From Leptolyngbyaceae cyanobacterium M33_DOE_097 (lineage in GTDB: Bacteria > Cyanobacteriota > Cyanobacteriia > Leptolyngbyales > Leptolyngbyaceae): a stretch of 54,123 nucleotides of DNA. Under the pieces are notes generated by a model. That model was given only the letters and a program-made list of their open reading frames with translations, was not told where the DNA came from and ran no database searches. The position numbers and the translations under genes are program-made. The stretch lies in assembly GCA_015296075.1 (NCBI GenBank), contig DVDV01000360.1, forward strand, positions 1 through 54,123, written 5' to 3'. Positions 1 to 54,123 of this stretch are shown one piece after another (within the stretch, counting starts at the first letter, position 1; each line of letters starts with the position of its first letter).

Positions 1-137
1 AGAATGATTCTCATAAAAACGTCCGGTTTTAACGTTTATGAATGGCTGAAACCCGCATTCTGCCGTTTATAACATTGAGTGCACAAGTCTTTAGACACTC
101 TGGCTACAGTACAAATGTTTCAAAATGAGAATTGCTG
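1..137. other. Leader region with weak Fur-like palindromes
   Basis: No gene is seen here. AGAATGATTCT at 1-11 is an 11-base palindrome, and AATGAGAATTGCTGAT at about 124-139 again loosely resembles a Fur-type AATGATAAT box just before the first gene. Both are weak matches, and iron control is only a guess. Confidence 0.2.
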
Positions 138-671
138 ATGTCTGATAAGGAACTGAGACTTAAATCGCAAACAGTCAGTGAAGCGCAGCCGCTCAAGCTA
201 GAGGGCACCGCTTTTCGACCTCCATCTGTGCATTCGCTATCCCAGGCCGAACGCCAGGAGTCCGTTAAAGCAGGGTTATTAGGTGCTGTGGTAGGCGTAC
301 CCCTGATACTTGGGTTGTCAGCACTCAATGGCAAGCTCGGAGTGTTGAATCCAGATCTGTTTAGCCCAATCGCCGCAACCAATTGGCAGCAGGTCATTGT
401 TGGGAGTGCGATCGCCCTGTTTTCGTGCTTCTTATTTGGCGTCACCTACCGTTACATCATTCGGCAAGATGCAAATCCGCATCTGCGTTCAGGAGCGATT
501 GGAGCCTTCGCCCTTGTCAGGGGATTAGCGCAACTCGAAACAATTTGGCAGAGCAGTTCGTGGCCTGTCTGGTTGACCCTGCTGAGTGAAAGCTTTGCGC
601 TCTTGATGGGCGTGCAGATTGCACTCGATTGGGCGATCGCGCAGGGATGGGTGAAGTCGTTTCAGGGGTAA
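138..671 (+). CDS. Conserved membrane protein, function unknown
   Basis: A 177-residue protein that I do not recognise by name. I chose ATG 138 (MSDKELRLKS) over the in-frame TTG at 132. The first 50 or so residues are polar. They are followed by hydrophobic stretches starting near GLLGAVVGVPLILGLSAL and VIVGSAIALFSCFLFGV, and another near the C-terminus (SFALLMGVQIALDWAI). This suggests three or four inner or thylakoid membrane helices. The codons GCGATCGCC and GCGATCGCG are in frame, as is usual for native genes here. It is convergent with the SDR gene at 686, only 14 bases away, so no operon partner is visible. It is probably a lineage-conserved cyanobacterial membrane protein; the role is unknown. 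Confidence 0.6.
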   Translation: MSDKELRLKSQTVSEAQPLKLEGTAFRPPSVHSLSQAERQESVKAGLLGAVVGVPLILGLSALNGKLGVLNPDLFSPIAATNWQQVIVGSAIALFSCFLFGVTYRYIIRQDANPHLRSGAIGAFALVRGLAQLETIWQSSSWPVWLTLLSESFALLMGVQIALDWAIAQGWVKSFQG

Positions 672-685
672 CGCCGTTGTGCGCA

Positions 686-1363
686 CTAGGTAAACGAAAA
701 CACCTCAAAGGCTGGATCGCCATAGAGCTTGGAGCGATCGACCGCTGAAAAAACACGATTCTTGGCGCGTTCAGATGTTAAACACTGACACACCAGAGTT
801 GCCACATCCGCCCGACGAATGCTGCCTGCGACCCGATAATCTTCGGTGAGGACGGCTTCGCCACCCGATGGTTCTGAGAGTAGGCCACCCGGACGAATAA
901 TGGTGTAAGGCAAGCCACTTGCCATCAAATAGTCTTCTGCGAGTTCCTTTTCTTTGAGTACTTCGCCCAACGCTTCTAAAACATGGGGTGGCAGAGCATC
1001 GACGCTTTTGCCTGCCCCAATGGAGGACACCAAGATAAAGTGCTTAACTCCGGCTTTAACAGCCGCATCGATCAAGTGCTTATTGCCCTTGTAGTCGGCC
1101 CGTTCGCCTTCACTGGGAAGCCCCCCAATGGTGCTAATCAGTGCATCTATGGGGGGTGCCTCTAACAGCGCGGCCTCAACAGCTTCGACATTTAAGGCAT
1201 CGGCCAGGGCGATCGCGACTCCCATTGCTTCCAATTCAGCGCGTGCTGCCTCTGAGCGCAGTAGAGCCGTGACTGTCTGATCTTGCTCCCGCAGGCATTT
1301 AACGACCTCACGCCCAACGCCACGACTGGCACCAGCAACCAATACATGAGCCATTTCCGTCAT
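686..1363 (-). CDS. NAD(P)-binding SDR-family protein (NmrA/atypical SDR)
   Basis: A 225-residue Rossmann-fold protein. The N-terminal dinucleotide motif GASRGVGREV follows strand HVLVA, and the core continues with ALISTIGGLPSEGERADY and KHFILVSSIGAG. The last resembles the active-site strand of atypical short-chain dehydrogenases, which often lack the YxxxK catalytic pair; PYTIIRPGGL is the typical C-terminal substrate-side strand. Such proteins bind NAD(P)H and act as reductases, epimerases or redox-sensing assembly factors. The substrate cannot be read from the sequence. The start is ATG 1363 or, three codons later, ATG 1354 (MAHVLVAGAS), which is equally plausible. It is monocistronic on the minus strand. 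It is related in fold to, but distinct from, the Ycf39-like protein at 42557. Confidence 0.8.
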   Translation of the reverse strand: MTEMAHVLVAGASRGVGREVVKCLREQDQTVTALLRSEAARAELEAMGVAIALADALNVEAVEAALLEAPPIDALISTIGGLPSEGERADYKGNKHLIDAAVKAGVKHFILVSSIGAGKSVDALPPHVLEALGEVLKEKELAEDYLMASGLPYTIIRPGGLLSEPSGGEAVLTEDYRVAGSIRRADVATLVCQCLTSERAKNRVFSAVDRSKLYGDPAFEVFSFT

Positions 1364-1635
1364 TGAAGGACTTAAATCTTCCTTAACGTCTCCATCAGTT
1401 TAACGGATATGTCAAGTTTGGTTCGAAAACTAAAGTTCACTCAGTTTTGCTGAACTCATGCCTGGGTGGCGATCGCAACCCTCTAGACGCGCTTTACATG
1501 TTCTAAATCTGTGGCGTTGAGTGCCACAGCCAAAATCAGCCTGTTAAGAGATGAGTGACATTCGCATACATCGCTGAGACGCGACTTGCATCCAGCCCTT
1601 AAACTGGTAGAGCAGGTATTTTGTTTTCTCCCATT

Positions 1636-2274
1636 ATGCAGACCAGTGAACGTCCCGTTGATCGGTTCCAGACTCTATCCTTATCTAATCGTGTGGCTTC
1701 GGTGAGTCGCAAGACGGGTGAAACGGATGTCACCGTTAGCCTAAATTTGGATGGCACCGGGCAATGTTTGGCGAAGACGGGTGTTCCTTTTTTGGATCAC
1801 ATGCTGCATCAAATCTCGTCGCACGGGCTACTCGACCTGGAGATTCAGGCGCAGGGTGACTACGAGATTGACGACCACCACACCAATGAGGATGTTGGTA
1901 TCACGCTTGGCATGGCATTGCATCAAGCTTTGGGCGATCGCAAAGGGATTGTGCGCTTTGGCCATTTTGTCGCTCCCCTCGATGAAGCTCTAGTGCAAGT
2001 TGCGTTGGACTTTTCAGGTCGCCCCCATCTCAGCTATGGTTTGCAGATCCCGACTGAGCGGGTGGGCACCTATGACACGCAACTGGTGCGCGAGTTTTTT
2101 GTTGCTGTCGTAAACCATTCGCAAATGACGCTCCACATCCGCCAACTGGATGGGATCAACTCGCACCACATCATCGAGGCTACCTTCAAGGCGTTTGCGC
2201 GAGCGATGCGGATGGCGATCGAGGTCGATCCCCGTCGCGCTCAAACAATCCCCAGTTCAAAAGGGGTGCTTTAG
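1636..2274 (+). CDS. hisB: Imidazoleglycerol-phosphate dehydratase (histidine biosynthesis)
   Basis: Converts imidazole-glycerol phosphate to imidazole-acetol phosphate, the sixth step of histidine synthesis, in the cytoplasm. The 212-residue product has the usual length of the monofunctional enzyme. Metal-binding histidine and acidic motifs are intact: [13 protein letters not shown] near residue 48, [14 protein letters not shown] near residue 75, and [17 protein letters not shown] near the C-terminus, the two internal repeats of the fold. ATG 1636 ([11 protein letters not shown]) is preferred; an in-frame TTG at 1621 would add five residues. No other his gene is adjacent, as is common in cyanobacteria, where his genes are scattered. 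A 250-base spacer upstream holds only a small inverted repeat AGTTCA/TGAACT (1434-1456). Confidence 0.96.
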
Positions 2275-2453
2275 GGTGTACTTTTCAGTCTGAGTTGGTG
2301 TGAGTTGGGCGATCGCGTCAGTCGATAGTCATCTCAGCCACAACAAACAAGCAAAATAACGACTCAAGGCTTAGAACTGCTACGATCATCAAGGCTTATA
2401 GCCTGGTCTATCATTCATTCTGTTTACTTTTTTCGCAACAGTCTCAAATTTTT

Positions 2454-2912
2454 ATGGCATTAGCAGTTGGCGATCCGGCTCCCGATTTCAGCTTGCCCGA
2501 TGGTGATGGCAATGTTGTTAATTTGTCTGATCTAAAGGGCAAGCGCGTCGTCCTTTACTTTTACCCACGCGACAACACCCCCGGATGCACGAAAGAAGCC
2601 TGTGCCTTTCGGGATTTGTATGATGAATTCCAAGCAAATGATGTGGTTGTTTTAGGCGTTAGCACCGACGATGCCAAGTCACATCAAAAGTTCGCAACAA
2701 AATTTAACTTGCCTTTCCCATTGCTGATTGACGAAGGTGGAAAAGTTGCTGAAACCTATGACAGCTATGGGTTGAAGAAGTTTATGGGTAAGGAGTACAT
2801 GGGCATTAGTCGCAGCACTTTTGTAATTGATGCAGACGGTAAAATCGAAAAAATCTACAAAAAAGTAAAACCTGAGCAACATGCCCAGGAAGTTTTGACC
2901 GATTTAGGCTAG
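2454..2912 (+). CDS. PrxQ/BCP-type thioredoxin-dependent peroxiredoxin
   Basis: Reduces H2O2 and alkyl hydroperoxides with electrons from thioredoxin. The 152-residue protein has the peroxiredoxin fold. The peroxidatic cysteine lies in TPGCTKEAC (Cys45), with a second cysteine five residues on (Cys50), the atypical 2-Cys arrangement of the BCP/PrxQ family. YFYPRDNTPG and the conserved C-terminal STFVIDADGKI are also present. Cyanobacteria usually have several PrxQ paralogues that act around the photosynthetic membrane, but there is no signal peptide here. The ATG at 2454 directly precedes ALAVGDPAPDF, the usual family N-terminus. A 1-Cys peroxiredoxin of a different subfamily is encoded at 17849. 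Confidence 0.93.
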   Translation: MALAVGDPAPDFSLPDGDGNVVNLSDLKGKRVVLYFYPRDNTPGCTKEACAFRDLYDEFQANDVVVLGVSTDDAKSHQKFATKFNLPFPLLIDEGGKVAETYDSYGLKKFMGKEYMGISRSTFVIDADGKIEKIYKKVKPEQHAQEVLTDLG

Positions 2913-2990
2913 CCTAAGATTGCTTCCAGGGATCTTTCATCTGCCATTGGGTTTATTTGGGCAGTTTAATTACATCAGTGTGTGTTGCCT

Positions 2991-3446
2991 ATGCGGCGTT
3001 GGTGGCATTTCGCGCAAACGGTTATTGGCATTATTTTCCGCCATCCGGTGTTAGGTACAAGTGTGGTGCCTGTGATGCCAGATGGCTCCATTGTCTTAGT
3101 TCGTCGGAGTGACAACGGTAAGTGGGCTTTGCCAGGTGGCATGGTCAATTGGGGTGAAAACATCACAACGACGATTCACCGTGAATTAGAGGAAGAGACT
3201 GGGCTAAAAATCACCCAGGTCGGTCGCTTGGTTGGGGTTTATTCTTCACCCGAACGGGATGGCCGCGTTCATTCGGTCTGTGTCGTGGTTGAGGCAAAGG
3301 TGAATGGGGTACCTCATATTCAAGATCGAAACGAGGTGCTGGATGTGAAGGCGTTTCCCCCAGACTTAATTCCGATTGGGACGCTGTCACACGATCACGA
3401 TCAGCAGTTGCAAGACTACTTTAGAGGCGCGATCGTGTTGGATTAA
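2991..3446 (+). CDS. Nudix hydrolase
   Basis: A 151-residue Nudix-fold pyrophosphohydrolase. The Nudix box G-x5-E-x7-RE-U-x-EE-x-G-U is complete (Gly50, Glu56, Arg64-Glu65, Glu68-Glu69, Gly71), so a Mg-dependent nucleoside-diphosphate-X hydrolase is expected. The substrate is unknown. KWALPGGMV, just before the box, resembles ADP-ribose or NTP-cleaning members. The N-terminus (WWHFAQTVIGIIFRHPVLG) is hydrophobic and could touch the membrane. ATG 2991 is preferred to the GTG and TTG codons just upstream (2982, 2985). It ends two bases before the open frame of the antitoxin-like remnant. Confidence 0.88.
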   Translation: MRRWWHFAQTVIGIIFRHPVLGTSVVPVMPDGSIVLVRRSDNGKWALPGGMVNWGENITTTIHRELEEETGLKITQVGRLVGVYSSPERDGRVHSVCVVVEAKVNGVPHIQDRNEVLDVKAFPPDLIPIGTLSHDHDQQLQDYFRGAIVLD

Positions 3447-3448
3447 GC

Positions 3449-3697
3449 GTGAGTGTTGGACTTGACCCAGAAAATAGGAGGCGATCGCTGTGCTCTTCTA
3501 TCACGATTGACCTTTCAGATAGCCAATTTCAAAAGTTACAAGATTTGGCAGCAGTATATGGCGTTACGCTTGAAGTCCTACTGAAGGTCGGTTTAGAGGA
3601 TTGTCTCAATTTTCAAAAGAGCAAGTTTGTTGATGCAGCCAATTGTGTATTGACAAAGAATGCTGCACTGTACCGACGCCTAGGAGCGTGCTTCTAA
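3449..3697 (+). CDS. Orphan antitoxin-like DNA-binding protein, probable remnant
   Basis: An open frame of 82 residues. From residue 18 the product reads SITIDLSDSQFQKLQDLA, then a helix (GVTLEVLLKVGLEDCL) and the tail ANCVLTKNAALYRRLG. This layout matches small cyanobacterial ribbon-helix-helix-like antitoxins that usually precede a Doc/Fic toxin. No toxin follows: downstream there is only a palindromic element and the end of rca. The start is odd. The only recognised start in frame is GTG 3449, which would add an atypical 17-residue leader. A good AGGAGG at 3476-3481 instead points to CTG 3488, where family members would carry ATG. I read it as a decaying or repurposed antitoxin. Family membership is by resemblance only. 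Confidence 0.5.
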   Translation: MSVGLDPENRRRSLCSSITIDLSDSQFQKLQDLAAVYGVTLEVLLKVGLEDCLNFQKSKFVDAANCVLTKNAALYRRLGACF

Positions 3698-3715
3698 TCA
3701 ATTCGCTAACTGTAC

Positions 3716-3869
3716 GGGCGGATTTAGCAGACGAATCTGCATCCTGCCATGAATTTAACGGCAAAACCCGCCCCTTGGTTGTCGCTCAAGCAGGTTTCAC
3801 AGTGCAAATGAGATTTGTAAATTGGCTCATGGTGGATTTGCGCTGGGAATGTGAAGCGCGAAATCCACC
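3716..3869. repeat. Double palindromic intergenic element
   Basis: Two inverted repeats sit back to back between the antitoxin remnant and rca. GGGCGGATTT (3716-3725) pairs with AAACCCGCCC (3764-3773) with one mismatch. GGTGGATTTGCGCT (3831-3844) pairs with AGCGCGAAATCCACC (3855-3869) with one bulged base. The two arms resemble each other (GG-GGATTT-GC), as expected of a non-autonomous palindromic repeat family. The second hairpin lies 20 bases past the rca stop and may serve as its 3' end. Confidence 0.5.
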
Positions 3870-3888
3870 TGCATGCTTTGCCTGCTAG

Positions 3889-5283
3889 CTAACGCGGACG
3901 GTGGATGATGGTTTCGCTCAGGCGGCGACGATCGCGCGTGATGTTAACCAGTCGCACGTATTCGTTGCTGTGTTCAGTTAAACAGCGATCGAGGGTACTC
4001 AGCACTTCAGATGGGTTGCCATCAAAAGTCCCTACGCTCTGCCAGGAGTTGGCGCGAAAGCGACGGGTATCGACCACTTCAATACCAAGACGATTGCCCT
4101 GCGTCAGAATTTGATTGACCTGGGTAACGATTTCGGGCGTAAGTTGGGTGCTAGATGGTTGGCCGGGAGGCGAACTGGATTGTTGAGAGTCTCGACTGGA
4201 AGCACACATGCTTGGGGATGAGTCGGGTGGTTGGGAATCACCGTTGGGAACATACGCCCGGAAAAAGGATGGATTTTGGCTGTGGGTAATGTCTTCAATT
4301 GGGACAGTAACCGCTTGCCGTTGCTCAACCTGAGAGGAGCCTGAGTGCATTGAAGGGCGCATTTCTCCACCCCCGTTAGTTGTTTCACCAAGACGACGGT
4401 TGTAAAGAAACTTGTTGTACTCCTCTGAGAGTCGCGAGTCTTGCACCCGCTTTTGCTCTTTCACCATTTGATGCCCGACTTCAATCAAATGGGGCAGGCT
4501 AAAGTCTGGCCGACGAAACTCTGGAGGTGGCTCTTTGCTGTTGACTACCCGCATCGAGATCCGTTCTAGACCCACTGTTTCAATTAAGTGGCGCACTTGC
4601 TCGTCGTAGAGTCGCGATCGCAACGCTCCATAAAAGTCAATCGCCTGATCCGGAAAGGTATCAACTAGCTTTTCAATGTCAGATTGAGCCACCTGATCAA
4701 CTTGAAAAATGCCGCTCACAATTCCAATGCGGTCGGTGCGGGTTGGTTCCCAATAAAACTTCTCCATCCGCCCGTCACGTACTAGCGGGGCATACAACGT
4801 TGAGAAGTCGTTCCCCGTTACGATGATGGGCACCCGTTGAATCGGTTCTGCCTCGTAGCTGCCGGGTAACTGCACATTGGTTGGGTTATCGGCAATGTTC
4901 ATTAAGGTGCCATGCACCAACTGGGTGTTGACCGTGTATTGCGTGTACTGATCAACCCGTCCAGCCCCAGCATCAATGTCGTTAATTACCAAAACCGCCA
5001 TCTTACCGTTGACCCGTACGGTTTCAGCCGCTTCACGATACCGCAGCCGAATCAACCGCGCCGGGTCGCCCGCATCTGGACTTTCGAGTTCCCCTGCCGA
5101 CATGTAAACCGGCAAGACTCCCATCTTTTCAAACACTAGGTGACACTGAAATGTTTTTCCTTCACCTTTGCGCCCATGAATACCTAGAAGGAGCGGTACT
5201 TTTACGTTTGGCAGAGCCAAATAGTTTTTGGTGATATGAACTGAGACGCGATCGAGAAACTGAGGAGCGATGTAATAAGACAT
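3889..5283 (-). CDS. rca: Rubisco activase with C-terminal SSUL domain
   Basis: AAA+ ATPase that remodels inhibited Rubisco and releases tight-binding sugar phosphates. The 464-residue protein starts with an AAA core: Walker A GRKGEGKT (residues 37-44), Walker B LVINDID (98-104), then RVPIIVTGNDFSTLYAPL and the helical part up to about residue 295. A low-complexity linker rich in Ser, Gln and Pro (about 300-375) joins a C-terminal domain of about 87 residues with LTPEIVTQVNQIL, RRFRANSWQS and EYVRLVNI. This is the Rubisco small-subunit-like (SSUL) module also repeated in CcmM. In the family it anchors activase to Rubisco inside carboxysomes. The SSUL has one cysteine (DRCLTEH), not a clear redox pair. 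The gene is monocistronic and not next to rbcL here. The AT-rich region 5284-5720 holds its promoter. Confidence 0.95.
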   Translation of the reverse strand: MSYYIAPQFLDRVSVHITKNYLALPNVKVPLLLGIHGRKGEGKTFQCHLVFEKMGVLPVYMSAGELESPDAGDPARLIRLRYREAAETVRVNGKMAVLVINDIDAGAGRVDQYTQYTVNTQLVHGTLMNIADNPTNVQLPGSYEAEPIQRVPIIVTGNDFSTLYAPLVRDGRMEKFYWEPTRTDRIGIVSGIFQVDQVAQSDIEKLVDTFPDQAIDFYGALRSRLYDEQVRHLIETVGLERISMRVVNSKEPPPEFRRPDFSLPHLIEVGHQMVKEQKRVQDSRLSEEYNKFLYNRRLGETTNGGGEMRPSMHSGSSQVEQRQAVTVPIEDITHSQNPSFFRAYVPNGDSQPPDSSPSMCASSRDSQQSSSPPGQPSSTQLTPEIVTQVNQILTQGNRLGIEVVDTRRFRANSWQSVGTFDGNPSEVLSTLDRCLTEHSNEYVRLVNITRDRRRLSETIIHRPR

Positions 5284-5720
5284 TTCGTATGCTGCCGAAC
5301 CCTTCCACCCTCATTATGAGACAGTGTTGCTCATTGCTGTGAACTTATAGAAGAAAACAATCGAGATTGAAGGTTTTACTTATTAATGCGACGGATTCGA
5401 GAACAAACAAGCCTTTTGACGGCAATAAAATGCTTAAATTCTCATTTTTTACAGTCTATCTAAAGATAGAAATACCTGTTAATTAAAATGCTTGGAATAT
5501 CTTAGGATGAAGGCTTTAAGTGATATTGAAATAAAATTCTTTGCTTAGAAAAACGCAGCTGGATTGAATTGGGAGAAATATATTCAGACAGAAAATTGAT
5601 TGAATTAAAAACTTCTATCTGGTGATGTGAACAGATTATTTCGATCGGAAGACTTAAACTTTAATGACTAAAAATACAGTGGAAATCGTTAAGTTAAAAC
5701 GTAGAAGGCTGGAGTAGCAA
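5284..5720. other. AT-rich divergent intergenic region with 16-bp operator-like palindrome
   Basis: No convincing gene. This spacer separates rca (minus) from the small acidic protein (plus), so it should contain both promoters. TCTATCT AA AGATAGA at 5455-5470 is a perfect 7-base inverted repeat, typical in size for a dimeric repressor site. A 17-codon open frame (5664-5717, MTKNTVEIVKLKRRRLE) ends three bases before the next start codon; it may be chance or a leader peptide. GGAG at 5711-5714 serves as the ribosome binding site of the 5721 gene. Confidence 0.35.
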
Positions 5721-5930
5721 ATGACTGAAAATCGTGGAGAAAAAAAGTCGCTGTTTCAAACTCCAAACCCTGCGGAGTTAAAGCAGGCGGCTAAGGAAGA
5801 TCCCATTCAAGATCGCGAAGAAAGTCGTGAAGCTGATGTGTATGAAGGAGACGCCCTCGATCGCGCGATGGAAGAACAAAACAGCGTGAATCGTGTGATT
5901 GAGTCGGGAACGATGACAGATGGGCGTTAG
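5721..5930 (+). CDS. Small acidic hydrophilic protein, function unknown
   Basis: A 69-residue protein that I do not recognise by name. It is highly charged, with many Glu, Asp, Lys and Arg residues, and has no cysteine, no membrane segment and no signal peptide. It looks intrinsically disordered, for example EDPIQDREESREADVYEG and ALDRAMEEQNSVNRVIE. It has a clear ribosome binding site (GGAG, six bases before ATG) and in-frame GATCGCG codons, which support real coding. It stands alone and converges with the giant surface-protein gene across the terminator at 6036-6070. No function can be assigned. Confidence 0.6.
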   Translation: MTENRGEKKSLFQTPNPAELKQAAKEDPIQDREESREADVYEGDALDRAMEEQNSVNRVIESGTMTDGR

Positions 5931-6035
5931 TTGAGTCACCAGGCGTATTGGAAATAGAAGGAGGGTTGAGACTGCGCTCTGCCGAGTGTCTTTGCAGTTT
6001 GTTCGGCCCCAGATGACGACAGTTTACTAAAGCAA

Positions 6036-6070
6036 AAGCCCCTTCTGCTCGAATGTGACAGAGGGGGCTT
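6036..6070 (-). terminator. Terminator of the giant surface-protein gene
   Basis: AAGCCCCTTCTG (6036-6047) pairs with CAGAGGGGGCTT (6059-6070) around an 11-base loop. Read on the minus strand the stem ends in GGGGCTTTTGC, a short U tract. It therefore fits transcription coming from the 6123-13748 gene, about 50 bases past its stop. It may also stop the small plus-strand gene at 5721, though the U tract is weaker in that direction. Confidence 0.7.
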
Positions 6071-6122
6071 CTACTTGGTTACCCTACCGACCAGTTGTTG
6101 ATCCAGTAGGGAGGGAGGGACA

Positions 6123-9100
6123 TCAAGTTGCGTAAGTAAACGAGATGTTGAAGTTCGTCGTCGCTAACGTATTCGTACCATCCGAGACATTGAACCGGAA
6201 GAAGTCACTACCCGGTGTGCCAGCCCCACTGTAGAAGTAAGTCAGGTTGCCATTCAGAATGTCGGTTTGCGTAAACTGACCGTTGGCAGTCAGTGCCGTA
6301 CCGTTTAATCGGAGTTGACCAACGGTTGGCGCGGTTGACAACGTATACCGAATTTGATCAGGCGTGTTGTCAACATCAGTGACTAACAACAACGTGCCAT
6401 CAATCTGAGACTCAGACGGTTGACCGCCTGCAATGATCAGACGCGGACTCGTTGTACTCAAGACAGGTCGATCATTTACTGGGGTAATCACAATATCAAA
6501 TCGCCCGGTTTGAGTCAGCGGTGCGCCAGTCGGTAATGGAGTGTCACTCACTTCATAGGTAAAGACATCAGAGGTCGTCTCAGAACCATTGTGACGATAG
6601 GCGAGGTTACCCGAATTGATATTTGCCTGAGTGAAGGTATCGCCAATGCCCAACGTAGTTGTGTTATTGAGAATCAAGTTACCGCTCAACGGACGCGACA
6701 AGAGTCGGTAGGTGATCGGTGTTTGATTCTCAGGATCAGTCGTCAGCAGTCGGTTTGAACCAATCGATAGGGCAGAACCTTCTGCCAGAGTGATCGGGCC
6801 ACTCGAAACGGTGATTGGTGCATCGTTAACTGGAGTGATCTCAATATTGAAGGCGATCGAATCAGTTGAGTTGCCAGCCTGATCTTCGACCCGGAAGACA
6901 AAGCTATCGTTTGTACCCTCACTGCCATTGTGACGGTAGGTGACTGCGCCACTATTGATGTCGGCCTGTGTAAAGGTGGAACCAACCGTTAAGTTACCCA
7001 GGCGATTGAGCGTGCCGCTAGTAGGTACGGCTTCAATCACATAACGCACTTGGCTCGCCGAACTATCAGGGTCGCTCACTGACAGCAGGTTACGCAAGTT
7101 GCCGATCACCGTACCTGAGTTATTCTCATTGACTGTGAGTGAGTTGTTGAGCGTCACGAGCGGTACATCATTCACATCATTGACGGTGATGTTGAAGGTG
7201 AAGGTTGTATTCGCTGGATTACCAACTAACCGGAAGCGGAACGAGTCAGTTGTCGTTTCACTGCCATTGTGGGTGTACTGCAACTGTCCACCAATGATGT
7301 CGTCGCGAGTGAAGGTGCCATTGGCTGCGAGAGCCGAGCCACCCACCTCTAAACTGCCATTGGTCGGAGCGCTCACCAGGACAAACTGAGGCGTTGGCCC
7401 ATCCACATCGGTTGCGTCTAACAAGCCATTCAAAATTGGCTCGTCTTCTGTCCCTTCATTCACAAAGAGGCGGTTGTTTCTGAGCAGGGTCGGTGGATCG
7501 TTGACCTCTGTGACATTGATTTCAACGCTATCGGTGACATCAACGCCACTACCTGCTGCCCCTCCGGTTGCACCCTGATCGTTCACAGTAATGCTGAGGG
7601 TGTCACTTCCAAAGAAGTTGAGGTTCGGTTGATAGACGAGCGTTGACAGGGCATTGATGATGTCTGCGATCGCCCCTTCATACACGGCACCAGCAGAGTT
7701 ATTCTCACCACTAATCAGGTTCAGAGCTGCTTGATCGAGGGTGAGTCGGCCATTCGTCACGTTGAGCGTGATCCGAACGGGGCTATCGCCTGAGTCAACA
7801 TCTGTCAGATCAATGGCATTCGCTCCAGTGAAGGCGAGTTGAGTGTCCTCACCGATGGAGAGCGGCCCATCCGGGAGATCTAGAATGGGTGGATCGTTAA
7901 CGGCTTGCACGTTGAGACTCACGATTCCCGATGCTGTCTGGGCACCACCCGCACCAACAGAGCCTAAATCGCTGACAGTGATGCTAACTTCGTCTGTCCC
8001 AAAGTAGTTTTCAGCAGCTTGATAACGCAGGCTGGGTAAACCCGTAGTGCGGAAGGCGGCTAACGTCCCCTGGACAACAATCTGAGAGGCTCCAGTCGAT
8101 AGATCGACACCATTGACTTCCGTTAAACCAGTGGTGTTGCCAAAGAAGATGCGGCCACCTGGTTGCTGTGTGTTGAATGTGATTTGAATGTTGCCATTTG
8201 CTGCATCCACATCGCTAACAGTGATACCGCTGAGCGTGAATGGTGTGTCTTCTAAGGGCGATCGCACCACATTTGAAATTGTCAACGTCGGCGCATCATT
8301 GACTGGCTGGATGTTGATCGTCAGAATTTCGGTATCGGACAGAGCCGGACCACCCGTATTACCGCGATCGCTCACCGTAATCGAAATGCGCTCCTCACCA
8401 TTGACATTCAAACGGTTCAGGTAGGTGAAGTTGCTCAGAGAAGAGTTGATTTCTTCCAACGTGCCCGTCAGACGCACTGTTGAACCCGTTGTACCATTCA
8501 CATTGAGCGTGCCAGCATTGGTCGAGTTACCAGGACCAAGCGCTGTTAGCGTGACCTCAATCGTGCCGGTTCCGGCATCTACATCCGAGATGGAGATACC
8601 AGAGATATTTAACTGCTGGTCTTCATCAATGGTGAGGCTCGTAACTGGCAGGCTGATGACAGGCGCATCATTGACGGCTCGCACATTGATTGTCAGCGTT
8701 CGCAGAATCGATGAATCAACACCATTATTCTCAACGCCACCATCGTCTTGTAATCTCACCGTCAAAATCGCTTGACCGCTTGCATCTTGAGCTGGAGTAA
8801 AGGACAACGTGCCATCCGTGCCAAGTGTTGGTGCAACACTAAACAGATCGGGGTTACTGTTCGAGTCAATCACAAATGTTACGTTCTGATCGGCCTCATC
8901 AAACGGTGCAGTCGCGTTAGGCCCAGGACGAATGGCAGACGCGATCACGGCTGAGTAAGGCGTGTCTTCTGCAACAGTGATGTTTGTCGAGGAAAGGTTG
9001 AACGTTGGTGCATCATTGACCGGATTGATCGTGATCTGGAAGGTAAAGTCTTCAGACACATTGTCATTCGGCGCTGTGTTGGAACCTGAATCACGTAAGC

Positions 9101-12100
9101 GCACCGTTACATCGGTTGTGCCAAAGGCATTTGGTGCGGGGGTAAAGATGAGGTTGCCTGTGGCAGGGTCAATCCGGGGCCGTCCAGTGGCAGTGAAGAG
9201 CGAGGTATCCGTAGCCGTTACTTCAAAGGTGAGCGTTTGATTCGATTCATTCGCGGCACCACGTGAAATGCTGGTTGCCCAACCCGCAATCACCTGCTGC
9301 GCTGGCACTGGATCTTCATTGATCACTACATTAGTGCCAGTCGTAAAGGTCGGCGGATCGTTCACGGGGGTAACGGTAACGGCGATCGTCCCTTGCGCTG
9401 TGCCGGGAGTTGGGCCAGTTGCACCTTGATCATTGATGCTGACAAGAATCTGATCCGTACCAAAGAAATCAGGGTTGCCTTGATACCCCAAGTTGGTGAG
9501 AGCCGCTGCAATCTGGTCGATCGTGCCTTCAAACGTTACTGTATTTGACCCATTGGCTCCACCAGTGACGGAGACAACCGCACTTGGATTGATAGTCAGC
9601 GTGCCATTCGTCGCTTGCAACGTTGCGCTAACATTGCTGCCGCCAGCATCAATATCCGTTGTTTGAATGGTCAGGGTTAGTACTTCATCTTCTAAGACGG
9701 TCTGAGCCCCTGGCAGTGTTAGGGTTGGAGCGTCGTTGACAGGTTGTACCGTCAGCGAAATGGTCTGGGTTTGTGTCCCACCCTCACCATCATCAGCCGT
9801 AACCGTCAGTGTGTCAGGCCCAAAGTAATTGGGGTTGGGTCGGTAGACCAAGTTACCTAAGCGGGTAGTTAAATTTGTACCACTACCGCTAATTGTGACA
9901 CTGCTCCCTGTCGTAGCACCCGGAATAGTCAGAGTACCTGAGTTAACCGATAGATCGAGTTCGATTGGGTCACTATCGGGGTCGCTAATCGCGATCAGGC
10001 CATTACCAAACGGTAGGGTTCCATCCTCATTTAAGGTCTGCGGCCCCGGTATTGTAATCACGGGCGCATCATTCGCCTCGTTGATCGTGAGGGTCAAGCC
10101 CGTGACTGCTGAGGTTGCACCAGCGCCATCAGCCGCCCGGAAGGTAAAGCGATCGGTGCTTGTCGCCGCACCACCAGCCGGTTCAGCCCCATTGTGCACG
10201 TAAGTTAATGTTCCCGAATCAAGATCCGACTGAGTAAAGGTGCCACCTTCGGCGAGGGTCGTTGCACCCAAAATCAGTTGACCTGACGTGGGCAGATTGA
10301 CGAGCGTGTAAGTGATCGGCTCAGGTCCATCGGCATCGCTCGCTGAAATCAACGTGGCGTTAATTGGCAGCGAATCGCCTTCTGAGAAGTCGGTCGGTGC
10401 TGCACCCACTGTCACTACAGGCCCATCATTGACCTGTGTAATTGAGATGTTGAAGATCTGCTCAGTTGGGTTGTTTGGTAGACCATCGCTGTCAGACACA
10501 ATGAAGCCAAACGCATCTGAAACAGATTCAGAACCGTTATTGCGATAGCGAATGACATTTCCAGCGTTCAATTCTGCTTGGGTAAAGGTGTCACCGATAC
10601 CCAGTGTTGCTGTGCCACGAATTATGTCACCTGCGCTGGGGGTGCCAGTCAGAGTGTAAATGACGTTTCCAGGTAGGCTATCGACATCACTGGTTAGCAA
10701 CAGAGTTTGAGTCAAGAACGCTTGCTGTTGATTTTCGGTGACTGTGAGCCCCAAGTTGCTGACCAATACAGGCGCATCTGGGCGGTTAGCAACTGAGATC
10801 GATAAGACCTGCTCTTCCGTCGGACCTGCATTCAAAATATCCCGGATCGTAAAGCGGAAGGCATCAGTGGTGGGTGTTTCACTACCGTTGTGCCGGAAGG
10901 TAATGCGATTCGCGTTGACATCCGCTTGTGTGAAACTCTGTCCACCAGTGAGGGGGGTGCCGTCTCGCCGAATTGTGCCTGTTGTTGGCAGCGTTTGACT
11001 CACTGTATAGATAATTTGGGCCGCACCATTGTCGCGATCGCTCACACCTAACGTGGCTGAATCAATCGTCACAATGTCGTCTTCACTAACGGTGACACCT
11101 GCATTCAGAGTGAGGACTGGTACAAAGTTGCTGCTTAGAACAGCGATGTTAAATGTCAATGGATTAGCGGTTGCTGGTAGACCTTCGTTATCTGACACTG
11201 TAAAGGTGAAGCGATCGCTGTTACCTTCGGCAGTGTTGGTGTAGACCAGGCGATCGTTATCAATGTCAGCCTGAGTAAAGGTATCTCCATCATTGAGTGG
11301 CCCACCACCATCGCGCTCAAGAATACCGCGACTTGGCCCAGTCACAATCGTATAAACAATCTCATCAGAGCCACCTGGCAATGGTGTTGACTCTGCGTCA
11401 GAGGTAAAGAGAAGCGCCTCGGTAATGGAAGCCGATGCATCTTCACTAATCGTGAGACCCACATTAGTCAGCACTTGGGGCGCATCATTCACCGGAGTGA
11501 TAGTCAGCGTGAATGGGTTAGGAGCTGGTATCGCTGTGCCACCTGCGTTGTCAGTCAGAGTAAAGCTAAAGACATCTTGCAGGGTCTCGCTACCGTTATG
11601 ACGGTAAATCACCCGATTCGCATTGATATCTGCCTGGGTAAAGGTGCTACCTGCTGCCAATGCCTGGAAGTTAAGACTCAGCGAACCGTTAGTTGGTAAA
11701 TCGTTGATTGAGTAAATCAGCTGAGCAGGCGTTTGCTCAACATCTGAAGCTGATAAAACAGTATTTGAAAGGGTTAGAGCCGTGCCTTCACTCAGAGTGG
11801 CACCCGCAGTAGAATCGATTGTCGGTGGATCATTGACAGGCAGTACACCAATTGAGAAGGTTGTTGCTGCTACTTCTCCCTGGGGGCTGCCTGAATCACG
11901 TACTGTGAAAACGAATTGATCTAGGGCTGCCTCACCGCCATTGTGGCGATAGCTAATCCGGCCTGCATTAATATCTGCTTGGGTAAATATACTGCTTAGT
12001 AAAAGAACTTCTCCATTTGAAAGGAGGTCACCACTGTCAGGTAGATCAACAAAGCTATAGGTTAGCTGCGGTGGCAGGTCATTTGCATCTGAAACTAGGA

Positions 12101-13748
12101 GCAGTTGACTTGAGAGTGTGGCGGTTGTGCCTTCCGTTAAGAATAGTGGGCCTGCAGTCACAGCAACTGGAAAGTTGTTGACATTCAAGTTCAGTCGGTA
12201 GAGACTGTTTGCCCCAGCTTTAGGAAAGACTCGGATCAGGTACGTACCAGCAGCTAAGCTGAGCCCTGTAATGGCTTCGGGTGCGGAACCATCTGTTACG
12301 CTTTCAGCAATTGGAGTCGTGCCTCCTGAACCTGGCAGGATCTGGACATCGAGGTCACCACTTAAATCGCCACCCCCAATTCCTTGTAGAGAAAGATTGA
12401 GAACCGACAGGCTCCCCACTGAGAAGCGGTAGTAATCATCGCTATTAGCACTACCGAGAGTACCAACAAAACTGCCATTACCATTGAGAGAACCAAGGGA
12501 AAAGGCTGCGGCGGGTGTATTGCCAGCAATATCACCTAAGCCAACCTGTACCCGTCCTGCATAGGGGGCGACGGCTCGCCATTGTGTAGCAAGTGGATTT
12601 TGACCGATTTGTATAACTGATACGCGCTCTACGCCATTAAAAAGCCAAGTCTCATTAAAGCCAGTAACTTGATTACGGAAAAAGATATCCGTTTGACCAT
12701 CACTATTGAAATCTCCAGTTCCTTGAATCTCCCAATTGTTGTCAGGCGGGCCAACCAGTACTGCACGCGAGAGAATCTGATTGCCGCTTAAAAAATCAAC
12801 AAATACAGAGGGACCTGCGGCTGGGTTAAAGTTGCGGTAAAGCAGATCTGGGTTGCCGTCACCATTAAAATCACCAACACCGGAAAGTCGGGCACTTAGG
12901 TTAGTCTCTGCAGGTGGAACGAGTGAACCGAGAAATGGAAGCTGATCACCCGTAGTAGGGACTGCGCCAAGCAACCAAATCGCGTTAACTCCAAGTTGGT
13001 AGTTGCGCCAGATAATATCGATGTTGCCATCTGCGTTAAAATCGGCAGCTCCTCCAATTTGCCAGCTCTGATCAGCTAACGTCGGAAAACCGACAGAACG
13101 AGCAACACTGCTGCCATTCATGATCCAGACGACGTTGCCGCCCGTTACTCTGTTGCGCCAAACGATATCGCCTTGGCCATCGTTGTTGAAGTCTGCTGTT
13201 GCCTGGGCTTCCCATTCCAAAGGTGGAGTCAACTGTGGCAGCAATTGGCTGGATACCACTGTTGAATTATTAATCCTCCAAGCCACATTCGCGCCTGTAG
13301 AAAAATCTCGCAATAGGACATCCGATCGCTGCCCATTGTCCAGCGCGATCACTAAGTCATAGTTGGTTGAAGGCGTTGAGCCTGAAGCATCGTTTGGGTC
13401 AGCAGCAGGCCCTGGTAAAACCCGAATAAAGTATGTGCCAGCCTCTAGCTCAGCATTGATGGTTTCTGGCAGACTACCTGTATTTCGCGACACAGCCAGA
13501 ATCCCATTTGGGTCAGTATAAAGCTGTGGAGTTGTTAGCCCTGCACCTTGTCGGTAGAGTTCAATGTTCGCATCCGCATTAAGGCCAGACAGAACAATTC
13601 TTAGACTACTTCTACCAGTGGTGTTAACAGTGTTGAACGTATAAAAGTCTTCATCACCAAACTGAACCGAGTCACGGGGTAGCGTTGTTGGGGTACGACC
13701 AGGAAAAATACGCTGTGCAGTCTGAAAAGAGTTGCCCGGATCAGTCAT
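6123..13748 (-). CDS. Giant repeat surface protein: PPC, FG-GAP, cadherin/CSPG repeats
   Basis: A 2541-residue predicted extracellular protein, a likely adhesin or matrix protein. In order: a bacterial pre-peptidase C-terminal (PPC)-like domain (1-135); four FG-GAP/VCBS-type units with Ca-binding DxNxDGxxD loops such as DFNNDGQGD and DFNADGNID (about 140-400); a second PPC-like domain (400-525); six CSPG-type repeats, most with FTQADIN and RHNGSE (525-1224); seven cadherin-like repeats marked by NDAPT and NEDG (1225-2082); and four more CSPG-type repeats to the C-terminus. No signal peptide, LPXTG or RTX nonapeptides are seen. One lysine (residue 510) and no cysteine are visible. The type I secretion ABC gene 226 bases upstream on the same strand suggests leaderless export. 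The binding partner is unknown. Confidence 0.88.
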   Translation of the reverse strand: MTDPGNSFQTAQRIFPGRTPTTLPRDSVQFGDEDFYTFNTVNTTGRSSLRIVLSGLNADANIELYRQGAGLTTPQLYTDPNGILAVSRNTGSLPETINAELEAGTYFIRVLPGPAADPNDASGSTPSTNYDLVIALDNGQRSDVLLRDFSTGANVAWRINNSTVVSSQLLPQLTPPLEWEAQATADFNNDGQGDIVWRNRVTGGNVVWIMNGSSVARSVGFPTLADQSWQIGGAADFNADGNIDIIWRNYQLGVNAIWLLGAVPTTGDQLPFLGSLVPPAETNLSARLSGVGDFNGDGNPDLLYRNFNPAAGPSVFVDFLSGNQILSRAVLVGPPDNNWEIQGTGDFNSDGQTDIFFRNQVTGFNETWLFNGVERVSVIQIGQNPLATQWRAVAPYAGRVQVGLGDIAGNTPAAAFSLGSLNGNGSFVGTLGSANSDDYYRFSVGSLSVLNLSLQGIGGGDLSGDLDVQILPGSGGTTPIAESVTDGSAPEAITGLSLAAGTYLIRVFPKAGANSLYRLNLNVNNFPVAVTAGPLFLTEGTTATLSSQLLLVSDANDLPPQLTYSFVDLPDSGDLLSNGEVLLLSSIFTQADINAGRISYRHNGGEAALDQFVFTVRDSGSPQGEVAATTFSIGVLPVNDPPTIDSTAGATLSEGTALTLSNTVLSASDVEQTPAQLIYSINDLPTNGSLSLNFQALAAGSTFTQADINANRVIYRHNGSETLQDVFSFTLTDNAGGTAIPAPNPFTLTITPVNDAPQVLTNVGLTISEDASASITEALLFTSDAESTPLPGGSDEIVYTIVTGPSRGILERDGGGPLNDGDTFTQADIDNDRLVYTNTAEGNSDRFTFTVSDNEGLPATANPLTFNIAVLSSNFVPVLTLNAGVTVSEDDIVTIDSATLGVSDRDNGAAQIIYTVSQTLPTTGTIRRDGTPLTGGQSFTQADVNANRITFRHNGSETPTTDAFRFTIRDILNAGPTEEQVLSISVANRPDAPVLVSNLGLTVTENQQQAFLTQTLLLTSDVDSLPGNVIYTLTGTPSAGDIIRGTATLGIGDTFTQAELNAGNVIRYRNNGSESVSDAFGFIVSDSDGLPNNPTEQIFNISITQVNDGPVVTVGAAPTDFSEGDSLPINATLISASDADGPEPITYTLVNLPTSGQLILGATTLAEGGTFTQSDLDSGTLTYVHNGAEPAGGAATSTDRFTFRAADGAGATSAVTGLTLTINEANDAPVITIPGPQTLNEDGTLPFGNGLIAISDPDSDPIELDLSVNSGTLTIPGATTGSSVTISGSGTNLTTRLGNLVYRPNPNYFGPDTLTVTADDGEGGTQTQTISLTVQPVNDAPTLTLPGAQTVLEDEVLTLTIQTTDIDAGGSNVSATLQATNGTLTINPSAVVSVTGGANGSNTVTFEGTIDQIAAALTNLGYQGNPDFFGTDQILVSINDQGATGPTPGTAQGTIAVTVTPVNDPPTFTTGTNVVINEDPVPAQQVIAGWATSISRGAANESNQTLTFEVTATDTSLFTATGRPRIDPATGNLIFTPAPNAFGTTDVTVRLRDSGSNTAPNDNVSEDFTFQITINPVNDAPTFNLSSTNITVAEDTPYSAVIASAIRPGPNATAPFDEADQNVTFVIDSNSNPDLFSVAPTLGTDGTLSFTPAQDASGQAILTVRLQDDGGVENNGVDSSILRTLTINVRAVNDAPVISLPVTSLTIDEDQQLNISGISISDVDAGTGTIEVTLTALGPGNSTNAGTLNVNGTTGSTVRLTGTLEEINSSLSNFTYLNRLNVNGEERISITVSDRGNTGGPALSDTEILTINIQPVNDAPTLTISNVVRSPLEDTPFTLSGITVSDVDAANGNIQITFNTQQPGGRIFFGNTTGLTEVNGVDLSTGASQIVVQGTLAAFRTTGLPSLRYQAAENYFGTDEVSITVSDLGSVGAGGAQTASGIVSLNVQAVNDPPILDLPDGPLSIGEDTQLAFTGANAIDLTDVDSGDSPVRITLNVTNGRLTLDQAALNLISGENNSAGAVYEGAIADIINALSTLVYQPNLNFFGSDTLSITVNDQGATGGAAGSGVDVTDSVEINVTEVNDPPTLLRNNRLFVNEGTEDEPILNGLLDATDVDGPTPQFVLVSAPTNGSLEVGGSALAANGTFTRDDIIGGQLQYTHNGSETTTDSFRFRLVGNPANTTFTFNITVNDVNDVPLVTLNNSLTVNENNSGTVIGNLRNLLSVSDPDSSASQVRYVIEAVPTSGTLNRLGNLTVGSTFTQADINSGAVTYRHNGSEGTNDSFVFRVEDQAGNSTDSIAFNIEITPVNDAPITVSSGPITLAEGSALSIGSNRLLTTDPENQTPITYRLLSRPLSGNLILNNTTTLGIGDTFTQANINSGNLAYRHNGSETTSDVFTYEVSDTPLPTGAPLTQTGRFDIVITPVNDRPVLSTTSPRLIIAGGQPSESQIDGTLLLVTDVDNTPDQIRYTLSTAPTVGQLRLNGTALTANGQFTQTDILNGNLTYFYSGAGTPGSDFFRFNVSDGTNTLATTNFNISFTYAT

Positions 13749-13974
13749 CGTCTCAAACCTTATTAGAGCTATGATATTTTGCCCCAGGGATTCAGTGACG
13801 CTGACAAACTTTGCACAACTTTACAAACTTACGGTAAAAGTCTCCGGAAATTACTGAGGCGCTTACGGCAAGCGCGATCGCACGACTCAGTTTCCTGCCA
13901 ATTTTGGGGGTAATTAGCAGGAAATGGTGCGTTTTATGCGGTGTTTTATGAACTATTCGCGAGTTTCTACTGTT
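13749..13974 (-). promoter_or_regulatory. Spacer with decamer repeats before the giant gene
   Basis: No gene. Three near-repeats of 10 bases lie at 13801-13830: CTGACAAACT, TTGCACAACT, TTACAAACTT. Part of it (TTTGCACA, two bases, TTTACAAA) fits the HLR1/RpaB direct repeat at 14 of 16 positions. An inverted repeat TTTCCTGC/GCAGGAAA (13891-13898 and 13917-13924) lies closer to the ABC gene. The spacing suggests that the giant protein can be transcribed separately from the transporter. Confidence 0.3.
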
Positions 13975-16557
13975 TTATACGGATGCCTGTTGCCTTTGAT
14001 ACAGAGACCAGTACAATCCTTTGCTTCGGAGTAACTCAGCGTGAGTTCCTTTCTCGACCAGGACGCCTTTTTCTAAGACAAGAATCAAATCAGCGTTCTT
14101 CAACGGCGCAAAGCGGTGCGCAATCATAAAAATCGTGCGCCCACCGGAAACGTTTTGCAGGTTTTGCAGCACTTGTTGCTCGGTTTCCGCATCAAGGGCG
14201 CTTGTTGCTTCGTCAAGGACAAGCATCGGTGCATCTGAGAGGAACAAGCGTGCTAATGCGAGCCGTTGCCGCTGTCCGCCTGAGAGGGCTGTACCCCGCT
14301 CACCCACCGGGGTTTCATAGCCGTGGGCTAACTCACTAATGAAGTCGTGGGCGGCAGCATTGCGAGCAGCTTCGACAACTTCCTCGGCACCAATATCGGG
14401 ATGGCCCAATGTAATGTTGTCAATCACGGAGCCGTTGAAGATGTAATCTTCTTGCAGCACCACGGCGATCTGCTGTCGCAGAGAGGCTAAATCGGCGCTT
14501 TTGACATCAAACCCATCGATTAAGATTCGCCCTGACTCAACGTTATAAAGCCGTTGAATCAGTTTGGATAGCGTACTCTTGCCAGAGCCACTGCGCCCGA
14601 CAATCCCGACAAACATGCCCGGTTCCGCCTTAAAGGAGATGCCGCGCAAGACGGGTTCTTGGTCAACGTTGTAACGGAAGAAGACCTCTTCGAAGCTGAC
14701 CTGGCCAGTCAGGCGTGGTAGTACCAGACCTGTTCCAGCTTCGGCTTCAGGTGTGGTGTTGAGGATGTCACCAATGCGATCAACCGAGAGCAGCACTTGC
14801 TGGAGGGTTTGCCAGAGTTGCACCAAACGCAACAGTGGCCCAGTCATACGGCCCGACAACATCTGGAAGGCGACTAACTGACCAACCGTGAGCTTTTGCT
14901 CAATCACCAGCTTGGCCCCAAACCAGAGGATAAGGAGGTAAGACAGGTTTGTTAGAAAATCACCGATGTGGCTGCTGATGTTAGACGTGGTCGAGGCTTT
15001 AAAGCCAGTGCGAACGAAGCGGGCAAACAAACCTTCCCAGCGATCGCGCGAAACTTTCTCTGCCGTATGCGCTTTAACAGCGTGGATCCCGGTGACTGTC
15101 TCAACCAGAAAGGATTGACTATCCGCACTGCGGTTAAATGTCTCGTTCAGCCAGTTCCGCAAAATCGGTGTGGAAACAATCGTGAGAATCGCAAATAGGG
15201 GAATCACCGACAGCGACACAAACGTCAGGGTCGGGCTGTAGTAGAACATGATGACCAGATAGACCACCGCAAAGATGGCATCCAGCACCACGGTCAGAGC
15301 CGTCCCCGTAAGAAACTGACGAATGTTCTCTAGCTCTTGCACCCGTGCAACTGTGTCACCCACACGACGGGCTTCAAAGTAGGCCAACGGCAACCGCATT
15401 AAATGGCGGAATAACTGCGCTGACAGACTCAAATCGAGACGACGAGCAGTATGCGTGAAGATGAAAAGTCGCAGAATTCCCAAAAAGGCCTCGAAGAAGG
15501 CAACGCTCAACAGCGCGATCGCCATCACATCCAGGGTGGGAATGCTACCCTGCACCATCACCTTATCAATCACCACCTGGGTAATCACAGGCGTGGCAAG
15601 ACCCAAAACTTGAATCGTGAGGGAAGCGACCAGAACTTCGATCAACAGCCCCCGGTATTTCATCACCGCAGGCAAAAACCAGGCCAGACTAAACCGCTCT
15701 TGTTTTTGGATCAGGTCAACCTGCCAGAGATAACCATTCCAAACCGACTCAATGGTTTGTCGCGGCACACTTTCGCACGTCTGGCTGGGGTTGAGTGGGT
15801 CTGCCACAATCAGGCGATCGCCCCGGACTGCATACACCAACACCCAATGAAAAGGAGCTGCCTCACTGGTCTGCCCATTCCTATTGCCATTACCGTTGCT
15901 GGCTGCTGCGTCGCTCCACTGCATTAAAGCTGGCATCCCAAGCTGCCGCAGACCTTGCCAGTCTGTTTCCACCTTCCGGAGTTGTAAGCCCAGTTTTTCA
16001 CCAGCACCCACAATCTCAGGGGGGCTTTGGCTGCGCAATTGCCGCTGCACCCACTCCAGTTGCACAGAGTTTTGCAAATGGTTGGCGGCCATCGTTAAAC
16101 AGGCGGCACCCGTGTTGACCCCCGGCACAAAGGGGAAGCCATACACCATGCGCGGAGTCGATTCAGTTTCGGGTTGGTAGCGACGCTGTTGCACCACCCA
16201 AAACCGCTCCATGTCACTAGAGCTTAACCCTAGCCACAGGTCTAAACGCCACCGCACCACTACGACTTCTTTATCGGCAGCACGTGCCTTCCAAAAGCCG
16301 GGCAGGTGCAGCAAATCTCCTAACCAGTCACCGGGTCTAAGTACGATTGACTTACCTTCTTCGGGCACCAGACGCACTTTGCCTGAAATCACAAGCAACT
16401 GGGCACCTGACATTTCTTCGGAAGACCACAGCATCTCGCCGATGTTAAAGCGTAGAACCTGTGCTTCGCGCTTAAACTGCACCTGCTGTTCGGGATTCAA
16501 AAAGCTCAGCGGTGGTGCATCCCAAGGGAGGTCAATGGTGAGGTCGTTGGCAATCAT
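13975..16557 (-). CDS. Type I secretion ABC transporter with cNMP-like and inactive C39-like domains
   Basis: An 860-residue inner-membrane exporter combining four modules. Residues 1-125 form a cyclic-nucleotide-binding-like beta barrel (QLLVISGKVRLV, LRPGDWLGDLL). Residues 140-275 are C39 peptidase-like: His237 (FHWVL) and Asp253 (ADPLNP) are kept, but the catalytic DCG is NTG (148-150), with Thr in place of Cys. Membrane segments follow (about 300-580). The ATPase has Walker A GRSGSGKST (about 653), signature LSGGQRQRLALARL, Walker B LVLDEATSALD and H-loop IAHR. A degenerate C39-like domain is the HlyB-type state that binds substrates without cleaving them. The gene overlaps the upstream foldase by ATGA and precedes the giant protein, its likely cargo. 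No HlyD-type adaptor is in the window. HetC-like paralogues share the layout. Confidence 0.92.
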   Translation of the reverse strand: MIANDLTIDLPWDAPPLSFLNPEQQVQFKREAQVLRFNIGEMLWSSEEMSGAQLLVISGKVRLVPEEGKSIVLRPGDWLGDLLHLPGFWKARAADKEVVVVRWRLDLWLGLSSSDMERFWVVQQRRYQPETESTPRMVYGFPFVPGVNTGAACLTMAANHLQNSVQLEWVQRQLRSQSPPEIVGAGEKLGLQLRKVETDWQGLRQLGMPALMQWSDAAASNGNGNRNGQTSEAAPFHWVLVYAVRGDRLIVADPLNPSQTCESVPRQTIESVWNGYLWQVDLIQKQERFSLAWFLPAVMKYRGLLIEVLVASLTIQVLGLATPVITQVVIDKVMVQGSIPTLDVMAIALLSVAFFEAFLGILRLFIFTHTARRLDLSLSAQLFRHLMRLPLAYFEARRVGDTVARVQELENIRQFLTGTALTVVLDAIFAVVYLVIMFYYSPTLTFVSLSVIPLFAILTIVSTPILRNWLNETFNRSADSQSFLVETVTGIHAVKAHTAEKVSRDRWEGLFARFVRTGFKASTTSNISSHIGDFLTNLSYLLILWFGAKLVIEQKLTVGQLVAFQMLSGRMTGPLLRLVQLWQTLQQVLLSVDRIGDILNTTPEAEAGTGLVLPRLTGQVSFEEVFFRYNVDQEPVLRGISFKAEPGMFVGIVGRSGSGKSTLSKLIQRLYNVESGRILIDGFDVKSADLASLRQQIAVVLQEDYIFNGSVIDNITLGHPDIGAEEVVEAARNAAAHDFISELAHGYETPVGERGTALSGGQRQRLALARLFLSDAPMLVLDEATSALDAETEQQVLQNLQNVSGGRTIFMIAHRFAPLKNADLILVLEKGVLVEKGTHAELLRSKGLYWSLYQRQQASV

Positions 16558-17327
16558 TCATTCACCTGAAGCTTTACATTCATGTTTTGCATCTTCTCGG
16601 CGAGCCATCGCTCAAATAGCTCGTTCTGCATCGCCTGACGTAACTGGGTGTCTTCTAGTGTGGCAGGTAAAACTTGTTCAACTCTAAAAATTGCCCAATA
16701 GTTTTCGATTTCAAACGGGCCTACAATTCCCCCAGGTTCAACCGAGTCAATCTTGGCTCGTAGGGCATCTGGCATGGTGCCACGGCTGACCGGACCCATC
16801 ATGCCGTTGGCAACGCGCTCGTTCCCCTTAGAGTATTCTCTAGCAAGGTGCTCAAAGCTGGCTCCTTCTTCGGTGAGCTGACTATATAACTCTTCGGCGA
16901 GTTCTTTGCTCTCGACCACAATGCGCGATAAAACAACGCGATCGAAGAAGAGTTTGCGCTCAATGAAATGCTCTTGTAGCCGAGGTTCAGTCACAACAGT
17001 TTTGAGTTTTTCTAACTTAAAGCTATTGCTGATCTGATTATGAAACAACTCGTAGGTAATGCCATTGCGATTGAGCCAGTTTTGAAAAGCTTGCTGGTCG
17101 GTTAACTGCTGCTGTAAGCGAAAATCGACCACTGCTTGCTCAATCATTGCTGGGCTAACATCGACATCCTCGCGCGTATTGATTTCTTGCTCCAAGACGT
17201 ATTGCCGCAAAATATCACCGATAAAGGCTTGCAGCTTACCAGACGCTTGCAGATACCGGAGGCACTGCCGCAAAGTGAGCGGTTGTTCATTAATAATAAG
17301 CAGTGCTTTTGAGTCTTTAGATTCCAT
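16554..17327 (-). CDS. PpiC/SurA-type peptidylprolyl isomerase
   Basis: A 257-residue protein with an N-terminal helical SurA-like part and a C-terminal parvulin rotamase domain: LSRIVVESKELAEELYSQL, FEHLAREYSKGNERVANGG-like text (actual MMGPVSRGTMP) and GIVGPFEIENYWAIFRVEQV. It may act on secreted clients. No signal peptide is seen, so it would work in the cytoplasm before export. This is common for PpiC proteins encoded beside cyanobacterial type I transporters. ATG 17327 (MESKDSKALL) is preferred; the frame stays open upstream to 17393. The stop overlaps the ABC start (16554-16557, ATGA), so the two are translationally coupled. A role as a chaperone for the long repeat protein is inferred from context only. 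Confidence 0.85.
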   Translation of the reverse strand: MESKDSKALLIINEQPLTLRQCLRYLQASGKLQAFIGDILRQYVLEQEINTREDVDVSPAMIEQAVVDFRLQQQLTDQQAFQNWLNRNGITYELFHNQISNSFKLEKLKTVVTEPRLQEHFIERKLFFDRVVLSRIVVESKELAEELYSQLTEEGASFEHLAREYSKGNERVANGMMGPVSRGTMPDALRAKIDSVEPGGIVGPFEIENYWAIFRVEQVLPATLEDTQLRQAMQNELFERWLAEKMQNMNVKLQVNE

Positions 17328-17848
17328 GCAGTAACCAGTTCTTAGAGATTTTGTCTTTAGCCGTTTCAATCTTGCCAAGTTTAACTTAGCCACGCACGTA
17401 TTTTAATGCTGTGGCATCAGCCAAAAGGTAGATACTTGAGGAAACACAGAAGTCGCAATCACCCCGCTACCATTTAGTTTTTACAACTATTAAGCGTAAA
17501 GCCGATCAATTCGATCGCGATTTAGGTTAATTTTTTAAGGGATTAAGAATCCTTAAAAAAATTAGATATATGTGAGCGTCACTTCAGTATTAACATGCAA
17601 GCTACGCTTGGGTTCTATCGTAACGCTCTTTACCTGGGTTCTTTTTGCTTCAGCGACACTCTTCGATTAGATGGGGCAATCATCCGGCGGAATTTGAACC
17701 TTTCTATTGACGCTTGCCAAGATTAACAATTGGACACGAAAGACAACGAATCGTTAAATGTTCTAAACTCCGACCGGGAAACCGGGATTTGTGGCAATAT
17801 AAGGAGTTGTTTGGAATTAAACGCACACAACTCACAGGAAATTTTGCT
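17328..17848. other. Divergent promoter region, foldase/1-Cys Prx
   Basis: No gene is supported, although two frames stay open into the neighbouring genes. The region separates two divergent genes and so must hold both promoters. It is AT-rich around 17520-17570. I see no clear operator or structured RNA. AGGAA at 17836-17840 is the ribosome binding site of the peroxiredoxin gene. Confidence 0.3.
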
Positions 17849-18484
17849 ATGGTTCTGCAACTAGGCGATACGGTCCCCAATTTTACTCAACAATCCAGCG
17901 AGGGTGAGATCAGCTTTTACGATTGGGCTGGCGATAGCTGGGTTGTTTTGTTCTCTCACCCAGCGGACTATACTCCTGTTTGCACCACCGAATTAGGAGA
18001 AGTTGCCAAACTCAAGCCAGAATTTGACAAGCGCAACGCTAAAGTGATTGCTCTCAGTGTTGACAGTGCTGATTCTCACACTGGATGGATTAGCGACATC
18101 AACGAAACTCAGGCAACTACAGTTAACTATCCAATCCTGGCAGATGACGACAAAAAGGTTTCTGATCTGTATGGCATGATTCACCCCAACGCGAATGCCA
18201 AACTGACCGTGCGATCGGTATTTGTCATCGATCCTCAGAAGAAGCTGCGCTTGACTATCACCTATCCACCCAGCACTGGACGCAACTTTGAAGAGATTTT
18301 GCGCGTGATTGACTCGCTGCAGCTGACCGATAACTATGGTGTTGCAACACCTGTGAACTGGAAGGATGGTGAAGACGTAGTTGTTGTTCCTTCGATCTCA
18401 ACTGAAGAGGCGAAGCAGAAGTTTCCTAAAGGGGTTGAAGAGATCAAGCCTTATCTGCGCATGACTCCCCAGCCTAATAAGTAG
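17849..18484 (+). CDS. 1-Cys peroxiredoxin (Prx6 subfamily)
   Basis: A 211-residue thiol peroxidase of the PRDX6-like group. The peroxidatic cysteine is Cys45 in the motif PVCTTE, after FSHPADYTP. No other cysteine is seen, so the enzyme must be reduced by an outside thiol. The long C-terminal dimerisation extension of this subfamily is present (NYGVATPVNWKDGEDVVVVP, then KFPKGVEEIKPYLR). ATG 17849 (MVLQLGDTVPNF) matches the family start and has AGGAA upstream; the 45-residue open extension back to 17714 is unlikely to be translated. A terminator follows at 18569. It complements the PrxQ enzyme at 2454 in peroxide defence. Confidence 0.95.
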   Translation: MVLQLGDTVPNFTQQSSEGEISFYDWAGDSWVVLFSHPADYTPVCTTELGEVAKLKPEFDKRNAKVIALSVDSADSHTGWISDINETQATTVNYPILADDDKKVSDLYGMIHPNANAKLTVRSVFVIDPQKKLRLTITYPPSTGRNFEEILRVIDSLQLTDNYGVATPVNWKDGEDVVVVPSISTEEAKQKFPKGVEEIKPYLRMTPQPNK

Positions 18485-18568
18485 TCATTGCATTAAGGAG
18501 AAGGCTGTTTGGGAATGGTACAACCATTCCCGATCGCCCGTAAATCAAGGTATCTACTTAGACGATAG

Positions 18569-18598
18569 AAGCGGTGGTGGTTGCCACTGCTTTTTTTT
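18569..18598 (+). terminator. Rho-independent terminator after the 1-Cys Prx
   Basis: AGCGGTGG pairs with CCACTGCT (one G-U pair) around a short loop and is followed by eight T residues. A second perfect hairpin, GGGAATGG/CCATTCCC (18511-18531), sits between the stop codon and this terminator and may protect the 3' end. Confidence 0.85.
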
Positions 18599-18627
18599 AC
18601 CCAGATACTTTGCACTTTCTCTACAGT

Positions 18628-18717
18628 GTGAAAGACACCTCTGCCATCCGCTTGTGTGAACGGGTGAATCGTCAGTTAACGAAGAGTGGCGACATTTTGT
18701 ATCTCAATCAAGGGTAA
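18628..18717 (+). CDS. Possible 29-residue ORF or gene fragment
   Basis: GTG 18628 opens a frame whose product contains SAIRLCERVNRQLTKSGDIL and stops at 18717. Its composition looks protein-like, but there is no clear ribosome binding site and it follows a strong terminator. It could be a decayed gene fragment. I recognise no family. Confidence 0.15.
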   Translation: MKDTSAIRLCERVNRQLTKSGDILYLNQG

Positions 18718-18764
18718 CGGAGCCTGGAGCCACACAGGGCAAACCCAGGCTTTTGCGCGATCGC

Positions 18765-18935
18765 TTAAAACAGACCTAACCACTCCAACAAGCCTTTGCC
18801 AGTCAGATATTCGATCGCCACCACAAAAATAAAACCGATCATGGCTGCTCGCCCGTTGAGTCGCTCAGAGTAGTGGTTGAAACCAGCCTTTGGCTCAGTG
18901 ACGCTTGGTGTAACAGAAGGTTTGATTTGAGTCAT
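18765..18935 (-). CDS. High-light-inducible protein (HLIP, small CAB-like protein)
   Basis: A 56-residue single-helix chlorophyll-binding protein of the thylakoid membrane, too short for most ORF filters. A polar N-terminus (MTQIKPSVTPSVTEPKAGFN) precedes the CAB motif ERLNGRAAMIGF (residues 24-35), and the helix continues IFVVAIEYLTGKGLLEWLGL. Glu24, Asn27 and Arg29 are the pigment-binding and helix-pairing residues of the family. Hlips bind chlorophyll and carotenoid, quench energy and help photosystem II assembly; HliC and HliD partner Ycf39 (a homologue is at 42557). AAGGAG lies eight bases upstream of ATG. An HLR1-like repeat at 18976-18993 suggests high-light control through RpaB. The exact Hli subtype is unclear. 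Confidence 0.93.
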   Translation of the reverse strand: MTQIKPSVTPSVTEPKAGFNHYSERLNGRAAMIGFIFVVAIEYLTGKGLLEWLGLF

Positions 18936-18975
18936 GGAACCATCTCCTTGATTGAAACGGGGTTCGTAAAGCTTG

Positions 18976-18993
18976 TTTACAAAACTTTACGTC
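18976..18993 (-). promoter_or_regulatory. HLR1-like RpaB box upstream of the HLIP gene
   Basis: On the plus strand TTTACAAA, two bases, TTTACGTC matches the HLR1 direct repeat (G/T)TTACA(T/A)(T/A) x2: first copy perfect, second 6 of 8. It lies 41-58 bases before the HLIP start. On the minus strand TTGGAA, 18 bases, TATGAT (about 18995-19024) is a possible core promoter placed so that the box falls at or just after the transcription start. That position fits repression in low light. Confidence 0.55.
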
Positions 18994-19140
18994 TATCATA
19001 TCGAGTTCTGACTAAGATTTCCAAGGCGTGAGCAAAAAATCGTGAGAAAAATGCCAAAGACTCGCTTTTCTCGACGGTTTAACGCATTAAGGAATTCGCT
19101 AAAATCGGGTGTAGTTTAGCAACTTTAAAATGAGAAGCGA

Positions 19141-19269
19141 GTGCTTGTAGCAACTTCATCTGGTGCGGTGGTCTGCAAAAAAATTCCCCCGCTGCGAGTA
19201 CGGGTTTCACCCTGCATTTACTCGGTTCGACCGATGGGCAAGCACGAGCGGAAGCGATACATTAAATAG
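19141..19269 (+). CDS. Possible small basic protein, 42 residues
   Basis: GTG 19141 opens a 42-residue frame ending in RPMGKHERKRYIK, just before the DUF1517 gene. The C-terminus is strongly basic. There is a purine-rich stretch (TGAGAAGCGA) directly before the start. A second frame is also open here, so chance is possible. I recognise no family. The rest of 18936-19353 holds the HLIP promoter and otherwise nothing that I can identify. Confidence 0.22.
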   Translation: MLVATSSGAVVCKKIPPLRVRVSPCIYSVRPMGKHERKRYIK

Positions 19270-19353
19270 TGAAGCCTGATTCATAAGTCTTAACAGAGGT
19301 TTAAGGTCAGGTTTTGACGGCAGTTGAGCTGCCATAGCGTCTGGGTTAAAACT

Positions 19354-20313
19354 ATGCAAAAATTCTTTGCTTCTTTTATTCAACCTTTTGTGAAGCCATT
19401 CCTTGCGATCGCGCTGGTTGTCACGCTGGTCTTTGGTTCCGTGAGTCCGGCTCTTGCAGCAGGCGGTGGTCGGATTGGGGGTGGTTCCTTCCGCGCCCCA
19501 GCGCCCCGTACCTATAGTCCTGGCCCTCGCACCTATGCGCCTGGTCCTGGTGGTGGCTACTATCCCGGTGGTGGCATTGGCTACCCCTTTGTGTTTCCAT
19601 CGCCAATCTTCTTTGTGGGCGGTGGTGGCTTGTTTAGTCTGTTGATCTTTTTGGCGATCGCAGGCTTCATTCTGCAAAGCTTTCGTCGGCAAGCAGACTC
19701 TGATTTGGGATACGGCACGACCAATCCGACTGTGGGTATTACCAGGCTGCAAGTAGGTCTGTTGGCGAGCGCTCGTGAGTTACAAAGCGAGTTGAACGAG
19801 CTTGCTCTGAAAGCCAATACTGGCTCAAGTGAAGGTCTGGCAGAGGTTTTACAAGAAACTTCACTCGCATTGCTGCGTCACCCCGAATATTGGGTTTATG
19901 CTGGTGCGGCTTCTCAACCATCTCGCTTAGCCGCCGCCGAAGCGGAGTTTAATCGGTTGGCGTTGGGCGAGCGGGGTAAGTTTTCTCGTGAAACTCTCTC
20001 GAATGTAAACAACCAATTGCGTCAGGCAGAGCCAAAAGGCGTTTTGACCGCAGCAGGTGGTGAATTGGCTGAGGTTACGACTGGCACTCCCGGTGAGTAC
20101 ATTGTTGTGACTGTGTTAGCGGCAACTCAAGGTGAGTTAAAGCTACCCCCCATCAACAATGAGGCTGACCTGCGCCAAGCACTTCAACAATTGGGTGGCG
20201 TATCGAGCGATCGCCTGTTAGCACTCGAAGTCCTCTGGACTCCACAAGCTGAAAACGATGTACTCAGCAGTGAAGATGTGCTAGTTCAATATCCAAATCT
20301 GAAGTTGATTTAG
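19354..20313 (+). CDS. DUF1517 domain membrane protein
   Basis: A 319-residue protein of the DUF1517 family, found in cyanobacteria and plastids; the function is not established. A signal-type N-terminus (hydrophobic LAIALVVTLVFGS, then ALA at about 33-35) is followed by a Gly/Pro-rich region with RIGGGSFRAPAPRTYSPG. A transmembrane stretch GLFSLLIFLAIAGFIL comes next, and then a soluble domain from about residue 135: GITRLQVGLLASARELQSEL, LLRHPEYWVYAG and DRLLALEVLWTPQAENDVLS. ATG 19354 is preferred to the upstream open extension at 19324. A strong terminator follows at 20337. The domain is probably membrane-anchored; which side it faces is not certain. Confidence 0.88.
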   Translation: MQKFFASFIQPFVKPFLAIALVVTLVFGSVSPALAAGGGRIGGGSFRAPAPRTYSPGPRTYAPGPGGGYYPGGGIGYPFVFPSPIFFVGGGGLFSLLIFLAIAGFILQSFRRQADSDLGYGTTNPTVGITRLQVGLLASARELQSELNELALKANTGSSEGLAEVLQETSLALLRHPEYWVYAGAASQPSRLAAAEAEFNRLALGERGKFSRETLSNVNNQLRQAEPKGVLTAAGGELAEVTTGTPGEYIVVTVLAATQGELKLPPINNEADLRQALQQLGGVSSDRLLALEVLWTPQAENDVLSSEDVLVQYPNLKLI

Positions 20314-20336
20314 TTGGATGTGATTTATCTCGAATG

Positions 20337-20362
20337 AAAAGGAGGTGATCGCCTCCTTTTTT
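20337..20362 (+). terminator. Rho-independent terminator after the DUF1517 gene
   Basis: AAAAGGAGG and CCTCCTTTT form a stem around the loop TGATCG, ending in a run of six T residues. It sits 24 bases past the stop codon. Confidence 0.9.
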
Positions 20363-20392
20363 GTTGTTCAGAAAGCGGGTTGAAGCCTGGAG

Positions 20393-20538
20393 TTTGGACT
20401 AATTCAAAAAATACACCATATTCTAGGAGGGGCGCTAGCGCAGCCCTAGCGAAGCCATGCCAAAGGCTATTGCCGCAAGACTATACGGCTGTTCGCCCTT
20501 ACACATAGTGGAAAATCGTGTTTAGTCTAAAGTCCAAT
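20393..20538. repeat. Candidate MITE-like palindromic element
   Basis: A 146-base segment between convergent genes is bounded by the inverted heptamer TTGGACT (20394-20400) and AGTCCAA (20531-20537). GACTAA and TTAGTC beside them extend the similarity. The middle carries the palindrome GCGCTAGCGC (about 20433) followed by AGCCCTAGCGAAGCCATGCC and AAAGGCTATTGCC, wording typical of repeated intergenic elements in cyanobacteria. It has no ORF. Multi-copy status cannot be tested from this window. Confidence 0.45.
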
Positions 20539-20565
20539 TGAAGCTTGCTGAATTGTTGGTTCCAT

Positions 20566-22206
20566 TCAGCCCACCGATGGAACGATAACCTCTAAAGAAA
20601 GATGTTGAGTTGTGGTTTGAAACGCTTCCCAGTTGGCGATCGCAGCAGGGTTTGACGGTTTTCCACGTTGTAACAGAGCAACCCCATCTTGAAAGTCAAC
20701 CAAGCCATACACTTTTGGGTCAAGCAACCCTTTCACCTGGCCTTGCATTCTGATCACGTCTCGCCCCTCCCCATCAAACGCTGGCGAGAACTGGAGCGGG
20801 TACCACATATCAACAACGGCGTATTCAACTTGAATCACTTGTTGGGCATCATTACGGAGTTCTATGCCAGGAAATCGCTGAGCTTCGCGGCGGCTCGATA
20901 AGTGGTTGATGATGTTGTTGGTGGCAGTCACACTTGCATCCGCAGGAATTTGGCGTAGCAGCGATCGCACAGCTTGAGCATGTTGCCACTGTCGCCCCGG
21001 CGAGACATAAACCCAGGGCTGCACCGAGTCAGGAATAATGAATGACAACGAGCGATTGGGGTTGGAGGTGATCGTAAAAAACAACCCTATCCCAATGCAG
21101 ATTAGCCAAATTCGGGCTGTGCGCGGCTGAAACCGTTGGGGATGCTTTGCCCACCACAAAATCGTTCCATAAAACAATCCCGGAACCAGCGTTACGGCAT
21201 AGCGCAGATGCATCGACAGCGCAACCGGGTCGTGTTGCATCAAGATCTTCAGCGTCGGAAAACCTGCTAGCAGCCACGCATCAACTGAAATCACGGGCAC
21301 AAAGGCGAGCGGCACCCACTGGGCTAGTAGATAGCGCAAGGTGCGATCGGGCGGATTGACCAACTCTGCTAAAAGCTGAATCGGGTTTCGCAGGATTGCC
21401 AACAGCACTTCAAAGGTTGAGGCTTCTTTGTTATCGACAAACTGCCCAAACTGCTCCACCATAAAGCGCCGCGAAATGTCGTCTGAAAAAAGCGGCATCA
21501 CGATATTGGTTAACAGCAGCATATATCCCAAACTGGCCGCGCAGAGCAGGATCCCCATCTGCAAAAAGCGGCGGCTAACGGCCATATAGAAGCCGACACC
21601 AAACAAAACCACACCCGCATCTTCACGCACCAGCAGGGTCAGCCCTGCTAGAACCCAAAATTTCCACCAGTGGCGCTTCTCCATTGCGAGCAACAAGCCA
21701 AACACAAACAGCGGCACCTGAGAAAAATCGTGAAAATTTGCCACCGTCGGGGCAAGCACTGCATTGGCACAGAAATAGCTGAGGGCAAACATGCCTGCCA
21801 ACCGGGGGGGATGGTAGACCCGCGCCAGTTTGTAAAGCATGAAACCACCGAGCGTCATCAGGGTGACTTGCAACAGAGACAACCCCGCCGGAGATTGCAG
21901 CAAAGCGTAGACAGGCAACCACAACAGCAACGAAGGGGTGAAATGTTGTCCTAGCCGCCGATAAAATACGTCTGGAATGGCACCGTCGAGTTGTACGACG
22001 CTGGACTCGGTTGAAGAGAGCGAGCTTTCAAACCAGCGCCCGTGCAGGCTATTCCAAAAGACCTGGTTGAAGATCCCTTGGTCAAAGGCAACAAAGGTCG
22101 GAAAAAAGTTGAAGTATCGATGCAAGGCCAGAAAGCTACAGACTAGCCAAAAAATCCCAGCCATCAGAATGACTGTGCGCCAACTCAGTAATTTGCGATC
22201 GCCCAT
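20566..22206 (-). CDS. DUF2079 polytopic membrane protein
   Basis: A 546-residue integral membrane protein of the DUF2079 family. An N-terminal helix (VILMAGIFWLVCSFLAL) is followed by the family's characteristic FVAFDQGIFNQVFWNSLHG and QHFTPSLLLWLPVYAL. Then come many hydrophobic helices up to about residue 380 and a soluble C-terminal part of about 150 residues (SLLRQIPADASVTATNNIIN). The fold resembles GT-C glycosyltransferases, with acidic residues after the first helix (FDQG), but no activity is known to me. The neighbours give no pathway. A CgeB-like glycosyltransferase lies 2.3 kb away, separated by the transporter gene. It is divergent from the transporter with only 94 bases between them. 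Confidence 0.88.
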   Translation of the reverse strand: MGDRKLLSWRTVILMAGIFWLVCSFLALHRYFNFFPTFVAFDQGIFNQVFWNSLHGRWFESSLSSTESSVVQLDGAIPDVFYRRLGQHFTPSLLLWLPVYALLQSPAGLSLLQVTLMTLGGFMLYKLARVYHPPRLAGMFALSYFCANAVLAPTVANFHDFSQVPLFVFGLLLAMEKRHWWKFWVLAGLTLLVREDAGVVLFGVGFYMAVSRRFLQMGILLCAASLGYMLLLTNIVMPLFSDDISRRFMVEQFGQFVDNKEASTFEVLLAILRNPIQLLAELVNPPDRTLRYLLAQWVPLAFVPVISVDAWLLAGFPTLKILMQHDPVALSMHLRYAVTLVPGLFYGTILWWAKHPQRFQPRTARIWLICIGIGLFFTITSNPNRSLSFIIPDSVQPWVYVSPGRQWQHAQAVRSLLRQIPADASVTATNNIINHLSSRREAQRFPGIELRNDAQQVIQVEYAVVDMWYPLQFSPAFDGEGRDVIRMQGQVKGLLDPKVYGLVDFQDGVALLQRGKPSNPAAIANWEAFQTTTQHLSLEVIVPSVG

Positions 22207-22300
22207 GCGCCTTTGTTACCCATAACCGATTCACTTTCTCACATTAGCGACGACGCAAGCAATGTGGTCAAATTAAAAGGAAATGAAATCGTGAACTGAG

Positions 22301-24493
22301 ATGAGCAGAAAGGCGTTCGTCCGCTGGGGATGCTGTTTTTTCATGAGTTTGGGGCTGATGCTGGGGTTGGCCCAGTGGCAGGGGGCGATCGCGCAACAGT
22401 CTCAACCCATCCCAATTGGTTTGGGGGTGGCACAGACCAGTAACGTTGCTTTGCTGGGGCAAGAGCAGGTCGCGGGTGGCAAAATTGCTGAACAGTACTT
22501 TAATCAGCAAGGTGGCATCAATGGCCGACCGATTCGGGTGGTGTTGCAAGACACTGGCGGTGAAGAAGCAGGCACGATCAACGCCTTTCAAACGCTGATC
22601 ACCAAAGACAAAGTCGTGGGAATTGTGGGGCCGACCCTGTCTCAGCAAGCGTTTAGTGCTGACCCGGTCGCCGATCGCGCGAAAGTTCCGGTGATTGGGC
22701 CTTCCAACACGGCCAAAGGGATTCCGCAAATTGGGGAGTATATCGCACGGGTTTCGGCTCCATCGGTGGTGGTAGCACCCAACTCTGTCCAGGCCGCACT
22801 GACGCTCAATCCGCAAATCAAGCGAGTCGCGATTTTCTTTGCTCAAAATGACGCGTTTAGCAAATCTGAGACTGAGATTTTTCAAAAGGTGGTGAAAGAG
22901 CAGGGGCTAGAGATTGTCACGGTGCAGAAGTTTCAGACAACAGACACCGACTTTCAAACCCAGGCAACCGCTGCTTTGAGCTTAAAGCCCGATCTGGCAA
23001 TTATCTCTGGTCTGGCGGCGGATGGGGGCAACTTGATTCGTCAGTTACGCGAGTTGGGGTATCGCGGTCTGATTATTGGTGGAAATGGCTTAAATACGGC
23101 GAATGTGTTTCCGGTTTGTAAAGCGCTGTGTGATGGGGTTTTGATTGCTCAGTCGTATAACCCAAAATTTCCGAATGCGATTAACAAAGCGTTTAGTGAA
23201 GCCTATACAAAGGCTTATGGTAAACAGCCGCCGCAGTTTAGTGCGCAGGCATTCACCGGGATTCAGGTGTTTGTGGAGTCGCTTGAGGCGATCGCGGCGC
23301 GTAAACCTCTGGAGCAGTTCTCGCTGGAAGAATTGCGGGTCGAACTAAACAAACAGTTACTCACAGGGCAATACGACACACCTCTGGGCAAAATTTCGTT
23401 CACTCCCGAAGGGGAAATCGTGCAGGAGAATTTCTACGTCGCTCAGATCAAGATGAGTCCCGATGGGGAAGATGGTGAATTTGTCTTCTCGAAGCTAACG
23501 GCATCGGGTTTGGCTCAAACAGAGGCTAGCAGTGAACCTGCTTCGGGTTTTGCCTGGGTTTTTCAAAATATCTTGAATGGCCTGTCGATCGGCAGTGTCT
23601 ACGTCATTTTTGCGCTGGGTTACACCCTTGTTTTTTCGATTTTGGGCATCATCAATTTTGCTCACGGTGCCATCTTCACCTTGGGAGCCTACTTCACTTA
23701 CATGCTGATGGGGCGCAAATTTGGGTTTAACGGTTTGCTGGCAAATGCTCAATTTCCGTTGCAACTGCCGTTTGTGTCTGCGATGTTGTTGGGGGCGGTT
23801 CTGGCTGGTCTGGTTGGGGTGGCGATCGAGCGATTTGCGTTTCGTCCCCTCAGAAAGCGCGGCTCTGATCCTCTATTTACCGTGGTGTCGAGCTTGGGTG
23901 TCGCGTTGGTGATTGTCAACTTGATTCAGTACCTGGTTGGGGCTGAACCCTACACCTTTCCAAGTAACATCTACGGCAATTTGCCTGAGAGTATTAACTT
24001 TGGCAGTGCGGCGAACCCGATTACTATTCGCACCGTGCAACTGGTGATTTTGGCGGTGTCAGGGCTGATCTTGACGATTTTGACCTTTCTGATTAGTGGC
24101 ACCAAGTATGGCAAAGCGATGCGTGCGGTTGCCGAGGACCCAACTACAGCCAGCCTTTTGGGCATTAATCCCGATCGCTTTGTGGTGTTGACCTTTTTTG
24201 TCAGCAGTTTTGTCGCTGCGATCGCGGGTTCACTTGTGGCTTCGAGCGTTGGCATCAGCAACCCCTACTTTGGCATCAACTACGGCTTAAAGGGCTTAGC
24301 GGTGATTGTGTTAGGTGGTTTGGGTAGTGTTCCGGGGGCGGTTGTGGGCGGCTTGCTGCTTGGCCTGTTTGAGGCGTTTGTGCCAGGTGAATACTCCGCC
24401 TTTAAGGATGCTGTCGCCTTTGGTCTGTTATTTCTGGTGTTGTTGATTCGTCCCAGTGGGCTGATGGGGCGCAGGGTAATTCAGAAGGTTTAA
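22301..24493 (+). CDS. Fused solute-binding protein and LivH-type permease (branched-chain/polar amino-acid ABC)
   Basis: A single 730-residue frame joins two subunits that are normally separate. Residues 1-31 are a signal sequence (CCFFMSLGLMLGLAQW). Residues 32-395 form a periplasmic type I binding protein of the LivK/UrtA kind: GIVGPTLSQQAFSADPVADR, KVPVIGPSNTAKGIP, RVAIFFAQNDAFSKSE. A linker of about 25 residues rich in Ser, Glu and Ala leads to a LivH permease (about 420-730): NILNGLSIGSVYVIFALGYT, GIINFAHGAIFTLGAYF, VAEDPTTASLLGINPDR and GGLGSVPGAVVGG. The substrate is likely an amino acid or urea-like compound, but specificity is unclear. LivM and the ATPases LivG and LivF are not in the window, so the transporter must use partners encoded elsewhere. 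The next gene is convergent. Confidence 0.92.
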   Translation: MSRKAFVRWGCCFFMSLGLMLGLAQWQGAIAQQSQPIPIGLGVAQTSNVALLGQEQVAGGKIAEQYFNQQGGINGRPIRVVLQDTGGEEAGTINAFQTLITKDKVVGIVGPTLSQQAFSADPVADRAKVPVIGPSNTAKGIPQIGEYIARVSAPSVVVAPNSVQAALTLNPQIKRVAIFFAQNDAFSKSETEIFQKVVKEQGLEIVTVQKFQTTDTDFQTQATAALSLKPDLAIISGLAADGGNLIRQLRELGYRGLIIGGNGLNTANVFPVCKALCDGVLIAQSYNPKFPNAINKAFSEAYTKAYGKQPPQFSAQAFTGIQVFVESLEAIAARKPLEQFSLEELRVELNKQLLTGQYDTPLGKISFTPEGEIVQENFYVAQIKMSPDGEDGEFVFSKLTASGLAQTEASSEPASGFAWVFQNILNGLSIGSVYVIFALGYTLVFSILGIINFAHGAIFTLGAYFTYMLMGRKFGFNGLLANAQFPLQLPFVSAMLLGAVLAGLVGVAIERFAFRPLRKRGSDPLFTVVSSLGVALVIVNLIQYLVGAEPYTFPSNIYGNLPESINFGSAANPITIRTVQLVILAVSGLILTILTFLISGTKYGKAMRAVAEDPTTASLLGINPDRFVVLTFFVSSFVAAIAGSLVASSVGISNPYFGINYGLKGLAVIVLGGLGSVPGAVVGGLLLGLFEAFVPGEYSAFKDAVAFGLLFLVLLIRPSGLMGRRVIQKV

Positions 24494-24541
24494 ATTGCAG
24501 TTGGGCGTACCGTCATCTCCCTGCCCCCACGCGAATCTAAT

Positions 24542-25675
24542 TTAACTAGAGATCATCATCTGGTTAGATTCGGCTACTATTGCGGCTTTGAGCCGTAGCA
24601 GATGCAATGTCCGCTCTAACGGGTGCGGGATTGGCAAACCGAGCGTTTGCAGCATTTGCTCAATGCGCCAGCGCCAGTCGTGGCGGGCCAAGTTGTGCTT
24701 ATAGTTGCGGCTACGAATGGCTTGTAAGCGATGCGGGTCGTCTAGTAAGGAACGAATCATTTCAACGCTGCGTTGTGGGTTGTCGGGCAACTCGATTGTT
24801 GCGTCTCGCCAATTCAACAATTCATCGGCTGCGGGAGTCGTTGGGCGTTTGCCGACAATGCCACACCCGGTCGCACTGCACTCAAACCAGCGAATTGTAA
24901 TAAACGGGTACGGAAACTCCCGCATGCCGGGATACATGGTGTCAAAGGCGATCGCAAGTTTGGTGCGGCGCAAGAGTTGGTAAAACAGGCGACGATCTCG
25001 GATATCCTCGCGATCGCGGTAGGGACGGTTTGGGTAAGACGACGAAGCACGCGGGGTCGCCCGGTAATAAAGCTGCTCAGAGCCAGGTTGGTTAAATGCT
25101 TCTGAAAAGGCGCGGTGAAATGCTTCAGGAATGCGCCCGTAACTCAACAGATCAATGAATCGCCCATCTTCATTGCTGCCATGTTGCAAGGCATCGCTGC
25201 CAAAGGGCAAAAATGAAACTGGAATTTGAAATGTTTGATGCAATGGCTCAACTAACTCTGGCATTGGCACAAACAAGTGATCAAACTGCCGAACATAATC
25301 GGGATAGATATCAAAATTCCACGCATCAAATACATAGGCAGCCACAATATCAAACTGCTTGCGCCAGTCTTTGATTGCAGATAAGGCGTGCAGTTGATGC
25401 CCGTGAATCGCAGGAATCAGCAGAACCTTGGGTGAATGTTGACTCGGCAGGGAAAAAGAAAGTGGCTCAAACGCACCAATTAAGCGGCGCGTCACCTTTT
25501 CTGAAAGACGATTGATCAGGGTGGGTTTGTGATGCGCACGAATTTTGACTGGACGGGCAATCGGTGCCAGAATTTGCGCTCCACAGGTTTGTACAACTAA
25601 ATCTTCAAACTCAAACAAGCAATCAGTCGAAACAGTCGAAACAAGATTTCTTTGAGAGAGAATATTTAAAAACAT
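24542..25675 (-). CDS. CgeB-like glycosyltransferase family protein
   Basis: A 377-residue protein with two Rossmann-like halves. The C-terminal half has IDLLSYGRIPEAFHRAF, then KLAIAFDTMYPGMREFPYPF, RWFECSATGCGIVGKRP and IRSRNYKHNLARHDWRWRIE, the arrangement of the CgeB/Glyco_trans_1_2 group. The FECSATGCG motif is where the nucleotide-sugar site lies. The N-terminal half reads KVLLIPAIHGHQLHALSAIK. It probably transfers a sugar to a surface polysaccharide or glycolipid; donor and acceptor are unknown. ATG 25675 (MFLNILSQRN) is preferred; the open extension to 25777 has low-complexity composition. No other sugar genes are adjacent. Confidence 0.75.
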   Translation of the reverse strand: MFLNILSQRNLVSTVSTDCLFEFEDLVVQTCGAQILAPIARPVKIRAHHKPTLINRLSEKVTRRLIGAFEPLSFSLPSQHSPKVLLIPAIHGHQLHALSAIKDWRKQFDIVAAYVFDAWNFDIYPDYVRQFDHLFVPMPELVEPLHQTFQIPVSFLPFGSDALQHGSNEDGRFIDLLSYGRIPEAFHRAFSEAFNQPGSEQLYYRATPRASSSYPNRPYRDREDIRDRRLFYQLLRRTKLAIAFDTMYPGMREFPYPFITIRWFECSATGCGIVGKRPTTPAADELLNWRDATIELPDNPQRSVEMIRSLLDDPHRLQAIRSRNYKHNLARHDWRWRIEQMLQTLGLPIPHPLERTLHLLRLKAAIVAESNQMMISS

Positions 25676-25926
25676 AATTAAGTAAGTCCTCTGCTGGGGT
25701 AGCTGGGCACTCGTTGCAGAAGCAGCGCGTGCGATCGCAGGTGAAATCGGACTACAACTTTCGACCGAGAAAATCACTAAGGATTTTTACCTAAGCAAAA
25801 AACTCACCCTTTACTATCGCTGCTGTACCCGCATTTGTACTGCGCCTAACGACAGAGAACACACATTCTTTCTATAGCAATTTGAATGGAGTAAGCGTAC
25901 TTGAAATAAGTCTGGGCAAATGTTTG

Positions 25927-26331
25927 CTAAGGCACAATTAGCACTGGACATGGCGAAAGGTTAATCACTCGGTTGGTGACGCTCTCAGCAACGCCTTCTT
26001 CAGTCAGGCCAAGGCCGCGACAGCCCATCACAATCAGATCCGCGCTCACTTCATCCGCTACGTCACAAATGACAAAGGCGGGTTTGCCTTCTCGCTCTAA
26101 AGCCTCAGCCGTCATCCCTTTTTGCGTGAAGAGGGCCTTAGCGCTTTCGAGTAACTCGGCGATTGATTCGGGCGAGGCCATCACATCGTCGGTTTCGCCA
26201 GGTTCGGGCTGTTCGACCACAGACAGCAGCACCAGCCGACTGTTGTGAACTTTTATCAAATCAGCAACGAGTTCAGCCGCTTGTCGCGATTCGCGAGACT
26301 GATCAACGGGAAACAAAATGGTTTTAAACAT
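25927..26331 (-). CDS. Universal stress protein (UspA family)
   Basis: A 134-residue single-domain protein with the Usp fold: KTILFPVDQSRESRQAAELV at the N-terminus, SRLVLLSVVEQPEPGE, and the C-terminal VSADLIVMGCRGLGLTEEG with VINLSPCPVLIVP. The nucleotide motif G-2x-G-9x-G-S is present as GCRG, nine residues, then ES, so the last glycine is replaced and ATP binding is uncertain. Such proteins improve survival in starvation, oxidative or light stress. It is divergent from pgk, with 186 bases between. Confidence 0.9.
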   Translation of the reverse strand: MFKTILFPVDQSRESRQAAELVADLIKVHNSRLVLLSVVEQPEPGETDDVMASPESIAELLESAKALFTQKGMTAEALEREGKPAFVICDVADEVSADLIVMGCRGLGLTEEGVAESVTNRVINLSPCPVLIVP

Positions 26332-26517
26332 GTACTTCTCCTTAGCCGAAGGATCATGAGTCGGAGTGATAGGGGCGATCTGTTTGCCAAAGCCTGTAGG
26401 GTGCGGGTTCGACTTGCTTAACCAAAATCACTTAAAAGTTCGTCACAAAATCATGGAAAATAAACGAAGAGGTTACTAGGTAAAAAAACTCATTCAGTTT
26501 AGTAGGAGGTTAGTTCG

Positions 26518-27738
26518 GTGCCCAAAAAGACTGTAGCAAATCTAACGGCTGCTGACTTGTCTGGCAAGCGCGTATTGATGCGAGCCGACTTTAACGTTCC
26601 CCTTGATGAGCAGGGCAATATCACTGACGATACTCGCATTCGGGCGGCTCTGCCGACGATTCAGGCTCTAACCTCCAAGGGTGCAAAAGTTATTCTGTCT
26701 AGCCACTTTGGTCGTCCCAAAGGGGATGATTTCGCGGCACGTGCGACTGATAAGTTTCGTTTGACTCCGGTGGCGGCTCGGTTGTCTGAGTTGCTCGGTA
26801 AGCCAGTTGCAAAACCCAGCGATTGCGTTGGGCCAGAGGTTGAAGCAACCGTTGCTGCAATGCAAGATGGCGATGTGATCTTGCTCGAAAACGTCCGTTT
26901 TCACCCTGAAGAAGAGAAAAACGTTCCGGCGTTTGCTCAACAACTGGCATCGATCGCTGATCTATATGTCAACGATGCATTTGGTACGGCTCACCGCGCC
27001 CATGCTTCCACGGAAGGCGTGACAAAGTATCTCAGCCCTTCGGTGGCTGGGTTCTTAATTGAGAAAGAACTGAAGTATCTGCAAAGCGCGATCGAAGCGC
27101 CTCAGCCTCCTTTGGCGGCTATCATCGGTGGTTCTAAAGTTTCCAGCAAGATCACCGTGATCGAAACCCTGCTCGAAAAGGTTAACAAGCTGTTTATCGG
27201 TGGGGGGATGATCTTTACTTTCTATAAGGCGCGGGGTCTGAGTGTCGGCAAGTCGCTGGTCGAAGATGAATTTGTCGAACTGGCAAAAACCTTAGAAGCG
27301 AAAGCCAAAGAGAAAGGGGTTGAGCTGGTGCTGCCTGTGGATGTGGTGGTGGCTGATAACTTTGCCGCTGATGCCAACAGCCAAACGGTTAGCATTGACG
27401 CGATCCCCGATGGTTGGATGGGGCTTGATATTGGACCTGAGTCTGTGAAGCAGTTTCAGGCGGCACTGGCTGACTGCAAAACCGTAATTTGGAACGGCCC
27501 TATGGGTGTGTTTGAGTTTGATCAGTTTGCAGCAGGTACTGAAGCGATCGCCCATACACTGGCGGAGTTGACCGCAAAGGGTGCTATCACCATTATTGGT
27601 GGCGGTGACTCTGTGGCTGCGGTTGAAAAGGTGGGCGTGGCTGACAAGATGAGCCACATCTCAACTGGGGGTGGTGCGAGCTTAGAGCTGTTAGAAGGCA
27701 AAGAACTGCCTGGTATCGCAGCTCTAAATGATGCCTAG
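26518..27738 (+). CDS. pgk: Phosphoglycerate kinase
   Basis: Catalyses 3-phosphoglycerate + ATP to 1,3-bisphosphoglycerate, used in the Calvin cycle and, in reverse, in glycolysis; cytoplasmic. The 406-residue length is normal. Family motifs are intact: [68 protein letters not shown] and [13 protein letters not shown]. The start is GTG 26518, with AGGAGG about ten bases upstream. The gene is monocistronic, with its own terminator at 27785. Confidence 0.97.
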
Positions 27739-28153
27739 GCTCTAGCAAATTACGGATACAGCTAAAAACTGTAAAGATTTAATGAGCGATCGCTCCAAAT
27801 GTAGGGGCGATCGCTTTTTGTCGTGAATATACTTATGTTGGTGGTTAAGCTGTTGCCAGTGCACGACCAACGGATGTTCCCTTGTGCTGCGAAACTCTGA
27901 AATTTCTTTGCAGGAGTTTTTCTGTCTAATAGTTTGAGTGAGTGAAAGCCCTGATACTCTTGGATTTTTGGATTAAAGAAAATGTGAAGAGTTCGGTAAG
28001 CACCGAGAAAGAGACTGGGCAAAGCTTTATGAATTACTTAAACTAGCACTGTGATACCACTTACAAAACCCGATTTGACATGACGGTTTATCGTAAGCGG
28101 TTTCTCTTCGATAAAGTATGCGATCGCGAAAGTCGCCACTACTGGGAGTCGTC
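27739..28153. other. Intergenic region pgk to FecR-domain gene
   Basis: Apart from the pgk terminator I see no gene. The in-frame ATG at 28118 would add twelve residues to the FecR-domain protein; its promoter should lie in the AT-rich stretch around 27900-28110. No operator is recognised. Confidence 0.3.
27785..27820 (+). terminator. Rho-independent terminator after pgk
   Basis: AGCGATCGC (27785-27793) pairs with GCGATCGCT (27807-27815) and is followed by TTTTTG. Both arms are copies of the HIP1 octamer, so the terminator is built from two HIP1 sites. Confidence 0.85.
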
Positions 28154-30103
28154 ATGTCACGTAAGCTACTGTTCGTCGTAACCCTTTCCTGCTCTGCCCT
28201 GCTATCCCCCCTGTTCTGTATTCGACCTGGGGCAGCAGAGGTGCCGTTGACTCGAGCAGTTGTCGAATCGCTGCGAAATAACGTTTTGCTCCAGCTCAAG
28301 GCTAAGCCAAGACGTCCCGCCCGCAAAGCAGATGTGATGACGCCAGGGGACACTCTTTTGACGCGCCAGTCTGCCCAGGCTCAGTTGAAATTTAACGATG
28401 GTACTCTGGCACGCGTTGGGCAATTTGCCACTTTCTTGTTTGAACCCAATACGCGCCAATTCAATCTGCGTAACGGGACGGTTCTCTTTCTGATTCCGCC
28501 TAAGCGGGGCACTACAAGGGTAATTACCCCTACCGCTGTGACGGGCATTCGTGGCTCGGTTGTGATTGTGCGCCACGATGAGGCAACTAACCGCTCCTTT
28601 ATTGCCTCCGCAACCAACAGTAATGTCGAAGTAACTACCCCCGATGGCAGCCAGACCCTTGTCTTAAACGCAGGCCAGGGTGCTATTCTGCGCGATAACA
28701 AAGTTGAAGCGGTGGTGCGATTTGATGTCCAAACCTTTTACGAGACGGGTGACATCGTTCAAGGGTTGGGGCTTGACAAGGGTGACCTCAGTTCTGATCC
28801 AGATTTAGCGGCTGTTCAAGAAGAAGCGCGGGAAGCGTTAGCAACTGTTGCCCCTCTGCAAGCGGGTAAAGCGATTCAAAATCCCCCCTATATTCAATTA
28901 ACCCAAACTCCAGACCCAGATATTGAAGTGCCACCTACAAGTGGCACAGTAACGGCGTTACCCCAAGCTCCTAGAAATCCGGTTCCGGTTGAATCGGTGA
29001 CTGGTTCTAATGGTAAACCTACAACTCAGCCCAGTTCAGGTGACAAAGAACCGCAAAATCCCTCGGTCGCGACTCCTGGCTCTCCGGCTGGGCCAACCCA
29101 ACCTGCTCAACCGAGTGGTAGCACTGGCGGCCTGGTGACAATTCCAGCAACGCCTGTTCAGCCCGGTAGTGGCGCTGGTGGACCAACCCCGACAACGCCT
29201 ACTCAACCAAGTGGTGGCACTGGTGGTCTGGTGACGATTCCGGCAACTCCGGCTCAGCCTGGTGGTGGCAATGGCAACCCAACAATTCCTGCAGTGCCAG
29301 CCCAACCGGGGAATAATGGTAATCCAACGATTCCGGCAACTCCGGCTCAGCCTGGTGGTGGCAATGGCAACCCAACAATTCCTGCAGTGCCAGCCCAACC
29401 GGGGAATAATGGTAATCCAACAATTCCGGCAACTCCAGCTCAGCCTGGCGGCGGCAATGGCAACCCAACAATTCCGGCAGTGCCAGCCCAACCGGGGAAT
29501 AATGGTAATCCAACGATTCCGGCAACTCCAGCTCAACCTGGTGGTGGTAATAGTGGTGTAAATCCTGCAGTGCCTACTCAGCCTGCTCCCGTACCAACTC
29601 CAGTTCCACAGCCTCAACCTCAGGTGCCGCCAGAAGTAAACCCTGTTCCGGCTCCGAACCCCGTACCAACGCCCCCGGCTCCGGCTCCGGCTCCGGCTCC
29701 ACCCGGTCCTGCCCCTGCTCCAATTCCAGGTGGCCCCTCCAACCCTGGTGGTCCGGGTTCACAACCGCCAATCAATGATGGCAATGTTCCAATTTCTACG
29801 CCCAATCCGGTTCCGGTTGTGCCAGTAACGCCGACTGTACCTGTCACGCCCGTGCCAGAAGTACCTGTCGTAACGCCCACACCTCCGGTAGAAGTGCCAT
29901 CCACTCCGGCACCTGTACCGACTCCTCCAGTGGAGACTCCGGTCGTGCCAACCCCCACCCCGGTGGTTGATCCTAATCTCAGCCCTAAGCCAGCGATTGA
30001 ACCAATCCCAACTCCAGCACCACTTCCTACGGGGCCAAATAATACGGTGCCCTCAACGGAAGTCCCAGCTGGGGGAGCGGCTACATCGACCCAGAGCTTT
30101 TAG
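28154..30103 (+). CDS. FecR-domain exported protein with Pro-rich tandem repeats
   Basis: A 649-residue protein with three parts. Residues 1-28 are a signal peptide (LLFVVTLSCSALLSPLF, ending near PGAA). A FecR-type beta domain follows (about 40-185): QSAQAQLKFNDGTLARVGQF, RNGTVLFLIPP and TGIRGSVVIVRHDE, then AGQGAIL. In cyanobacteria such domains occur in exported envelope proteins and not only in iron signalling. From about residue 245 to the end it is a Pro/Gly/Asn-rich extended region with three tandem 31-residue units (PTIPAVPAQPGNNGNPTIP) and later PVTP/PAPAP stretches. It probably spans the cell wall or peptidoglycan. ATG 28154 is preferred over 28118. No TonB or sigma-factor partner is adjacent, so the classical FecR signalling role is unlikely. 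Confidence 0.82.
   Translation: MSRKLLFVVTLSCSALLSPLFCIRPGAAEVPLTRAVVESLRNNVLLQLKAKPRRPARKADVMTPGDTLLTRQSAQAQLKFNDGTLARVGQFATFLFEPNTRQFNLRNGTVLFLIPPKRGTTRVITPTAVTGIRGSVVIVRHDEATNRSFIASATNSNVEVTTPDGSQTLVLNAGQGAILRDNKVEAVVRFDVQTFYETGDIVQGLGLDKGDLSSDPDLAAVQEEAREALATVAPLQAGKAIQNPPYIQLTQTPDPDIEVPPTSGTVTALPQAPRNPVPVESVTGSNGKPTTQPSSGDKEPQNPSVATPGSPAGPTQPAQPSGSTGGLVTIPATPVQPGSGAGGPTPTTPTQPSGGTGGLVTIPATPAQPGGGNGNPTIPAVPAQPGNNGNPTIPATPAQPGGGNGNPTIPAVPAQPGNNGNPTIPATPAQPGGGNGNPTIPAVPAQPGNNGNPTIPATPAQPGGGNSGVNPAVPTQPAPVPTPVPQPQPQVPPEVNPVPAPNPVPTPPAPAPAPAPPGPAPAPIPGGPSNPGGPGSQPPINDGNVPISTPNPVPVVPVTPTVPVTPVPEVPVVTPTPPVEVPSTPAPVPTPPVETPVVPTPTPVVDPNLSPKPAIEPIPTPAPLPTGPNNTVPSTEVPAGGAATSTQSF
29261..29539 (+). 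repeat. 93-bp coding tandem repeat, three copies
   Basis: Three head-to-tail copies of 93 bases start at 29261, 29354 and 29447 inside the FecR-domain gene, each encoding 31 residues (GGGNGNPTIPAVPAQP then GNNGNPTIPATPAQP). Copies differ at only a few, mostly silent positions, so the expansion is recent. Each unit is itself an imperfect duplication of about 46 bases, and a partial fourth copy follows. Confidence 0.95.
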
Positions 30104-30119
30104 CGATCGCCCCCTAAAT

Positions 30120-30815
30120 CTACAGCGTCTTGTTTAAGCGCTGCCGTAAGATGAACTCGGCGATCGCCAGGTCGAGGGGCGTGGTGATCTTGAGGTTTGT
30201 TTCTTCGCCTTCGACAATTTTGACCGGCTGACCATAGTGCTCAAACAGCGCAGCGTCGTCGGTCACTTCTAAGTTGTCGGCGCGTCCTTGAGTATGGCAG
30301 CGCATTAATTCTTCAACTACAAAGGCTTGTGGTGTTTGAGCCGCCCATAGGTTTTCGCGGGCAGGGGTTTGGCTGACAAGATGACTGGTCGAATCCACAA
30401 TTTTGATCGTGTCTTTGACTGGAATCGCCGCAATTAAACCGGGGCAGGTTTGAATGGCTTCAACACACCGATCCAACAGACCAGGGGTGACGAGGCACCG
30501 CGCACCATCATGAATCAGCACCCGCTCCGCCACGACTGGCAAATTTTGCAAACCCAGATAAACCGACTCTTGCCGCGTTGACCCACCGGGGATGAGATGC
30601 ACCATTTTGCTCATTCCTACGGCATTAATAATTTCTTTGAAGTCGGGAAAGTCAACAGGTTGACCTACTAACCCCACCCAGCGAATTGACTTACTCTCTC
30701 TAGCTGCCAGTAACGTCCACGCCAGTAACGGCTTACCCAGTAGCGGCAGCAGCAGCTTATTGCGATCGCTGCCCATCCGACGACCAGAACCAGCGGCTGG
30801 AATAAGTAGATACAC
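30120..30815 (-). CDS. ispD: 2-C-methyl-D-erythritol 4-phosphate cytidylyltransferase (MEP pathway)
   Basis: Transfers CMP from CTP to methylerythritol phosphate in isoprenoid precursor synthesis; it feeds carotenoid and chlorophyll side-chain synthesis in the cytoplasm. The 231-residue length is typical. It has the nucleotidyltransferase P-loop PAAGSGRRMGSDRNK, GGSTRQESVYLGL, VLIHDGARCLV, WAAQTPQAF and the C-terminal VTDDAALFEHYGQPV. The start is GTG 30815 (MYLLIPAAG). It lies about 250 bases downstream of crtB on the same strand, which fits a shared isoprenoid theme, but the gap suggests its own promoter. Confidence 0.95.
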   Translation of the reverse strand: MYLLIPAAGSGRRMGSDRNKLLLPLLGKPLLAWTLLAARESKSIRWVGLVGQPVDFPDFKEIINAVGMSKMVHLIPGGSTRQESVYLGLQNLPVVAERVLIHDGARCLVTPGLLDRCVEAIQTCPGLIAAIPVKDTIKIVDSTSHLVSQTPARENLWAAQTPQAFVVEELMRCHTQGRADNLEVTDDAALFEHYGQPVKIVEGEETNLKITTPLDLAIAEFILRQRLNKTL

Positions 30816-31067
30816 AGCAAATTCCTCGGGTTAAATCGGGGTGGTTAAACGTAATTCTTGCAGGCCAAGGCTAGCAATCTCTCCGTCACACAGCTTCAAC
30901 AACCTGAGTGGGTAAGATGCGACCACAGGCTTGACCTAATAAAACATCAAATTAAGTCATCCTCCACACTTTTTAGGGAGGAATGCTGTAACGGTTCACA
31001 CCGGGGGAGCAAGCCCACAAGCAGTGCTGACGTGACTCTACCGCGAGCGATCGCCCAAAGACGAACT
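30816..31067. other. crtB-ispD spacer
   Basis: No gene is supported. CCTCC, ten bases, GGGAGG (about 30960-30982) is a small hairpin and GC-rich sequence follows. I could not match it to a known riboswitch or small RNA. Confidence 0.25.
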
Positions 31068-32120
31068 TTACAGCGCCACTGAGCGCAACCGAGCGATGGG
31101 TAAGTAGGTTAACTTCCGCAAACTGGGAACATAGGCACGACGATTAAACACATCGTAATCGTTCCGCTCGATTTCGTCTAAGATGCCGCGATAAAGCATC
31201 AAAGCCGCCCACACAGGGAAGCGAGCATCAGGACAGAGCGCGGTAATTCCCCTTTCTGCCCGACAGAAAAACTTGCGGGCCCGCTGAATTTGAAATTGCA
31301 TCAGCCCTCGCCAGCGGTCGTCAATCGTGCCTTTCATCAAATCTTCCTCTGTGTAGTTAAACAGAGCAATCTCATCTAAAGGCAAGTAAATGCGACCCCG
31401 TCGAGCATCTTCGCCGACATCTCGCAAAATATTGGTGAGCTGGTTGGCAATGCCCAACGCAACCGCTTCTGGACCTGGATCAATCTTGGCTGCAGCGTGC
31501 AGATCCCAGGGAGCAGTACGCGCGGCGTAATCGACACCCATCACTGGGGTTGTCATTAACCCCACTGTTCCCGCGACGCGATAGCAGTAAAGTTCTAGTT
31601 CTTCAAACGTCTGGTAGCGCGATCGATACAGATCCATCCGTTGCCCCTCGATCATGTCGCGGAAGGGTTGAATCTCAATCGGAAAGCGCTGCAACGTATC
31701 AACCAGCGCCACATCCAGGTCGTCTAACGGTTCAGCCGCAAAAATGGACTCTAGATGTTGTTCCCACTGTTCGAGCGTTTCAGGGGTTGTGCGAGCGGCA
31801 CGCGGCCCATCAACTAACTCATCGGTGCGACGACACCAGACATAAATTGCCCAGATCGCCCGCCGTTTTTCGGGTGACATTAACTGGGTGCCAATGTAAA
31901 AGGTTTTTGAATACTTGGCCGTTATTTTGCGACAAAGCTCATAGGAATCATCGAGAGATGCCAGATTTCTCACACCAGAAGATTTGGTCAATTTCCGCAT
32001 TTCGGTTGGAACGCTTGACAGAATTGGCACGTTGTCTGGCTGCAACGAACTCATCCCAATCCCTGGTTGAGGGCTGTTGGACATGCTCTGGGTTTTGTTA
32101 GTATGTTCACTCGCAACCAT
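31068..32120 (-). CDS. crtB: Phytoene synthase
   Basis: Condenses two geranylgeranyl diphosphates to phytoene, the first committed step of carotenoid synthesis; membrane-associated. Both aspartate-rich Mg-diphosphate motifs are present: DELVDGP after YVWCRR, and DVGEDARRGRIYLPLDE. SLDDSYELCRKITAKYSKTF and the squalene/phytoene synthase signature around YRVAGTVGLM are also seen. ATG 32120 gives 350 residues; the frame begins at TTG 32156 and a third choice is ATG 32084, so the N-terminus is uncertain. About 50 poorly conserved residues precede the family core. It lies directly downstream of crtP, 45 bases from its stop, forming the usual cyanobacterial crtP-crtB operon. Confidence 0.95.
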   Translation of the reverse strand: MVASEHTNKTQSMSNSPQPGIGMSSLQPDNVPILSSVPTEMRKLTKSSGVRNLASLDDSYELCRKITAKYSKTFYIGTQLMSPEKRRAIWAIYVWCRRTDELVDGPRAARTTPETLEQWEQHLESIFAAEPLDDLDVALVDTLQRFPIEIQPFRDMIEGQRMDLYRSRYQTFEELELYCYRVAGTVGLMTTPVMGVDYAARTAPWDLHAAAKIDPGPEAVALGIANQLTNILRDVGEDARRGRIYLPLDEIALFNYTEEDLMKGTIDDRWRGLMQFQIQRARKFFCRAERGITALCPDARFPVWAALMLYRGILDEIERNDYDVFNRRAYVPSLRKLTYLPIARLRSVAL

Positions 32121-32165
32121 TAGCCTGCATCTGTAAGGTTGGATTAGCGTTTCCAAAAAAGGGTT

Positions 32166-34057
<1,892 letters not shown>

Positions 34058-37000
34058 ATGAAAAGTGATTGGCTTCGAGAGCGGTTAGATCATTACTACG
34101 AGCAAATCAACACCATCATTCTCAGTCGGCAAAACCCCATAACAGGTTTGTTGCCAGCCAGTACAGCGATTAACGCCCATGGGGACTATACCGATGCCTG
34201 GGTGCGTGATAACGTTTACAGCATTTTGGGCGTGTGGGGGCTGGCGCTGGCCTATCGCAAGTTGGATGACAACTCTGGAAGGGCTTTTGAGCTGCAACAT
34301 CGAGTCACGAAGCTGATGCGGGGGTTGCTGTTTGCCATGATGCGGCAGGCTGATAAAGTGCAGCGGTTTAAAGAAACCCAGGATCCACTTGATGCGCTGC
34401 ATGCGAAGTACGACACCAAGACAGGTGGTACGGTGGTTGACGACGATAAGTGGGGTCACTTGCAGCTTGATGCAACGTCGCTGTTTTTGCTGATCTTGGC
34501 GCAGATGACGGCTTCAGGGTTGCATATTGTGTTTGACACCGATGAGGTCAACTTCATTCAAAACCTGGTCTATTACATTGGTCGCGCCTATCGCACCCCC
34601 GATTATGGAATCTGGGAACGGGGAGCCAAGATTAATCACGGCAATCCTGAGTTGAATGCTAGCTCGGTTGGGATGGCGAAAGCGGCTCTAGAAGCCATGA
34701 ATGGGCTTAACCTGTTTGGTATTCATGGCGGTCAGGAAGCGGTAATTCACGTATTGCCTGACGAAATTGCTCGAACTCGCGTCACACTTGAGTCGCTGTT
34801 ACCACGGGAATCTAGCTCCAAAGAAGTGGATGCGGCGCTGCTCAGCGTGATTGGGTTTCCTGCATTTGCGGTGGAGGAGAATAGCCTCTGCGATCGCACC
34901 CGCCAAAAGATCATCGACAAGCTCCAGGGGCATTATGGTTGCAAGCGGTTCTTGCGAGATGGGCACCAAACGGTAATTGAAGATCACTCGCGGCTGCACT
35001 ATGAACCGTGGGAGTTGCAGCAGTTTGAGCATATCGAGTGTGAATGGCCACTGTTTTTCACGTACTTACTGCTGGATGCTCTGTTCCGGGGCGCTCGCGA
35101 GCAGGTCGAAGCCTACCAGACCCGATTAGCCGCTGTGCTGATTGAGCGAGACGGGCACCAGCTTCTCCCCGAACTGTATTACGTGCCGAAAGAGGCGATC
35201 GAGGCTGAGCGCCAGAATCCGGGCAGCCAGGAGCGGTTGCCCAATGAAAACTTGCCGCTGGTGTGGGCGCAAAGCCTTTACTTTTTGGGGCAGATGTTAA
35301 CCGAAGGGTTAATTACCCCGGGTGATATTGATCCCCTGGGGCGGCACCTTCATATTCGCCACCAACGGCAACCAATTGTGCAGGTTGCTTTGCTCGCAGA
35401 AAACGATGCGTTGCAAGCCCAACTCGCTGCCTACGGTTTCTTTAGCCAAACTCCCCAGCAGCTTGAGCCGATCCATGTGCGGCAAGCGCAAGAGTTGTCA
35501 ACGGCTTACACTCAGATTGGCCGCAACGATAAGTTAAAGCTGAGCGGTCGCCCAAAGCGTCGCCTGCGGAGTCTAACTACGGCGCGAATTTACCGGATTT
35601 GTGGTGAAACAATTGTGTTTTTGCCCTCGTTTTTAGACCAGCAGCAGTTTTACCTGACGTTTGATACGAAGTTTCTGATTACCCAAATTCGCGCGGAGAT
35701 TGCTTACACGCAGCGCCACTGGAGTTTGCTGGGCCGCCCAACTATGACGCTGCTGCTGACCGACTCGATGTTAAAGACCAAGGATGGCAGCATTGATCCC
35801 GCGCCGTTATTAGCTTTGCTGCAAGAGTTAAAAGCAGGCAGTTGTAATGGCGTGCAAGTCAAGCTGGGGCAACTCAATCAGTTAATGCTGACAGCCAGTA
35901 CGGAGCGGTTTGAGTTTTTGCACGACTTTGAGTTTGCCCAAGCCGCTGTGCGAAATGCGCGTCCTGACTGTCGCTATCTTGCGTTTAATCCCCGACGGAG
36001 TATACCCCTCAGCATCACGCAAGAATTTACGCTTGAAAGTGAAACCGATATCAAACCGTTACTCAACAGTCTGCGCCAATCGGATAACCTCTACGAGCAA
36101 GTTGAGTTGCTGAGTGCGCTGATTCGATTGCGAGGGTTTGAGTTCGACACGGGCTTAGGGCAACCGGAACGCGCTGTTACTGTCAGTGACCTGCTCAGCG
36201 AAATCTACCGTAAAGCTGGGGAGCATAAGCTATGGGGTGTTGTGCGCCGCGTAGCTGGCTTAAATGACCAGGTGAGTATGAGCCTTTCGGATGCTGTAAC
36301 GGATATTCTGGTTCGACAAAAGCAGATTGCAGTGGGACGCGCTTACAGCGAAGCTTCTCTAATTACTCAGCCGATGGGGCCAGAAGAAATTATGGAGAAG
36401 ATCAAGGAGTTTTGCCGCGAAGACATCCGCGATCGCGTCTTAACTCAAGAGATTTTGATTTACTTGAGTCTCTTGATCCGCTCAGAACCCGCTTTGTTTA
36501 AGGGCTTTTTGACGATTCGGGTGGGCTACATGATTTTGCTGCTCACTGCCGAACTGGCTCAACAAGAGAACTTGACCCAAGACGAAGCCTACGACCACTT
36601 AATGCAGTTGAGTCCGCATGAGATTCAGAGCCGCTTGCGTCATGTGCTGGCAGGGTTTGAGGGACTTGACAAGACGGTGTTTGAGCAAGAATCGTTGACG
36701 GCCAACCAGGAAGTCACGGCGATCGAGTGGGTGGTTCGGGAAGAGAATGAACCGGATGCTCCTGCAAGTGAGAACTGGTTGCGTAAACGTCAGCTCGATG
36801 GCTCGATTAACCGGGTGCCAACGGACTTTTACCCCAGTGTTTGGCGCGTGTTAAAGCACTGCCGGGGCCTGGTCGTTGGGGATAAGTTTGAACGACGCAA
36901 TCGCCTTGACCACGAGATTGTGCTAGAGATGACCCCCGGCGAAAAGAACTTTGCCCTGCGGGTTGAGCATTTGCTAAACAAGATTCAAGCGCCAGAGTAT

Positions 37001-37315
37001 CACCAGGTCAATGTGGAAGCCTTGATGGAGTTAGCCGCGATCGCAGATAGTAACCCTGACTTGCAGATTCAGGACTACATCGTGCTGGATGTGTTGATCG
37101 GGCACGCGGTGCGACTCGCATTTCTCGATGCAAATCCCCAATTGGTCGGCAACTACGCCAACCACAAGGCGGCGGCGTGGCGATCGTTCTATGAAACCTC
37201 TCCCTATGACTGCGCCCGTTACATCGCCAAAGCGCTGCAATTCCTGACACGCCCACGCCCATCCCGTCGCCAGGACGCAGCAGAAGTAGCGGACAAGCAA
37301 CCCCAGCAGGTTTAG
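34058..37315 (+). CDS. Phosphorylase kinase alpha/beta-like GH15-family protein
   Basis: A 1085-residue protein resembling the eukaryotic phosphorylase b kinase regulatory alpha/beta subunits over its whole length. The N-terminal third is a glycoside-hydrolase-15 (glucoamylase-like) barrel: NPITGLLPASTAINAHGDY, DAWVRDNVYSILGVWGLAL, DDKWGHLQLDATSLFLL. The C-terminal part carries the KPBB-type region: VLTQEILIYLSLLIRSEPAL, RKRQLDGSINRVPTDFYPSV and EMTPGEKNFALRVEHLLNKI. In animals these subunits scaffold and inhibit the gamma kinase; bacterial function is unknown. It could hydrolyse or sense glucan (cyanobacteria store glycogen), or regulate an enzyme. No gamma-like kinase is adjacent. It starts at ATG 34058, and the next gene follows after 28 bases, which suggests co-transcription. 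Confidence 0.9.
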   Translation: MKSDWLRERLDHYYEQINTIILSRQNPITGLLPASTAINAHGDYTDAWVRDNVYSILGVWGLALAYRKLDDNSGRAFELQHRVTKLMRGLLFAMMRQADKVQRFKETQDPLDALHAKYDTKTGGTVVDDDKWGHLQLDATSLFLLILAQMTASGLHIVFDTDEVNFIQNLVYYIGRAYRTPDYGIWERGAKINHGNPELNASSVGMAKAALEAMNGLNLFGIHGGQEAVIHVLPDEIARTRVTLESLLPRESSSKEVDAALLSVIGFPAFAVEENSLCDRTRQKIIDKLQGHYGCKRFLRDGHQTVIEDHSRLHYEPWELQQFEHIECEWPLFFTYLLLDALFRGAREQVEAYQTRLAAVLIERDGHQLLPELYYVPKEAIEAERQNPGSQERLPNENLPLVWAQSLYFLGQMLTEGLITPGDIDPLGRHLHIRHQRQPIVQVALLAENDALQAQLAAYGFFSQTPQQLEPIHVRQAQELSTAYTQIGRNDKLKLSGRPKRRLRSLTTARIYRICGETIVFLPSFLDQQQFYLTFDTKFLITQIRAEIAYTQRHWSLLGRPTMTLLLTDSMLKTKDGSIDPAPLLALLQELKAGSCNGVQVKLGQLNQLMLTASTERFEFLHDFEFAQAAVRNARPDCRYLAFNPRRSIPLSITQEFTLESETDIKPLLNSLRQSDNLYEQVELLSALIRLRGFEFDTGLGQPERAVTVSDLLSEIYRKAGEHKLWGVVRRVAGLNDQVSMSLSDAVTDILVRQKQIAVGRAYSEASLITQPMGPEEIMEKIKEFCREDIRDRVLTQEILIYLSLLIRSEPALFKGFLTIRVGYMILLLTAELAQQENLTQDEAYDHLMQLSPHEIQSRLRHVLAGFEGLDKTVFEQESLTANQEVTAIEWVVREENEPDAPASENWLRKRQLDGSINRVPTDFYPSVWRVLKHCRGLVVGDKFERRNRLDHEIVLEMTPGEKNFALRVEHLLNKIQAPEYHQVNVEALMELAAIADSNPDLQIQDYIVLDVLIGHAVRLAFLDANPQLVGNYANHKAAAWRSFYETSPYDCARYIAKALQFLTRPRPSRRQDAAEVADKQPQQV

Positions 37316-37343
37316 CGAGTGGCGCTCAAGGGGTGTTTGTTGC

Positions 37344-38813
37344 ATGTCATCGCGATCGCTCGATCAAACTCAAACCCCCCTATTGTCCCAGTTGCAGGAA
37401 TGCGCCCAGCGCGACTATGCGCCTTTTCATACGCCAGGGCACAAGCGGGGGCAGGGGGCTTCAGCACGCCTCCAGTCCTTGCTCGGAACTGAGGTTCTGC
37501 GAGCCGATTTGCCAGAATTGCCAGAGCTAGACAATTTGTTTGCGCCGAGTTCGGTGATTCAACAGGCGCAAGAACTGGCTGCTGCTGCTTTTGGTGCTGA
37601 TCAGACCTGGTTTTTAGCGAATGGCTCGACCTGTGGAGTTGAAGCGGCAATCCTGGCGACCTGCCAACCTGGGGACAAAATTCTGCTGCCGCGCAACGTT
37701 CACCAATCGGCGATCGCGGGTTTGATCCTGTCGGGGGCTGTCCCGGTCTACCTGCTGCCAGGGTATGACGCGATGACGGACTTACTCTACACCGTGACAC
37801 CAGAGCAAGTTGCCGCTGCACTCCAACAACATCCCGATGCGAAGGCGGTTTTGCTGGTTTCCCCGACCTATCACGGAGTCTGTGCCGATATCGCTGCGAT
37901 CGCTCAGATCGTCCATAAAGTCGGCATTCCCCTGCTTGTGGATGAAGCGCACGGGGCGCACTTTGGCTTTCACCCAGACTTGCCAACTTCGGCACTGTCA
38001 GCCGGAGCGGATCTGGCAGTGCAATCTACCCACAAAACGCTAGCGGGTTTGACCCAGGCCGCGATGCTGCACCTGAAGGGCGATCACATTCCCCCTGAGC
38101 GGATCCAGCAAGCCCTTCAGTTAGTGCAATCGACGAGTCCCAGTTATCTGTTGTTGGCTTCCTTAGATGCGGCTCGACATCAAATGGCGATGGAGGGGAA
38201 AGTGCTGTTAGAGCAAACGTTAGAGTTAGCGACCTGGGCGCGATCGCAACTGGCGAACCTGCCCCACTTAAGTCTTTTGTCTGAAGCTGAGGTTGGTAAA
38301 CCTGGATTTTTTGCCCTTGACTCCACCCGCTTGACGGTTGATGTTCGACACACAGGACAGGACGGCTTTGCGCTAGATGAGCGGCTACACACCCAATATG
38401 GAGTTACCGCCGAGCTACCCGCTTTACATCACTTAACCTTCATCCTCAGCTTGGGCGATCGCCCCTCCAGTGTGCAGCGATTGGTGCAGGGGTTTCAGGC
38501 CATGCTGAAAATGCTCCCGCCAGCGTCGCCAGCGTCGTTGCCGTCTCAACTGTTTCTCCAACCGTGGCAGGCTCCCTTAACACCCCGACAAGCCTTTTTC
38601 GCTAAAACTGAGCAGGTTGCGATCGCGGATGCGGTTGAGCGCATTTCAGGGGAGCTGGTCTGCCCCTATCCACCGGGGATTCCGGTCTTGATGCCAGGGG
38701 AAGTGGTATCAGAAGTCGCGATCGCGCACTTGCAAACAGTATTGGCTGCGGGTGGCAGTTTGACGGGTTGCGCGGATCCGACGTTGCAAAGCTTAAAGGT
38801 TGTTTGTCGGTAA
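37344..38813 (+). CDS. Orn/Lys/Arg decarboxylase family PLP enzyme
   Basis: A 489-residue fold-type I PLP enzyme. FHTPGHKRGQG near residue 28 is the hallmark of the ornithine/lysine/arginine decarboxylases. WFLANGSTCGVEAAIL, SPTYHGVCADI, PLLVDEAHGAHFGF and the PLP lysine in VQSTHKTLAGLTQA follow. The C-terminal domain has CPYPPGIPVLMPGE. The wing domain of the large inducible enzymes is missing, as in other cyanobacterial and Gram-positive members. The substrate (lysine, arginine or ornithine) cannot be decided, though polyamine synthesis is likely. It lies 28 bases behind the phosphorylase-kinase-like gene, probably in one operon; the reason for the pairing is not clear. Confidence 0.9.
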   Translation: MSSRSLDQTQTPLLSQLQECAQRDYAPFHTPGHKRGQGASARLQSLLGTEVLRADLPELPELDNLFAPSSVIQQAQELAAAAFGADQTWFLANGSTCGVEAAILATCQPGDKILLPRNVHQSAIAGLILSGAVPVYLLPGYDAMTDLLYTVTPEQVAAALQQHPDAKAVLLVSPTYHGVCADIAAIAQIVHKVGIPLLVDEAHGAHFGFHPDLPTSALSAGADLAVQSTHKTLAGLTQAAMLHLKGDHIPPERIQQALQLVQSTSPSYLLLASLDAARHQMAMEGKVLLEQTLELATWARSQLANLPHLSLLSEAEVGKPGFFALDSTRLTVDVRHTGQDGFALDERLHTQYGVTAELPALHHLTFILSLGDRPSSVQRLVQGFQAMLKMLPPASPASLPSQLFLQPWQAPLTPRQAFFAKTEQVAIADAVERISGELVCPYPPGIPVLMPGEVVSEVAIAHLQTVLAAGGSLTGCADPTLQSLKVVCR

Positions 38814-38867
38814 GCCGCAACCCTTGCCAATACCATAGAGATACAAAGTCTTGGTTTTAAGCCCTCA

Positions 38868-39215
38868 ATGCCAACTCCTCAATTCACAATTAATCTCGTC
38901 GAAGGCTCGGTTTCATTAAATTTCTCGCGTGAGGCCGCTCTGGCTTTGCAAGCAGAAATTGCCCAACTCACGCAGGCGTTAAAGGCATCGGCGGTGAAAG
39001 CGACCCCCGGTGGTAAAGCCGCTCCCCAAAAGCCAATGGAGTATCGCCACACTGGGGATGTTTTTTTGGAAATATTTTGCAACCCCAATATTTGGGCTTC
39101 GCCCTACGCCGCTAAGGTGCTCGTGACCCTGCGCGATGAACGAATTCGGCTGACAACTGAAGCCGAACTGAGTCGCTTGATTGAGGACATTCAGACCTAC
39201 TTAGATCAGGTGTAG
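38868..39215 (+). CDS. Conserved small protein, function unknown
   Basis: A 115-residue protein that I do not recognise by name. The N-terminus alternates beta-like (QFTINLVEGSVSLNFS) and helical (REAALALQAEIAQLTQALKA) segments. A short Ala/Lys/Gly linker follows, then DVFLEIFCNPNIWASPYAAK and VLVTLRDERIRLTTEAELS. There is no signal peptide or membrane segment. It follows the decarboxylase by 54 bases on the same strand and could be the third gene of that unit. It is likely a cyanobacterial lineage-specific family. Confidence 0.65.
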   Translation: MPTPQFTINLVEGSVSLNFSREAALALQAEIAQLTQALKASAVKATPGGKAAPQKPMEYRHTGDVFLEIFCNPNIWASPYAAKVLVTLRDERIRLTTEAELSRLIEDIQTYLDQV

Positions 39216-39631
39216 CAGTCCACTGAGTTGGCATAGTGGCGCGATCGCGGCCAGTTTTCTGAACGATTCACGCCAGATTGGGAGCGGGTGTCCCTGCGCA
39301 AAAAACGGTATCAATCGATTCTCTACCCACCAAATCGGTTAAATCGGTGCGGTAAAATCAGGTCAACTGTTGCGGATTAACCATTCCGATTCGACTGAGT
39401 CGTGCTAGAAAGAGTTGCGAATTGTAGAAATCCGATTTGGGTGTGAGCCAGCAACTGGTAGAGAGAAACTCTTATCAGTGCTGCTAACAAACGATGGAAA
39501 CTTTACTCAGTAATGAGTTAGCCCTGGTCAGCTCGATCTCGGTTTGACCTCATTACAACGCGATCGCTAGGCAATTTAAATTCCACCTAAAAATACACTG
39601 TTAACGGGTTAGAGGCGGTGAAAAGGCTAGT
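39216..39631. other. Intergenic region without recognised gene
   Basis: I see no gene on either strand. A weak hairpin CCACT/AGTGG (39220-39239) lies just past the preceding stop. A HIP1 site lies at about 39239 and another at about 39561. The promoter of the 39632 gene is presumably in the last 100 bases. Confidence 0.3.
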
Positions 39632-40009
39632 ATGAACACTGAAGAAATTTTACAGACGGCGCAAAAAGGGTTTCACATTACGTTAGGCGCTACCGCTACC
39701 TTGATTGAATCTCTGCAAGACGCACAAAAACGCGAAGAAAATGCGGCAAAGTTGCGGCAAGATTGGCAGACGTTGTCAGAGGAGCTAGCTCTAAAAGGGC
39801 GAACCACCGAACAAGAGGCCCGCGTTTTTGTTGACAGCATTATGAATCGGCAGTCTCAATCATCTAGTACGTCACCGAATACTTCCTCTACGGCAAGCGG
39901 CCCTGCGGCTCCCCCCGAAGTACAGCAAGATATTCAAAGCTTGACCGAGCAATTGGCAAGTTTGCGCCAAGAACTAGAGCGTTTGCGAAACGAACGCTCT
40001 TCAAATTAA
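39632..40009 (+). CDS. Small coiled-coil protein, function unknown
   Basis: A 125-residue soluble protein. An amphipathic N-terminal helix region (EEILQTAQKGFHITLGATAT, SLQDAQKREENAAKLRQDW) leads into ALKGRTTEQEARVFVDSIM. A disordered Ser/Thr/Pro linker follows (about 75-95), then a C-terminal coiled coil SLTEQLASLRQELERLRNE. The layout recalls phasins and other granule or membrane-associated helper proteins, but I cannot confirm that family. It is monocistronic, with a long bidirectional hairpin terminator at 40024. In the cyanobacterial context it is probably a structural or adaptor protein. Confidence 0.6.
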   Translation: MNTEEILQTAQKGFHITLGATATLIESLQDAQKREENAAKLRQDWQTLSEELALKGRTTEQEARVFVDSIMNRQSQSSSTSPNTSSTASGPAAPPEVQQDIQSLTEQLASLRQELERLRNERSSN

Positions 40010-40023
40010 TCAACTTAGCCAGC

Positions 40024-40083
40024 AGAAAAGAGGGAACAATGTTAGGCAGAAAATTAATCTGCTAGCAACGTTGCCTCTTTTCT
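40024..40083. terminator. Long bidirectional hairpin terminator
   Basis: AGAAAAGAGG (40024-40033) pairs with CCTCTTTTCT (40074-40083). An inner stem GCAGA/TCTGC and partly paired AACAATGTT/AACGTT lie inside. T-rich ends on both strands suit the two convergent genes that meet here. Confidence 0.75.
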
Positions 40084-40098
40084 GATTTCTATGGAGTG

Positions 40099-40320
40099 TT
40101 AGTCGTTTTCCCACTCTTCTTTGCCGACGAGATCACCAATGCGATCGCGCAGCAAGAAATCGCACCGTTCTAGTTCGCATTCGATGCAAACCCATTCACG
40201 TGGTGGAATGAATTGGCAGAGGGTATAGATTGGTTGACTACGACTCACAAGCCCTCTTCGAATCAACTCGCGAGCTTCATCTTGAATAACGTTTAAGGAG
40301 TACTGGACGGACTGAAGCAT
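40099..40320 (-). CDS. DUF4327 family protein
   Basis: A small 73-residue protein of the DUF4327 family, known from cyanobacteria and without known function. Seen here: YSLNVIQDEARELIRRGLVS, QPIYTLCQFIPPREWVCIEC and LERCDFLLRDRIGDLVGKE. Several conserved cysteines (in TLCQF, WVCIEC and ERCDF) could bind metal or form disulphides. ATG 40320 is preferred; GTG 40326 would add two residues. It is monocistronic and shares the terminator at 40024 with the convergent gene. Confidence 0.85.
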   Translation of the reverse strand: MLQSVQYSLNVIQDEARELIRRGLVSRSQPIYTLCQFIPPREWVCIECELERCDFLLRDRIGDLVGKEEWEND

Positions 40321-40659
40321 GACCACCCTCTCGAGCTAATGTGTAGGTCTAACGGCAATAACAGGATTTAACAGCTAAAAAGTAGAAGCAAATCCTTAAA
40401 TCAACTAAGCGGAGCTTATGGGGAAGACTAAAGGTGAACTAGCTATTTCAATAGCCTAACGCTAAATTCTGTAGTTCTGTATACTGAACCATCTACATTC
40501 TCAGACCATAAAACCTATGAAAATGTTAAGAAAAGTTCGTTAAGTCATTAAACTCTGACTAAGTTTCTCCACATCTTCACAAATAATCTATGTGCAACCG
40601 TGCTTTCACCCAGATCTCTTAAAGATTGAGTTAAGTTGTTTTCAAAAGTTTAAGATAAT
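40321..40659. other. AT-rich region upstream of the DUF4327 gene
   Basis: No gene is seen. The region carries the DUF4327 promoter and lies past the end of pdxA. No clear terminator or operator is recognised. Confidence 0.3.
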
Positions 40660-41742
40660 TTACCTGGAACTGTGACTTTCGATAGTTGCTTTTCGCCTTT
40701 GAGTGCAAAACTCTACCGCAAGGCATAATGCACTTTTCATACTTTCGGCGCGAGCCTTTCCAGAGCCAGCGATATCAAAGGCTGTGCCATGATCAGGAGA
40801 TGTACGCACAAAGGGTAAGCCAATTGTTGTATTGACTGCCTGGTCAAAGGCCAGCAGCTTGAGCGGAATTAAGCCCTGATCGTGATATAGCGCTAAATAG
40901 GCATCCTGTTTCACAGCCTCGGCGTCACGATACCAAGCCTCTCCCGCATTGACCCAGAGCGTATCGGGTGGCACCGGGCCGCGAATCTGGGGATTGTCAA
41001 ACTGAGCGCGAGCTGACTCAACCCAAGCGCGTAACCAGTCTTTTTCTTCGGCACCCAGTTGCCCTTCCTCCCCAGCATGGGGGTTGAGTGCCGCGATCGC
41101 CAGGTTGGGTGTCTCAATCCCAAAATCGGCCTTTAAACACTCAATCAGCAACTTCAACTTGCGTGTCATCAACTCAGGGGTGAGTGCATCAGGGACTTGC
41201 CGGAGGGAAATATGCGTGGTCGCCAGCAAGGTGCGAAAGACCCAGTTCGTATAGGGCGATCGCGCGACAAACAACATGCCAAACTGATCAATGCTAGATT
41301 TTTGGGCGAGGAGTTCCGTTTGACCGGGATAGTGATGTCCGGCGGCTTGCCACGCTGATTTGGCGATCGGGGCGGTGACAATCCCGGCAAATTTTCCCGT
41401 TAGAGCCTGGGCGATCGCGGTGTCGAGATAGCGAAAACTGGCTTCTCCACTCGCCGCATTGCCAACCCCAAGCTGAATCTGAGCTTCTAACTCAGGCTCC
41501 AGGGGAACGTCTAGCAGGGTTAACTGATCGGGTTCGGCCAGGGGTAAATCTGGGTTTTGCTGGCGCAGATGGTCGTAGGTTTTGAGCAACTGAGATCGGG
41601 TGCCGATGACGGTGAGTTCTGCGGGCAGAAGTGCGGTTCGATTTGCCAGTGCTTTAAGCACGACTTCTGGGCCAACCCCAGCCGGATCACCTAGCGTTAC
41701 AGCGATCGCGGGAATATGTGAAAAGGATGAGTGCTGCTGCAT
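40660..41742 (-). CDS. pdxA: 4-hydroxythreonine-4-phosphate dehydrogenase (vitamin B6 synthesis)
   Basis: NAD-dependent oxidation and decarboxylation of 4-phosphohydroxy-L-threonine in the pyridoxal phosphate pathway; cytoplasmic. The 360-residue protein has [19 protein letters not shown] at the N-terminus. The metal-binding histidines are expected within [32 protein letters not shown] and [35 protein letters not shown] closes the site. Some cyanobacteria and plants use the Pdx1/Pdx2 route instead, so pdxA may act on a related substrate; members of this family are diverse. It is monocistronic, upstream of and divergent from petM. Confidence 0.93.
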
Positions 41743-41848
41743 AGCTACCAGAAGTGCTGCCGTTCTGATCTAGAATTCTTAATGCAGGTTACTAAAAAGT
41801 CATATACATCTGCACGTGCTGCATGTTGCTACTTTAAGGGAGAAAACA

Positions 41849-41950
41849 ATGGGTGAAATTTTTGGCGTTGCACTAATCCCCCCTGTGCTGGTCATGATTG
41901 GCTTAGGGGTTGGCTTTCTGCTGCTCAAACTGCAAGGTGGTGAAGAATAG
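41849..41950 (+). CDS. petM: Cytochrome b6f complex subunit PetM (subunit VII)
   Basis: A 33-residue single-helix subunit of the thylakoid cytochrome b6f complex, below usual ORF size limits. The sequence is MGEIFGVALIPPVLVMIG followed by GVGFLLLKLQGGEE. The C-terminal LLLK(I/L)QG-EE signature and the length match cyanobacterial PetM. AAGGGAG at 41836-41842 is a good ribosome binding site. It stands alone, as petM usually does, and converges with the ArsR-type gene across 11 bases. The assignment rests on the C-terminal motif because subunits this short tolerate much change. Confidence 0.88.
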   Translation: MGEIFGVALIPPVLVMIGLGVGFLLLKLQGGEE

Positions 41951-41961
41951 GCGATCGTCGG

Positions 41962-42366
41962 CTAGTCTTCAGGTTCATCTAAGTGTTCAGCCACCTCTCG
42001 ATACAGATTGAGAACGTGGCTGTCCTTTAAACAATAAAAAACATTGCGTCCTTGCTTGCGGTAACTCACCAAACGCATGGCACGCAACGCCCGTAATTGA
42101 TGAGAAACAGCGGATTCTGACATCTTCACTGCAGCCGCCAGATCACAAACGCATAATTCTTGCTCTGCGAGTGCCGACACAATTCGCAGACGATTGGCAT
42201 CACCTAATAAGCTAAAAAACTCGGCCATCCGCTGAGCTTTCTCTTCACTCAAAATTTGAGCGTGAACTTGTCGCACACTACCCAAATTGACTGGATGCAG
42301 CACTGAGCAAGCGGGAGAGTCATTCGCTTTAGGAGGAATGGCGTTTGGTTGAGGAGCATTAACCAT
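41962..42366 (-). CDS. ArsR/SmtB-family metal-sensing repressor (ZiaR/SmtB-like)
   Basis: A 134-residue winged-helix repressor that releases DNA when it binds metal. The helix-turn-helix reads [20 protein letters not shown], with [17 protein letters not shown] as the wing. Both classic metal sites can be traced. The alpha3N site has Cys72 and Cys74 (LCVCD) and N-terminal Cys20 and His24 (ACSVLH). The alpha5 zinc site has Asp115, His117, His128 and Glu131. Zinc is most likely, with Cd or Pb possible through the cysteines. No metallothionein, ZiaA-type ATPase or CzcD gene is adjacent. Upstream, CTATTAG and CTAATAG form a 7-base inverted repeat (42445-42479), a weak candidate site. Confidence 0.92.
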
Positions 42367-42556
42367 GGCGATCGCCCAATTACTAAAGCAACACAGAAAT
42401 TTATCTAACTTATCCTCAGCCTAACGCAGAACGATTCGGCTGATCTATTAGGGTTGCGCTCAATTGTTACTTCTAATAGGCAACAAGAAAAATCAGGGAT
42501 CGCTCCTCATTTAATGATAGGATCTTAGGAAAAGTTAACAAATCATCTAATCTCCC

Positions 42557-43540
42557 ATGACCCTATTGATTGTGGGTGCGACAGGCACTCTGGGTAGACA
42601 GGTTGTCCGCCGCGCTTTGGACGAAGGTTATCAGGTTCGGTGTTTGGTACGTAGCTTTAAGAAAGCCTCTTTCTTAAAAGAATGGGGTGCTGAGCTAGTA
42701 CCTGGAGATTTACGCCAACCTGAAAGTCTGAAAGCGGCTCTGCAAGGGGTAACCGCTGTCATTGATGCAGCAACTACGCGCCCGACAGATTCCGCCAGCA
42801 TTCGCCAGGTCGATTGGGATGGCAAGGTGAATTTGATTCAGGCCGCGAAAGAAGCCAACATTGAGCGGTTTATCTTTTTCTCGATTTTGGATGCTGAGAA
42901 ATATCCGGATGTGCCCTTAATGAATATTAAGCATTGCACTGAGTTGTTTCTGGCTGAATCGGGCTTAAACTACACCATCTTGCGTCCCTGTGGTTTTATG
43001 CAGGGTTTAATTGGACAATACGCGATTCCAATTCTTGAAAATCAGGCGGTGTGGGTGACGGGTGAGAGCGCACCGACCGCTTATATGGATACACAAGACA
43101 TTGCTAAATTTGCAATTCGGGCACTCAAAGTCCCTGAAACTGAGAAGAAAACCTTTCCAGTTGTGGGTTCGCGGGCCTGGGGTGCTTACGAAATTATTCG
43201 ACTGTGTGAACGGCTATCAGGCAAGACGGCTCGCGTATCTCGGATGCCGCTGGGCTTAATGCGAACCATGCGAAAGATTACGCGCTTCTTCCAATGGACT
43301 TGGAATGTGTCCGATCGGCTCGCCTTTGCTGAAGTGGTTGCCGCTGGGAAACCCTTGACTGCTTCCATGGATGAGGTCTATCAGACATTTGGCATTGACC
43401 CGGCTGAGATCACTACGCTCGAAGCTTACTTGCAGGAGTACTTCAGCCGGATCTTGAAGAAGCTGAAAGAATTAGAAGCCCAATTGCCCAAGTCAAAGAA
43501 GAAGCAGATGAGCAAGGAGCGGACTTATCCCCGCTTTTAG
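42557..43540 (+). CDS. ycf39: Ycf39-like photosystem II assembly factor (atypical SDR)
   Basis: A 327-residue NAD(P)-binding protein of the Ycf39/HCF244 family, which helps early photosystem II assembly (D1 synthesis and pigment delivery) at the thylakoid membrane. The N-terminal glycine motif is LLIVGATGTLGRQVVRRALD. Family features include VRCLVRSFKKASFLKEWGAE, LVPGDLRQPESLKAALQG, RFIFFSILDAEKYPDVPLMN and YTILRPCGFMQGLIGQYAIP. The C-terminus is basic (KSKKKQMSKERTYPRF). In other cyanobacteria Ycf39 forms a complex with HliC and HliD; an HLIP gene lies at 18765. It is monocistronic, with ATG at 42557. Confidence 0.9.
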   Translation: MTLLIVGATGTLGRQVVRRALDEGYQVRCLVRSFKKASFLKEWGAELVPGDLRQPESLKAALQGVTAVIDAATTRPTDSASIRQVDWDGKVNLIQAAKEANIERFIFFSILDAEKYPDVPLMNIKHCTELFLAESGLNYTILRPCGFMQGLIGQYAIPILENQAVWVTGESAPTAYMDTQDIAKFAIRALKVPETEKKTFPVVGSRAWGAYEIIRLCERLSGKTARVSRMPLGLMRTMRKITRFFQWTWNVSDRLAFAEVVAAGKPLTASMDEVYQTFGIDPAEITTLEAYLQEYFSRILKKLKELEAQLPKSKKKQMSKERTYPRF

Positions 43541-43634
43541 CGATCGCTCACTGGTGAATCAACCATCTGCGATCGCCCACTTGATGCTATATTCCCAAGA
43601 AATCCCTTTTTAACCGTTCATCTTTTTTGTACTC

Positions 43635-44552
43635 GTGCCCAAAGCTGGCATTATTTACAACGATGCAAAGTCGGCTGCCTGTCAAGCTGCAGATGAGCTA
43701 AAAGGCAAGCTAGAGCTGTGTGGCTGGGAAGTGTATCTCGCGACAGGCGTGGGTGGCATTTTAGGCTACTCGCGGCCTGACAGTCCCGTTTGTCACACAC
43801 CGATTGATCGACTCAACCCGCCTGGGTTTGATGCAGACATGCAATTTGCGATCGTCCTGGGTGGCGATGGCACTGTTTTATCTGCCTTTCGTCAGGTCGC
43901 TCCCTATGGCATTCCTTTGTTGACGGTGAACACCGGACACATGGGCTTTTTGACTGAAGCTTACTTAAACCATTTGCCTCAAGTCGTTGAGCAGATGGTG
44001 AGTGGAAGTTATGAAATCGAAGAACGAACCATGTTGATGGTGCAGGTGCTTCGAGAAGATGTGGTGCTGTGGGAAGCGCTCTGCCTCAATGAAATGGTGA
44101 TTCACCGGGAACCGTTGACCAGCATGTGTCACTTTGAAGTGCAGATTGGTCGGCATGCCCCGGTTGATATTGCTGCCGATGGTGTGATTGTCTCGACTCC
44201 AACGGGTTCGACGGCTTACTCGCTGTCGGCAGGTGGCCCCGTGATTACGCCGGGGGTGCCAGTCTTGCAACTGGTGCCGATCTGTCCGCATTCGCTTGCG
44301 TCACGGGCGCTGGTGTTTGCCAATACAGAGCCAGTTCTGGTGTTTCCGGCGACGCCAAACCGCTTGGTGATGGTTGTCGATGGTAATGGTGGTTGTTATG
44401 TGTTGCCCGAAGATCACATCAAGATTCAGAAGTCGCCCCACCCGGCAAAGTTTATTCGGCTCCAACCGCCAGAATTTTTCCATATATTAAGAGAAAAATT
44501 GGGTTGGGGTTTGCCCCATATTGCTAAGCCGACCTCAGTTGAGCTGCCCTAG
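43635..44552 (+). CDS. nadK: NAD(+) kinase
   Basis: Phosphorylates NAD+ to NADP+, setting the NADP(H) pool needed for photosynthesis; cytoplasmic. The 305-residue protein has the catalytic [33 protein letters not shown], then NEMVIHREP and SDGVI-like [40 protein letters not shown], with the expected ends, follows. The start is GTG 43635 ([10 protein letters not shown]), the only one that keeps the conserved N-terminal strand. It lies 87 bases upstream of the NblR-type gene on the same strand, a possible operon. Cyanobacteria usually have two NAD kinases; I cannot tell which of the two this is. Confidence 0.94.
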
Positions 44553-44639
44553 GCCGATCCCCAAAAGACCAAGCCGCTTGCTCGATTTTGTGGCGAAACG
44601 ACTAGAATGTGATAGCCCACCTTCCCGACTGAGGCACCT

Positions 44640-45326
44640 ATGTCCGTCGAAGTGAATCCGTGTGTGCTGCTCGTAGAACCGGATGAATCGTTAGCCGAAA
44701 ACCTCAGCCTTGATCTGAAAGAGGCTGGTTATGACACGCTGATTGCAACGGATGCGATCGCGGGTCTGCGGTTTGCTAACGAAAAAGAACCCGCCCTGAT
44801 TGTGATTGATCGGTTGTTGGCGGGTGACTCTGGCTTAACGTTTTGTACCCGGTTGCGATCGCTGGGTAACTGCACGCCCGTTTTAATGTTGATGGTGCGC
44901 GACAGCATTGAAGATCGCATCGCTTGTTTAGAAGCAGGTGCTGATGACTACTTTCTGAAGCCTTATCGCAGCGAAGACTTTCTTAAGTTGGTGCGGCTTT
45001 ATCTCCAGCCTGACACGCATAGCAACGAAAAACTCCGGTTTGGTGATTTGATGCTTGACCTGGCCACGCGCCGCGCTTTGCGAAATGGTCGCACGATTGA
45101 CCTGACTATGAAAGAGTTTGAACTGTTGAAATATTTGATGGAGCATCCGCGTGAGGTGCTAACCCGGGAGCAGATTCTCGAAAATGTTTGGGGATATGAC
45201 TTTATGGGTGAATCGAATGTGATTGAGGTTTACATTCGTTACTTGCGCTTAAAGGTGGAAGACGAAGGCGAAAAGCGCCTGATTCAGACCGTTCGTGGCG
45301 TTGGTTACGTGCTGCGTGAGTCTTAA
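44640..45326 (+). CDS. nblR: OmpR-type response regulator, NblR-like, with atypical receiver
   Basis: A 228-residue DNA-binding response regulator. The receiver (1-125) keeps Asp57 (VIDRLLAG) and Lys107 (YFLKPYR). The acidic pair is E13-P14-D15 (LVEPDE), and the switch Ser/Thr position is Met85 (VLMLMVRD). The winged-helix output domain (130-228) is normal: LTMKEFELLKYLMEHPREVL, RYLRLKVEDEGEKRLIQTVR. The receiver resembles NblR, needed for phycobilisome degradation and survival under nutrient and high-light stress, which is known to work without classical phosphorylation. Assignment to NblR rather than another OmpR paralogue rests on this receiver and ADDYFLKPYRSEDFL. It follows nadK. nblA is not in the window. 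Confidence 0.8.
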   Translation: MSVEVNPCVLLVEPDESLAENLSLDLKEAGYDTLIATDAIAGLRFANEKEPALIVIDRLLAGDSGLTFCTRLRSLGNCTPVLMLMVRDSIEDRIACLEAGADDYFLKPYRSEDFLKLVRLYLQPDTHSNEKLRFGDLMLDLATRRALRNGRTIDLTMKEFELLKYLMEHPREVLTREQILENVWGYDFMGESNVIEVYIRYLRLKVEDEGEKRLIQTVRGVGYVLRES

Positions 45327-45400
45327 CGTTAGCTCTGCAACATTGAGCCGTTCACCTGCGTCTATGAGCTGAATGAATTTTAGAGTGTTGAAGTAAAGTT

Positions 45401-45889
45401 ATGCGGCTACGGTTAAGGTCTTTTCTGTTCCTGCTTTTAAGCGGATTGATTGTTAGTTGTTCTTTTTGGGTGCCAGCGGCATCCCCCGATCAGGAGGGAA
45501 ACTTGGGTCAAACCCTACCGATTTCTGCCCAGGTTGAGATCGCCAATCAGGTGATTGAGCTGGAAGTGGCGCGGACTCCGGCTGAGCAGGCAATGGGTTT
45601 GATGTATCGCGAGAGCCTACCCGATAACCGTGGCATGCTGTTTATCTTCAACCCACCCCGTCCGGTCGGTTTTTGGATGAAGAATGTCCGTTTTCCGCTG
45701 GATATGGTGTTTTTACGGAATCAAAAAATCATTCAGATTGCCAGTGAGGTGCCACCTTGCGAGGCCAAACCCTGTCCTATCTATAGCCCTCCGGGCGTGG
45801 TTGATCAGGTGATCGAGCTACGGGGTGGGCGTGCTAAGGAATTGCAACTAAAGCAAGGCGATCGGGTTGAAGTGGAACTGCGTTCATAA
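45401..45889 (+). CDS. DUF192 family exported lipoprotein-like protein
   Basis: A 162-residue DUF192 protein. The N-terminus is a signal sequence with a possible lipobox (LLSGLIVSC, Cys20). The domain follows from about residue 40: QVIELEVARTPAEQAMGLMY, RGMLFIFNPPRPVGFWMKNV, PLDMVFLRNQKIIQIASEVP, PCEAKPCPIYSPPGVVDQV. The function of DUF192 is unknown; it is often exported. Two extra cysteines (PPCEAKPCP) could form a disulphide, which is unusual for a minimal DUF192 core. ATG 45401. It is separated from nblR by 74 bases on the same strand, without strong evidence of an operon. Confidence 0.9.
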   Translation: MRLRLRSFLFLLLSGLIVSCSFWVPAASPDQEGNLGQTLPISAQVEIANQVIELEVARTPAEQAMGLMYRESLPDNRGMLFIFNPPRPVGFWMKNVRFPLDMVFLRNQKIIQIASEVPPCEAKPCPIYSPPGVVDQVIELRGGRAKELQLKQGDRVEVELRS

Positions 45890-46483
45890 AAATTCAGACT
45901 TGTTCTAAAATTTACAGAACTTCTCAGAATTGTTTAACTCTTTTCTGAAGATATACGGTAATCTATCTAGACATAGAAGACAGGATTTTCTGCTTAAGTC
46001 AAAGATTCACCGAGATTTCTTGGTAAGCGTCTGTCCTTTGAGCAATAAATTTCTGTTTACTCCTCTAAGTTGGTGACAAACCCAAGTCGGAAACTCCTTT
46101 TCGTTTTGGGAGTTGACTTAACCTTTAGAGAGACTTGGGTAAGCGTGTGAGGCAGAGAGGTACAGGTTGCTAATTGGCTTGTTGTCAGTCTTGATGATTT
46201 GACAAGGGTTGTAAGTGATATCTGTGTTTTCGATCTGAGCCACTTCAGTAGGAGTGCGAAGACATCTAAGGCAATTCTTAAGCATATCTGTAGATTTGCA
46301 GATGCTTCCGAGAAATCTGTCCGGTAGCCTTGGATTCACGATTGCTTTCACTCTAGCGATCGCGAATTTACTGGATCTGTCGTGTAGACGCTTAAATGTC
46401 TGCCACAGATTTGGTTCATTTTTATATTTGTCATTCACAATGGAGATTCCAAAAATGAAAGCCCACCAGGAGGTGAGACGTTA
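45890..46483. other. 594-base region with a large hairpin and short doubtful ORFs
   Basis: No convincing protein gene. ACCCAAGTC (46080-46088) pairs perfectly with GACTTGGGT (46132-46140), enclosing a second stem AACTCC/GGAGTT (46092-46114). This is a possible terminator-like or small-RNA structure, though no U tract follows. A minus-strand frame (46118-46438, 106 residues) has basic, protein-like text but no family that I know and no strong ribosome binding site. A 14-codon frame MEIPKMKAHQEVRR (46440-46484) shares its last base with the next start codon. Confidence 0.3.
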
Positions 46484-46675
46484 ATGACCCCTGCAACCTA
46501 TGCCAGGTTGATCCGCTTTTTGCAAGAAGAGTTAGCCATTTCGGCATCGTCACTGGCTCTTGCTCTACGTCATGTTGAACAAGATCCGGGTCCATTACCC
46601 ATGGTTTTGTGGCAATACGGTCTGGTCACTTTAGAACAGCTTGATCAGATTTATGATTGGCTCGAACAGGCGTAA
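46484..46675 (+). CDS. DUF2949 family small protein
   Basis: A 63-residue protein of the DUF2949 family, known from cyanobacteria and of unknown function. It reads TYARLIRFLQEELAISASSL, then LRHVEQDPGPLPMVLWQYGL and VTLEQLDQIYDWLEQA, a compact helical unit. AGGAGG lies about ten bases before ATG. The start overlaps the stop of the 14-codon upstream frame (TAATG), so translation may be coupled. A clear terminator follows at 46727. Confidence 0.85.
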   Translation: MTPATYARLIRFLQEELAISASSLALALRHVEQDPGPLPMVLWQYGLVTLEQLDQIYDWLEQA

Positions 46676-47087
46676 TCGTTCTCACAAAAAGAAGGACAGC
46701 TAAGGTATGAAACCTTCCAACCAATGAAGCGGGTCTGTAACGAGGCCCGCTTTGCGCTTAATCAGGCAGGTTCTGCAAGCGACGACTGTTAGAATGATGT
46801 GCGTGCGTGTAAAGAAGGTTTACTGTCTGACCATCCTGGTTGAGAGTTAATAATTGTGTCTGGTCTATCGCTAAAAGAGAAATAATTCGATACATTTAGC
46901 GGTCTCTTTAGCAACCAGCGATCGCCGTCACCATCAACACCGTTGTTATCCACTACCTTTTTTAGTAGCTACGAAATGAGTAAGCTGATCCGTAAGTCCG
47001 CCCATTTCCAATAAAGCCGTTGACCGTTTCAAATGGGTGACTGATCGCTAAATTGCCCTGACGATTGCCCCTTGTGATTGGTTTCTA
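46676..47087. other. Region before the WD40 kinase gene with competing hairpins
   Basis: No gene. It begins with the DUF2949 terminator. CGCTAAAAGAGA (46869-46880) can pair either with TTTAGCG (46895-46901) or with TCTCTTTAGC (46903-46912), two mutually exclusive hairpins about 180 bases before the kinase start. The rest holds no motif that I recognise. Confidence 0.35.
46727..46753 (+). terminator. Terminator after the DUF2949 gene
   Basis: AAGCGGG (46727-46733) pairs with CCCGCTT (46746-46752), with an inner TC/GG contact, and is followed by a short T run (CTTTG). The hairpin is strong but the T tract is weak. Confidence 0.65.
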
Positions 47088-49019
47088 ATGAGCTATTGCT
47101 TAAATCCGTATTGCCAGCATCCCAATAACCTAGAATCTGCTCGCTTTTGTATTAATTGTGGGTTTCGGCTGTTGTTGGGCGATCGCTATCGGGCGATGCA
47201 ACAAATTGGGCAAGGCGGGTTTGGCAAAACGTTCTTAGCGGTTGACGAATACAAGCCATCGCGGCCCCGTTGTGTGATTAAACAGTTTTTTCCAGAGCGA
47301 CAGGGCACCACGGATCTGGCGCGATCGCACGAACTGTTTGAACGAGAAGCGATTCAACTGGAGCGTTTGGGCAATCATCCTCAAATTCCAGAGTTGCTCG
47401 CGCATTTTGAGCAAGATGGCTACCACTTCTTAGTGCAGGAATATATCGATGGTGCCAACCTGCTACAAGAGATCGGCCAAAAAGGAGCCTTTAGCGATCG
47501 CCAGATCTGGCAGTTGTTAGTGGATTTGTTGCCCGTGCTGGACTATATCCATGAGCATCAGGTGATTCATCGCGATATCAAGCCGCAAAACATCATTCGG
47601 CGACGGAATGGGCAACAGTACGTGCTGGTCGATTTTGGTGCGGCTAAGTCGATTAACGCGAATGACCTGGTGCATACGGGCACGAGTATTGGCAGTCCCG
47701 AATTTGTGCCACCCGAACAGGTGATCGGCAAAGCCACTTATGCAAGCGACCTCTACAGCCTGGGTGTGACGTGTCTCTACCTGTTAACAGGGGTGCGTCC
47801 CGCCGATCTGTATGACACCGAAGAAGGCTTGTGGAACTGGCAACCGCGCCTAGTTTTACCTGTGAGTACGAGTTTGAGCCATGTCCTCGATCGCATGATT
47901 CAAGGGCCGGTGAAGCGGCGTTATGGGTCAGCCGCTGAAGTCTTAAAGGATTTGCATCACCCTGATTTGTTAGCGCAATTAGCAGCGGAGAGTGCGACTG
48001 TCATTCAACCGCAACCCCTGGTAGCGACTCCACCACCTGATCTAAAACCGGAGCCAACCTCGTTTGCCACAACGCGCATGCCAGCCAGCCGACTGAATCT
48101 GAGCGATCGCTGGGTTTGCACGCAGACCTTGAGTGGGCATCAAAACTGGGTGCGAGCGGTGGTGGTGCATCCTAACAACGAGCTACTCATTAGTGGGAGT
48201 GGCGACAAGACGCTGCGCTTCTGGCGCTTGCCTGATGGCGAGTTGATACGTGAGATTGTGGCGCATACGTCGTGGGTGCGGGCGATCGCGCTCAGCTCTG
48301 ACCAGCAAACGCTTGCGAGTGCCAGCAATGACCGCACCATTAAGTTGTGGAATTGCCACACCGGTGATTTGCTCAACACCCTAACCGGCCACCAGGACTG
48401 GGTGCGAGCCGTAGTCTTTAACCCTGGCGGACAAGTTTTGTTTAGCGGTAGTCAAGATAAGACGATTCGCGTTTGGGATGTCGCGACCGGAAAATCACTG
48501 CTTGCTTTGAATGGGCATGAACATTGGGTTGTTTGCTTGGCCTGTGGCAAAACCGCCGACGGAAAGGTGCGCTTGTTTAGCGGCAGTCGAGACGCCACAA
48601 TTCGAGTCTGGAGCGGTAACAATGGTGCATTGCTGCAAACCCTGAGTGGTCACGAAGGCACTGTCAATGCGCTTGCTCTGCATCCCAATGGCAAGACGCT
48701 GATTAGCGGCAGTGATGATGGCACGATTCGCCTGTGGAACTTGCAGACGGGGCATTGCCTGCAAAACTTAACAGAAAACGCTGGAGCTGTTTATGGTTTA
48801 GCGATCAGCTCAGATGCAAATTGGCTAGTCAGTGGAGGACAGAACAAGGCGCTAAAAGTGTGGCATTTGCCAACGCGCACCCCTCAGGCCGATCTGACAG
48901 GGCACGCAGGTTGGATTTGGGCGATCGCGTTTAGCCAAAATGATGAATTCCTCGTGAGCGGCAGTTGGGATGCCACCGTCAAAATCTGGCAACGCACCAG
49001 CCGTCCCCCCCAGGCTTGA
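47088..49019 (+). CDS. Ser/Thr protein kinase with zinc ribbon and seven WD40 repeats
   Basis: A 643-residue signalling protein. Residues 1-26 form a zinc ribbon (Cys4, Cys9, Cys21, Cys24). The kinase domain (about 33-290) is complete: glycine loop IGQGGFGKTFLA, VIKQF lysine, HRDIKPQNI near residue 159, DFGAAKSI, and SPEFVPPEQ. All catalytic residues are present, so it should be active. After a Pro-rich linker (about 305-345) seven WD40 repeats form one beta-propeller (LSGHQNWVRAVVVHPNNELL to SWDATVKIWQRTS), a platform for partners. Cyanobacteria have several such kinases with unknown substrates. It ends six bases before the convergent methyltransferase stop, without room for a shared terminator. 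Confidence 0.93.
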   Translation: MSYCLNPYCQHPNNLESARFCINCGFRLLLGDRYRAMQQIGQGGFGKTFLAVDEYKPSRPRCVIKQFFPERQGTTDLARSHELFEREAIQLERLGNHPQIPELLAHFEQDGYHFLVQEYIDGANLLQEIGQKGAFSDRQIWQLLVDLLPVLDYIHEHQVIHRDIKPQNIIRRRNGQQYVLVDFGAAKSINANDLVHTGTSIGSPEFVPPEQVIGKATYASDLYSLGVTCLYLLTGVRPADLYDTEEGLWNWQPRLVLPVSTSLSHVLDRMIQGPVKRRYGSAAEVLKDLHHPDLLAQLAAESATVIQPQPLVATPPPDLKPEPTSFATTRMPASRLNLSDRWVCTQTLSGHQNWVRAVVVHPNNELLISGSGDKTLRFWRLPDGELIREIVAHTSWVRAIALSSDQQTLASASNDRTIKLWNCHTGDLLNTLTGHQDWVRAVVFNPGGQVLFSGSQDKTIRVWDVATGKSLLALNGHEHWVVCLACGKTADGKVRLFSGSRDATIRVWSGNNGALLQTLSGHEGTVNALALHPNGKTLISGSDDGTIRLWNLQTGHCLQNLTENAGAVYGLAISSDANWLVSGGQNKALKVWHLPTRTPQADLTGHAGWIWAIAFSQNDEFLVSGSWDATVKIWQRTSRPPQA

Positions 49020-49025
49020 GCTTGA

Positions 49026-50189
49026 CTAGGTGCGCTGCATCACCAAAATCGAATCTTCGTGTGTCGTTTGCACTGCCAATCGCTGCTCAGTTGTTTCAAT
49101 CGCAAGTGTCCCAAAAGTTGAAATGACCTGGCTGAGTTGAATGTGTCGAGCCGGTTTACTAAACGCAAACACACAATAACCACCCGGTTTGAGAACGCGG
49201 GCAAGCGTGGCGAGGCAGGCACCCATGCGATCGCGAAAATCATGGGATTGGATCAACGATTCATGCAGGGTTTGCCACTGCGAATGACCTAAAAAGTGTA
49301 GCCGCAATCGATGATCGCGCACATAGCCGCACGCCCCAGGGTAAGGTGGAGCCGTGATGATGGCATCTACTGACGCATCTGCTAACGGCAGAGTGGCTGC
49401 ATCCATCTGCCAAACCTGAGAGCGTCGCTGCCCCCATGTTTGCGGAAAGGTCGCGTGCTGATACAACCGCCGAATTTTGGTCAGCAGGCGCGATCGCACA
49501 TCCCGATATTCATACAACTCAGGATATTGCTCAGGCGGGTAAGAGGCTTTCCGTAAATAAGGAGATGTTTGGCTCGTCGGGTAAGACAAATAGCCCGGTC
49601 GCGTGTGGTGCAAAATGCCCAGCAAACACGCCATTAAAAAGAAATTTTCTTGCGGTTTGAGCAGCTCAAAAGCAGCCCCAATCTCGCGTAGTGTATCGGG
49701 TTGAAAGAATGCCTGCACCCAGGCAGAGTGCTGGTTTAAGTCAAACGTGGGAGCCAGCGTCTCAACCTGATCGACGATCGCGATCGCCTGTTGAACCGCC
49801 AACCTTACACTATTGGGCATTTCAAGCTTGGCGCGAGTCAAAGCATAGGCATAGGGGTTGAGGTCGTTTGCCCAGGCAAGGCGATCTGCTGCCGCGACTT
49901 CAAAGGCGACCGTCCCCGAACCCGAAAAAGGATCCAGCACAATATCCCCTGGCTTTGAGTAGAGGTCGATCAACACTTGCACCACAGCAGGGGATAAGCG
50001 GTGTTCGTAAGGCGAGAGTTGATGAATGTTCGATCGCGATCGCTCAAAGGATCGATACCAAAGTGCCTGGTCGAGCTGACGCGCCGTTTCAGGATTTTCA
50101 AACAGGTTGAGTTGTCTGCCCTCGCGAAAGGGTGGCTCGGCGATCGCGGCGAGTGGGCGATCGGTTGTGGTCTGGCTGCGTCGTCTCAT
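49026..50189 (-). CDS. Solitary DNA methyltransferase (amino-methyltransferase type)
   Basis: A 387-residue S-adenosylmethionine-dependent DNA methylase. Motif I is VLDPFSGSGTVAFEVA (residues 86-93 core), followed by DLNPYAYALTRAK. The catalytic motif IV is ITAPPYPGACGY (about 278-283), a variant of (D/S)PPY typical of N4-cytosine or N6-adenine enzymes. Motif I precedes IV, a permuted order. No restriction endonuclease or specificity subunit is adjacent, so it is an orphan methylase; the target is unknown. The gene overlaps the exported-protein gene by ATGA (50186-50189), so the pair is translationally coupled. It could also be a distant methylase of RNA or another substrate. Confidence 0.82.
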   Translation of the reverse strand: MRRRSQTTTDRPLAAIAEPPFREGRQLNLFENPETARQLDQALWYRSFERSRSNIHQLSPYEHRLSPAVVQVLIDLYSKPGDIVLDPFSGSGTVAFEVAAADRLAWANDLNPYAYALTRAKLEMPNSVRLAVQQAIAIVDQVETLAPTFDLNQHSAWVQAFFQPDTLREIGAAFELLKPQENFFLMACLLGILHHTRPGYLSYPTSQTSPYLRKASYPPEQYPELYEYRDVRSRLLTKIRRLYQHATFPQTWGQRRSQVWQMDAATLPLADASVDAIITAPPYPGACGYVRDHRLRLHFLGHSQWQTLHESLIQSHDFRDRMGACLATLARVLKPGGYCVFAFSKPARHIQLSQVISTFGTLAIETTEQRLAVQTTHEDSILVMQRT

Positions 50190-50779
50190 TGTTCTGACTC
50201 GGTTAGCAGTTGAAACGACGCGAGAAACCCATCAATACTCTTGGTCAAGTTTCGCTCGACCTTGCTATCAACTAAGGTCAAGACTTGATACAAACGCTTG
50301 TTGACGAAGTAAAAACGGGCTTTGCCAACCCAGCCATCGGCCTGTCGAAACCGAATCTCCCTACCAGGGTAATCACCCAGACTGATTTTGCGTTCTGACA
50401 AGAGGGTGGCTCGATTCGACTTCAGCATGCCATCTCGCCCTGAGTTGAGGGATGCCTCAATCACATCAGGGGAGACAGTCTCTTCCTCAATGAAGTTGAA
50501 GTCGTTGTAAGCAACGGCGTACATGCTCGATTCTTGTTCGCGAAACACATACAGCATGGTCACGGTTTCTGCGATCGCATCCGTAATTGGAACGGTCCGC
50601 TGCAATGTTTGGGGCGTCCCCGGAAACAGGATCGAGAAACCTCCAGCTTGAGAAACATGCCTGCGCCAAACCGACTGGGCCACTTGCATCGGTGGTACAG
50701 AGGCCAAAATCACAGGTGTGGGCACTCCTAAGAGCGAACCCAGCAGCAGGGCAAACGTAAACAGACGAGCGATGACCAT
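50186..50779 (-). CDS. Exported protein of unknown function
   Basis: A 197-residue protein with a signal peptide (ARLFTFALLLGSLLGVPTPV, cleavage likely near AQS at 33-35). The mature part reads GFSILFPGTPQTLQRTVPI, MYAVAYNDFNFIEE and YPGREIRFRQADGWVGKARF, then VNKRLYQVLTLVDSK and SIDGFLASFQLL. This beta-rich pattern is seen in small cyanobacterial exported proteins, but I cannot assign a family with confidence. ATG 50779. Its stop overlaps the methyltransferase start by four bases; aroE lies 86 bases upstream. A periplasmic protein coupled to a DNA methylase has no obvious logic. Confidence 0.7.
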   Translation of the reverse strand: MVIARLFTFALLLGSLLGVPTPVILASVPPMQVAQSVWRRHVSQAGGFSILFPGTPQTLQRTVPITDAIAETVTMLYVFREQESSMYAVAYNDFNFIEEETVSPDVIEASLNSGRDGMLKSNRATLLSERKISLGDYPGREIRFRQADGWVGKARFYFVNKRLYQVLTLVDSKVERNLTKSIDGFLASFQLLTESEQ

Positions 50780-50865
50780 GGTTGGATAAGAAGATTGAAA
50801 ATCGATGCTGAAGGTTACTCCAGGCTTAGGTTTGGGGCGAAAAACGTTCTTTTACCTTCGCCTGC

Positions 50866-51738
50866 TCAGTCTGAGAAGCCGAGTGCTTGCCGCAAGGCTT
50901 GCCGCATCACATCGACGGGTACTTCTTGTTGCAACCAGATTTGCAGCGCGGCGGATCCCTGTTGAACCAACATCTCTAAGCCATCGATCGCCATCAGCCC
51001 CCTCTCTGCGGCAAGTTTCAGTAACTGCGTCGGGTTTGGTGTGTAAATCAAGTCATAGACAATGCTGTTTGATGGCAGTTGGGCGATCTCAGCCACGGTC
51101 AGGGGCGAGGCATCAGTTTGAGGATGCATCCCAACGGGGGTGGTATTGACCAGTAGATTGGCTTCTACCAGACGGTTAGGCAGCTGCTCCCAGGTATCGA
51201 CTAAGAGGCGATCGCCCAGGTCTGAGTTTTGCCAACTGGCGTGAAACACTGCTAACTTTGCGGCATCGCGTCCAATCACCATGATGGATTGGCAACCTAA
51301 CTGGGCACATCCCGCCACTACTGCCCGCGCCGCACCACCACAACCGAGCACAACCGCCTGGGTTTGGCTCCAATCGTGGGCGATCGCCTGTAAGGGTGCG
51401 AGAAACCCAACCACATCTGTGTTGGTGCCACTCCAACCCGTTTCGGTGCGCCAGACCGTATTGACAGCCCCAATTGCCTGGGCGACTTCTGAGACTTCGG
51501 TGAGGTAAGGCAAAATAGCCTGCTTGTGGGGAATGGTCACGCTAAAGCCCCGCACGCCAATTGCGGCAAATCCTTGAATAGCTGGCTCTAATGCCTCTGG
51601 ATGAATCGCAAACGGCAGATACACGTAATTTGCACCCAGATGAGCCAGGGCAGCATTGTGCATTACAGGCGAAAGCGAATGGGCGATCGGATAGCCAATT
51701 ACGCCGAGTAGCTGAGTTTTTCCGTCAATCACAGGCAA
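50866..51738 (-). CDS. aroE: Shikimate dehydrogenase
   Basis: NADP-dependent reduction of 3-dehydroshikimate to shikimate in aromatic amino acid synthesis; cytoplasmic. The 290-residue protein has the shikimate-site GVIGYPIAHSLSPVMHNAAL and SVTIPHKQAILPYL (catalytic Lys in PHK), TNTDVVGFL, and the NADP motif VVLGCGGAARAVVAGCAQLG. The C-terminal GLEMLVQQGSAALQIWL is conserved. The start is TTG 51738 or GTG 51732; no in-frame ATG fits. The first gene of a minus-strand group, it may be co-transcribed with the exported protein. Confidence 0.95.
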   Translation of the reverse strand: MPVIDGKTQLLGVIGYPIAHSLSPVMHNAALAHLGANYVYLPFAIHPEALEPAIQGFAAIGVRGFSVTIPHKQAILPYLTEVSEVAQAIGAVNTVWRTETGWSGTNTDVVGFLAPLQAIAHDWSQTQAVVLGCGGAARAVVAGCAQLGCQSIMVIGRDAAKLAVFHASWQNSDLGDRLLVDTWEQLPNRLVEANLLVNTTPVGMHPQTDASPLTVAEIAQLPSNSIVYDLIYTPNPTQLLKLAAERGLMAIDGLEMLVQQGSAALQIWLQQEVPVDVMRQALRQALGFSD

Positions 51739-52035
51739 CCCACAAATCGAAGTTCAACACATTTAAGTTCAATTGTATTGTCGCACTCCTCAAGCCATTC
51801 CTGAGTCTACGAGTAGACCCGACAAACAAAATTCTGATCAACGCTACCTAAGTTTTGCGTTGGGTTGATTTACATCGCTGAATCTACTCCCTTTCTGATT
51901 GGCTTTTACCAAGCAACAAATCCTTGAAGCGATCGCGGTTGATCATCTCACATAAAGCAGAAGACGTTTGACAATCAAGCCGTTCGCTTAAGATCGAAGA
52001 ACTCGCGTTAACCTGCTCATTCTGGAGCTACCGTC
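51739..52035. other. Divergent promoter region aroE / Uma2 gene
   Basis: Nothing but presumed promoters is seen. No terminator or operator is recognised. A HIP1 core lies near 51930. Confidence 0.3.
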
Positions 52036-52692
52036 ATGGTTGTTCAAATTCCGCTTCAACGCATTCAAGTACCACCCGGACAACGAGTCGTGTTGCGCGA
52101 TGTCAGTTGGGAAGAATTTGAAGCCATTTTGCAGGAGTTGGGCGATCGCGGCATTGCCCGTGTTGCCTACTACGACGGTCTATTAGAGATTATGTCCCCC
52201 TCGCCAGAACACGAATATTTCAAACAAACAATCAGCATCGCGATCGAAGACATGGCAGAAACCCTGGAACTCGACTATGAGAGCTATGGTTCTGCAACCT
52301 GGCGGCGACAGGCAAAACAAGTGGGGTTAGAGCCAGATAATTGTTTCTACTTTCAAAATGAGGCAAGGGTGCGCGGCAAGCTGCAATTTGACCTGAATCA
52401 AGACCCACCCCCTGACCTTGCGTTAGAAATTGACGTTACAAACCAGTCGCTTACACGTTTCCCGATCTATGCGCGGTTAGGTGTGCCAGAGCTTTGGTGC
52501 TACGATGCGGGAACGCTCAAGATTTATCGCTTACAACAAGAAGAATACAGTGAAGTGCAACAAAGTCAGATATTCCCGCAGTTAAATATTAGTGAACTTC
52601 CACAACTAATCGAAGCCAATCGCGCAGATGGACGCTTGGCATTACGGCGATCGCTGCGAGCCTGGGTCAAAGCCCAAATTAAGCAGGCTTAG
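52036..52692 (+). CDS. Uma2 family (DUF820) nuclease-fold protein
   Basis: A 218-residue Uma2-family protein with a PD-(D/E)XK-like fold. Key features are RVAYYDGLLEIMSPSPEHEY, then the expected acidic core PPDLALEIDVTNQS (Asp and Glu of the motif) and ARLGVPELWCYDAGTLKIYR. Such proteins are highly amplified in cyanobacteria; a nuclease role is predicted from the fold but largely untested. The fold, the acidic residues and the length are normal, so it is probably intact. The upstream spacer is shared with aroE. Confidence 0.9.
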   Translation: MVVQIPLQRIQVPPGQRVVLRDVSWEEFEAILQELGDRGIARVAYYDGLLEIMSPSPEHEYFKQTISIAIEDMAETLELDYESYGSATWRRQAKQVGLEPDNCFYFQNEARVRGKLQFDLNQDPPPDLALEIDVTNQSLTRFPIYARLGVPELWCYDAGTLKIYRLQQEEYSEVQQSQIFPQLNISELPQLIEANRADGRLALRRSLRAWVKAQIKQA

Positions 52693-52769
52693 AGTAGAAC
52701 TGCGATCGCAGCTTGGGTAGAGTTTTGTAGGGGCGATCGCTGCAACGGATAGCTAGTGAGGGACTTTCC

Positions 52770-54017
52770 TTGTTAGAAAAAATTGTAGAAGCAGTCGAAG
52801 TACTGCAAGATCCAAACGATCGGGCTGAGGTGTATATCGCTATTGCTAAGCAATTTAATTTGCTGCATCAAAGTGAGCAAGCCATACTTTACGTTGAACG
52901 TACCCTGCAAGAAGTTACTCTCCTTTCAGTTGAAGCAGTATTTACTAGCAACAGCTTAAAGTGCAAAGCGGCGTCACAACTTGCAAAAGCAGGATTACAC
53001 AGCCGTGGTACTGCAATGCTTACGGAAGCTCTGCAACAGGCAGACGGCTTTGAAGATGCTGAAGACCGCGACTATATTCTCCTTGATGTTGCAGAGGCTT
53101 ATGCCGAAATTGGCATGTATGATTCTGCAATTCAGATCGGTTTACTGATCGACGATGACTACAACAAGATGTGGAGGCTGTTTGATCCGATCGCGGTGAC
53201 AGCGATTCTGCAGCACCGACATGAAGAAATTTTCAACATGCTGGCAGCGCTCGATGATAGCTGGGAGAGAAATCACTTCTTGCTGGAAGCGGCAAATACT
53301 TATTCTTCTCACAAGCAACCAGAGCGGGCGATCTCATTGATTTCATCGATGACTTGTGCAAGCAGTCAAGCCGAAGCTTTGGCAAAGCTTGTTAAGGAAT
53401 GTAATGAAATCATCCCTCAGGCTCAAAGCTTAGATTTACTGCACCAAGCAGAAGTTTATGCTGTTTCCGTAGAAGACATCGATATGCAAGCTCAAGCACT
53501 GCGAAAGATTGCAGAGCAATACATTCAGCTAAAACAGTTCACTCAAGCCCGTTCACTTTTAGAACAAGCTAAACAGCGTGCCCTGTCTGTGAATGTAACC
53601 CAGTTTTTAGAGCAAGTTCCTCATGATGTTGTACTCGATGGCATTGCAAGAGCATTTAGCAAATTACCAGAGTATGAAGCGACCGCCCAGATCGCCGATG
53701 CAATGACGGATCCAATATTGAGTGTGTTAGCTCTGTTAGAAGCCTCTAAAGACTCGGCTCAAGCGAATATCAGTGAATCCTTGAAAACTCAGATTTTGCA
53801 GGAGTTGAGCGCGATTGAAGCCGCCATTGCAGAAGAGTACTCTAACCTGGCCGATTTAAAGCGGGTGCGGCTTGCAGAGGTATGGTCAGAGCTAGAGCGG
53901 TTCGATCGCGTTCAGGCAATTGCTGAGCAAATAGAAGACCCAGGTCTGAAAGCCTTAGCGCTGCAATATGCAGGTATTGGTGTTACAGCATTTTCCGATC
54001 TAGTGAGGCGTATTTGA
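52770..54017 (+). CDS. Helical-repeat (TPR-like) protein, function unknown
   Basis: A 415-residue all-helical protein with TPR-like pairs of helices, for example EVYIAIAKQFNLLHQSEQAI, KCKAASQLAKAGLHSRGTAM, ILLDVAEAYAEIGMYDSAIQ and ALRKIAEQYIQLKQFTQARS. The AIAxxYxxxGxxxxA rhythm recurs about eight to ten times. It probably acts as a protein-interaction scaffold. No signal peptide is seen. The start is TTG 52770 (MLEKIVEAVEVL), with GAGGG about ten bases upstream; no in-frame ATG is nearby. It lies 77 bases after the Uma2 gene on the same strand and 37 bases before a transposase. Specific function unknown. Confidence 0.7.
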   Translation: MLEKIVEAVEVLQDPNDRAEVYIAIAKQFNLLHQSEQAILYVERTLQEVTLLSVEAVFTSNSLKCKAASQLAKAGLHSRGTAMLTEALQQADGFEDAEDRDYILLDVAEAYAEIGMYDSAIQIGLLIDDDYNKMWRLFDPIAVTAILQHRHEEIFNMLAALDDSWERNHFLLEAANTYSSHKQPERAISLISSMTCASSQAEALAKLVKECNEIIPQAQSLDLLHQAEVYAVSVEDIDMQAQALRKIAEQYIQLKQFTQARSLLEQAKQRALSVNVTQFLEQVPHDVVLDGIARAFSKLPEYEATAQIADAMTDPILSVLALLEASKDSAQANISESLKTQILQELSAIEAAIAEEYSNLADLKRVRLAEVWSELERFDRVQAIAEQIEDPGLKALALQYAGIGVTAFSDLVRRI

Positions 54018-54054
54018 TATACTAATTCAATCCATTTACTTCATTCTCAATCAA

Positions 54055-54123
54055 GTGCAACCCTACTCACTCGATCTTAGACAAAAAATTGTTGACGCTT
54101 ATGTTGAAGGTAATACGTCACAA
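54055..54123 (+). mobile_element. IS630-family transposase, 5' end only
   Basis: GTG 54055 starts a frame that runs off the window and reads QPYSLDLRQKIVDAYVEGNT. This is the conserved N-terminus of IS630/Tc1-type transposases (SLDLR-KIV-AY). Only 23 codons are visible, so completeness and the inverted terminal repeats cannot be judged. The left end of the element should lie between 54018 and 54054; IS630 members insert at TA, and several TA dinucleotides occur there. Confidence 0.75.

Follow-up and report, generated by a model that had tools for sequence, protein, structure and literature searches.

A full-length relative of the phosphorylase kinase alpha and beta subunits in cyanobacteria that joins a conserved GH15-type pocket with putative ADP ligands

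Background

The alpha and beta subunits of phosphorylase kinase (PhK) contain glucoamylase-like domains whose role has been called unresolved (PMC10978961). In the human enzyme, domain D1 of alpha has two catalytic glutamates, 185 and 371, while beta lacks some of the catalytic residues; neither subunit shows measurable hydrolase activity, alpha being inactive on maltose, isomaltose and glycogen. ADP is bound on beta between D1, D2 and D4, where Arg211, Tyr213, Arg214 and Arg274 hold its diphosphate, and none is reported at the corresponding place of alpha, which holds the N-lobe of the gamma kinase through Lys588 and Tyr593 (PMC10978961). In GH15 enzymes, a catalytic-loop Tyr bonds the general base and lies seven or eight residues before an Asp of the -1 subsite, and the inverting members that have been compared have Gln directly after the base (PMC12446779).

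On the prokaryotic side, the accessible sections of a 2024 review of alpha-glucan enzymes do not mention phosphorylase kinase, and the GH15 passages in those sections concern archaea. We found no functional study of a cyanobacterial PhK-like or GH15 protein in the open literature, outside which most subscription journals lie. A 'glycogen phosphorylase kinase' of Synechococcus named in one abstract was set aside, since the text of the same paper says glgP. The family itself is known to Pfam; the joint presence of two sites, its occurrence in kinase-free genomes and a loop difference in human alpha, which we describe here, seem to have gone unnoted in the open literature. The gene under study lies in a stretch of 54,123 nucleotides from Leptolyngbyaceae cyanobacterium M33_DOE_097 (assembly GCA_015296075.1, contig DVDV01000360.1), hereafter the window.

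Results and discussion

Homology to PhK alpha and beta over the full length

The gene starts with ATG and encodes a protein of 1085 amino acids (Table 1). Two Pfam families cover most of it, Glyco_hydro_15 over residues 9-823 (E 1.2e-94), with the model matched from end to end, and KPBB_C over positions 2-234 of the 238 in its model (E 4.3e-101); the GH15-like D1 and KPBB_C score 318 and 337.5 bits, respectively, exceeding curated cut-offs of 22 and 27. Against the PDB, the whole protein matches solely human PhK alpha (3.6e-262) and beta (1.5e-218), nearly over their full length. Its C-terminal 205 residues alone match beta (2.9e-20) and alpha (3.4e-19), and a 43-row profile likewise retrieves these two, with no other match at E values up to 10. 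A sequence search of the structures with a D1 profile matched no ordinary GH15 structure. Identity over aligned positions is 48.0% to human alpha and 41.9% to human beta, which are 38.6% identical to each other; D1 is closer to alpha (62.5%, versus 49.1% to beta) and D2 closer to beta (39.2%, versus 33.0% to alpha). One KPBB_C protein and one GH15 protein were found in the genome, and both are this protein.

An AlphaFold2 model built from 43 sequences (mean pLDDT 81, pTM 0.78) superposes on human alpha with a Z of 49.2 (794 residues, rmsd 3.4) and on human beta with a Z of 42.5 (825 residues, rmsd 2.8); these superpositions span model residues 1-876, and where D5 lies with respect to the other domains is less certain. 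The next-nearest folds to D1 are GH15 enzymes, the Kribbella isomaltose glucohydrolase KfIG (PDB 5Z3A, Z 27) and the bacterial glucoamylase 1LF6 (Z 25); dextran dextrinase (Z 23.5) and glucodextranase 1UG9 (Z 23) also superpose on D1 of the model. KfIG, 1LF6 and 1UG9 share with the cyanobacterial protein the (alpha/alpha)6 barrel, the two glutamates and the loop Asp and Tyr, at 12-18% identity; KfIG lacks D2-D5.

The protein is a member of the PhK alpha/beta homology family, full-length, collinear and alike in overall fold. The preliminary description, made from the sequence of the window, had recognised such a homologue in a photosynthetic bacterium and PhK-like blocks in its C-terminal half. 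Both points are borne out, at scores that leave no room for a chance match: the profile search that it proposed matches KPBB_C as well as GH15, and the two peptide blocks that it named fall within the C-terminal domain, where they can be aligned with the human subunits.

Table 1. Features of the PhK-like gene and of a recurrent neighbour; positions are those of the window unless another locus is named
Feature	Position	Strand	Remarks
PhK alpha/beta homologue (GH15 + KPBB_C)	34058..37315	+	CDS, 1085 aa
D1, GH15-like (alpha/alpha)6 barrel	34058..35347	+	about residues 1-430, approximate boundary
Tyr44, position of the GH15 catalytic-loop Tyr	34187..34189	+	116/116; Gln in human alpha, Asp in human beta
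Arg50-Asp51, -1 subsite (WVRD)	34205..34210	+	Asp is the conserved GH15 O4/O6 ligand; Gln-Asp in human beta
R176-x-Y178-R179	34583..34594	+	human beta R211, Y213, R214 around the ADP diphosphate; 116/116
Glu187, putative general acid	34616..34618	+	aligns with human alpha E185; 116/116
R239 (human beta R274, ADP ligand) and R241	34772..34780	+	116/116; His and Gln in human alpha
Glu372, putative general base	35171..35173	+	aligns with human alpha E371; 116/116; Lys in human beta
E590-S595, equivalents of human alpha K588 and Y593	35825..35842	+	variable among 116 cyanobacterial sequences
KPBB_C domain	36563..37258	+	residues 836-1067
WecG/TagA/CpsF gene divergent from the PhK-like gene	L132:12158-13012, L122:5651-6442, L041:6373-7146 and further loci

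A common gene in cyanobacteria

The gene is not exceptional: KPBB_C scores above its cut-off in 71 of 292 genomes of the phylum, all of them within the window's class (about 139 of the 292 by our own count), and every one of the 37 good genomes of the window's own family has the gene. Among the sampled genomes outside the class, which are mostly small, no KPBB_C was detected save one fragment below threshold. The best 80 matches of a profile scan of contigs are all cyanobacterial; a search of plasmids gave one weak GH15 match and a search of phages none. One record (L152, NZ_CP134663.1), listed as an E. coli plasmid, has at 4.9 Mb the look of a chromosome and encodes a single-domain GH15-like protein of 550 amino acids, weakly similar to PhK beta.

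Comparison of relatives shows saturated synonymous sites and a pN of 0.10-0.16, which indicates strong purifying selection. Together with the wide spread, this makes the gene an ordinary resident of many cyanobacteria rather than a one-genome curiosity. Two loci (L130 in genome G215, and G305:C1:275272-278459) have the gene split over two or three frames, through decay or sequencing error.

In a tree, all cyanobacterial sequences fall on one side and human alpha and beta on the other, with very long branches. One family of genomes of 2-3.7 Mb, which we take to be marine Synechococcus, branches inside the cyanobacteria as the quickly evolving sister group of genome G036 (2.8 Mb), a position that favours vertical descent within the phylum; a separate acquisition by marine Synechococcus was considered and dropped on the same ground. 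As human alpha and beta are its sole eukaryotic sequences and it has no outgroup, the tree is compatible with transfer from bacterium to eukaryote or the reverse.

An apparently complete GH15-type catalytic pocket

We mapped the functional residues by aligning 116 cyanobacterial sequences with human alpha and beta. Both catalytic glutamates of alpha are kept, as are the residues at the positions of Tyr44, Trp48, Arg50 and Asp51: all six are invariant in 116 of 116 sequences, including those of marine Synechococcus at about 45% identity. Tyr44 and Asp51 were assigned by spacing and motif rather than by residue-level superposition; they are seven residues apart, a spacing that matches two bacterial GH15 enzymes, and the loop H41-G42-x-Y44 around the Tyr is itself invariant in all 116. 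This answers the question of the glutamates raised with the initial proposal of a GH15-like barrel. The accompanying suggestion, that the protein may sense or hydrolyse a glucan, is plausible in its general form, a glucan-handling role, since the glutamates are kept in such a barrel.

Comparison with the human subunits is instructive. The cyanobacterial protein shares with alpha (PHKA1; PDB 8JFK, 8Z5R) the full length, the fold of D1-D4, both glutamates, the WVRD motif, W130 and D136, whereas beta (PHKB; PDB 8JFL), also alike over its full length, has lost the general base and has KIQD instead of WVRD. There are 28 invariant columns in common with alpha but not with beta, among them W48, R50, W132, D138 and E372, most of which we take to be catalytic-pocket residues. 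Alpha lacks, however, the H41-G42-x-Y44 loop: it has a six-residue deletion there with Gln at the aligned place, and another Tyr nine residues ahead of its Asp. Human alpha retained both glutamates and probably lost the Tyr loop, a loss that may explain its inactivity, although its other Tyr may be a shifted equivalent. One feature sets the cyanobacterial proteins apart from KfIG, 1LF6 and 1UG9: position 373, directly after the base, is Leu or Val and not Gln. With Leu in place of Gln, transfer rather than hydrolysis is possible.

The ligands of ADP on human beta are kept

The preliminary description rightly saw a PhK homologue but overlooked a second site. The residues aligned with the four that hold the diphosphate of ADP on human beta, R176, Y178, R179 and R239, are kept in all 116 cyanobacterial sequences as putative ligands, while human alpha has Ala, Tyr, Lys and His at these positions. 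The RxYR motif is missing from one single-domain GH15 relative that we aligned by hand. Invariance alone is not rare, at 183 of 1085 columns (17%). Nevertheless, four Arg or Tyr residues drawn from beta D1 are all invariant in 0.7% of draws, and of 885 columns only 11 are invariant and shared with beta but not with alpha, of which three are ADP ligands and another is a neighbouring Arg. The chance of finding three of the four ligands among these 11 columns is 6e-6, assuming independence of columns, which is not quite true.

A single bacterial chain would then combine two sites that are separate in alpha and beta, a difference most simply explained by loss after duplication. One cyanobacterial genome (G197) has two full-length copies, 71% identical, each of which has retained the catalytic as well as the ADP residues; that duplication has left the sites undivided.

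No need for a Hanks-type kinase partner

Is the protein a kinase subunit in cyanobacteria as it is in animals? The initial proposal that it may regulate glycogen turnover through a different kinase is not supported as a general role. Seventeen small genomes of the presumed marine Synechococcus family carry the gene. In three of them (G257, G266 and G291), 99-100% complete and in one contig each, no Hanks-type kinase (PF00069) was found, and only atypical kinases of the ABC1/UbiB type match; two others (G201 and G205) have, beyond ABC1 proteins, one weak PF00069 fragment each, below the cut-off. Retention of the gene in the three kinase-free genomes means that a Hanks-type partner is not required, and the protein is independent of such kinases. 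Features of the PhK holoenzyme subunits are also missing: the protein has Glu590 and Ser595, positions that vary within the family, in place of the gamma-contact residues Lys588 and Tyr593, and a C-terminal CaaX farnesylation motif, present in alpha and beta, was found in none of 121 translated copies.

Genomic neighbourhood

In the window, the gene is flanked by a divergent phytoene-desaturase-like gene and by a PLP decarboxylase that starts 28 bases past its stop codon. Across loci, no conserved downstream partner was found. The most conserved neighbour is a divergent WecG/TagA/CpsF glycosyltransferase gene, present in 37 of the 114 loci with enough upstream DNA; the pairing spans Microcoleaceae, Oscillatoriaceae, a 2.8-Mb genome of another family and marine Synechococcus. 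In the latter family, the PhK-like gene occurs in 17 of 19 genomes with WecG and in none of 16 (small) genomes without it. WecG genes, however, occur in almost all genomes of the phylum, whether a PhK-like gene is present or not. Glycogen phosphorylase was found in all 26 genomes tested, including seven that lack the PhK-like gene; its equal presence there leaves a glycogen link plausible but not specific.

Elsewhere in the window, a Hanks-type Ser/Thr kinase is encoded at 47088-49019 (+), some 10 kb away from the PhK-like gene. A 730-residue protein (22301-24493, +) joins a Peripla_BP_6 periplasmic binding domain to a BPD_transp_2 branched-chain amino acid permease domain, parts that are usually separate proteins. 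A third gene (6123-13748, -) encodes a probable surface protein of 2541 amino acids in which cadherin-like and FG-GAP repeats are numerous.

Possible functions

The reading that we prefer, tentatively and at a little under an even chance, is that of a cytosolic, kinase-independent enzyme of the PhK alpha/beta group that processes alpha-glucosides and is gated by ADP or a similar nucleotide. The D1 barrel would bind a small alpha-glucan or glucoside by its non-reducing glucosyl end, and this glucosyl unit would be cleaved or transferred with Glu187 as acid and Glu372 as base, Tyr44 and Asp51 positioning water. ADP or a similar compound (for example, ADP-glucose) would sit between D1, D2 and D4 on R176, Y178, R179 and R239, as in human beta; its binding would shift D2-D5 against D1, so that glucan processing would track the energy charge of the cell. 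The protein would probably form a homodimer, using the D1 helix by which alpha and beta pair in PhK (residues 70-96 of the cyanobacterial protein), in which 16 of 29 columns are identical to each human subunit. Several observations weigh against this gated enzyme. Human alpha has both glutamates and hydrolyses none of the three substrates tried; Leu follows the base, and the acid loop 187-190 has a pLDDT under 50 in our model. The ADP-site residues could instead bind a different anion or keep the domains in contact. Moreover, the best-conserved neighbour is a glycosyltransferase gene of WecG type and not a glycogen gene, and glycogen phosphorylase is as frequent in genomes without the gene.

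Without the gating, the protein would be an active glucosidase or transglucosidase of GH15 type whose substrates are small alpha-glucosides or ones derived from glycogen; the RxYR motif and R239 would then be structural or bind another anion, such as a sugar phosphate or phosphate. The complete catalytic set in 116 of 116 sequences is in favour of this and four residues cannot reveal nucleotide specificity, but all four ADP-contacting residues of beta are kept while alpha, without reported ADP, differs at three of them; we consider this version unlikely, if worth keeping in mind. A non-catalytic glucan sensor or pseudoenzyme would agree with the inactivity of human alpha and beta and with Leu in place of Gln, yet core catalytic residues that are invariant in 116 sequences down to 45% identity, including a Tyr position that alpha seemingly lost, speak against it, and we rate it as quite improbable. 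So, to a similar degree, is an envelope or exopolysaccharide enzyme that would work with the head-to-head WecG glycosyltransferase instead of on glycogen: the pairing recurs over deep branches and the two genes co-occur in marine Synechococcus, but it is missing from most loci, the window included, WecG is found regardless of the PhK-like gene, and the co-occurrence may reflect a single loss during genome reduction. A regulatory subunit or scaffold of a non-gamma Ser/Thr kinase, with phosphorylation controlling glycogen phosphorylase, has in its favour the homology to kinase regulatory subunits and the 48 PF00069 matches in the window's genome, one of them about 10 kb off. The kinase-free genomes, the variable gamma contacts, the missing CaaX end and the two non-kinase neighbours in the window make it very unlikely.

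If the gated enzyme is the right reading, the protein could represent the PhK alpha/beta ancestor in a living and still undivided state, a glucan-cutting enzyme under ADP control whose functions parted after duplication in eukaryotes, kinase control being recruited only then. Of the duplicates, alpha would have kept most of the catalytic pocket and beta the ADP site, both then becoming a kinase scaffold. This history, on which two eukaryotic sequences on long branches bear, is possible, although we lean against it.

Conclusions

A single-chain bacterial relative with both sites and no need of a kinase offers a tractable system for the function and origin of the glucoamylase-like domains of PhK and for the way in which acarbose and ADP act on the enzyme, and the loop difference offers a possible explanation for the inactivity of human alpha. 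The gene also directs attention to a probable enzyme of carbon storage in cyanobacteria that has so far escaped study. If the protein does represent the undivided ancestor, the link between energy sensing and glycogen breakdown would be older than protein phosphorylation and independent of it.
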